A stretch of 64,000 bases of DNA from contig OZ020525.1 of assembly GCA_963971425.1 (NCBI GenBank), positions 4,199,560 through 4,263,559 on the forward strand. Reading direction: 5' to 3'. Under the pieces are notes generated by a model that was given only the letters and a program-made list of their open reading frames with translations, was not told the origin of the DNA and ran no database searches. Positions 1 to 64,000 of this stretch are shown in pieces. The stretch's first letter is position 1, and the number at the start of each line of letters is the position of its first letter. The translations under genes were made by a program, and so were the position numbers. This stretch comes from Bryoerythrophyllum caledonicum (lineage: Eukaryota; Streptophyta; Bryopsida; Pottiales; Pottiaceae).

Positions 1-360
1 TAATTTTGTTCGACATGGGCAATGATTGTTCTTCATGTTTGAATTGTAAAGGAGAACTTTGGATCACTAGTGCCAAAACATGCAGCAACAAACATCAAGG
101 GGCAACATGCGGCTAGTCAAAGAATTGGGAAACTCAAATCAAGAACGACCAATTGTACAAGGTGAGGTTTCAATATGTCATTGCTTGTGGTACACTTTAG
201 CGCTAGTCAAGCTAAAGTGTGCTCTTAAGTTTTGCATATTGAACATTGCGAGTTCCTAAAACACTGCGTTTCACATGTTTGCAAGACTCCATGACTGATC
301 TTCAATAGCGATTTGCCATGATAGACGTTTAGAAGAATTTAAAAGAATTTAGAAAAAAAT
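1..360. other. unassigned sequence at window start
   Basis: No convincing gene. A short open stretch on the + strand near position 5 is rich in Cys and Lys and could be the tail of an exon entering from outside the window, with a possible donor (GTGAGG) near 161. The rest is AT-rich and stop-dense in all frames. Confidence 0.3.
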
Positions 361-1259
361 TGATGGGCGGTAAGAATATTGATTCCAAAGAGAAGTTGAA
401 TCTCCGCAACAAGGTGGAGATCATCACCTCTCCTCCTAAAACTTTGTCTTTGGAGAGAGGTCATTGCAGCAGCTATGGGGGGTACTCTCATTGATCCAGA
501 GTTTGAGGACTATAGGCCGTTCAAGGAGTCATTGAAATGGACTCCCCAGTTGGCCGGGAATCTAAACAAGTAGTTCCCAAGGTGCTCGAAAACTCGTCGA
601 AGGCGGATCATTTCAAAATGTGTAAGTACATGCTGATGAAATCTGGGCCAAAATGGCGACTCTTGTATCCAAAGGTTGTCATAAAACAACCAACAATTGT
701 GATTGACTCTTATTGGTCAGCAAAGGAGTGGAGCAAGCGCCATAAGGGAAGGTATCTCGTGCGGTTGGAATTGAATGACATCAAGCTAGAGCTTGGTTTG
801 GTCGGCAGAGGAGAGGAGTAAAATGAAGATGCCTAAAAGGCATTCAAGAGTGAGTACAACATAACCTGGGCAACAATGCGAGTCTTCCTCAATGCGCCTG
901 GCAAATTGTACTTCACTGCGGCTAAGCAGACAAAGAACCGCAACCGTTCATATGAGGAGCTCTTGCCATACGCAAAGGAATTGTTTAAGGTCTTCATTCA
1001 AAATAAAAGGAAGTTCACACCTCCTACATGGGAGGCACAATTCCGAACATGGAACCACAAGAACAACTCACTTGGAGTATGGCCTGGTGACTTCAAAAGG
1101 AATCACGGGAACAAAGTCAAACTCGCAATTTGCGATTTTGGATATATGCCTATATCAAAGAACAGGTCGGGGAGCTCCGTGGTAAAGCCATTTTTTGAGA
1201 AATACATGAAGTTGTTCTCCAGCAACACTAATTCAGCACCAACAGATCCATCGATCTAG
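361..1259 (+). pseudogene. decayed ORFs of unknown origin
   Basis: Two + strand open stretches lie close together: 537-821 (94 codons) and 876-1259 (127 codons), with further coding-like sequence in other frames from about 363. They seem to be pieces of one reading frame broken by frameshifts and stops. The second piece is basic and aromatic-rich (Trp/Phe/Lys). I recognise no family; a faint BRCT-like feel in the first piece is too weak to use. A cellular gene relic or a transposon gene are both possible. Confidence 0.3.
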
Positions 1260-1880
1260 CTTTGGATTTGCAGCGACGACAAAACGGACCTTTAGGTCAA
1301 TGCTTTTGCTCAAAATCCCACATTCTTTGACACATACAATAGGGTGCGGTGTTTGTACTATCCCGGGAAGTATAAGCACCTTGGCGACTTTCTGTATGAT
1401 AGCAAATTTGCAGTTGTCCCTCTGCAAATGCTTTAGCTCATCAAGAAGTCTATGTCGGGCTTCCGAAGCCACCTACACAATTTGAAGGGCCTATTGTTTG
1501 GACATTTGAGAAGCCGCGGAAGTACTAGGATGGTGTATTGGATGCACAATACCAAACTCAGGATGGAGTGGTACCTTACAGTCTTGAATACGTATTGCAG
1601 CCCCGGAGATGTTGTGTTAAGCTGATTTTAGCTGCAGTGGTGAGTCAATTTACTTCTACACTTTAGCTCGAGTCCACCTAAAGTGTACGTTCTCTTGCAA
1701 TTTTTAGTCCATCGCCTCAACTCAACTAGATCAAGGTACGTACAGTTTAGATCTATTTTATCTAAACTGCACTCTCCCCACCAAACATTGATCCAACTAT
1801 CTTAGTTACAATGGTTATTGTCCTACAGTTTAGGGCGGCTCGCTCTACAATGTAATGTAAAGCCTTTCTAATGTGTACAG

Positions 1881-2339
1881 ATGTCTTGTCTAAATATATT
1901 TGTCATCTCGGGTGTTGATGAAATCGACACCCTTTCAGACATAGCCAGTGTCGCGTTGAAGCTCGACAAGTTGGATTTCTTGACCTCAGATTATCCTCTT
2001 GACGAAGAAAGCTTCCCGAGAAAGTTGAAGAAGGCAAAGGACACGGTCAACGTTTCTAAGAAAAAAGGGAAGGCAATAGTCGTGGAGGAGGACAATGATG
2101 ATGATTCAGAAGACAATACTCATGAGTGCGGTCTTGAGGACAATGTCGACTTTAATGATGAGGACGTGATGCAGATGAATGAGGATTTTCGTATTGTATC
2201 TACATTGTTGCGCTTTGACGACGTTGCTGATGTAGAGATGGTCCATGAAAGGCCTTCATCGGCTCCTCCAAACTTAAGTGCATCATTGAGAAAATTAAGG
2301 TCTCTGTGTAAGTCAGTTGATGGAGTGTGTGTATGCTAA
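1881..2339 (+). CDS. hypothetical ORF with acidic linker (152 aa)
   Basis: The ATG lies directly after a possible acceptor AG at 1879-1880. About residues 50-110 form a low-complexity linker: a Lys-rich patch, then a run rich in Asp and Glu. A strong GTAAGT donor lies near 2310, so the natural exon could end before the stop. No domain is recognised. It sits between decayed ORFs upstream and three in-phase exons downstream (2530-3015), but joining at the GTAAGT donor to 2530 gives a stop, so I do not link them. It may be a relic. Confidence 0.25.
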   Translation: MSCLNIFVISGVDEIDTLSDIASVALKLDKLDFLTSDYPLDEESFPRKLKKAKDTVNVSKKKGKAIVVEEDNDDDSEDNTHECGLEDNVDFNDEDVMQMNEDFRIVSTLLRFDDVADVEMVHERPSSAPPNLSASLRKLRSLCKSVDGVCVC

Positions 2340-2371
2340 CGAAGCCTTAGAGTGTGAATTGTCCGTTCAGG

Positions 2372-2490
2372 GGACAACATCATCTCATCTAAATGTAGAA
2401 GAAGATCCTACGGTTACATTCTCTAAAAGGCAGTTTTTAATCAATGGAGTAGAGATTCCTCTAAAATGTCTTGGTCCTTTAGGGGTTAAT
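2372..2490 (+). repeat. dispersed repeat ending next to TTAA
   Basis: This segment is closely matched in inverted orientation at about 4841-4935, and its centre (an ATCAATGGAGTA core) recurs inverted at about 38012-38036. Its right end reads GGTCCTTTAGGGG followed by TTAA, the same terminus as the TTAA-flanked elements at 31.9 and 36-38 kb. It is probably a fragment of that family. Confidence 0.45.
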
Positions 2491-2529
2491 GATCTGCTCC
2501 TCTGACTTGCCTTCATGTTCTCCTCTCAG

Positions 2530-3015
2530 GATTTTTGTTTTGAAGGATCCTGTTGTCATTGTGAAATGGAAGTCAACGGTGGCGCCGCTGAGGTCAACCC
2601 TCTTTCAACCTTATTCTAGAATGTGGTGATTGTAGTTGTAATTCAAGTGGTATTTTTATCTGGTTTTCTAATACATCTGCTTTGAATTTTCTCAGGTGGG
2701 CTACCGAGCTGAAGTGAAAGGAGGGGAGCTTGTTCGCAGCTGCTTATGTCCTGTAAATTTGCACTTCCCTTCCTACTTTTCTGATGTTGGCAACTTTCAC
2801 TTCAACAGGACAAGAAATAACCAGTTCAAAAATAATTGGTTCTGAAAATCCTCAAATATCAGATTTTCCTTCTCAGACTTGGGGTTTTATTTGTTTGTTT
2901 ATTTATTATTAATTTATATAGATTGGGTGTTTTATGGCAGGTTCCCAGTGGAAGACGCACAGTAGAAGTGAACGTCATCAACAGTGAAGAGAGTTGGGAT
3001 GATTTGATGGTTTGA
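2530..3015 (+). CDS. three terminal exons of an unidentified gene
   Basis: Proposed exons are 2530-2592, 2696-2752 and 2941-3015, ending in TGA. All junctions are GT-AG in phase 0 (donors GTCAAC and GTAAAT; acceptors after long pyrimidine tracts), and the joined frame stays open for 64 codons. The first exon has a CCHC cluster. The last begins VPSGRRTVEVNV and ends near ESWDDL. I do not recognise the protein. The upstream exons are missing or replaced by repeats, so this is either the 3' end of a real gene or a truncated remnant. Confidence 0.4.
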
Positions 3016-4430
3016 TCTGATCCATGACCTGGTCCAAAATTTTGGTAGGATAATAATTAGTTAATTTGTTGGAATTAGTAAATTTGTTGAAATTCCTGGT
3101 GTGTTTTGAATGAGTAATTTTTAGAGGTGGTGAGTTTTGGCTGGTGTTTACTAACTGCTCAAGTTAACTATCAAATTTGGTCCTTTTTTGGGTGCTTTGT
3201 AGAGTCACCCAAAGTTTCCAAACCATCCCTCTTTTGTTTCTAATATTTGTTCAATTCTCAATAGCTCTTAGATTAATGGAAGAGTTTGGTGGTCTCTCAA
3301 CTCAAGTTAGAAGTAGTTTTAAATGCCTTTGGAAGTGAAGGAGAGAGCATGAATCTTAGCTCCCTTTTTCCTCTTTGAGCTAATTGTAGATTTATTGAGA
3401 GATATTAACGATTGAAATGAGAAAAAAAGAAGTTCAAAACTCACTTTATAAACAACTCTATTATGGCTTCGAGGTTTGTGCGGATAGGGTATATTGTTAC
3501 AGCAACAAACATTCCAGTGAGAATGCCACATATACATATATTTTCAATTTTATATATATTCAAAGTGTTGACATGGTGAATGCATATATTAATTGCAATA
3601 GTCAGCTTCAACACAGAGATGTTGAAGAATCAATTGATTTGAGAAAATGTTGTTTGACTTTCGAAAAACCAAAAAATATATTTTTAACAATAAGTCACAT
3701 ATTATTTTATTTAGCATATTTGGACAACTATGGGGCTAGAACCCAAGACTTTGAAATTCCAATTTGAATTCTACCAATGGCCAAGACTTTTCTAACCCCA
3801 CTCACATCTTCTATAATTGTAGCATAATTAGTTCAGCCTATGTAGTGTTCATAATTAATTGACAATGGCAAAAATTTCAGGAAAATTGAAGAGATTTGAT
3901 TAGATGATACTCTTGTAACGTCAAGGCGATACCTACATAATGCCTATGTGATACACATGTAATACCTAGGTGATATCAATATGATACCTAGGCTATATCC
4001 ATGTAATACCTAGGTGATACTTGAGTCTGAACCACTATGATTTGGAAAAGTAAATACTTCGGCATATAGTGACCACTATGTACAATCTAAATTTAAAATT
4101 TTCAGCATTTTTCATTGTAAGTATTAAAATTGATATTCCACAAAACGTAGTAAGACGGTCCAACGAATCACGCAATGAGACGTGGAAATTGCATCAATTT
4201 TTCATGGAATTGAGGGTCCAACCCAACGCGGTTATCCTTGTGACAGCTGGGGTTGTCCCATTTTCCTTGTTCCGGGACCCCAGGTTTTTCCTATTTTTAA
4301 ATTAGGGAACCTTTCAAATGAAACGTCAAATTAGTCAAAGTTTGCAGAAATTCAAACTTCGAGACTTGTGCATACAAAACAGTAAACCAGTCAACTGTAA
4401 AGATGACTCTTTACCGACAGTCTTGATCAA
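3016..4430. repeat. intergenic repeats (MITE-like copy and GATACC-type element)
   Basis: No gene is seen. About 3190-3480 is one copy of a dispersed repeat carrying ACTCAAGTTAGAAGTAGTTT, also found in kinase-gene introns (10.2-10.5, 13.4-13.6 kb, and inverted at 14.45-14.7 kb). About 3830-4075 is a copy of the element with short tandem ATACCTAGGTGATAC motifs, also present at 9.8-10.0, 11.7-11.9 and 44.1-44.4 kb. Small ORFs here show no family features. Confidence 0.5.
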
Positions 4431-4438
4431 AGAAACTC

Positions 4439-4580
4439 ATCATCAAAGAAGAAGAAGAACTCCGGTCTCCAAAGGAGATTGGCGTGAATATAGTGTTTGT
4501 TCATTCTCTTCACTAAGCAAATGGCCACGGGGCATAGGCTAGTGTAATAGAATTACTCCCCCCTCTCGAGGGTAAACACT
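4439..4580 (+). repeat. dispersed repeat, uninterrupted copy
   Basis: This begins with a GAAGAAGAAGAACT-type run and ends with a CTCTCGAGGGTAAACAC-like segment. Related copies lie at 5505-5665 and at 46966-47680. The last is split by a 561-bp insertion, and this copy gives the matching empty site near 4537-4545 (GGCTAGTGTAATAG). Confidence 0.55.
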
Positions 4581-4689
4581 TTTCTATACTAAGTGCTTCC
4601 CTACACTAATTGCCTTAGAGACAACCGACATGTCATCTCCCCCAAGGGCTTTGTGGGTCCCCATACAACGAGGCCTTGGAACCCCCCAC

Positions 4690-4805
4690 CATGATTGGGT
4701 GGACTATGGTGGTACGCACCACGCCGGCAATAGGACTTGAACTCACAACCACCTCACCAGTGTGCCATGACTCAAACCACTACACGAAGGCCGTGGTGCT
4801 TCATC
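4690..4805 (-). mobile_element. tRNA-derived SINE-like fragment
   Basis: On the minus strand the sequence has a possible box A (TGTAGTGGTTTGAG) and, about 40 bases on, a good box B core (GAGTTCAAGTCC). This is the layout of an RNA polymerase III promoter in tRNA-derived SINEs. It does not fold as an intact tRNA that I can see. No poly(A) tail or flanking duplication was identified. Confidence 0.4.
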
Positions 4806-5332
4806 ATCAAACAAACTTATTCTCTAAAGGACTGTATGACCATAGGAATCCTTACTCCATTGATTAAAAGTTGCCCATATGAACTTTTTGAGAATGCAAC
4901 CATAGAATCTTCTTCTAAACTTATATGAGATGATGTGGTACAATTTTTTTTCATAATAATTGACCGTACATGTTGAAAGGTAATTGCAATCAAAGTAAAA
5001 CATTTGTCCTCCAAACAATCATTTGGTCCTTTTACACGTTAAGAGCATGTGTACCCTCACCGGTGCACTCCAACCTCCACGACAACCATGTTTCCGTTGA
5101 CCTCAAAAAACTTTTCCTTACCGTAGATGACTATGGAACACCAATCGGAAGCCTATTCATGGCAACTTTGTCGTGCGCATTGTAAACTTTTCGGTCAAAG
5201 CATCTTCCACGCTAGCTAGTCGGAGCGCTGCACTATGAGGAACGGTGCGGATGCTGTAAGAGTACTACAAGAAAGTAAACAAAATCCATTGTGAAGTCTA
5301 CAACAGTAAAAAAAAAAAGGCAAACAAAGCCA

Positions 5333-5698
5333 CACTAAAATAGAAATTTAGTGTAGTCACACTATATGATCTATAAACGCTATTAGTTTTTACTTTGACA
5401 AATTGATTTTTCACCAACAACTTTGACAATGATCACCCTCTTTGAGTAATATAAATAGTCGTGCTCTCGATAAAAATCTTCATCAAGAGTATAAAACACA
5501 ACACTTTCAAATCAAGAAGAAGAAGAACTTCGGTCCTCAAAAAAGGGGGGGCCGGAAGTGAATAAAGTGTTTGTTCGTTCCACCACTAAATCCATATCCA
5601 TCAGACATAGATTTAGTACTATAAAACTACTCCCCTCTCTCGAGGATAGACCTTTCAAATCATATAGTATCACTACACACCAAACATAAATTTTAGTG
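5333..5698. mobile_element. MITE with CACTAAA termini
   Basis: The left end reads CACTAAAATAGAAATTTAGTG and the right end is its approximate inverted repeat (…ATAAATTTTAGTG). The interior shares the ATTCATCAAGAGTA-type segment with MITEs at 20.7-21.0 and 46.6-46.9 kb, and contains a copy of the GAAGAAG-type repeat at 5505-5665. It is non-coding. Confidence 0.45.
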
Positions 5699-6385
5699 AG
5701 TTGAAGTAGAGTACGAATTCAATCATGTGATGCAGGGATTGCGAAACTCGACATGGTTCTTAAAAATCACTTCTTGTAGAAAAGTGAACCAGTATCACCT
5801 AAGATTTTATTCCATTCAACATAAAATAAATTATTTTATCATATCCAGATTTCCTTTAAAGTCGTTCTGACAGGCTGAATCTCATAAGGTGAAAAAGCAC
5901 TACAAAAGACAGCCGTTGACTTTCATGCCCCATTGAATCTTTCTTCTCCAACACCTTTTTCCCAAACAACAAAGCAAACAACGCTTGCCAACTTTTAAAG
6001 TACAATGCAGACAAACTCACATCAGCTCCAGTCTAGAAACTAACTGATTTTCTCACCTTGTAGTTTTAAATTTAAGAGTGGTATAATCACCCCTGACAGT
6101 GAATTTAAGGTGTCTAGATTTCGATGAGGCTGGTGAACTAACTTGCCTTATTAGCTGTCACGTGAAAGTGTGCTAGGAAAACAAGCATCTTCAGGTTGTC
6201 AGGGCAAGTTGCAATCTGAGCAAGTACTGTGAAAAAAAAACCTTAGGGTTACACGTTGTTGCTCGTCGTCACTGGTACCTTGCTGATCACTGCCCCCTAG
6301 TTTCCAGGTTTTTCGCCATGTTTTAGGTTGAGTTTGTGACCCGAATCACTGTTTCTTGACATGAAGTTGGTTTCGTCATGGAGCT
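5699..6385. other. intergenic region upstream of receptor kinase gene
   Basis: No ORF of note and no repeat recognised. It probably holds the distal promoter of the LRR receptor kinase gene. No certain TATA box could be assigned. Confidence 0.3.
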
Positions 6386-6785
6386 GATAATTCACCGACA
6401 ACAAGTAGCAACTCCCTTGTTTGTTTGTCTGTCTGTCACAAGTAGCTTAATACTTGTTTCGTTTGTGTCGGTGAGATTTGTGGAGTAGCTTCAAAAACTG
6501 ATTCATCAACAACGAGTAGTAAGTCCCTTGTTTGTTTGTTTGTTTGTTTGTCACAAGTAGCTTACTTGTTTCGTTTGTGTCGGTGAGATTTGCGGAGTAG
6601 TTTATGGAACCGATTCATCGTCAACAAGTAGTAGCTCCCTTAATTGTTTGTTTGTTTGTTTGTTTGTGACAAGTAGCTTACTTGTTTCGATTGTGTCGGT
6701 GAGATTTGTGGAGTAGTTTCTGGAACTGATTCACCGACGAGAAGTTGAACTCACTTGGTTTGTCTGTGTCAGTGAGGTTTTGAGT
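6386..6785 (+). repeat. tandem repeat, about 114 bp x 3.5
   Basis: Units start at about 6386, 6500, 6612 and 6728 (the last is partial). Each unit has GATTCA(C/T)C, an AAGTAG motif, a run of TTTG tetramers of varying length, ACAAGTAGCTTACTTGTTTCG and GTGTCGGTGAGATTTG. The array ends just before the kinase start codon, so it lies in the promoter or 5' leader and could affect transcription or translation. Confidence 0.85.
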
Positions 6786-6799
6786 TGATGTGTTGATAG

Positions 6800-17326
<10,527 letters not shown>

Positions 17327-17539
17327 GACCAACCCTCTTTCTTATGACGTTACAGATGCAGTAGATGACCAAGGAAAAAGCATCTCCCATGAAATAATTT
17401 CTTTAGGCTTACACTAGACCTCGATGTGAAAGACTGACCTTGTTTTTGCTGGAATACAAATATCCTCGCGTCCTTGTTGGTGTCAATTTCCACCGCATGT
17501 CACTTCATGACCCGAAACTGTGGCTTCATCATCTACATC

Positions 17540-19072
17540 TCAAGAGGTAAACTCAAGGACCATTCTGTAGGCGTCTCGGTCTGCGGCGTAGTAAGACTTG
17601 ACGGTTGTCTCTACCAGGAATCCGTTCTTCTTGTACAAAGCAACAGCAGCAGAGCGAGCTGGGTCGACGTGGAGATTCACGCACTGAAGTCTTCTGTCAC
17701 GGAGCTGTTGCACTGCGGCGTGGATCAGTGCTTCGCCGTATCCTTGTCTCCGGCACGTCTCCCTCACTGTAACAACACCATTACTACTGCAATAAATCTC
17801 AAGAGAGAAAAAAAACTACCAAGGAAGCAAAGACTCACTCCTTGGTCATTTTGAACCAAATTATCCTGAAGTTAAGAGGTTCGTTCGGTTGCGAAGAAAA
17901 CCTCATTCGGATACTCGGTGACAAGCATAGCATTTTAGAACATAGATTAGGACGGCCATTTTAATTGAGGGGGATTATTCCTAGACGAGCTTAGAGAAAA
18001 ATGGCCATCAAGGAAAAGAAATACATGTGTACCAGTGAAGGAATGGGAATAATAGCCAATTGCAAAAGGGCTTGATCAACAGTTGCTTCCAACACAAAAT
18101 CAGCGATTCTGAGAGACATTGTTGTGTCCAAGATTCAAAGTGAGATGAGCACCTGCGAGCTTGGTGATGGAAGCTGCAAGTGAGGTCCATGAATACATAA
18201 GATATCCAGCGATTTTGGCTGGATCTGGAGCCTCTTCAACATCCACCGAGTCTCCCTTGATGACATCGTCTTTAAGTACGTAAAGTACAGTTTGGTTTCT
18301 CTTTTTCACCTCCTGTCACAGAACAATCACAGAAATGCAGGTTTTACAAATCATCGCACGTCACTTATTCTAGTTCATTCCTCGTCAAAGCTCAACATTG
18401 GTGCTCATACAACGGTAATAGAAAACAACGATTCAGAATTGAAGCGTTTCAGGATCAGAATAGCATCTGATCAACGATTTCCACGACAGAAGATCAGGCA
18501 ATCATGGTAAAGATAGTTCATAGGACAATCAAAAGAACGACTGAATTCCAATTCACGCCACGAAACTCTAACACAGAAACTAATACCGTGATCACAAAAA
18601 CGAATAATCCTCCACTGAATATGAGATTCTCAAGGCTGGATAATCCGCTCCATCCAATTCCAATTCATATGAAGCCTAATGCCACTTAACCCTGAAACCC
18701 GACGTGATGCCGAACTGATACCTCTGCAGATGAGATTCTAAATCAGAGTGAGAGGAGGACAAAACTCAATCGCCTTCAATGCATGATATCCTAAACCCTA
18801 AAACGCGAAAATTTCATGAACGAACACCGGAAAAATGTGATGCCGTGATCGAATAAGACGACAAGCCGCCTCTGATCATGGCTGGAATGATACAGACACG
18901 GGAAGCGCGGCGGAGGGACCTGAGCGAAGGACGACGCGAGCGACTCGTGCTTGGGGAAGATGCGGCGCTCCAGGCGCGCGAACTCCTCCACGAGAGCGGC
19001 GGAGGTGGAGGCGCGCGGCGGCAGCGTCCTCACTCGCCGCGCCGGTCGAGGCTCCTGCTGCGCGGCCGCCAT
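17540..19072 (-). CDS. GNAT-family N-acetyltransferase, 3 exons, 179 aa
   Basis: Minus-strand exons are 19072-18920, 18312-18153 and 17766-17540, with GT-AG junctions in phases 0 and 1. The product starts MAAAQQEPRP. A helix-rich N-terminus contains ERRIFPKHESLASSF. ITKLAVRETCRRQGYGEAL (about 99-118) is the acetyl-CoA-binding motif A of GNAT enzymes, with RRQGYG as the pyrophosphate-binding turn. It ends with the LYKKNGF element typical of small GNAT folds. It should transfer acetyl from acetyl-CoA to an amine; the substrate is unknown and N-terminal protein acetylation is only one possibility. The length fits a single-domain GNAT. Its stop is 213 bases from that of the kinase gene, in tail-to-tail orientation. 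Confidence 0.85.
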
Positions 19073-19200
19073 CGCTCCATCCTCTCTCGCGAAACGCCGT
19101 CGCCATCGCCATCGCCATCGCGAGCTCGCTCCGTCGACGGAGGTTTGACGGAGAACAACGCCGACGAACGAGATCGTCGGAGACGACGAGCAGTTAGGAT
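18870..19200 (-). promoter_or_regulatory. GC-rich start region of GNAT gene
   Basis: A CpG-rich block in AT-rich surroundings covers exon 1 and the upstream leader of the GNAT gene. It includes a run of CGCCAT hexamers at about 19096-19120, just upstream of the chosen ATG on the minus strand. Overlapping ORFs in other frames here reflect the GC content. A promoter role is inferred from position only. Confidence 0.5.
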
Positions 19201-20710
19201 TCTACCGATAAGATGACGGTTTTAGGTGAACCCCACCCATAACCGAGAACTCAAGCAATGTGTTTACCAATTTATTTTTCAATAGTAGCCAATAGGATTA
19301 CAATTTCAACCCAAGTGCTTTTCCGATGAAATGTGAATTAGTTTTGAATTTTCAAGGTGTGCTACCATGTTTAGGCAGTGGTTACTAGCAGGTACCCTTG
19401 GAAGCGCCAATCCAAAGTACGGGGTTGTCGCTGTTAGCAAACCTGCATTTGGAGTTGAATGGGTTGGATATGCCCCAATTTATAAGTGTTGATTGGCCAT
19501 CAGGGTGGTTATTGTAATTCTTTGGAGTAACTTTGAGAGTTTGGGCAAGTTTGTAGATTTTATTTTGTGATGATTTGTTACCTGGGATAAGCTCTTGACC
19601 TCTAAACGACCAATTGTTCCCTTGCGGGAGTTCCTAAAGATTTCGATTTTGAAAATGAATTTGAAATAGAATGTGTATTTGAAAAGCTCTATGGGGGTAA
19701 TTTTATTTTTATTTCAAGTCTTCTAAGGAAAAAAATATGGTGCTTCGTACATGGAAAGGTGGATTTTGGATCGGCTGGGCTGGTATTGTGGAGCTAAATA
19801 GTACAATATTTTGAGGCAACCTTCACGTCTTTGGTAGTTTTTGATTAAAAGGACGACTCTGGAGCCAAGGAGAATTACATCTAGATTCTCCTTGAACACA
19901 ACTTGCAAATGATAATTCTAGGATCAGAATAAGGCTAAATTCATGAAAAGAGAGATAGGTAGCATGAATTGCACATGAGGATACAATCAGCTCCCTTTAC
20001 AACAATCTCCTTGGTTTTGTCTGCTATACATAGAGCCTCCTATATTGAGCGGATGTTGTAATGGAAAGGCGGTCAATGAGTATACACCAAGTGTTGCCAA
20101 GAGAGAAGATTGGTAATGATCAAGCTGCCTGTTATAATGAGAATGAATGAGAACGAGATTGTTGTTGTATCATACGCTTGAATAAATAAAGAGACCTGAC
20201 TGTGGTGTATCTGTGAAGGCATGGTACGGCACTCCAGTCTTCCACAGTTCCATTGCCTGTTTGAACAAAACATTCTAGAACAAGTTGAGGGAGGAGTGCT
20301 CTCCATTCCCGCACATAGTCCTGCACAGAACATTGTACATCCGACAATGTTATGCTCCTTCTAGAACGAGTGCCAGGTTGGCCATGTGTTCAAGCACAAG
20401 CCTATTATATGGAAACTGATTCTAGTTAAAACTGAAAAGTCCATTGCCAGTGCTTTGAAGGATCTTGGCGTATATTTGAAAAGATTATGTACCGTACCAC
20501 TTCCAATGAAGATGGTTCAAGCCGAAGTGACAGACTGGAGACATACAAGCTATGATGCCATGAGGATGGGAGGAACGAGAGAAGGAGGCCCATGATGTCA
20601 CATGTCTTTCTCCCAGCATAGACACCATTAAGGACTTTGTGTGGCACATATGGCGTCCATGCTGGGCAGCGTGATGATCAGAGTGCCGAGCAGCCCCACG
20701 CAACCTTGTT
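19201..20710. other. intergenic, no gene recognised
   Basis: Several short ORFs (for example minus 20347-20132 and plus 19367-19492) lack domain signals and splice support. A 42-codon + strand ORF at 19367 has coding-like composition but no identity. No repeat family seen elsewhere in the window was recognised here. Confidence 0.3.
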
Positions 20711-20814
20711 ACACTGAATTTCATGTTTAGTGTAGTGGTACTTTATGATAAACAGGCGCTGTAACTTCTTACTTTTGATCAAGATTTTTATTAGGAGTAT
20801 AACTATCAATACTA

Positions 20815-21029
20815 CAATAAAGATCAGATTTAGTGTATGTCACACTAATTGATTTATAAATGCTATAACTTTTTACTCTTGATGAATATTATTATCGACT
20901 ATGTCTGTAATGATGCACCTCTTTGAGTAGTATGGATAGTAGTGCTCTTAGTAAAAATATTCATCAAGAGTAAAAAGTTATAGCATTTATAAATACCTTA
21001 GTGTGACATACACTAAATGTGATCTTTAG
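20815..21029. mobile_element. inner MITE (215 bp) nested in outer MITE
   Basis: Termini CAATAAAGATCAGATTTAGTG and, inverted, CACTAAAGATCACATTTAGTG are nearly identical over about 36 bp. TA flanks each end. Removing the element and one TA gives ATCAATACTACTTAAAGAGG, which matches the intact relative at about 46735 (ATCGACACTACTCAAAGAGG). This supports the boundaries and the 2-bp target duplication. Confidence 0.75.
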
Positions 21030-22263
21030 TGTACTTAAAGAGGGTGATCATTAGCCCAAGACGAACGGACCCCCTCGATGGGAGAGCCCCAACAAAAGGG
21101 GGCCACCTGTCCATCCGCCCTCATCCCTACTCAGCGTCAGCTCGAGCCGGCTTAGTGCCCTCAATCCCCTCATGATTCCGTGTACCCTCTCTCCTATTCG
21201 CCCCGCAAGCTGCTCACTCCGGGTATACCCATACCCCCCCCACCGGTACCCGGCCAAACCCGGTCTGCGAGAATCCCAGCTTCCCCTCCCACGTCACAAC
21301 GCCTCCTACATCGCAGCCCCTCCCACATCGCAACCATTTGCCGCGAGATTCTTTCGCCCTCTGTGATGGCCCAATGCACATAGACACGCACTCAAATGTG
21401 CACAGACATCATTGACAGTTGCAGCTGCTGGAGGTACGAGGAGGTGAATCATTTGCACGTGCACAACATCCATCATCATCGTTCAGGTAATACACCACCT
21501 TCTCTTTTGTTGTCTTTCCATTAGAAATATGCATTATGACACGTTTTTGTAACTTGAAATTAGGGTTTTTTGCATGATTAGTCACTCAACATTGCATGAT
21601 TTTGTTGTAACAAAAATTGTTAGTGACTATTTTAGAGTTTAGGGTTTGCTTTGGGTATTGCAATACGAGAGGGTGTGATGTTTTTTGAGTTCTTATGATG
21701 GTGACGGGTATTTTGATGGCAGAGGGTGAGGTGGTTTAAGTATGTTTTGTTGAGGTAGAAGTAGTGCGTGACAGTTTTTTGATAATTATCACGGTGATGG
21801 ATATTTCATTCTAGTCCAGTGTCATTTTTTCCATGTTTTTGACATTGTGATGGGTATTGCATAGTTTGGTTTATACATTGATGACTACTTTGTTTTTTAA
21901 TGTGTCGTGACAAATATTTTAGAATGGACTAGGGACGTTTTTTTAATTCTTTGGATGATAGTGACGGATATTGCACATTTTTTGGTGTTTGGAAGTGGTT
22001 ACTTTTTTCATCAAGGTTGTGACGGGTATTCCAGAGTGGACCATGGACATTTTTCCATTCTTTGCATGATCGTGACAGAAATTACATATTCTTGAGTGAC
22101 TAGGTGGTGACTACTTTTATTCTTTATAGGTCGTGACATGTATTCTGCCAATGTCTTCTATAACATGGTGACAAATTTGAGGTTTTTGTGTTATACAATG
22201 GATATTGGTAGCTTAAAATTCTTTCTTTTATTCTAGTTTGTAATGTGATTAGAACTCTATATT

Positions 22264-23306
22264 TTGATGACGTTTGAGGTTTATGGATTTTTATTGTATT
22301 TCTACTTATTTGTTGATGTTTATTCTAACAATTATGCTCTCAAGCTTACCATTAGCCATTTTGAAGGAAGTTCTTGTAACGGCAAAGCCATGGCACTGTT
22401 TGGTGGACAATTGTGCGTTTGGACCTTGGAAGCATCGGAAACACCTAGGTAAACACCTACGTGATTACCATGGGATGGAACTGTCGGCTTTGTTTCTTGG
22501 TCGTCCGCCTAAGGTAGAATTGAGACTCCACATTATTATCTCCCGGCAGATGAACGCAAAGATTTTGACCAATCCTTTCAAGAGACAAAGAAAGGAGTTT
22601 GGAGAAAACTCAAAGCGTGGACATGGGCGGGAGGGCCTTTGTGGGCAAATGTGTAGACAAAGGCCACCAACAATAAAACGTCCAAACCATTGCTTGTGAC
22701 ATTGATAAAACAAAAATACAACACAAACATTGGGGCAAAAAAGGAAGGAGTTGGGGAGTTGGATGCGATGATGGTTGATGCGCTTCCGTGCAATCCCGAT
22801 TTTGCCGCGGTTGTTATGAAGTTGGAGTGTGGTCGTGGTGCAAACCTGGAGGATATTGCTTGGTTGATGGACATAAAGGCTGCATTTGATGAGGGAAAAA
22901 ATTGGACAAAGAATTTGCGGAGGAGAGCTTCGATTGTGAAAGAGTTGATAGAATAGCATTGCCAATATTCCATTGAAGCCATGTAAGTTGAATTTTTTCC
23001 ATGTGTCATGTGCGTTGTACTCTTTTAAATGTTGAACTCCACATATTTGAAATTTCATTTCTGTTGATTTTTTTTTAACACCATGTTATTTCAATTATAG
23101 GTTCAAGGAAGGAAAGAAGGTGTTTATTGAACACTATGTGCATGCAAAGAAGAATGTCTTCCACTTGATGAACATTCTTTCCATGGAGCGTATTTAGACA
23201 TTGTACTTTGAGTACGCGGATACACGCCAAAGATCTCGACAACGACAAAGATAAAGAGGAAGAAGAAGAGGAGGAAGAAGAATATGATGCCGACAACGAC
23301 ATTGAT
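22264..23306 (+). CDS. accessory ORF region of the MULE (C/H-rich motif, acidic tail)
   Basis: The + strand coding-like blocks are 22274-22699, 22690-22956 (88 codons) and a later block ending at the stop near 23306. The first has DNCAFGPWKHRKHLGKHLRD, a Cys/His arrangement like a zinc finger. The last ends in about ten Glu residues followed by YDADNDID. The blocks lie in different frames, so introns or frameshifts separate them. They read opposite to the transposase. This could be the MULE's own second gene or a captured host fragment; function unknown. Confidence 0.4.
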
Positions 23307-23759
23307 TAGTGTATTTTTTATGAAGTCTTTGATTCTATTTTGTATTCTACGATTTCTTACTCTTTATTCTATACACATTTGAATATTTTGTGTTATTGGA
23401 CAATAGTGTGAGTGAGTTTAATAAGTTGTTGTATCTTTTATTTGAGTGTTTGAGAATTTGATTTCAAATGGATAAAATATAATTCTTAAGAAGAATCATC
23501 ACAGGCCCAATAAGAAAAAAATACTCTTCAAAGTGTATAGAAAATGTGTATGTTAGTGCTTCATATATAATCAAAAAATACATAATGTAAATTACATGGT
23601 GCTTATGAAATATATTCCCTTGAAATATTCAAAAAACTACCAATGCTTCTACTTTGATGCACTTGTACAGGAAAAAACATTGGATTCAAAAGTCAATGTT
23701 TAAATATATTCACTATGAAAAAAAGGTATATATTATATACTTTTTACTCGATTGAGATA

Positions 23760-26001
23760 TTGTTCCTTCTCCTCTTCCGAGATTGCCCTATTTTTTCTCT
23801 CCAGTCTTTCTTTCTTGCAACCAAATTTCCATCTTCAGTGTCAACAATTTTGAAGGATGCTTGAGATAAGAAATGTCGTCCTCTTGCAAAATATGGATTC
23901 GACGTATGTCACCCACCACGGTAGACATCATCGATTGCAAGTGGTAAAGAAAGGCATCACCACCATTAGAAACTTCGTTTATTGCCTCATCTACCAAACT
24001 TCTAATCATATGTACAGTAACCTCGATAGATATTGGAGTACGTACTATTTGCTTTGATACTGCCAATGTTCTCATTTGGTAGAACATCTGTCAACACATC
24101 ACGAGTGTCGTATCCCGGCACAATGTCATTCCTCGATACATCATTATCTTCCACTACGTCTTTGTTATCGTCGTATTCACTATTCGAAGTTTCAAAAGGA
24201 TCACTTCAAACATTGTGAGTGAACATAGGTTCGAATCTCCCTCAAATCAAACCATAATAAGTTTTTAGAAGTTCTAACATAACTTTCCATGGAAAATCAC
24301 TAGGGACTTTCGGAACCGCAAGTTGATGCTTACATGTATTCCCCCTTATACTCCATTCACATGAGCAACAAGCATATGAAGTGAATGGTTTGCAAATGTC
24401 ATACTAACGGTCTTCAACCAATTGCGATTTAATTTTTCATAGTAAATCCCCTCCCTTTGGCGGTAGAATATCTTCAAGAGGAATTGTCTTTGCTTGTGCA
24501 ATTCTTCTCTCTACAATCCCTTCGACAGATTTCTTCAGAATATAACCGTTAATCTTTTGCCCTTGCATGTACATGTATTGGTTAACAACTGGATTTGTCA
24601 ATCACCATATTAGGAAATCCAATCTTTTCCCCCGTCTATCTCGATATCGACCAACATGCACCGTTTAAAAGCTCCATGATAACCTTCAATACTAGATTGA
24701 GTATCTTGATTTGAATGATGATGTCAATGGTGACCAATGAGGTGAAATCCTCGAACAATATAAATACAACACATTGAGGACAGATATTGACATCATAGTC
24801 ATTTGAGGCTTTTTATATCTAAATAAAGTATTGAATTACAAAAAATGCAAACTAGAAAGGATGAAGGAAAATACATATGCCTTGATGTTTGTAGTGTGTG
24901 TGTCAAAGTAGTTTTGAAATTTATCCATGTAGAGGTATTGGAAAAGAGTTTCACAAATCTTCTTTGCGCATTCCAAGAAATCCAATTCCTCTTCTTTGTA
25001 TTGAATCTTTAAGTACAAAAAATAGAGGTGAACTTATACACGAGATCTTGTAAATCGACTACGTTTGGGCCCTTGAGGAGGATATGGTTCTTCTAGTTCT
25101 TGATTATGTGGAAGGCACACAAGTGAATGGGAACATTGTCCTCCGGCCAAGCACATATATTAGTGTTCCGGATCTGCATAGCATCATCGGTCATGAAATA
25201 TGAAAATAAGAAATGTGACATTTTTTTTTCCCATATGGCGTCATAAAGGTTCTAACCACATCGTCAAATCTTCTTCCTTGGATTGACATGGAATCACCCA
25301 AGCAATGGAAATTCCGTTATTCCAGTAATCAAACACAAGTAGAGGCCGCAAAAGGTACTCCAGGATGTTCGTACTGTGAGTTGGGTCCATAGAGATTGTT
25401 GTCTTATGGCCGAATTTCTTCATCATTTTACTCTGCCAATCGGTCTGGATATCCAAAATAAAAGGTAAGCTCGTTACAACATCTTGTTTATGCCATATAA
25501 ATATGTTCTGTGGACATGCTTGAGTCCACACCTTTACACTAGCAAAGTCTGATGAATTTTTACGCTAAATTCTCATTTTCTAGCATCCTTTCAAGTAGGC
25601 AATGTCTTTGAGCTTGATGAAGCCATTTCGGGTATAACATACACTTGATTTCCTTTGGTCATTCCAATTCGGCCGATGTTCTTCGAATACTTCAGGAGAT
25701 GTGAATCTTACATTTAGTTTTCGTTTAATCCACGCCTTCATTTTGGCACTGATCTAAGGTTGATAAATAATTATTCTCCTAATAGACACTGGATCACTAG
25801 GGCCGCGAGCTGGAGTTCGATCCTCTCGTGTATGGTCGACGTGATAATATGCAACTTCAGCAATATCCGAATATAATTGTCATTGCTTAACTGAGAATTC
25901 GACAATGCATCCTTGCTTGTAGGATTTAGAAAAACGTGGATCATTCTTATGATTTTCGGGATGTATGCACATTCATACCACAAAGGCTCAATAAATGACA
26001 A
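23760..26001 (-). pseudogene. MULE transposase relic with SWIM zinc finger
   Basis: Read on the minus strand, about 25760-25560 has FEEHRPNWNDQRKSS, and 25531-25241 has SMDPTHSTN followed by PLLVFDYWNNGISIAWVI, the layout of the first catalytic-Asp block of MULE transposases. About 25200-25070 has VPIHLCAFHIIKN, like the later C-x2-H block. About 24390-24330 has CSCEWSIRGNTCKHQ, a SWIM finger (CxC…CxH). Several stops and frame changes break the gene, so this copy is inactive. Confidence 0.75.
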
Positions 26002-26871
26002 AATATATGGCCTCTATTTATGTTCCCCTTTCTTTCGCTCTTTCACATTCCAACCAACTAATGAGCCATCCTCACAAGCCTGACCTTGTATGAAATCTTC
26101 CACCTTGTCATAAGCAATGTGTGCATGGACAATAGTACTTGCATTACCTTATCCTTTCCTACTTCTTTGTTCCACGTGATATCACTTCCAAACAACTAAA
26201 AATGTGCAATATCTATCACTATCATCCAAAGAATGGAAAAATTGTATTTGGTCCATTCTCAAATATCCGTCACGACACATTAAAAAACAAAGTAATCATC
26301 AATGTACACACCAAACTATGTAATACTTGTCACAACGTCCAAAACATGGAAAAAACGTCACTCGACTAGAATGAAATACCCGTCACCATGATAATTATAA
26401 AAAAAATGTCTCGCACTACTTCTACCTCAACGAAACATACTTAAACCACTTCACCCTTTGCCATTAAAATACCGGTCACCATCATAAGAACTCAAAAAAC
26501 GTCACACCCTCTCCTATTGCAATATCCAAAGCAAACCCTAAACTCTAAAATAGTCACTAACAATTCTTGTTGCAAAAAAATCATGCAATGTCAAGTGACT
26601 AATCATGCAAAAAATCCTTATTTCAAATTTTCAATACGTGCCAAAATGCATATTTCTAGTGAAAAAGACAACAAAAGAGAAGGTGGTGTATTACCTAAAC
26701 GACGATGATGGATGTTGTGCACGTGCAAAGCTTCACCGCCTGCAATCTCGAGCATCTAAAGCCATCTATACTATATGCGCAAGTTAATGTGTTGTTTGTG
26801 CACATCTTACGGTTATAGGGGGCGAGCCTACAGCGATATGGGCGAGATCTGCAGATTCGGTAGCTGCAGTA

Positions 26872-29800
26872 CACTACTAGGAAAACAATAGAAATATGAC
26901 TACGGCCATATGCCTACAAGCTCCTTTTGGTTGGAATGCAGTCATCAGTACCACTTTGATGACTAAAATGGTTGTAGTCATCACATGACTATGATTCTAG
27001 TCATATTTTCTGGGGACCTCAATGGGAACTCCGTAGGGAACGTATTCTTCCTATTAAATTTCGCGGGGGCAGCCATATGACTAGAATTAGTCGTTATGTG
27101 ACTACGGTTTCGGGCAGCAATATGACTATATATAGTCGTTATTTGACTATGCTTTTGGGCAGCCAATTGTGAGAGGGTTTTAGAGTGGGGCCTTTATGAT
27201 TTTAATTCAAATTTATATACTTTTGTTTATGTTTGATCTATTCTTTCAATTTGACTTTTCTTTCTTTAGTTTACACTCTTTTTGGAATTTATTTCGTTCC
27301 TATAAGGTTTTAATCTTTTCTATATTGTATTTTTTTTTTCTAATTTCGTTTTTTTTCTTTATTCAAATTTTGTTTATCTTTTTCATGTTTTTTCTCTACT
27401 CTATTTTTTCTTCATTCCATATTTTCTTCGTCTTTCATTTTGTTCTGCCTTTCTACGGTTACTTTTATTTTTTTTATTGTTTTCGTTACTCCTCTTTTCA
27501 TCTTTTATCAATTATTTCCTTCTCTCTCCTTCATTTCAGTTTTTTTCTCTATCTTCTTTGCCTTTATTTCTTATTTTTTCTTTTCTCTCCCATCTAATAT
27601 TTTATTTATTTATTTTTACTTTTTATCCTTCTTCCTCTTATCTATTTTTTCTTCTTTCTTGTATTCTTCTTCTCCCTCTCGTCTCTCCCTCATCTTTTTA
27701 TTTTCATTTTTGCTCTTTTTTTCCCTTCTCTTTCCTATTTATTTATTTATTTATTTAGTTTTTAGTTTTTTAAGATTGTTATTATTATTAATTTTCTTTT
27801 TTCTTTTTTTTTCAAATCTTACTTCTGTTATTTTACTTTTCTTTTGAAAAAGTTGTAAATAGAATTAGTGTTGCACAAGTTTAGGGTTGAATTAAAGACG
27901 TTAGACTTGGAGGTAAGTCCAATTGTTTTATGGCAATGCTTTTGGCTTCCATTTATTTTTTCTAATGTCATCATAGTTTTTTTTTAGTGAATTCTCAATT
28001 CATTTAGTTATCACAATTATATCAATTTCTTCAATTGAGAACACAAAACCATAACTTTTGTAAATTTATAACAATCAAATTTAGGAAAGATTGAAATAAT
28101 TTGTTCTTGAAGTTTAAGGGCTAAGAGCTTGCAATCAATTTGTTTCTATTTTTGGTTTTTGAAGAGGGAGTTTTTGAAGAGGGAGAGACTATATTAACTA
28201 TAAATTACTATCATGATTAGATTCATTTAAAAAATGTTATAAAATTAAAAGAATTAATTTGCTTTACCAAGGGGTATTTTATGACAGTTTTGACCAAAAA
28301 AATGGTTGTTTCTTGAGGGATTAATGTCAAAGGAAGTGAACCCAGCATCCATTTGTTGTATTTAGGTCAAGTACTCATTTACAAAAATCTTCTAAATCCT
28401 CAACTCGGTCAGTGATGCATTTCTTAGGAAGCATCCAAATATGTACAATTAGGTAAAGATGAAATACATGAATACATGTTGCGAAGGATTAAATATTTTT
28501 TAGCACTACAAAAGATTCAAAACAATAGAGATCCAACGTTAGCATAAGGAAGTATACAAAATTTAATCCAAATGTCCCGGAGACTAATCAAAACTTGAAA
28601 AGTCTGGAGAAGAAATTCTTCACTATACAGAGTTGGAAATAAAATTAGGTATACTACATACTTTTTGCCAAGAATATCTAATATTATACACTCTATACTA
28701 ATCATATAATTAAAGTTCCATCTAATTACACAATAAAGTAAATAGTTGACTACTAATAGTCATTATTGCAGTAAGCAATCAAAAAATATAGTCATTAATC
28801 AAGGAGATGTGACTAGAATTAGTTATACATATTGAACAACTATGACTAAATGTAGTCATTATCTTTGTAAATTGATGACTATATTTAGTCATCAAGAAGA
28901 GAAAACCCTAACTGTGATACCGCCGCCACCTAAACCCTAATTCTAACACCGCCGCCACCTAAATCCTAAACTTAGGACCGCCATTTTAGTTGCCATCGCC
29001 ATTTACTACCACGTTGGAGTTTGAGCAACTTCCTACCATCAGTGCTTCTAGAGTCTTCAGTGTTTTGGAGTTGGGTGGTGTCTTGTGGTAATGTAGTGCG
29101 TGGTAGTATGGGAATGAGGAGGTTGGATTAGTGTGTGTATTGTAGTGTTGGGTGGCTGTGAGGTGGTGGAGGCGAAGGATGTTGATGGAGGGATGTTTTG
29201 ATTATCGCTAATGTGAGTCATTGGAATCTTGGATGCAGAGCTAGACGACTAAATCCAAAGAATGGCGTGAGCAATCGCAAGATTTTGGGTAGGCCTAGGC
29301 GTATGTGTTGGCGAACACTATGGAGTGGAGGTTTTGGGTATGAACATGATGGTTTTGTGGGTATGGGGTTGTGGTGTGGGTTTTGTGAGGTGGGGTGGGA
29401 AGTGGTATTGGATCTGCGGTAGGTATTCATGATCTTGTTAATGGAGTGTACGTGGTGAAATAGAGAGTGTTTTCTAAGTTGTAATTGTGATGTTCAGGTG
29501 AAGAAGATGGCAATTACAAGCAACTATCGATCGAGGGCAGTTTAAGTAGCGGTAGAGTTCAGTGGTCACTTAGTCACTTATGCTCATGAACGTTTTGATT
29601 CTCATGACTATATGTAGTCATTAGCTGTAGTTAGATTTTTGAAAGCAACGACTATTCATAGTCAGATTATGAGCATTTTTGACCGAAAATAAAGCTTTTA
29701 TTCGGTCATATCATTGGGCGGATACTTGAATGTATGTGAACTTCTGACTACCAGTCGCTTGTTGTTACATATGACTAAGTCCAGTCATCGATGACTAGAA

Positions 29801-30336
29801 TACACAGACATCACATCCCAAACACCTACTAGCAGATGTGAATGACTGACGAACCTTCACCAATATCTAAACCGAAAGAATGACTAATTCGAGTCATCAC
29901 AACCATATTATCCAACTACTGGTAGTCATATCATGACATCATTAAATTCCAGCATTTTAGTCATGTACTTGAAGAAGCTTCCTAAATGTAGTCAGTTGGT
30001 TCTGACTATCCTTAGTCATATACATATATACATATATGACTATTATTAGTCATGGAGTTAAATACGCTGACTAAATTTGCGTAGATGGTTTTGACTAGTC
30101 TTAGTCACATACATATGACTAAATATAGTCACATTTATTAGGCTGCCCAGAATTGAGGTCCCAAAAATCTTTTGGGAACGTGCCTGTGGGAACGTGTGCT
30201 CGCAGATCTGACTACAGAATCTGATTTGTCCGTAATGACTGGATTGAGGACTAAAATTGGTAGTAGTCATCACCCAGTCATATGCCATTTTCTAGTCATA
30301 AAACCCAGTCATATTTCCACTGTTTTCCTAGTAGTG
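26872..30336. mobile_element. non-autonomous CACTA (En/Spm-type) element, 3465 bp
   Basis: The ends are inverted: CACTACTAGGAAAACA at the left and TGTTTTCCTAGTAGTG at the right. GTA directly flanks both (26869-26871, 30337-30339), the 3-bp duplication typical of CACTA elements. Many subterminal TGACTA / TAGTCAT motifs lie in both end regions (26.9-27.2 and 28.8-30.3 kb), as expected for transposase binding. No transposase is seen. The interior has a T/C-rich block (27196-27850) and a small GC-richer piece at about 28.9-29.5 kb. Confidence 0.9.
27196..27850 (+). repeat. T/C-rich tract inside CACTA element
   Basis: About 650 bases are dominated by T with C and few purines, with TTTAT and TTTCT runs. 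The overlapping Phe/Leu/Ser ORFs (27196-27597, 27440-27847, 27477-27758) come from this composition and are not believed to be genes. Confidence 0.8.
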
Positions 30337-30816
30337 GTAGGCAATGTGATGCGATGTGAGGGAAGTTGGTATGGGCGATGTGCGGATATTGCACGAGGAT
30401 GTCGGGAGGGGCATTTGGGGCCCGATACTGGATATCGGGAGGGGTGGCTGTGAGGGCGGGTACGTGTAAGGGTATTGAGCGCCGGGTACAGAGAGGGGGA
30501 CGAGGTTCTACCAGGCTGCGTCGCTGCGTGCTGCGGAGTCGGGAACGGGGAGGGGGACGGGGTTCTACCGAGCTGCGTCGTTGCGTGCTGCGGGGATGGG
30601 CTCGAAATCGAGCTCCGAGATTATTGTTCCTCATGGTCGCGGATGAGGAAGGATGAGGCGGGCTAGCTCCATTCGTGGAGCCTCGTCCAACGAGGGAGTG
30701 AGTTTGCCCTAGGCATGATCATTTTCAAACACGGTTGATAAAAATATTCATCAAGAGTTAAACTTCTAGCATTTATAAATCATATAGTGTGCCTACACTA
30801 AGCATCAAATTTAGAG

Positions 30817-31870
30817 TAGTTGCCACATGTGGCAAGCCTTTGCTTAGAAGCATCTTTTCAACCTTGGGACGGCACTCTGAAAAGTGACAAGCGCCTTAAA
30901 TCTCGACACTTTAGAAGTGGTTCTAGAAGCCCTGCCATTCAATGGGCGTAGGTATGAAATATGTTGTTTTTCCTTGGAGCAAATTCAATGGAATTTAATT
31001 GCAAAGAAATTTAACTGGACAATAGAAGTGCAATTCTCACATGATTCAATGACAATTGGAGTCGCTTTGAAGTTGTGTGCACCCATAATGGCATGTGTGG
31101 GACTTGAGCTAGTAATTAAAAGTAGTTGGTTATTGTTCCTTACACGGCGGGTCTTGGCGCGTCTTGTTTCAATGGTGTGATATATGTTAACCACAAGAAA
31201 ACTACCATATCCACACTCATTCAAAACAAATTATCTTCTCTCTTTGGATAATACTTTAACAAAAAATTGTATTGTCTCTTGTAATAATGTTGATTAATCC
31301 TTTAAGGTCGATGAGCTCCCGAGGACTAGGAGTTTCTACAAGCGTAACAAATTATGCGGAACATCATGTAGACACGGAGATATTTCATTGCAATCACACT
31401 TCACCGAAATCATTGTAGTTCGCCAATGTTTGCATTAGTTTAGGTGGCGTCGGTCCCAATAGATGCTCTCCTTGCTCCACCTCTAAGTCACAATTCAAAT
31501 TTTCCACAAAGGTGACTTGTGGCAAGCACTACAAAGGTTTAAGTGCCCAAATTACCTAAAGATGGACGTTAGGCCCTACGACCATTTGCAGCATTCCCTA
31601 GGGCAAACTGACTCCGTGAACTAGGTTTGCCGGGTCACGCAACAAAATCATTGCCGCACGGGGCCTGATGTCAAAGCCACACACGGCCAAAATACACCAA
31701 CCAAACAATCTCAACTCACTACCTCACATCCACAAAAGTCAAACCAAGAAATCAAAGTCAAGAGGAGGTTGAAGGGGGCACAATGAACTTGGAGATATGG
31801 CCGTGTTAAAAAGAAATCTTGCGGGGGCCTGGGGATGTACTCTCGTTTGCCATGAGCCGAGTGCAGAGCA
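30817..31870. other. intergenic, no gene recognised
   Basis: AT-rich with scattered stops. The 98-codon ORF at 30884-31180 has no recognised domain. A CCTTTAAGG-type segment after TTAA at about 31296 resembles the ends of the TTAA-flanked elements, but no partner was fixed. Confidence 0.3.
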
Positions 31871-31874
31871 TTAA

Positions 31875-32730
31875 CCCCTAAAGGACCAAGCCTTGTGCTT
31901 CACCAAAACCACCCCAAAACTGTCACTTTGATATGAGATATTATTAGACTAATTAAAACATATGTTTTCTATTTTCAATTGTAGGATCTTCAAGCTAATT
32001 GCTTAAATTTTTGTAAAAGTCCACCATGCGGATTGTAAGATACATGCATTTGGAGTGCAAAATGATTTTTTCCCATTCTGCCCGGACAAGGTCATCGCAC
32101 ATTGACTCAAGACAATGGCATATTTTCCCACTACACATTGCAATAGCTCAACAGATGTATGTCCTACATTGTCTTAGGTTATTGCAAGCCAAAAATCACA
32201 AGTAATGGAGGTGTTTACAATAGGAAAGATGGACTTGCAACGACTAGGGATATAGAAAGTGGCCCTTTACTTAGGAAAGCAATTTTATTTTTACTTAGAG
32301 AAATGATTGTTGGATTTGAAGTCCAATCGGTGAATAGAATTGTCATGACTTATTCTAACGATAGAAAAAATAATTCCAAAAAAAAAATCAAATCCTTAAT
32401 TTTTATGCTTTTTTAAGTGAAAACATGAAGGTTGCCAAGAACTTTCCTCTACTACTACCTACCTCAAAAATGTGAAATTGTCAAGTCTACAGTAGCACTA
32501 TTCATCTCTGTGGTACCCTGCCCAAGTGCCAAAATGAACAAGCTTCTTATGTTTGAAGCACCATAACTTTTTCTTCATAAGTCCAAAAAAAGAAAAAAAA
32601 AATTACCCGCACATATAACATGTACTTCTATTCTCACTAAAAAAATTCAAGAAGTTATTTCCAAAAATGGGTTCTTAGGAATTTGCCAAATTTGATTTGT
32701 ACCCGGCAAGTACAAATGGTCCTTTAGAGG
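31875..32730. mobile_element. TTAA-flanked element (piggyBac-like MITE), 856 bp
   Basis: Ends CCCCTAAAGGACCA and TGGTCCTTTAGAGG are inverted repeats with one mismatch, and TTAA lies directly outside each (31871-31874, 32731-32734). The interior has no credible gene. TTAA target choice with CCC…GGG ends is the signature of the piggyBac superfamily. The same ends recur at 36-38 kb, where insertion into TTAA can be shown. Confidence 0.65.
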
Positions 32731-32734
32731 TTAA

Positions 32735-33634
32735 GGTGTCTCCCACGCTTTTGATCCAGCCGCCCTATGGCCGGGGCGATTGGTATAGATGCCCTAAAGG
32801 ATAAAGAACATCCGTGCAACACCCTCTACAGAAGGTTTTCAGTTCAAGTGGAGTTTGTGGCTCCCCACCAAGGCCCTCACACGCCAAAAATATCTACCAC
32901 TCCCTCCAAATCTGGTGTCCACACGCAAAAAAGGCCATATTTCTAGTGCCCTTGCTCAAGCCCTGGCTCTCTCCAAAAATCCAAGTGTCCTTGTGTGCAT
33001 GCCCAATATATGAGCACTCCGTTGTTTCTACGTGCGGAAAGGAGCGCGGTTCTATTTTTTAGCGCGGAAGTCGAGCTGAGGATGTGGAAGCAATGACGGT
33101 AGTCTCGTCGCTGCTAGGGCAGGCTTCGTGTAAAGCCCCCGTCGAGAGAGCTTGGAAGTATCAATGCAGGGGATGCACTTAGGCTCCCAGTTCTCACTCT
33201 CATCCGTGCAGGCAACATCAGTTTGTCACATTAGTTGACTCTGGCAAGATGGCCAGATCCATTGCACATGAAGGTGATCCAAGCAGCCAAAATATCAAAT
33301 AACTGTTCAGTCTTTCGTGGCAGATCACTTGGGTCAGTTATCTCTACCGCCACGCTATGTCATCAGATAATATGAATCATTGTGATACCCACGGACCACC
33401 CTTAGAGCTGCTTTACACTATGGCCACCCGTCAAGAATTCTTGGGGAATGGCTGAGAATGAGACCTTTTCTCAGTCTCAACATAATCTATTTCTCACATA
33501 GCTTCCTATTACAAAGTGATCATGCATTCAGGCCAGCTAATGTACATAAAGAAAATCTTTGCAAGCATTAAGTGACGACACATGAGGAATCCACCAGAGA
33601 ACATCATCCAGAGGAGGATGCTACAAGCACAGTA
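32735..33634. repeat. intergenic with dispersed repeat copy
   Basis: About 32850-33100 is an inverted relative of 48000-48220: ACGCCAAAAA, GTGTCCACACGCAAAAAAGG and GCGGAAGTCGAGCTGAGGAT match in reverse order. Near 33402 a segment reading GAGCTGCTTTACACTATGGCCA resembles one end of the Harbinger-like MITE at 34979-35529. No gene is seen. Confidence 0.4.
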
Positions 33635-34968
33635 CAGTGGGGTCGAAAAATAATTCGAATTTTTTGCTTATGTGCGTTTCCACACTACATTGCTGCCAAC
33701 TTTGGCGCCCTCCTCAGGGCTGAAAATTTGTCAATTTACCATGAAATTTTTGGCACAAGATAATTTCTATGTTAAAAAAATGTGTGCCAAATTTCAAGTC
33801 CAAATGTTGAATACAAAAAAAGATACTCAAAATCTATCAAGATGTGTAGTTGTAAGCCATTCACAGCTGCCAACTTTGACATCCTCCCTAGGGCTGATTA
33901 TTTTTTAATTTACCTTGAAATTTTTGGCACAAGATCACCTCTATGTTTATAATAAGTGTGCCAAATTCCAAGGCCACATGAAGAATAATAAAAAGGATAT
34001 TCAAAATTGTTTCTCATAATTACATATTTTGGTAGATTTTGAAGATGGTTATTTGTATTCATCTTCTGGCCTTGAATTTTTGCACACATGTCATCAACAT
34101 GGAGATGATCTTGTGCCAATAGTTTCATGGTCAATTAACAAATTTTCCGACCTAAGGAGGGTGCCAAAGTTGGCAATAGTGAAATGGTTTCCCTGATTGT
34201 TTCTCACGAGTCACAACTACACATGTTGGTAGATTTAGATTTGTTTCTTTTCTTTTGAGGATCCTTTGGACTTGAAATTAAACACACGTATAATCAACAT
34301 AGAGATGGTCTTATGTCCAAAATATCATGGGAAAAAATAAAAAATTGAATCCTTGGGAGGGTGTCAAAGTTGGCAGCAGTGAAATGTTTCTCACAATTAC
34401 TATGCATGTTGGTAGATGTCAAAAATCTTTTGATATGTAGATATTTTGGCCTTCATATTTGGCATGCATGTGATCAACATGGAGGCACTCTCATGTCAAA
34501 CATTTCATGAGAAAACACAAAAAATTCAATCCTTGGGAGTGTGTCAAAATTGGCCAGGAGTGAAATGTTTCTCACAACTACACATGTTGCTAGATTTTGA
34601 ATTAGTTTTATTTGGGTGGATCTTTTGGACTTGAAATTTTTCTAACATGTAATCAACATAGAAGTGGTCTCATGCTAAAAAAACTATGGGAAAAATCAAT
34701 TCTTTCAATCCTTGGGAGGGTGTCAAAGTTGGCAACTGTGAAACTTTCTTACAACTATCCCATGTTGGTAAATCTTGGATATCTTTTTTTGTATAAATCC
34801 CTTGGCCTTGAAATTTGGTGCACATGTTTTCAACATAGAATTGATCTTGTGCCAAAAATTTCATGGTAAATTGACAATTTTTCACCCCTAAGGAGGGCGC
34901 CAACGTTGGTAGCAGTGTAGTGGATACGTACATAAGCAAAAAATTCGAATTATTTTTGGACCCCACTG
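33635..34968. mobile_element. Tc1/mariner-like element (non-coding), 1334 bp
   Basis: Inverted ends of about 140 bp start CAGTGGGGTC(G/C)AAAAATAA, and TA lies outside each (33633-33634, 34969-34970). CAGT ends and a TA target are typical of Tc1/mariner. The interior is mostly a tandem array with an approximately 180-bp period (repeat starts near 34156, 34355, 34533, 34713 and 34893) built from GGAGGGTGTCAAAGTTGGCA and CTTGAAATTT…CAACATAGA blocks. No transposase is seen. Confidence 0.75.
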
Positions 34969-34978
34969 TACAGTCTAA

Positions 34979-35529
34979 GGGCTGCTTCACACTTGGTGGC
35001 CAAGTCGAGAGGCCGTCGATTTCCACCTATGAGATTGCTAGAATGGTCAAAGTCCGGACTTTGGGCCTTCACACTTGTGCCCAAACTCCAAAGGCTGTCG
35101 TCCTACATGGCAACACTTTTGGGTTGTTTTGGCGCCAAAGCGACGGCCTCTCGAGCAAAACTTGGGTCGCCCATTTTAATCGACCCAAACTACAATCGAG
35201 AGTCCGTCGATTTTTTTTATTAAAATAATTAAAAAGTGACAAGATCTAGACCGTTAGATGAAAGAGACCGAATTTTTGGGCTCATTTTTTTGGCTCATTT
35301 TTTTGGCTCATTTTTATTGGCTGATTTATTTGGACTGGTTTTTTTTGGCATAATGATATGAGGTTTGGACTTTGGACTTGGCCTTTGGGGCTTCACACCA
35401 TGACCGGCCAAACCTTCAACCTATATTATTTAATGTGTTTTTTTGGCAAAAAAGTTTGGCCTCTCGCCATAGTTTGGCCACTCATTTTGACGGTCGGCCT
35501 CTCAACTTGGGCATAGTGTGAAGCGGCCC
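34979..35529. mobile_element. PIF/Harbinger-like (Tourist-type) MITE, 551 bp
   Basis: Ends GGGCTGCTTCACACTTGG and, inverted, GGGCCGCTTCACACTATG, with further shared GAGAGGCCG. TAA flanks both sides (34976-34978, 35530-35532), the 3-bp target of this superfamily. It has no gene. It starts only eight bases after the right TA of the mariner-like element. Confidence 0.75.
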
Positions 35530-35532
35530 TAA

Positions 35533-36141
35533 ACTCTTTATATGTTACATGTCGGGAGCAGTAAAACCAAAACACATACTATTGTGTTACAACGTACAAC
35601 ACTTGTAAAATTTGATCTCAATAATTGATAACATTTATATTTTCATCCATTGGGCCAGAATTCATCCAATGTTTCATCCACCATGTTAGTATTCATCCCA
35701 AATAGTCACCTTAAACCCTAAATTGCATTTTTCCTAGCCAATTCTACTTCCCTTCATTGCGTTTTACTGCCCCTCCTCCTATTTACTACTCCATAATTTC
35801 TCTGATTTTTCCAGCTTTAACACTTGTAGAAGTAAAAATAATGAAGTAGGGAGAGAGGCATCTCATAACATTTGACAAATAAGACTTAATAGTGTAAAAT
35901 TTTCAAAAGCATAATTTTCATAACATATATGAGATTATAACACTTGAAGAGGTAACAAATAAAGAGTTTAGATTGTAGACCAGGTTGAGCGACATACATA
36001 TTGTTGGGCCTGAGAGCATGGTCTCTGAGGTGCCGGGGTTGCCATCAAAAACAGGGCAGGGCCATGTGCGGGGCCGGGGAGCTATTTGAGCAATGACACC
36101 ACACTCCAATGAAGGAGCTCAACTCTCCAGCCAACCCTTAT
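35533..36141. other. intergenic, no gene recognised
   Basis: AT-rich sequence with no ORF of note and no repeat identified within the window. Confidence 0.3.
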
Positions 36142-38005
36142 TCCTAAAGGACCAAGTGTCAAAAATGGGCTTGTTGAAAGTTTGGTCAGGTTCATATGGT
36201 GTCAATTTCTAGCATTCCTCTTTGAAACTCTTACTGTAGAAGGGCATTACTAAAACCTCACTAGGAGATCAATTTTTTCCTGAATCCAACATCTCATAAA
36301 AAATAATAATAGGGTTTGGAATCTCAAACAGGGGAAGGAGGCGCATTGGGCACCTCCAAAACTTTTGCTGGAACACTCTTTGAATGTGAGATTTTCAATA
36401 GTAGCAAGAAATATTATCTCCTTTCATATTGTTAAAAATAATTGTCTTTTGTGAAAAATAGCATATTATCCCAAGTCAAACATTTTTACACATTGTTGGG
36501 TAAAACTTGTATAAAAAAAACCTCTAGATCTTTACAATTTTTTTTACTTTTTAGTTTGTCCACAACAATACGTGGACTAAACCTTCTTATCGACCATTTG
36601 GATTTTCAATTTAAAACATATTAAGTTCACAAAAAAGACATAGTGAATTGGCAATTTTTGAACCTCCACTCCTTGCACATTTGTTTTGAATATGCTACAC
36701 CCCTATTCTACCTCTGAAAATTGGTGTATAAAGAACTAACATCATGCTTAACATAATGATTATGGATTTAGACCTTGTGTAGTGCAAAAAATTGACACCA
36801 ACTGAAGTTAAAGCGTGCTAATCCACTCAACTCAACGTAGGGAAGAAAATGAACCATTTTCTTGACTTCAAACACTATAGTATGTCAATCCGTGCAATCA
36901 AAGTTTATGGAATTTTGTAAGTATGTTACTTAACCTCAAAGGTCCAATTGTCAAAAATGGGCTTTACAAAAGTTTGGTCAGGTTCCTATGGTGTCAATTT
37001 CCAACATTCTTCTTTGAAATTTATACTTTAGAAAGGCATTACCAAGATCTTAGTGGGAAAACAAGTTTTTCCAAAATTGGCCATTTGATGAAAAATTTAT
37101 AGGGTTTTTAGTTTCAAATGAGGAGAGTGGGCACCTTGGGCACCTCCAAAAACTTTTGCTAGGACACTCTATTGAATGTGAGATTTCCCATACTTGCAAG
37201 TAATATTGTTTTCCTTCATATTGCTAAAAAAAAATCTTGTCTTTAGTGGAAAATAGCATACCAACCCAAGTCAAACATTTTCACACATTGTTTACTCATT
37301 GTTGGACAAGGTACCAAAAAAACTTCTTCTTTTCCAAATAAAACTTTGATATTTTTTTATTTTTCATTTTTTATTTTTTCCACAACATGTGGTGTAAACC
37401 ATCTTATTGATCATTTGGATTATCAATCTAAAACATATTAAGTTCACAAGAGATTAAAGTGTGAATTGGCAAATTTCAAACCTCCACTCCTTGCACAATT
37501 GTTTCAAATATGCTACACCCATCCTCTACCTCTAAAAATTGGTGAACAAGGAACTAACATCATGCTTAACAAGATGGTAATGGATTTAGTACTTGTGTAT
37601 TGCAAAAATTTGACACCAAGTGAAGGCAAAGTTTGTTGATCCACTAAACGCAGGGAAGAAAATGAACCTTTTTGTTGGACTTTAAACACAATAATCTTTC
37701 AATCTGTGCGGTGAAAGTTTATGAAATTTTGTAAATATATTACTTAAAAACTTTTAATTGAGATCCTACGGTCAGAACTAGAAATCAAAGTTTTGGTTTC
37801 CTTCTTTGTTCATTGCACTAGAATCCAACAAGTTTGAAGTGTTTTGGTATAAAACTGTCATGGTACCTTAGGGGTTAATAAGTCAAAATGAAGATCCTGC
37901 GGTTCAAACATGAAATAAAAGTTTTTGTTTCCTTCTTTATTTTGCCACTAGGATCCAACAATTTTGAAGTGTTTTTGGTGTGAAATTGTCATGGCACTTT
38001 AGAAG
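36142..38005. mobile_element. outer TTAA-targeting element containing a second copy
   Basis: The left end is TCCTAAAGGACCAAG after TTAT (a changed TTAA). The right end is CACTTTAGAAG followed by TTAA (38006-38009). A related element at 36934-37874 lies inside it. The outer left part (to 36929) and the inner copy share an approximately 790-bp direct repeat (for example TCAAAAATGGGCTT, AGTTTGGTCAGGTTC, TATGGTGTCAATTTC). Confidence 0.7.
36934..37874. mobile_element. inner TTAA-targeting element (piggyBac-like MITE), 941 bp
   Basis: Ends CCTCAAAGGTCCAA and (inverted) CCCCTAAGGTACCA; TTAA lies directly outside both (36930-36933, 37875-37878). Removing it with one TTAA rejoins TTTTGTAAGTATGTTAC-TTAA-TAAGTCAAAATGAAGATCC in the outer copy. 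This matches the inner element's own sequence at 37744-37747 (TTTTGTAAATATATTAC-TTAA, then GAGATCCTACGG). It is therefore a direct empty-site proof. No transposase gene. Confidence 0.8.
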
Positions 38006-38139
38006 TTAATCTCTACTCCATTGATTAAAACTTGCCATTAATTGGGGATTTCCTTAGGGACTTAAGAAGGGACTCCCATTCTATGTTGGTGACAACGTAG
38101 AGTCCACTAGTCTCTTCTAATAAAAGGTTAAGTTAAATG

Positions 38140-38600
38140 AATTTTATTTTATTATAAGATTTTTTGGTACCTAACTTGATAATGTGTGACAACATGTGAC
38201 AATGTGTGACAATGTGTGAAAATGTTGATTTAACTAAAGACAAGAAATGTTTTTTTGAAAAAATGAAAGAAAATAAAATTACTCGCTAGTATTGGAAATT
38301 TCACAATTGGTAGAGTGTTCTAGCAAAAACTTTGGAGTTGCCCAACGTGCCCACACTTGGGACGTTTTTCTTAAGATGACATAACTTTTTCTTTGAATGT
38401 CATATTTAGGGGGAAAATGGACTCATACAAAGCTTTAAGTAATGCCAACTACAGTAACAAATCCAAAGAAAAATCATACAAATTGACACCATAGTGTATA
38501 ATTAGCTGCGCAAATTCTCTTCAAGAGCTAATTTTAGCCAATTTGGATATTGCACTTTAAGTACCGCTCAAAGCCAGTGAACGTTATGAAACTATGGCTA
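38140..38600 (-). repeat. inverted partial copy of the 36-38 kb element
   Basis: Read in reverse it follows the order of 37130-37330: AAAACTTTTGCTAG-like, GTGAAATTTCC, CTTGTCTTTAG and the repeated TCACACATTGT unit. Near 38185-38225 the TGTGTGACAA unit is tandemly repeated about four times. Confidence 0.5.
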
Positions 38601-39075
38601 GTCTACACAAAGTCTAGTCATCCAATACACGACGATTGATGAGCGACTAGTACAGTGACCCGTTCTTTCCAACAAGTATTAAAAATGTAGGAAATGCAAC
38701 TCTAATTGTAAAAGTAAAGCTCTAATCCTCCTCCTCGGAAACATCTCTCTGTTAAGTAGTGGATATCACCTAGGTATCAATGATATCCGGTAGAGCACTT
38801 ATAGTATGGGCGATTCGTGTGCATATACAAAATCTCATGAAAACGCGCAGAACAATGTTGGCCGAGAGAGCCACCACATAGGCGAGGAACTCATCTCATT
38901 GGCAATCACATCGTCTAAAGTTTCAACACTAAAGGCCGGAATTTCATTTTTGGTGTGCTCACCATCGATGCCTCCCAATAAAGGCCACAACAATGTTTGC
39001 ACCACCCTGATTAGGGAACTCAATATTGTGGTTGCTCAAGCTATTTCGGAGAGGTGGGAATGGCACTTTTTTTTT
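38601..39075. other. left flank of Copia element; small unassigned ORF
   Basis: The ORF 38806-39087 runs into the left LTR, so its C-terminus is not host sequence. It has no recognised domain. A GATATCACCTAGGTATCAATGATATCC palindrome-like stretch at about 38763-38790 shares the GATACC-type motif found elsewhere. Confidence 0.3.
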
Positions 39076-39500
39076 TGTTGGAGTTAAGAGTTGCTTGTAG
39101 TTATTAGGGCATTATAATTAGTTACAAAGGTAGATTTAGAGGGGAAAATAAATGGGGAGAAAAAAAGGAGAGGTCAAAGAAATTTGAGAAGTACATGTAC
39201 GGCACAAGGTCAAAGAGGTAGGACCAACCCTCATGTCTTGCATGTAATAAGCAAGGACAAGTGGGTGGCCATGAGTTGGCATAGAGGGACTTGCAGTTGC
39301 TTAAGAAGCCACTTGCAAGATACTTTAAAAGACACTTGTAAGTTGCTTGAGAAGCCACTATCAAAATGCATGAGACGCCACTAAGTGGTAGTATAAGTAA
39401 AGGCCATTCAAAGAAGGCAACATCTCACTCCAAGAATTGTTTATACTACGTTGTGTATCTTTCACTTGCTTATGAAACAATCTTTTTACTTCTTTCAACA
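39076..39500 (+). repeat. left LTR of Copia element
   Basis: Starts TGTTGGAGTTAAGAG and ends near TTTCAACA. It shares long blocks with the right LTR, including GTACATGTACGGCACAAGG and ACGCCACTAAGTGGTAG. The end is placed by loss of alignment and the CA ending, so it may be off by about 15 bases. Confidence 0.8.
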
Positions 39501-40111
39501 TCAATAGTTTATGGGCCCAGTTGTGTGGATTGCGAGTGTAGAGTTTTATTGCTAAGTTGTTTGGAGGAGGTCTTAAGTGAGCTTCAGTGCACAAAGGCTC
39601 ATTTGAAGCATAGGAGGTGCAAACCGGCTCATTTGGAGCATTGGAGGCGATTTGGAAAGGCACAAGGAGTTGCAAAGAGCGGTAGTTGTGCACATTCAAG
39701 CTTTTGAACCTTGTAAATGTACATTTATAGTGGATGTGTTTGTTTGCTCTATAACGGTGCTGATTTGAGTGCTTGAGGTGCTTAGTTGCACATTGGAGTC
39801 TACGTGAAACTCATTGACTCATTGAGTTAAGGTCATTGAAGTCCAAATTTGCATGTATGAGCAAAGAAGGAATTGATTTATTTGAATGAGGTGCAAAGGT
39901 GTACATTTGAATCTAGAAGGAGAAGACTTGAGTGTTTGAGTAGGACCTTTGCACATTTGAGCTTAGAAGTGACTCATTCGATTGTTTTTGCACATTAGAG
40001 CCTTGAAGGAGATGCTTTGAGTGTGTAAGGTGCTTAATTATTCATTTAAGACCCCAAAAAGCGCTCAATTGAGTGATTGAGGTGGGTTAGTGCACAATAG
40101 GAGCTTAGAAT

Positions 40112-43100
40112 GGCCAATCTTGGCCATTTGAGTGTCATCATGGCTTTATTCGACAATGAGAGTGCTAGGGTCATAGACAAGTTCAAAGGGGACAACTTCA
40201 ACATTTGGAAGTTCAAGTTGAAGATGGTGTTGGAATCCATGGACCTTTGAGAGATTGTTGCGGACTCACTAAAACCTCCATCCTTCAACAATGATCCAAA
40301 GGTGATAAAAGACTACAATCGGCGTGTGAAGAAGGCCATGTTTGTCATTGGGCTCAATTTGGTGGACAACCAACTTGCCTAAATTAAGAGTTGCAAAGGA
40401 CCGGCGGAAGCAAAAAAGACTTCGTGCAACATCCACGAAACAAAGAGCTTGTCCAACATCCACGAAACAAAGAACTTGTCCAACATCCTCTTCATTCGTT
40501 GCAGGTTCTTCACAATCAAGATGTAAGAAGGTGATGACTTGTTGACGCACATCAACCAAGTGAAGGCACTTGCGGATCAAGTCAATTGCTTGGAAGTACC
40601 CGTCAAAGATGAAGATGTGATGATGACATTGCTTGAGAGCTTGCCGCCCTCATTTGAGCACTTGATCTCCACCTTGGAGACGTTGCACATGAAGTACCTC
40701 ACTATGCAGTTTGTGGTTGCACGGATGATGCGCAAAGTGTTGAAGTGTAACGATAAATAGGCGCATGGCGATGATGCGGCCTTGATATCAAAGCAAAGCA
40801 AAGGGGGCAGCTCATCCTCAGGTGACAAGCCCAAGGTATGTTACAATTGAAGCAAACCGGGCCATTTTGCACGAAATTCTTTCAAGCCGAAGAAACGGGA
40901 GCGGAACAACGCAAATCAAGCAAAGGAGAAGGAGAATGCCAACCATGCCAAGGAGGACGATGACTACGCATTTGCAGCTCAAGATGGACCTCATTCCAAG
41001 TCCATTTATAAGTGGATTTTGAATTTGGGCGCCACTAAAGACGTGACACTACATTGGGCATCATTTCATACGTATGAGGTGATTCCATCACGCAACGTGC
41101 ATTTGGGTGATAATAGTGTTGTGGAAACCATTGTTGTCAAAGTGCTTGTGAGGGGGCGTTCAAAGAGGATGACATATCAACGACGTCCTCCATGTGCCGA
41201 AGTTGCAAGCAAACTTGCTATCTGTAAATAAGATTGTGTTAAGCAGTATGAAGGTACAATTCAATGTAGACAGGTGTTCAATGAAGGCACCAAATGGAGA
41301 TATACATGCGGTACTACCTCGTGAAGACAACTTCTATCAAGTGGCCTTTACCAAGGTGTATATGGCGGATGCGGCCAATTTGGCACAATCATCAAGAAAA
41401 GAATGGCGCTGTGGAGCTTTGGCATTGTTGATTTGGTCAGTTGAACGTGAGAAGTGTGCATTTTCTTCAAAGCATGGAAAGTGGCATGATCCTTGGCAAA
41501 AATGAGTCATCTATGTCATTTTGTGAAGGGTGTGTGCAAAGCAAGCGACATAGGGCACCATTTTCAAAGGATGGAAGGACTCGTGCCACAAAGCCTTTGG
41601 AGATTGTACATTCGGATGTGTACGGTCCCATGAGGATGACGTCTTTTGGCAGTGCTAGGTACTTTGAGACCTTCATTGATGACTTTCAAGGAAGGTGTGG
41701 TTATACACGTTGAAGACAAAGGGGGAGTGCCTTAAGAAGTTCAAGAAAGTTAAGGCACTTTTGGAGAAGCAATCCGAGCACAAAATCAAGGTGTTTCAGT
41801 TCGACAATGGTGGAGAGCTCATCTCTAAGGCATTTCGAGGCTACTTGAAGCATCATGGCATCAATAGGCAACCATCAACACCGTACTCGCCCGAGGAAAA
41901 CGGAGTGGCCGAGCGAGCTAAGTGCACCATTATGGAGATGGTGAGGAGGATGATCTATGCTCAACTGCTCAAACTTGCTTTTTGGGTGGAAGCGGAGACC
42001 AATGCGATGTACATCCGCAATCGGTGCCCGCCAAGGGCGCTTGTCACCATCACACCATATGAGGCTTTGAGCGGCCGCGGGCCATGCATTGCACACATGC
42101 GTGTATTTGGATGCATTGCATATGCGATGGTGCCGGATGCAAAGAGAGGTAAGCTCGATGCAAAAGGCGCAAAGTGTTTGTTTCTTGGCTATTGCGAGGG
42201 CACCAAGGTATATCGCTTTATGTGTGTTGAGACGAAGATCATTCGGATTTGTGATGTGGTATTTGTTGAAGATAGCTCAAGTGTTGATCATGGTTTAGAG
42301 ATGAGTCCAAGTAGGAGTATTGATACGCCTTCATTGGTTTTGGTGGACGATTCTTCCAAACCAAGTACCACGGGTGATAGTGATTCCAATAAGGAGAAGA
42401 CAATGGATGGTGAAGAAGAAGGTGCAATTGTAGGGCCTTTACAACATCTACATCAACATCAAGTGGTGATGAGGATAGTGGGAGCACTTAAGAGCCACGA
42501 TATCCAAGAAGGGAGCGGCGGCTGCTTGGAGACTAGTGGATGAACCACATCTTGCCGCAAGATGAAGTGGAGCGGACCAATTTGGCAACTCTTGAGGATC
42601 CATTGAACGTGTGTGAAGGCATGCAATCGGAGGATGCGAACAAGTGGGAGGCGGCTATGCAAGAGGAGTATGACTCGTTCATGGCAAATGAAACTTGGGA
42701 GTTGGCTCCCCTTCTAAAGGGTCGCGAGAGCATCGCATGCAAGTGGATGTTTTGCACAAAGAAGGATGCTTTAGGTCAAGTTGTGCGCCACAAGGCGCCA
42801 TTAGTGGCAAATGGATACTTTCAAGTTGAGGGGGTGGACTTCCTTGATACCTTTGCTCCCGTTGCAAAGTTCAACACCATTCGGTGCATCCTTGCGCTTG
42901 GAGCCGTGTAAGATTTGGAGATCCATCAAATGGATGTGAAGACTGCATTTTTGAATGACAATTTGGAAGTGGACATCTACATGAGCCAACCATAAGATTT
43001 TGAAAAGAATGACTTTAAGCATCTTGTGTGCAAGCTCAAGAAATCGTTGTACGGACTCAAGCAATGACCGAGTGCTTGGAATCAATCGATCCACTCATCT

Positions 43101-44117
43101 CTCATCAAAGAGAGCTTTACAAGAAGTAAAACGGATCACTGATTGTACATCAAACAAACGGGTGAGTATTTGTTGATAGTGCTCATCTATGTAGATGACT
43201 TGATCAACTTGGCTAGCCTTTTGGCCAAGTTAAGGTGGCTGAAAGGCAAACTCGATGCGAAATATGATATGACCGATTCTGGCGAGTTGAAGTGTTGTTT
43301 TGGTGTAGAATTTGTGAGGGGCCGCAAGGTACACACCATCACCATGAGCCAAAAGAAGTACATTGAGAAGGTGCTCAAGTGCTTCAACATGGAAGAGTGC
43401 AATCCCATCGGTACACCACTTGATACGAATGTGAAGTTGTTGAGAATCTCGCATGAAGACTTTCAAGCCATTTAGGGTGAAATGGAAGGCATGTCATACA
43501 AGAGTGGAGTTGGATAATTAATGTATGCGATGGTGGCCACACAGACTGACCTTGCTTTTGAAGTGAGCATGGTGAGCCAATTCATATCTAGGGTTGGTCC
43601 ATCTCATTAGAGTGCGGTGAGCGCATCATGCGGTACTTGCAAGGTACCAAGGACCACAAATTGTGGCTTGGCGGTAAGGACATTGCTTTGAGGTGATGTT
43701 GCAATGCGGATTGGGTTGAAGATGCGAACGAGCGTCGTTCAACAACGGGGTATGTGTTTTTTGTTGGAGATGGTGCCATCTCTTGGAATTGCAAGAAACA
43801 ATTTTCTATTGCCTTGTCTATGACGGAGGCAGAAAACATGGCAACTAGCCAAAGTATGAAGGAGGCCACTTGGATTTGCAAGCTCTTGCCGGATGTGGGT
43901 TTTGTTAAAAAATGAGCAACGACCATCATGTGTGATAACCAAGGGTGCATAGCCCTTTTAAATAATCGTACACACCACTCACGCACGAAGCACATTGATA
44001 TTGAACATCACTTCATTTGCGAGAAGTTGGAGAGCGGCGAAATTAGCTTGAAGTATTGCCCAACAGAAGACATGATGGCCGATGTGCTGACGAAGGCACT
44101 TGTAAGAGAGCGACATC
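40112..44117 (+). pseudogene. Copia gag-pol, multiple stops
   Basis: The gag part starts near 40112 (GDNFNIWKFKLKMVL). Its zinc knuckle near 40840-40880 has a stop where a Cys belongs. The protease motif near 41019-41037 reads LNLGAT, so the catalytic Asp of the usual DSG(A) is Asn. Integrase (to about 42270) has the HSDVYGP, FDNGGE and ENGVAER blocks. Reverse transcriptase has its YVDD box at 43188-43199. RNase H runs to about 44095. Many in-frame stops (TGA/TAG, often C-to-T type) and frameshifts make it inactive. Confidence 0.85.
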
Positions 44118-44120
44118 TAA

Positions 44121-44364
44121 GGTTACCGTACGCTACGGTCAGTTTTGGCAGGCAAGTGTCGAAGCATTTATTTTTTCCTGTCACATTGATTCGACACAAT
44201 GGATATCACATAGATATTGCACGAGTATCACCTAGATCTTGCACGGGTGTCACCTTGGTATTACATAGGTATCACCTAACCAAATCTCTTGAAATTTCCA
44301 AAATTTTGGACAAGTTCCCATTTTGAATTAATTATGTACGAAACTGACCATAACGTAGGGTAGC
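44121..44364. mobile_element. GATACC-type MITE inserted in Copia 3' end
   Basis: The inverted ends (GGTTACCGTACGCTACGGTC / CTGACCATAACGTAGGGTAGC) carry GGTCAGTTT on each arm. The centre holds tandem TATCACCTAG / TTGCACGGGTGTCACC motifs, the inverse of those in the kinase introns. It lies between the RNase H end and the right LTR, so it probably inserted after the Copia element. Confidence 0.55.
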
Positions 44365-44410
44365 TATCGCGATGGGATTGCGATATGGAACCTACTCGCA
44401 AAGTAGGAGT

Positions 44411-44829
44411 GTTGGAATTAAGAGTTGCTCGTAGTTATTACAACATTATAAATAGTAATTGAGGTAGATTTAGAGGGAAAAATAAATGGGGAGAAATAAA
44501 AGGTGAAAGAAACTTGAAAGGTACATGTACGGCACAAGGTCAAAGAGGTAGGACCAACCCTCATGTCTTGCATGGGATAAGCAAGGACAAGTGGGTGGCC
44601 ACGAGTTGGCATAGAGGGACATGCAAGTTGCTTGAGAAGCCACTTGCAAGATACTTCAAAATACACTTGCAAATTGTTTGAGAAGCCATTTATAAGATGC
44701 ATGAGACGCCACTAAGTGGTAGTATAAGTAAAGGCCTTTGAAAGAAGGCAACATCTCACTTCTAGCGTTGTTTGTACTTCCTTAAATGTCTTCTATTTGC
44801 TTGTGCAACTCTTTCTACTTCTTTTAACA
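44411..44829 (+). repeat. right LTR of Copia element
   Basis: Starts TGTTGGAATTAAGAG, directly after a weak purine stretch (AAAGTAGGAG). It ends TTTTAACA by alignment with the left LTR. Confidence 0.8.
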
Positions 44830-45177
44830 CTGATATTTTATGCCCCTCTCATTTTAGGGGCTATACAGGCTTTTAAAAGATTGGGGGGGGATTGGGGGCC
44901 TCATGTCCCAAATTACTCTTATGGGCCCCTTTGTACTATATTAAATAGATCCTTCATCCAAAAATAAAATTAGGGCCCGGTTTTATGCACCCTCTTCCTC
45001 CATTGGCTTGAACAACCAATTTGTTGAGATCCCATGATTAGATCGCACGTATGCGCTATGCTTGGTGTGTTGACGCTTGATCTCATTGTGAACAAGTTGG
45101 CGATGAAAGCATCATGGAGAATAGAGGTTTTCTTAAAAATCATCAATACACACCGGATAGTCACCCCGAATCTTAGG
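44830..45177. other. intergenic, no gene recognised
   Basis: Contains GGGCCCGGTTTTATGC-type sequence also seen in the foldback element at 49.2-49.35 kb, plus a short G run. No gene. Confidence 0.3.
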
Positions 45178-45505
45178 GCCATGGCGAATTGACCCCCTCA
45201 TTGGAGGATCAGTGGATGGATGGAGGTGGACGAGGACCATTCCCCTCCTTGTTCCTCCAGTAACCTAGTTTTAGGATTTAGAGAACATTTGGGAGGGTTT
45301 TAGGGTTCAGGATTTAGAAGTTAGGGTTCACCCTGTAGAGTTTAAGGTTTATAGGTGGTGTTTAGGGTTTAGAATTTGAATGAAGCTAGGGGATAGGATA
45401 GGAGAATGGGGTTGCGGGAACGGGCAAGGGAACGGGGAAGGGATGACCTTGTCCACCTCCATCCATTCACTGACCTCCAATGAGGGGGTCAATTCGCTCT
45501 GGCTA
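45178..45505. mobile_element. Mutator-type MITE with 9-bp TSD, 328 bp
   Basis: Arms of about 60 bp are nearly perfect inverted repeats: GCGAATTGACCCCCTCATTG, then GGATGGATGGAGGTGGAC. AATCTTAGG flanks both sides (45169-45177, 45506-45514). The long TIR and 9-bp duplication fit Mutator-type non-autonomous elements. The interior has TTTAGGGTT-like telomere-type motifs. No coding capacity. Confidence 0.8.
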
Positions 45506-45597
45506 AATCTTAGGGTCTTATGTAAGTAACTAGGACTACATGGTGACTTGGCTTGGAAAAAGTGTGGGGGAACATTAGTCAACTCTTTGTGAACTTA

Positions 45598-46076
45598 GAG
45601 CATCGCCAATACATCGCCGTAACTGTCACGACAACGGTAACAGAAAGAATACCATTGCTTTTCGGCCGGAAAATAGCCCCAACTGCTCCACTGCAACTCA
45701 AATTTTTTGCAGTTTTCCAAGGCACATTCACAAATGAACGCAAAGAGGGGGGTTTGTAGAGTGAGGAAGTACCATCCCTGTATGTTGGTCAACTTTTGAC
45801 TATGGCTGAAATAGACAGTGTTTGTGTGGATGGCGGGAGAGTCACATAAGGGAAAGAATTTTTTTGAGGAGGAAGATAGGCAGTTGTGTTTCTCGTTCTT
45901 GCACGTGGGAGCTCGTTGATGACGTGGCACCTTGCACTTATGCGCTGCGTTGAAAGTAGAGAGCACTGCTGTAGAGCAGCTAGCTCACCCAGCCGCATCT
46001 TTCCCCATGCCACGCAAACTGACGCGGTAAAGGGATGTACCGCATAAGTTCCGAGGTTGTAGTGTTGGCGATGCTC
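45598..46076. mobile_element. PIF/Harbinger-like MITE, 479 bp, TTA TSD
   Basis: Ends GAGCATCGCCAATAC and (inverted) GAGCATCGCCAACAC. TTA lies outside both (45595-45597, 46077-46079). The minus-strand ORF over it (45966-45595) spans one terminus and is not a gene. Confidence 0.8.
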
Positions 46077-46079
46077 TTA

Positions 46080-46640
46080 GGGTACTATAGGGGAGCTCTA
46101 GCTTGCATGGGGTAGGGCCCAAGAACATTGACTGCCAAGCATTTCATTGAAGCAAGAAAAATGGGATATCATCTTCCTCATACTCTCATTCTTTCCGTTT
46201 TTAAATCACATACGGTCTGTCACCATATTCCTCATGGCTTGCCTCTTCTGGAAGCACTTTCAGGAAAACTCTGATGAATGCATATTTTTCTTCCTCCACG
46301 AATGAACGGGGTAGTCCACATGGACTGTCATGGGCAGAGATAAGGCTGAACGAGCTCGAAATCTATGACAAGTGTAGAGAATTCGGAGCATCGTCTTGGT
46401 CTGCGTAAATTTGGCATTCGTCTGGTCCCTGTTTCTGACGTGGGCCTAAGCATGCTTGCATGACGTGAATGATTCTGCTTTATGAGAGGAAGAACCTGAT
46501 TCTTTCGCTTCATTCCAGTGAATGTGTTGCCCGGCTTCCAAGTGTAGGAGCACTGCACGATGTGGTTGTCCCCAGTTGAGTTACATGCAACATGGGGGAC
46601 TCAATATATCTTTTGTTTGAGGAAGGTAAGAGCGTCGCTG
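46080..46640. other. intergenic, no gene recognised
   Basis: Only short unsupported ORFs. No repeat from elsewhere in the window was identified. Confidence 0.3.
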
Positions 46641-46857
46641 CACTAAAGTTCACATTTGGTGTATGTCACACTAAGGTATTTATAAATCCAATAACTTTAT
46701 ACTCTTGATGAATATTTTTACTATGAGCACAACTATCGACACTACTCAAAGAGGTGGATCATTACAGACATAGTTGGTAAAAATATTCATCAAGAGTAAA
46801 AAGTTATAGCATTTTAAAATCAATTAGTGCGGCATACACTAAATGTGATCTTTAGTG
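46641..46857. mobile_element. intact MITE with CACTAAAG termini, 217 bp
   Basis: Inverted ends CACTAAAGTTCACATTTGGTG and CACTAAAGATCACATTTAGTG. The right flank is TA and the left flank is TG, so a 2-bp TA duplication would have one change. The interior is a near-palindrome of ATTCATCAAGAGTA and ATAACTTTTTACTC. This is the reference copy for the interrupted MITE at 20.7-30.8 kb. Confidence 0.65.
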
Positions 46858-47075
46858 TAGCAGTCGTCAGAAAGTTACCCTCGATCGGTATATGTTCAGG
46901 TTGTATTCAACTTTTCGTAGGAATAGCTCCCCACCAACGTCCATAAGAATTTTTAGTGTCTCCTTCGAAGAAGAAGAAGAAGAAGAAGAAGAATTCTCGT
47001 CTTTGAAGGAGACTGGCCTGAATATAGTGTTTGTTCATTCATTTCACTAAGCATATGGCTACGGGACATAGGCTA

Positions 47076-47636
47076 CACTAAAATTTATGTTTAGTGTAGT
47101 ATACACCAAATGCAAACCCATACACCAATTGCGAACGAGGGATTTTGTGTACTGACAAAAGGTCACAAAACCCTACACTAAATGCCAACTACTACACTAT
47201 TTGTCAATTTTAGTACAGATTTCAACATAATTTTTTTCACTTGTGCACATTTAGTGTATCAAGAGTAGAAGTATAAAAAAAGGTCCAGCAGTCGAGGGCT
47301 GTCAGAGTATCTTTTCAACAGCTTTCAATTGGCCACAACTCATTCATTATAAGCCCGAATTGGACATATGAGGTGTTTTTTTGGCATCTACAGAAAACGT
47401 AGATGCTGGAAAACACCTCATTTGCCCAATGTGGACAAGTTTTGAATGAGTTATGACCATTTGAAAGATGCAAATGAAGAGAAGCATGGGCTGGAATGAT
47501 TGGGGGATTGATTGGGGTTTGAGTGAAGGTTACATTAATGACATTGGTAGCTAACTCCAATTGTCAACTTCTTTACAAATAGTGTACTAGGGTAAGTACA
47601 CTATTTGTACCACTACACTAAACATAAATTTTAGTG
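47076..47636. mobile_element. CACTAAA-ended element, 561 bp, TA TSD
   Basis: Inverted ends CACTAAAATTTATGTTTAGTG and the exact reverse at the right. TA occurs just outside both ends (47074-47075, 47637-47638), and the uninterrupted copy at about 4537 has a single TA at the same place. It contains a long imperfect hairpin (47323-47467). No gene. Confidence 0.75.
47323..47467. repeat. long imperfect hairpin
   Basis: Two arms of about 69 bases pair around a 7-base loop (AGAAAAC). They share GGCATCTAC/GTAGATGC at the tip, then AGGTGTTTT, AACTCATTCA and TTTCAA further down, with scattered mismatches. It could form a foldback RNA if transcribed, or be the remains of an inverted duplication. Confidence 0.6.
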
Positions 47637-47999
47637 TAGTGTAATAGAACTCTCCCCCCTCTCAAGGGTAAACACTATATGTCTCCCTGGACAAATAGAG
47701 TTGCACTAGAGGAAGGGGCCATTTTTTCAGTGTGCTCCTTCTTGCCCTAAATTGTTCATCGTGTCGATGTTCACTCATCATGGCACCACAAGAGTGGTCC
47801 ACATCATCATGTGATCTACACGTGGGAGGGTGTGGCCACATATAAAGATGAAAAAGTCAAGTTGGGTTTCGAGGGCAGGGCATGATTGTGAGAGCATCCC
47901 TTGTAGTGATACCGCGAAGCTCCCTTGACCGGAGATTCACAGGGGCTAAACTTGCTAATCAAGAGGGAGTTCCCAAAGCCAGCCCCAATAGCGACTAGG

Positions 48000-48222
48000 C
48001 TACCACTTCCACATCCTTAGCTCAACTTCCGCACTAAAAAAACAAAACCGCACTTCCTTTAGCGCGTAGAGACAACCAAGTGCTTATATTCTGGGCATGC
48101 AAATAATGACACCAAGATTTTCAGACACAGCCAGGGCTTGAACAAGGGAAGTGGAAATATGGCCCTTTTTTGCGTGTGGACACCAAATTCGGTAGGGAGC
48201 ACTGGAATTTTTTGGCGTGTAA
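48000..48222 (-). repeat. dispersed repeat, inverted relative of 32.85-33.1 kb
   Basis: Shares, in reverse order, the CTTCCACATCCTTAGCTCAACTTCCGC, GGGCATGC, GCCCTTTTTTGCGTGTGGAC and TTTTTGGCGTG blocks with about 32850-33100. The adjacent MITE at 48223 appears to have landed at its edge. Confidence 0.45.
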
Positions 48223-48593
48223 GAGCATCTCCACCCTGTGAACGCCATCCCGGGCTTTTTCAGGGTGGAGACGCGGCCGGTAGTGGGTCCCCTGCGAGGG
48301 CTCCGTTAAAAAGCTCCACCGCGGTCGGGCTTTTATTTTCAGGGATCGCCAACCTGCTTAGTGTTGGTAAAGCGCAGTTGAGAGAGCTCCACATGTAAGG
48401 TAATGAGTGAACGTCTGGGCCGGTGAACTTTTTCAGAACGCCGCCATACTTGCAAATTATCCCGTGGGTTTTTTAAAACTGTCAAAATCTGCCGGGATCC
48501 TACAGAGCCCCGGGCCCACGGTGGAGAAGCCATGCTCCCCGACCCCACAAACCGGGCAGGTCTGCCGGGATGGGCCCGGCGGTGGAGCTGCTC
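48223..48593. mobile_element. PIF/Harbinger-like MITE, GC-rich, 371 bp
   Basis: Ends GAGCATCTCCACC and (inverted) GAGCAGCTCCACCG. The left flank is TAA and the right flank is TGA, so the 3-bp duplication has one change. The GC-rich interior repeats GGGCCCGG/GGGTGGAG-like motifs. It contrasts with the AT-rich surroundings. Confidence 0.6.
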
Positions 48594-48655
48594 TGAGGGC
48601 CTTGGTGAAAAGCCACAAACTCCACTTGAACTGAAAACCTCCCGTCCTAGGACCA

Positions 48656-48710
48656 GGCGAGGGCACTACAAGGGCGAGGGCACTACAAGGGCGAGGGCAC
48701 TACAAGGGGG
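48656..48710 (+). repeat. 18-bp tandem repeat x 3
   Basis: Three exact units of GCGAGGGCACTACAAGGG. Confidence 0.9.
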
Positions 48711-49211
48711 TGCTCTGAGCCACTTGGGCGCTATCTGGCAACACATTCAGATTTACTATTTTAATGCACTGAAAAGCCCTAATTTCAGGGGCGAGGGCGA
48801 CCAAACTGAAATACCTTGACCTATTTTAGGGTTTCCTCTAAAAGGAGTACTGAAATACCTTGACCGTGGGAGTTAAATAATCTCATCCACCGGCACCTAG
48901 CGTTGGATTTTTAGCTCCAGAATAGCATTCTTTGAGACAGATTCGTGACAGGAAGTGGTGTTGGAAAGGACAAAGACCATTCGCCGTACCTGCTGACTGC
49001 AGGTTCTGTGGCTCAAATCTCTGACGACTTCCCCCTTTTTTGCAATCAACTTTGTTTGTTTTTGTGCCAAAAACTCTAAAAAACTAAATTAAACTCTGAC
49101 GACTTTATCCATATGTCACTCTCACATTGGCTTCCACTTACAGACCTATCAATCTCAAACTTGCACAACACTCGCAACAGTTCAGTTTGTTGGATCTCCT
49201 TGTTGACCCTA
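48711..49211. other. intergenic, no gene recognised
   Basis: No ORF or repeat of note. A CTGAAATACCTTGACC segment occurs twice near 48808 and 48851. Confidence 0.3.
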
Positions 49212-49350
49212 GTCGAGCGTTGCACCAAACCTCAGCCTGGGTGGTCCCCCATTGATCAAATAGGGCCCCCCTCCAACATAAAAATAGGGGCCGGTTTTGT
49301 CCCTACCCTCTCCCACCCCTCCACGCCTGAGGCTTGGTGCAACGCTCGAC
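49212..49350. mobile_element. foldback MITE, 139 bp
   Basis: Arms GTCGAGCGTTGCACCAA(A/G)CC are inverted copies over about 25 bp with one mismatch. The short interior includes TAGGGGCCGGTTTTG, resembling sequence near 44960. No target duplication was read. Confidence 0.7.
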
Positions 49351-50479
49351 CGGGGTATTTAGGCAAATCTATTATGATTCGTGCTGATTTTTTTCTCTGA
49401 TGGAAATGAAATGTATATATTACAGTATGTAGCATTACAAGTCGTACTTAATCCATGACCTAAACCCATCTGATAGAATGGATTCTAGTATTTAAAATTA
49501 TCTATTATTGGTGGTGAAAGTTATGGATTTTGGAGGGTGACATTACTCTTACAAAGCTGCATGCTTTGAATAAAAGAGGTTGACACGTGCACAAGGTTGA
49601 AAACTTTGCACTGACATGATGTAAACATTCACTCGCGATCCTTTTATGTACTTTTGTCTGAATGGTTGTAGAACAAAACATATACGAATTAAAATAGAAG
49701 TTTTGTATGCCATGGGAAAGATCAACAATCACAAAATAATGAAAAGTCTTTTAGAGACAATGTTTAAGACGGAAATCATTACGCATGTGTATGAAACACT
49801 ACATAGTATGTGGAATTGTATTTGTAGGTCTTACAATGATATGTTTTGCAATGTTTTCCTCCAACTCCAAATTGTGATATGATTTTTGCAGAGTGTGCGT
49901 GTAAAGTGTGCGCAAATCTAAACTTCAAATTAAAAAGAATTCATGATGTCTACTAAAGGACTAAACGGATTTGCTTCCTTGCACAACAAGCGGAAGAGAT
50001 ACAATTTAAACTCGTGCACAGTGAGTTGTCGGTAAGTTATCGCCTCACAATTCCGGGCCGGCCCGGGGCGGCTCACCCGTCCCGGGTCGTCCTACAGACG
50101 ACGCGGTTTTAAATTAGACTTATCCGCTCCGACCACCAGGCTGCGCTCCCGACCGCTGGATGGCCGCCAAAGAGCGAGTGGCTTGGCAATCAAGGCTCCC
50201 GATCGTGCTCTGTATCCAAAAGCCTGCATCTCGGGGTTCCTTGGATCTAGAGACGGCGTAGATGTGACTTTTGCGGAGGAGCCGGTTCTACAAATAACTG
50301 TAGCGCGAGTCTGGAGAGCATTTCAGTTGCATTCGTGAACGAGATCGCTGCTTTGAATTCTTGCTGCGATCCTGATATCTAAACGAAATTGGAAGTGGAC
50401 GATGAGTTGTTGCGGTTGTGACGATGTTCGGGGAGGTGGAGCGGCTGTGAGCGGGAGTTTTTGAGGGAGGGAGTGCGAG
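49351..50479. promoter_or_regulatory. upstream region and 5' leader of GRAS gene
   Basis: 49351-50030 is AT-rich with no gene. From about 50040 the sequence turns GC-rich (GGGCCGGCCCGGGGCGG near 50057), which marks the likely promoter and leader before the ATG at 50480. No TATA box could be assigned with confidence. Confidence 0.4.
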
Positions 50480-53400
50480 GTGAGGTTGGAGTTAGGGATG
50501 CTAGGAACTCGGCAGACTAGAGCGGAAGCAGGCGCAGCGGGACATACGTCACCACTCGCGATTCAATTGCAGCAGGCATGGCTTCAGTCGCAGATACAGT
50601 CGCAGTCCACGAAGCTGCAGCGGAGAGGGATGGCGACCTCGCGCGCGGTGGAGAAGCAGTTCCATCAGGTGTCGTCAATTGTTGCGGATCAGAATGGCGT
50701 CGGAGAGTATTTCCACAAGAGTAGGCTGGAGACGCCGGAGTTTCTGAAGAGACCTGTGACGCCGCAGCTTGTTTCGTACTCGAGGAAGGCGGACTTGCCG
50801 CAGAGGTCGATCTCCGGGAGCGTTTCTGATGTGTCCACTCTCTCGAGTTTGTCGTCGCCTAGTTCCAGCTCGCTTTCGCCTTGTTCGCAGCTTGCACCTC
50901 AGCGACAGGCTTCTGATGTTTTAGACTGTGGAGATAGCGGCGCTCTGGATCAGACTGAGCCGCTTGTGCGCTTCTTGGATGACTTGCTTATGGACGAGGA
51001 CCTGGAGAAGGAGAAGCCAACGGCGCAGGAAAGATTTGAGTACCAGGCCATGGCCGATGAAATCGAGGCTCTTGTTACTCCCGAGCACGGGAGAAGCGAG
51101 TCCACGTACGAAGATTACGACATTAGTTGGACGACGGGCGTGGTCAGCTTGCGAACCGAAGAGGAATTGACCGAGAAGCTCATTCATGCTTACACCAGCA
51201 ACCTCTACAAGCATGTGACAGATGTGACGGATGTGGCTGAAAACGTAGACTCGAGCGCCTGGATCGACGAGCGAGATGCGTGCACTGACCACTCAGATAG
51301 CCAGTGGGATTATTGTCTAGAGAACCTTCGTGTGAAGCCTGAAGGTCGCTCGTTCAGCTCGTCGCTTCTCCAGGATCATTTCTTCGCCAAGGACATGTCG
51401 CTAGATACCTTCTTCAGTCCTGGTTGCGTTGATATCAAGGAGTTGCTTCTCAGGTACGCAGCATTTCTTGGCGAGCAAGAACTTTAGAGAGTGCAACAGT
51501 GATCTGAAATTCCTGTGTACTGTCCACTGTTCGAGGTTCCAGAGTTTTCTGGTGGCGATAGTGCCGTTTATCTCTTCAAATGTGAAGCGCTGGCTGAAGA
51601 TTTTAGTTCCAGCCACATTATGTTTTCTTTTGAATGAGAGCTTGGCGTGGTGACAGCTTTAGTGGTTTAGTTATGTATGGTTTCCTCAGAGTAGCTCGTC
51701 ATTTTCTTCTAATTTGTGGTCTTAGAAACGATTGGAAAGAGCTGAAAAATCATCATTCCGAATGTAAGGCTAGAGACGCTTCTTGCGAGTTGCACCAACT
51801 TTAAATATCTTAAACAAGGAACCGCAGGACTCTGAATTCAGTACTGCAAGGAAAAGAGGGAATTTTTAGTTTTTGGAAAGGATAATAGGGATGGTCGAAA
51901 GCAGAATTTTTTTGGTCAAAGTAGCACGTTGTACTTTACTTTGTCATTTAGGAATCACTAAATATTTGAGCTTCCTGTTGCTCAAATTTCTCGATCAGAA
52001 CAACTCAAGTGCTCGGATGGTTCACACCTGCGAGTTAGAGACTTGTTTCTTGAGCTGACGGTAGATGTTGTGGTTCAGATGCGCGCTTGTAGTGAGTCAA
52101 GACGATGCGAGAAGTGCGAATGACTTGATAAGAGAGCTTCGGCATCACTCGTCGGTATACGGAAATGCGCTTCAGCGGTTGGCATATTATTACATGGAGG
52201 CTTTGGTAAGTTAATGCTCCACCAAAAGCATCAGTCACCACGGATTTATTATTATTCATTTGAACCTCTTATATTCAATGTACACTCGGCTGATACAGTG
52301 CAACATCACGGTGCAGCCTTGTTCCTGTGGCCATGCTTTGTCCTTACGAATCTCTTTGTTTTTGTCGTGCAGGTTGCCAAAATGTCTGGAACGGGTGCTC
52401 AATTATACATGGCCATTTCTAGCAATACTCACTCTTCTGCCGCAATGCTGAAAGCTCATCGTTTGTTTGTGGACTACAGCCCGTATATCAAGGTTTCTCA
52501 CTTTTTCTCGACGAAGACTATTCTAGATGCCTTTGAAGGAGCTGAACATGTTCATGTGGTCGATTATGGAGTCTTGTGGGGAGCGCAATGGCCTTGTCTC
52601 ATCCAGCGCCTGTCCCAGAGGCGCGAGGGCCCGCCTCACCTGCGAATTACATGTAAGCACACTCCTGTTGGTTTCTATGTACAGAAGAGTTTACATGCTT
52701 CCTCGCCCATAATGATGGCAGTTCTTACTCTTCAATGGTCTCCGTTATATGCCTGCTTGTGCACGAACCAGTTCAGGAAACTTGAGATGCGGTTAAGATT
52801 TAACAGAAACTGGTGTCTTTTATTTCAGGTCTCGATCTACCACAACCGGGAGGGAAACCCTCTGCGAGAGTACTAGAAGTAGGCCACAGATTGGCTCAGT
52901 TTGCAAAATTGTGGAACGTGCCCTTTGAGTTTCAGGCGCTGGCTGACAAGTGGGAAACGATTACGCCCGCGCAACTCTGTTTGAAGCACGATGAGGTTGT
53001 GGCAGTGCAATGTCAGTATAGGCTTGAAAGCCTCCTCGACGAGTCCATAATGGCTGCAAGCCCTCGAAAGGTTGTTCTCGACAGGATCCGGAGCATGAAT
53101 CCCAAGGTGCGTATATTTACGATTTTGTCTGCTGGTGCAGCTTTTGACCTGCAACTGCGACTGAATCCCGCCTTAATATTCTCAGATGGTTTTGGATATG
53201 CTTAGTGTGCTACTTGGGTTCACTGTACTATACTAACAATCGGCTCTACTGTTCTGCAGGTCTTCGTCATGTTAACGGCCAACGCAAACTACAACGCGCC
53301 TTTCTTCATGACCCGTTTTCGTGAAAGTCTGAAATACTACTCCACAATGTTTGACGCCATGGAAGTCTCGATGCCCTTGAATGACCCAGACCGAGTGATC

Positions 53401-53694
53401 CTTGAGAAGGGGTATTATGGGCGAGAGATTCTAAACATCGTTGCATGTGAAGGAGTAGAAAGAGTGGAACGCGCAGAGCCTTACAGGCAATGGCAGACTC
53501 GCACGCAACGAGCTGGGTTTACACAGAAGCCGCTGTCGCCCATCATGATGCGAAAAATCCAGGCCATGATGGGTTCGTATCACAAAGAGTACGGCATCGG
53601 CGAAGACGGGTGCTGGTTTCTCATGGGATGGAAGAATCAAATCGTGCGCGCATTGACAGTGTGGGAGCCCACACCAACGAGTCAAGCCACCTAA
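50480..53694 (+). CDS. GRAS-family transcriptional regulator (SCL, LISCL-like), 5 exons, 697 aa
   Basis: Exons: 50480-51453, 52079-52205, 52373-52652, 52829-53106, 53260-53694, all GT-AG and in frame. Residues 1-316 form a poorly conserved, Ser/Gln- and acid-rich N-terminus. The GRAS domain starts at VDIKELLLR (317). The first leucine heptad has RCALVVSQDDARSANDLI…QRLAYYYMEAL. The VHIID block reads VHVVDYG, followed by WGAQWPCLIQ. The PFYRE region and a C-terminal SAW block (WFLMGWKNQIVRALTVW) are complete. LISCL placement rests on the RELRHHSS, GREILNIVACEG and YRQWQ segments. It acts in the nucleus as a transcriptional regulator, usually through protein partners. Four introns within the GRAS domain are unusual for the family. 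ATG 50630 is an alternative start. Confidence 0.9.
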
Positions 53695-56295
53695 TTTTCA
53701 CCACATTCGTCCCCGAGTATGCTGGGCCCTTCCACGTCCTCTCTCAGAACGTTCCTCCTTGAAACGAGGACTGTCTGGCTATGAACGAGCCCAACTGATA
53801 ACCAAGCCCGACGACAAACTTGTTTAATCATACTTCCCCCAGCCTTCACATTCTGAAAAATGATCGAGCGCCTGTGCGCGCTGAGATAGACGAAGGTGAA
53901 ACGACTGGCGGATAAACAAGGGCGAAGGGAAAGCATTTCAGGCCAAGTTCAGCTCCGTCTCTCTCTCGCTGACCGAATCAACTTCGATGGAGATCAAGGG
54001 CAATTTCCAGCAGCTAAGTTGTTCGTCTTGTCTTTGGATTTGATATATACTAGATCGCAGTGCAATATTTGATGATACGATCAGTCAGTAGCTGGTGGTG
54101 CAGATCCATGAAAATGGAAGTTTTGCGGACGTGCCACCTTAAGACAGAAGTACATAGGCAGCAAGTAGCCCACAAGCTCTATCAGTCTTGTTGATAGAAG
54201 AATATGCGGCAATGAGTTTTCGTCATGTAATTGGTCTTCACACTTCGATGTAAGTTGGCTACCTTGTACCTTGATTACAGTAGCATATCAGATGACTTGA
54301 ACTCTTTTCCTAGATCTCGTGTTCGAATGGAATTAAAATGAAACACGGGCTCGTAAAGCATTCGTCTAGAGAGACACCGAGCCACCCGGTAAAAGGCTGA
54401 GAGCTACCGGACCGTCCGGTTCTAGCCGCACGACGCCCCTCCACATTTGAACAACAACCGAACCTCCCAGAAGCGGCAATCACGTGACCCAACGTTTCAA
54501 CCCCCCATGATGAACCCACACCTAAACCCGTCACTTCACCGACGAGAATCCTTCATTCCAAGTACAAGAATGTACCCAGTGGGTAGACAGTCTCCATATC
54601 GGGAATAGTAACGGTTCAGAGCACACGAGATTCATCCGAATCCCGTAACCAGTACAGAATGCTGACTGCTGGTCTCACACTAAAAGCCGTCACTTGTCTC
54701 AAATCAACCAACTCGATCTAGAATCTTCCAGATTTAATGGATGAATACGGTCTGACAGATTTGGGCACTGTGACGAGTTTGGGTTCGTCGTCTCCAAGTG
54801 AACACCACGGCGCCCGGTCTCCGCACCTCGGCCATCTTTGCGCGAGCTGGCCGTCACGCGCTCCGCCATTGCGTTCCACGGGCGCTTCCTCTGAGCACCA
54901 TCGCCTGCCCTGCGCGATTCTGCATCTAGCGAGTACCTGTGAAGTGCACTTCCCTCCAGAAATGCTCTGACATGGAGCGGTTTTGCATGTGTCCAGATGC
55001 CAGACTGTCGTTCTGACGCCGTACATCGGACGTTACGTGCTCTGGATGGCTGTCAGTTGGCTGTGAGGGAGCGGGAGATCTAGATGCGCTTGCGTTGCGG
55101 TAGCGTTGAGATAGAGAGATCAGAGAGTTTTTTCTGTTTCGAGTAGCTCGTCATTCGATTGCTTATGGTGGAGAGCGAACACGAGCTTCAGGTGCGCGCC
55201 AGCAATGTAGATTAGATTAGTAGTCGTTACAAGCGCGTCATCAGATTGGATTCTCGATCTCGTAGTAAGAAGGAAGGTTGTTCGTTGCAGCGTGCAATAG
55301 TTAGGTCTCTTGTGGAAGTGGTTTCATTTTTAAATAACTAGAGTGGAGATTAGATGTTTCTGTCCACGCTGCATTACATTTTAGAGGCGATAGCGTAGTA
55401 CAACTTCGTTTGGTGTCACGGAGCGTTGCAAAGGAGGTTGGATTTGTCTGTTTCCTGAAGTGTTCGTCGCTGCATTGCATTACAGAGGCGACGGTGAAAT
55501 GGCGCTTCTTTTGCAGAGGACTTGCCTTTGACAGACTCAAAGCGTGGTAAGGACGTGTGTATTGGTGTGAGGGAGAACGAGTTTCTGAGCGAGAATTTGA
55601 AACTTTGAACCAAGAGTCATATAATGAATTCGTAGCTACAGAGGAACACTTCTCACTTCAGCTGTGTAGGTTACATCAGTTTGTAATCTTCTTTTCTACA
55701 GAAACCGTAAACCTTCGTATCAAGATCGAATTACTTACATGCTACTTTCATTCTCGCTTCGTGACTGCTTTTGTAACATTCGCCGCTGCAACAATGTCAC
55801 ACACTCCTGTTTGTTTGTATACTTGGTATGAAGCTCCAGGTCCATTTGTGTGTTTTTGTGTGGCTTCGTCTAGCCAGATCACGGTGGTATAACCTAATAC
55901 TTGCATGTGAGGTCTTGTTCTGACATGATTGAGTAGCGTCGAAGACCGTTGGGTTTGATTTTCTCGACTTGCATATTCTAGTTAGCGTTCTTCATATGAA
56001 GAACTGAAATCATAGCAAGATGAATATACATCTTAGGATATTATAAGGGATTAATTTGCCTGTCGAAAAGTTTGAAGTCTTTTAGTTGCATCTGCTGCTG
56101 TTGTAATGTCGGGGTGCTTGATTATGAGGCTTAGCGAAATGGTGGTCACTCGGTACATGGCTGCTAAAGCTATGGACGTTCTGTGCAAGTTCAATTCTAA
56201 CTGCGTCAACTTTCTTCGTGTATTTGCAGAGAAGCCAAGTGACTACCATTTGATTATGCTTGCGAAATTGAGGACAGTATCTAGATTTGAGCCTG
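53695..56295. promoter_or_regulatory. GRAS 3' UTR, then villin promoter and 5' leader
   Basis: The first few hundred bases are probably GRAS 3' UTR. About 54750-55170 is GC-richer and likely holds the villin promoter. A possible leader exon ends near 55190 (CTTCAG/GTGCGC), with a leader intron running to the ATG region; this is inferred, not proven. ORFs here (for example 55557-55892 +, 55026-54718 -) show no domain or splice support. Confidence 0.4.
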
Positions 56296-59200
56296 ATGGC
56301 TGTGTCCATGAAGATTGTCGACGTTGCTTTTCAAGGAGTCGGACAGAAACCGTATCCTACTGTTCCTAATTATCTTCGCATGCTTTGTCCATGAATTCAA
56401 TGTGAGTGTTATCAATCGTAGCGTATCTGAAACTTAGAGTTGCAAACGTATTCTCTTGACTCTGATCTGCAGAGGAATGGATATATGGCGCGTTGAAGAT
56501 TTCAAACCTGTACTCTTACCCAAGGAATCGCATAGAAAATTTTACACGGGAGACTCTTACATTGTCCTCAGGGTAAGAGCCTTCCTTATCACTGGGAAAA
56601 TCAGTCTTTGTGGTGTTCATGAATACGAGAATTTTAATAATCAAATATTGACATTGGATTCATAATGAGGCATTTTTGCTGACTCCAGCGTAGTGTAATA
56701 TGATCAGTTTTTGCAAGAACTAGTTGTCATGGTTCATGACAGAAAAATCAAATGAGTGCTGTAAAAAGAATGTGGTGCATCTGACTTTTTCACAGTATAG
56801 GCTTACGATGTAGCCTATCCAACGCTAATAATACACTCATGAGGCATGCTTATTACCTGACATGAGGTTGTTGATGTTTTTGTCCTGAAAAATGTTTTAC
56901 TCAATTATTCATTTTTCACATTTTTTAACAGACAACAGCAATGAAGACGGGGGGTTTCCACTACGACATTCATTTTTGGCTCGGAAAGACTACTAGCCAG
57001 GTACGATCATTCTGCATTCATGACTTGAAATCTATGAACGACAACAGAAGGTTCAGTTATTACGTTTCTAAATAGCGCCCCTTCAATTTCCGTGAAATTC
57101 TCTCTTGAACAATTCAATTACTTTGAAAGGTGATCTGTTGTTGAGAATGAGGATCCTTGACTTACACCAGTTTTTTGTAATTAAAGCGTTTAGTTGTTTT
57201 TTGTTGGTCCGCCTAACAGGATGAGGCTGGTACAGCGGCAATTAAAACAGTGGAGCTGGATGTTGCTTTAGGCGGCCGCGCGGTTCAATACAGAGAAACT
57301 CAGGAGCATGAAACAGACCTTTTCCTATCTTACTTCAAGCCATGTATCATCCCCATGGAAGGTGGTGTTGCTTCTGGATTCAAGAAAGTGGAAGTTGGAA
57401 AGGTCGAGCCTCGTCTGTTTATTGTAAAAGGAAGACGAGCCGTCCGAGTTGCACAGGTTTCATCGCATCGCCTTCCTTCTCAGACTTGTACATCTGTTAT
57501 TTACAGAGGAAATATGTTTTTAACAAGGCGAGCCAATTAGGTCTCACGTTTCATGTCTTTTACAAATCACTAGAATTGTGGTCATTATTGAGCTGAATGA
57601 TCTGCCATCACAGGTGCCTTTCTCTCGTTCCTCACTCAATCATGATGATGTCTTCGTTTTGGACACGGAATCAACAATTTTCCAATTTAATGGAGCTACA
57701 TCCAGCATTCAAGAGAGGGGGAAAGCTCTAGAAGTTGTTCAGTACATTAAGGATACAGATCATGATGGAAAGTGCGAAGTTATTATTATAGGTAAGAAAT
57801 CTGATAAACGTTTAAGCTTTCTAATGTCCAATGTAAACAAAGGTAGATGTGGGTAAGCTTATAGTTTGGATTCTCTGGGATATCAAAGTATCTGACAATT
57901 TCCTAATGTTTCTCTAATTTTATATTTGATTTTTGTTTTCTGGTTGCGTTCTGAGATCTCTGACCTGCGCGTACTTCAACGCTATTCTACTTTCATGTTG
58001 ATGCAGATGATGGTACGCTCGGGTCCGAGGCAGACACAGGTCAATTTTGGGTTCTATTTGGAGGATTTGCTCCACTTTCGAAAAAAGCCGCTGTGATGGC
58101 TGATGCTCCCGAATTGGTCGGATCTAAGCTACTCTGGTATGTGAAACGATTTCCTGCAGTCACTCGTCCTAGTATGTTGTTCTGTAGGTTTTCTTACTTG
58201 CACCCCTGCGCAAAACTTCTAGGTTTGAAGATTAAAACGTCTAGTGCTTCGAAAAGATGCATCATGTCATACTAGTGTTTTATTCATAGTCACAAACCCC
58301 TGAGATAAGAATTTCCCTCGTCTCCAAATCCGTATGGATCATTGCACTCCATGTAATATAGAATGTGACTGATTTGGGAACTGGATGTGGATACTTGTTA
58401 CTAAAAGTATCTCAGAAGGGAGCTTCAAGGAGGTAGAAACCTCGAAAGACGTTCTGGACAGCAGCAAGTGTTACCTGCTCGATTGTGGAACTGAACTCTA
58501 CATATGGGCAGGTCGTAGTTCAACTCTTGATTCTAGAAAGACTGCTATGACAGCTACAGAGGTAAGTCCACTTCTAGCCCAAGTTGTTATTGTGATTCGA
58601 AACCTGTAGTTGAGATTTGGAATTGAACATCTACAGCTTTTCTTCATCCTTTTTTCCCTTTCTATTTAAAGGAGTTCTGGCTGATTGCGAGGATATCGGA
58701 ATTTAAATACTAATAATGATAAGTTGTGGATCATTTCAAAAAAAAATCTGTTTCTTTTATCTCTTGAAACTGCTCACGCCTTATCATTCAGACTCTTAAA
58801 ACTTTACTACGGACGTGCAGGGTTTCATAACCAATCAGAATAGACCGAAGCACACTCAGATTACCCGGGTCATTGAGGGATTCGAAACACTAGGATTTCG
58901 GTCGTACTTCGACAAGTGGCCAGTGAATGGACAACACCCTGTCTCCGAAGATGGAAGAGGCAAAGTTGCAGGTATTCTGAATACAGTCGTCCTTATACTT
59001 TGCTTAGTTTTATATATTTTCTACTTTCTGATTATGCTAAGTATTGTTCTGGACAACTATGTTATGGAGTGATACTGTGCTTCAGGGTGATTTGCAATGA
59101 ATAGTATCTGATATTCCAACAACTGATATTTGGAATAGATTCTAGCATGTGATCTGATCCTGGTTCCTGTGCACCTAAAATCCCGTGGCTAGCGTTTCAT

Positions 59201-62200
59201 GTATGCGTATTGGGTTACTACAATCTTCACTTCATTATATAATGTGTTGGTCGCCTACTTTGCTTGTACAATCTTTGTGGTGAAGCTGACAGTGTGGCTA
59301 TGACAGCATTACTGAAGCAGCAAGGACTGAATACGAAGGGTATCCTCAAGGGTTTGCCTACCAAAGAGGAAATCCCACCAGTGCTTCCAAATTTGATTGG
59401 CAAGATCGAGGTTTCCTAACAGCCCTATGTTATTAATTTTGTCTATGCCAATTATTTTTATGCTTGCTTCTCGCTCTTCATAATCTTAGTCTGGCATTCT
59501 CTTAACTCATTATAGCCAGGATGCTTATAGTCGATGATGACCGCTTTCTCAGGTGTGGAGGGTGGACGGTAATTTGAAGAAAGAAGTTGCTCCCGCAGAA
59601 GTCGGGAAGTTCTACGACAGCAGCTGCTATATCGTGCTTTTTACTTACCAGGAAGCAGAGCGCAGAGGGGAATACCTTCTCTGCAACTGGACTGGCCGGC
59701 ACACCACAATCGTAAGCGTCAATTCTCAACTTCAACATGAAATTCCGTCCTTGATGAGTCACACCTCGTGTTCAGATTGATCTGTAGCTTTGCTGAATTC
59801 ATGTACTGGATTCATGTACCAGTAAGAGCTTCTGTTCTATTGGATTCAACTGTAGTTTTGATATGCAGGAGGATAAGGCTGCGTCTGTGAGAATCATGAA
59901 TGATATGAATGCTGCACTTAAAGGACGTGCAGTGCTGGTACTTTTCTCCACGCTTGATCTAGTCCCTTGAACGTGAGCCGTTGTTTATACATAATTCTGT
60001 GAAGCACTGTTTGGCTCCTTGTAGGACTTGTACAATGGTGGAATTTATGGCTGAATCTTTCATATGTTGACCTTCTCTGTGGATATCTAGGATTTGGGAA
60101 GTTAGTCTTTCAAATTAATGTTCAGATTGGGCGTGCTTTTCAAGGCCGTCCAGATTTGTATTTCCAGATTCGATACTAGTGGAGGTCCTTAGTTGTTGGC
60201 TCTGCTTCAACATCAGAATTTAGGAACTCTGGTTGTTCAATGTTCGTGCTGTGTGTGCGCTAATATTGCCGTGAACATGACAGGCATACATTGCTCAAGG
60301 CAAGGAACCCATTCAGTTTTTGGCGCTGTTCAAATGCATGTGCATATTGAAGGTTTGTTATCATGTAGCTTTGGCTGGCTTTCGAAGTCTTGATTTGCTG
60401 GATCTCAACTTTTGAATACCAATCGTGAGATGTAATGGTATTTAGATCTAGTGTTTGGCGAATGCAATTCCAAAAGTCTTGGACTTCCACAGTGTAAGTT
60501 TGAATTGTAGAAGCGAAGAAGTATGCGGGATCTGGAGGATGCTTTGATACATTTTTATCATCTTTTTGCTTTGTAATATATTGCAGGAACATACAAATCA
60601 TAAGGATAGGGAACATGCGGTAATGTTGGTGCGAGTTCGAGGTGCTGGTCCGCATATTGTGGTAGCTGTCCAAGTAGAGCCGGTAAGTGCTGTGCCTTCA
60701 TGAGAATTCATCCTGCTGTCAAATAGTGCAGAGAAGTTGACGCTTGCATTTTCCTGTATTTCTCCGTCTGATGATCTTGCAGTGTGCTCAATCACTTCTT
60801 GGAGACATCATAATTCTGATTATTATTCCCTTTCATGTTTGCAGCTTTCGGTTTCGCTGAATTCCTCTGACTGCTTTCTGCTTCAAACCAACGCCAAGTT
60901 GTATGCCTGGTCAGGCAACCTGAGTTCCGCTGAAAATCAAAAGGCTGTATTGCGGGTGGCAGAGGTTTTGAAGGTGAGTTGCAATGCTAGGAAACATTGG
61001 TCATCCAGGTCATGTTTTTTCTTCCTTGTGTGAGGTCAAAGTACACCCAGATAAAAACATCTATCGTTTGATTCTGTATGCCGTTTAGCATTTGAACTCT
61101 GACGTGGTGTTCAAGCCTGCAGGCTCACCTTTAAGAAGCATGCCGGATCTTCATCCCAATTCTGAACCTGTGCTCGACTGGTCATTGCAGCCTGGTGTTA
61201 TAGCAAGGCCCGTGAAAGAAGGTTTAGAGCCTCCAATTTTTTGGAGTTCTCTTGGGGGTAAACGGAAATATGCAGGTCATCGGGAACCAAAAGACGGTCC
61301 GAAGGATCCACGGTTGTATGCTTGCAGTCTCTCACAAGGTGAGGCCTCTACAATATGAAGCACGTTGGGGACACCTGCTGAAGTGTGTACAATTAGTCCT
61401 TTGATGAAAATATATGTTAGTGGTGGTCAATGAGTAGTTGAGTCATAACCAATGGCCTTTTCCTGCTCTCGTATTCTCACACACTGGGGAACTTCCACCT
61501 GTATTTTATTTTGTTTTTTGAAGCTAGTGATGTTGTTTAAGGAAGCTTATTATGAAATTGCACTTCTATATTAGAAGATAGTGTTTGTATTGGTGCCGAG
61601 TTGCGATACCAACACTGTTATCTAACACAAAAGTGATAGCACATATCCTTGGAACGGCTGCGAACTACTATCCAGAGAATTTAAAGGTAATCATCTCTAT
61701 CTTGGTTCACCTGTACATCAATTATCATATAAAAGTATTGATCAATATTTATCATTGCTACTGATCTTTACCAGTAGGAAACTTCTCGTTTTAGTAGTGT
61801 TTGATTAGATCTTTAGAAATGTCGCTTCGAGTTATGAGTTTTTCACTTCCAACCAAGTGTCAATTTCGTCCATTCCTTTCATGTTTTGATGACTTTATCT
61901 TAACGTCTCGACGTCTGTTATTGTACTGAATTGGTAACTGTGCAGGTGACGGAAGTGCACAACTTCACCCAAGAAGACCTCCTGACTGAAGACATCATGA
62001 TCCTTGACTGTCACAATGCTATTTACGAGTGGATTGGGCAGCATACAAGCACGGACAACAAAGAGAACGCTTTAGATATTGCTAAGGCAAGGCGCTTTCT
62101 TTGCTTTGTAGTGTTTGCTTTGACGCAATTGATTTCAAGGTCGCTTCGTTAATGAAGTAGTCTGGAGGTGTTACGTCGTGACGCACAGAGTCTAAAGAAG

Positions 62201-63351
62201 ATGTACGTGACTCACGTCTCAATCTGTACGTGCAGAAATATGTTGAACGAGCAGCTAGGTTGGATGGGATACAACCAGAGACTCCGATCTTTTTAGTTCC
62301 AGAAGGCAATGAACCGACGCTTTTCACCACCTTCTTCTCGTGGGATCCGAGCAAGGTCAATGTTAGTATCTACGGGTCTTCGCACTATTTCTGCAGTTTG
62401 TTATGATCCAATTTTTACTCCTAGTGCGGGGATTTCTTTAATTTGATGCTGATCATTTTAGAGTGAACATCTTCACAGATATCTTTACGTGTCTAAAGGT
62501 AAAGCTCCTGATGATCACAGGTCAATGGGGACGCGTATGCAAGAAAGATTGCAGGACTCCAAGGCCGACCAGCTCCACCAGAGGTAATCTTATTAGGCAG
62601 GAGCTATAATGTTTGTAGTTTCATAAGTTCCAGAAACTTGTATGTCTAAATCTAGATCGTGGTGATATTATTCATTGTGGGGAAATCTCAATGCAAACTG
62701 TTCCAGAAAGCCCAAAGGCGTCTTACGCCGAGTGTCTCAGCTGGCGCGAGAGACGCATCCACTCAGCGGGCAGCAGCTATGGCAGCCCTCTCATCGCAGT
62801 TGACGTCAGAGGGGAATTTCTCTAGGGTTGCCCAGACTCTAATGAACCAGAACTCCAACTCAGCTCCATCAACTCCCAGGTTTCATAGGCCGTCAACCGC
62901 CAACTCTCAAAGAGCTGCGGCCATGGCTGCCCTGTCTTTCATGCTTGATCCGAAATCTGGACCAACGTCGGCACTTCCAAGTGAGTGATATTTTGTTATG
63001 TGTTCTCCACCTCTGTGATGTCCTGTCCTTTTAGAAGACTTAAGTGCTTGCCTCACCCGACCTTAATGAATGGTAATCCGAACTAGTGTTTCTAAATCGC
63101 CTCGCGCTTTACAGTATGATCCCCTCCAGTTCTGAAAATGTCTTTGATCTGTTTTTGTAGTGAATCCGGATTGGGTAGCTGGAAGTTCACCCTTCACCAA
63201 AGTGGAAGCAACAGGAGACACCGAATCAACCGGCTCCAGGTCTGAGGACGGAGGCGATGATGGAGTGGAAGTCACTGAGTTTTACAGCTATGACCGCTTG
63301 AAATCATCTTCCACAGATCCTGCACCGAAAATCAACATCAGAAGAAAAGAG
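56296..63351 (+). CDS. villin (actin-binding gelsolin-repeat protein), 21 exons, 3' end missing
   Basis: Exons: 56296-56351, 56473-56572, 56932-57000, 57220-57456, 57614-57791, 58007-58136, 58408-58561, 58821-58971, 59307-59410, 59553-59711, 59869-59937, 60284-60352, 60587-60682, 60845-60973, 61089-61338, 61676-61686, 61946-62086, 62236-62361, 62521-62583, 62707-62980, 63161-63351; 919 codons in phase. The N-terminus has [20 protein letters not shown] and the G1 block [11 protein letters not shown]. Gelsolin repeats 1-6 follow in order ([69 protein letters not shown]). Next come two QRAAAMAAL linkers and the headpiece start FYSYDRLK. Villins bundle, cap and sever actin filaments in the cytoplasm. 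Exon 16 is 11 nt, intron 17 is GC-AG, and exon 15 carries extra residues. The rest of the headpiece falls in or beyond the N gap. Confidence 0.92.
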
Positions 63352-63408
63352 GTATCAATCAAGTTCCTGTTTGTAATCAGCATGAGAAGTCTGAAATCCC
63401 ACCCCAGG

Positions 63409-63608
63409 NNNNNNNNNNNNNNNNNNNNNNNNNNNNNNNNNNNNNNNNNNNNNNNNNNNNNNNNNNNNNNNNNNNNNNNNNNNNNNNNNNNNNNNNNNNN
63501 NNNNNNNNNNNNNNNNNNNNNNNNNNNNNNNNNNNNNNNNNNNNNNNNNNNNNNNNNNNNNNNNNNNNNNNNNNNNNNNNNNNNNNNNNNNNNNNNNNNN
63601 NNNNNNNN
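63409..63608. other. assembly gap (200 N)
   Basis: Exactly 200 N, which suggests a placeholder of unknown true size. The end of the villin headpiece should lie here or be lost beyond it. Confidence 0.99.
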
Positions 63609-64000
63609 ACTTGTCATTGACAAAAGAGTTATCTTAAAAGTGGAGGGAGTGACCTCCTTTGTCACCTCCTACTTTTTAGTCTTATGTATAGGGCCTCACT
63701 CATTATGAGGGGCCCGACAAGGAGGGCGCCTCATAACCGGTGAGGCCTGAAAATTGGTGGCTCACCTGGCATAACGCCTAAAGGATACAATGTATGGCAA
63801 GCATTGTCTCGAGTGTACGGCCGGCATTATGGGGTGGAATGCCCGGCAATGTCAGGAACGTGGGGTTTATGGCAGGTGAGGTTTGTGCGAGTCCCTTGAT
63901 GAAAGAATCATGTGGGTGTTATGTCTAAATTTCAGCCCAAACAATGGTGAGAGGCCAAACTCTTAGGCTAAAAAAATACAAATTGAAGGAAGTTGATGGT
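63609..64000. other. sequence after gap, probably repeat
   Basis: No continuation of the villin frame is seen. It contains GAGTGACCTCCTTTGTCACCTCC and several GTGAGG / CCTCAC palindromic pieces, so a transposon fragment is likely. Nothing more can be said. Confidence 0.3.

Follow-up and report, generated by a model that had tools for sequence, protein, structure and literature searches.

What kind of transposon stands inside its own relative in a moss genome, and which enzyme moved it? The question arises from a stretch of 64,000 nucleotides of Bryoerythrophyllum caledonicum DNA (contig OZ020525.1, positions 4,199,560 to 4,263,559), here called the window, in which a first-pass annotation had proposed a plant family of TTAA-specific, piggyBac-like elements. 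Here we report an analysis of this locus, of its relatives throughout the genome and of the transposases encoded there. The inner and the outer element are very probably non-autonomous MITEs of the piggyBac superfamily, about 945 bp long and non-coding, moved by a transposase encoded in the genome, most likely that of the lineage designated III below.

The nested pair in the window

The inner element starts CCTCAAAGGTCC and ends GTACCTTAGGGG, and the TTAA that had been described on each side of its inverted ends is indeed seen at 36930-36933 and 37875-37878. It splits an outer, older relative that spans 36142-38005, and the outer pieces flanking it match the inner element in the same order. 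The features of the locus are the following, all four target duplications having been read directly:

36138..36141: left target duplication of the outer element, decayed to TTAT
36142..36933, plus strand: outer copy, left part, 77% identical to 36938-37747 of the inner element; its last 4 nt are the TTAA target of the inner element
36930..36933: left target duplication of the inner element, TTAA
36934..37874, plus strand: the inner element, non-autonomous and 941 bp long; counting substitutions, its identity to the 39-copy genome consensus is 92.0%
36934..36953, plus strand: left TIR of the inner element; family consensus CCCCTAAAGGACCAAGTGTC
37744..37747: TTAA site as carried by the inner element itself
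37855..37874, minus strand: right TIR of the inner element; family consensus CCCCTAAGGTACCGTGACAG (inward reading)
37875..37878: right target duplication of the inner element, TTAA
37879..38005, plus strand: outer copy, right part, 82% identical to the right end of the inner element
38006..38009: right target duplication of the outer element, TTAA
38156..38494, minus strand: third relative of the MITE, partial, inverted and without recognised ends, 72% identical to the consensus

When the inner element is excised together with one TTAA and the outer parts are rejoined, the sequence reads ...GTTACTTAATAAGTC..., and the corresponding place in a 41-copy consensus, for which the two window copies were combined with 39 others, reads ...ATTACTTAATAAGTC.... 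The claim that removal of the element with one TTAA restores a readable site is borne out, since the restored site agrees both with this consensus and with the inner copy's own 37744-37747. A consensus built without the two window copies is matched at 92.0% by the inner and at 84.6% by the outer element, and at 91.9-96.5% by the 39 copies from which it was made. The inner element is therefore the less diverged of the two, and the relative ages fit the nesting. Judged from this layout, the inner element is an insertion into a TTAA of an older copy of its own family, which gave rise to the nested pair.

Tandem duplication or unequal crossover, rather than insertion, could also be read into the locus, as it contains similar blocks in tandem, two of about 800 bp followed by two of about 130 bp. 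The order of these blocks, however, is left-left-right-right, and their joints coincide exactly with TTAA and with the two ends of the element; moreover, the inner copy is whole and the less diverged (92.0% against 84.6%), and the restored outer site agrees with the family consensus. We consider an origin by duplication very improbable and retain insertion into a TTAA as the reading of the nested pair.

Genome copies, TTAA flanks and empty sites

The genome (437,360,962 bases in 894 contigs, with the window on contig 14) was searched at the DNA level, and the best 40 candidates scored, the window copy included, were near full length with 86-100% identity. The aligned set (n = 40) consisted of 39 copies retrieved with their flanks and the inner element of the window, two weak partial matches being left out. 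A first look gave 11,662 candidates; this figure was rejected as a copy number because it is not a copy count, and counts of exact matches were used instead.

The common form of the copies is TTAA-CCCCTAAAGGACCAAGTGTC ... CTGTCACGGTACCTTAGGGG-TTAA. Exact TTAA is found on both sides in 29 of the 40 aligned copies, on the left only in seven, on the right only in two and on neither side in two, and 38 of the 40 have at most one mismatch to TTAA on both sides. According to the first-pass annotation, flanks other than a duplicated TTAA would speak against such a family: 29 of the 40 copies do not have them, and 11 do, nine of the latter with at most one mismatch on each side. The two copies with TTAA on neither side are L031 (G000:C6:20869709-20871247), flanked by ATAT/ATAT, and L032, flanked by TGAA/TAAA; copy L040 has a damaged right end. 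The perfect ATAT/ATAT duplication of L031 records an insertion at a non-TTAA site, and because ATAT stands on both sides, the four bases are the duplicated target.

TTAA starts at 0.43% of the positions of the window and at 0.8% within 35001-39000, so that TTAA on both sides of 29 out of 40 copies is more than expected by chance. Six of these 29 copies (L017, L019, L020, L025, L029 and L033) represent one shared insertion, with the same flanks, inside another repeat; consequently, the number of independent insertions is about 35, with TTAA on both sides in about 24.

Many TTAA-flanked copies had been named as support for the proposal, and the exact-match counts show them. The 20-nt left end CCCCTAAAGGACCAAGTGTC occurs 1268 times genome-wide (663 + 605) and is preceded by TTAA in 1073 cases (559 + 514), with 0 occurrences of the reversed-pattern control. 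The 15-nt core CCCCTAAAGGACCAA, whose count takes in other families besides this MITE, occurs 3897 times (1987 + 1910), in 3243 cases (1627 + 1616) with TTAA before it; the control patterns occurred once (core alone) and not at all (with TTAA). Since only exact matches are counted and decayed ends are missed, all of these are lower bounds; the inner element of the window, with its diverged left end, lies outside them.

The repeat that hosts the shared insertion was used as a query, composed of its two flanks and one TTAA. It yielded seven filled places, in which the flanks are about 940 bp apart, the seventh being C3:26255206-26256556, and two empty relatives that align without interruption across the junction and have a single TTAA each, C2:3917069-3917283 (83%) and C10:3796392-3796600 (82%); the remaining matches cover only part of one flank. 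The empty sites, namely these two relatives and the outer element of the window compared with the consensus, keep exactly one TTAA. By analogy with the known piggyBac reaction, we infer that excision is seamless.

The longest stop-free stretch of the MITE consensus over six frames is 57 codons, and the MITE is therefore non-coding. Its left and right TIRs are identical at 12 of 20 positions, and the consensus starts CCCCT; the transposase-bearing elements of lineage VII, described below, start CCCT. In the portion of PMC10175614 consulted, piggyBac TIRs are given as 12-19 bp long, starting CCYT.

The piggyBac transposases and their link to the MITE

A search for a longer relative encoding a DDE_Tnp_1_7 transposase had been proposed as a check, and such genes are present: searching the genome with PF13843 (DDE_Tnp_1_7) gave 120 matches (best E value 6.2e-81; all listed ones above the cut-off), a few of which are two pieces of one copy. 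The same family gave 0 matches in 14 control genomes, a set that includes a cyanobacterium and is a weak control as to plants. For six translated frames PF13843 was the sole Pfam family at E up to 0.01, and it was likewise alone at E up to 0.1 for the lineage III frame. Three motifs that hold the catalytic residues, DE (VDEMM), DN (CDNFFTS/MDNYFTS) and GVD (GVDV.DQL), aligned with those of solved transposases. Among the solved structures, L056 matched 6x67 (E 3.1e-31) and piggyBat 9c0f (E 4.3e-28), and L058 matched 9c0f (E 1.4e-28) and 6x67 (E 2.6e-27); PDB 6x67/6x68 are the piggyBac transposase of Trichoplusia ni.

The first 20 of the 120 PF13843 matches were taken as loci, and 19 of these were compared. 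The DN motif served as the selection criterion, and the DE and GVD patterns were found in 18 and 16 of the 19 loci, respectively; L060, missed by the motif pattern, was grouped with L062/L064 by DNA identity. The 19 loci fall into eight groups; protein identity between groups is 38-71%, except for the pair V and VI (79-81%). Lineage I includes five copies (L050-L054) that share 98-100% DNA identity over 3.8-4.1 kb and have open frames of 674-821 codons.

Whole transposase-bearing elements were delimited in three lineages. In lineage VII, L056 (4933 bp) and L061 (4942 bp) share 97.2% identity over their full TTAA-bounded length, with homology stopping at TTAA on either side. In lineage V, L060 and L064 are bounded by TTAA, measure about 5.04-5.08 kb and have the ends CCCCTAAAGATCC and CCCCTAAGAATCC. 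The left end of lineage III is hidden by N gaps in L058 and L067 and was located further upstream, where the homology of three copies (C9, C1 and C11) starts exactly at TTAACCCCTA[AT][AG]GGACCAAACGTCCC. Its right ends (n = 4; C6, C9, C2 and C1) read [TA]TAAC[CT]CC[TC]AAAGGAC, with TTAA in three copies and ATAA in C1. Element lengths are 9292 bp on C9 and about 8.69 kb on C1. The C6 frame is open over 618 aa, with its left side behind an N gap, the C9 frame has two stops and the C1 frame is split over two frames; among the lineage III copies looked at, none combined both ends with an unbroken frame. The left ends of V and VI (L077, L078, L080 and L083) carry GGCTTTTT...TTCTGGTCAGG about 27-50 nt in and an inverted ...GGGTTAA at about 70 nt, so that the left end resembles a small palindrome bounded by TTAA; in the MITE, GGTCAGG lies at a similar position.

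One transposase lineage, III, also has ends that match those of the MITE. The left 20 nt of the MITE consensus are alike with the left ends of lineage III at 16 (C9), 18 (C1) and 17 (C11) positions and with its right ends at 13-16, while the right 20 nt are alike with the right ends at 13-14 positions and with the left ends at 11-12. The C1 copy carries the exact core CCCCTAAAGGACCAA on either end and the C6 copy carries it on the right; the remaining lineage III ends deviate from it by 1-3 bases. The likeness extends inwards: over nt 21-60 (200 shuffles, 14 pairings in all), the MITE left end against the lineage III left ends gave z values of 2.9, 3.5 and 3.9 for three copies, and right against right gave 4.1, 3.2, 4.0 and 4.2 for four copies, in contrast to z of -1.1 or lower for the crossed pairings. 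Since left resembles left and right resembles right, the two MITE ends are a true left and a true right end of the kind found in this group. Over nt 13-60, the MITE right end against the lineage III right end gave z 5.0; the MITE left end gave 4.0 against the left end of V and 6.5 against that of VI, and z was between -1.0 and 2.2 for the nine remaining pairings. For the left subterminal part VI fits at least as well as III; among the ends compared, which for VI are left ends, lineage III alone fits the MITE on both sides.

Internally, the MITE and lineage III have no more than short matching stretches, so simple deletion from the lineage III elements compared does not account for the MITE. 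MITE-like DNA also lies beside transposases of lineages I and II (L049-L054 and L066), and was rejected as the terminus of an autonomous element: the stretch adjoining L050-L054 is without both MITE ends, and that adjoining L049/L066 is a separate TTAA-bounded element. In L061, the MITE-like DNA lies outside the mapped transposon.

From the shared ends we infer that a transposase of lineage III, or of a close relative, moved the MITE family. A piggyBac transposase from another locus of the genome, lineage III being the most likely source, would recognise both MITE ends, excise the element and insert it at TTAA, leaving TTAA on both sides; the nested pair would have arisen when one such insertion hit a TTAA within an older family member. 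The TTAA duplication, the empty sites and the DDE_Tnp_1_7 partner with matching ends uphold the earlier proposal of a piggyBac-like, TTAA-specific family in a plant.

A MITE of the PIF/Harbinger superfamily (Tourist-like) would duplicate TTA or TAA, with the fourth base belonging to the element itself. Both trinucleotides are contained in TTAA, and Tourist elements are described in PMC10004981 as plant MITEs flanked by TTA/TAA. The flanks, however, comprise four bases on both sides of a common start CCCC and a common end GGGG, and the perfect duplication at L031 is of 4 bp, not 3. In addition, exactly one TTAA is kept in the empty sites, and the long element that shares the ends carries a PF13843 transposase gene. 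A Harbinger origin is extremely improbable on this evidence, and assignment to piggyBac is preferred. Sola3 is the other superfamily known to duplicate TTAA, and a Sola3-type element, to which the TTAA duplication alone would point, is likewise extremely unlikely given a piggyBac transposase in an element with matching ends.

Relation to known systems and further elements

piggyBac is widely used to engineer animal genomes and is commonly regarded as an animal transposon; to our knowledge, its near absence from land plants is usually assumed. In insects, piggyBac MITEs are short, flanked by TTAA and without a transposase. The moss elements resemble piggyBac (6x67/6x68) and piggyBat (9c0f) in the TTAA target and its duplication, in the CCC.../...GGG TIRs and in a DDE_Tnp_1_7 transposase with three aligned motifs. 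They differ from known piggyBac in their land-plant host, in the size of the long elements (about 4.9, 5.1 and 8.7-9.3 kb) and in MITE termini that start CCCCT. Non-autonomous piggyBac MITEs of insects are represented by iMITEdb (PMC5199201) and by a Helicoverpa study (PMC9033116); in comparison, the moss family is about 945 bp long and is seen alongside transposase-bearing elements with matching ends in one and the same genome.

PiggyBac has been named for land plants before, and the kind is therefore already known in plants by name. In the sections of the following sources that were consulted, PiggyBac is among the superfamilies present in all groups studied, land plants included (PMC4438587), is one of seven MITE superfamilies of angiosperms (PMC10004981), has 1,230 entries in the repeat table of a fern, C-fern (PMC6890710), and is named among plant superfamilies (PMC10794571). 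The moss elements are likewise land-plant piggyBac, as are by name those of PMC10004981, PMC4438587 and PMC6890710; those entries, as far as the consulted sections go, are labels or counts, whereas here ends, empty sites and transposases are found together. PMC10619864 was rejected as a source, as the word there is 'piggybacking'. Among the open-access literature matches listed, there was no description of a moss piggyBac family or of this MITE family. What is new here is a plant piggyBac system whose parts can be checked together, in a host group for which the superfamily is little described. It provides a natural plant piggyBac system to study, possibly with transposases adapted to plant cells, and it makes the origin testable, as descent from an early plant ancestor or as horizontal transfer from animals or other eukaryotes.

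Several lineages have open frames, and one has copies that are 98-100% identical. On this basis we tentatively suggest a native, recently active piggyBac radiation, with at least eight transposase lineages among 20 loci, in which one lineage may cross-mobilise several unrelated short families that share its 15-bp terminus; we regard this as possible, though short of probable. If true, the plant would have evolved a piggyBac system no less rich than the animal ones.

Further short elements and piggyBac-like ends were observed in the window and elsewhere. A second TTAA-bounded element lies in the window:

31871..32734, plus strand: TTAA-bounded element, 864 bp with both TTAA; left end CCCCTAAAGGACCAAG, right end CCTCTAAAGGACCA

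Its interior showed no match to the MITE beyond the terminus, and it probably represents a separate short family that shares this terminus. On G000:C1, among the first 100 matches listed, perfect TTAACCCCTAAAGGACCAA ends form pairs spaced 815-819 bp at 3090958-3091776, 7965758-7966572 and 9242428-9243243, and these point to one more short family whose inverted ends are perfect. Lone piggyBac-like ends stand in the window at 2489 (minus strand, TTAACCCCTAAAGGACCAAGACATTTTAGA, exact) and at 19595 (plus strand, TTGACCTCTAAACGACCAA, three mismatches); allowing up to five mismatches, no partner end was found for either. Near the nested pair, the window carries a cluster of direct and inverted repeats at 33629-34974, with pieces of about 140-740 bp that are 67-82% identical. 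The genes point to a photosynthetic eukaryote, by the GRAS gene given below most likely a land plant, and probably to a moss: among chains of a single domain, one LHCII protein (L097) comes nearest to 8htu and 7xqp, both Physcomitrium structures, with 9vfj, a longer chain of several domains, scoring higher. Further features recognised in the window are:

41683-42908: pieces of a Copia-type retrotransposon
within 52124-53691: pieces of a GRAS-domain gene

Elsewhere in the genome, the chlorophyll a/b-binding family has 58 matches.
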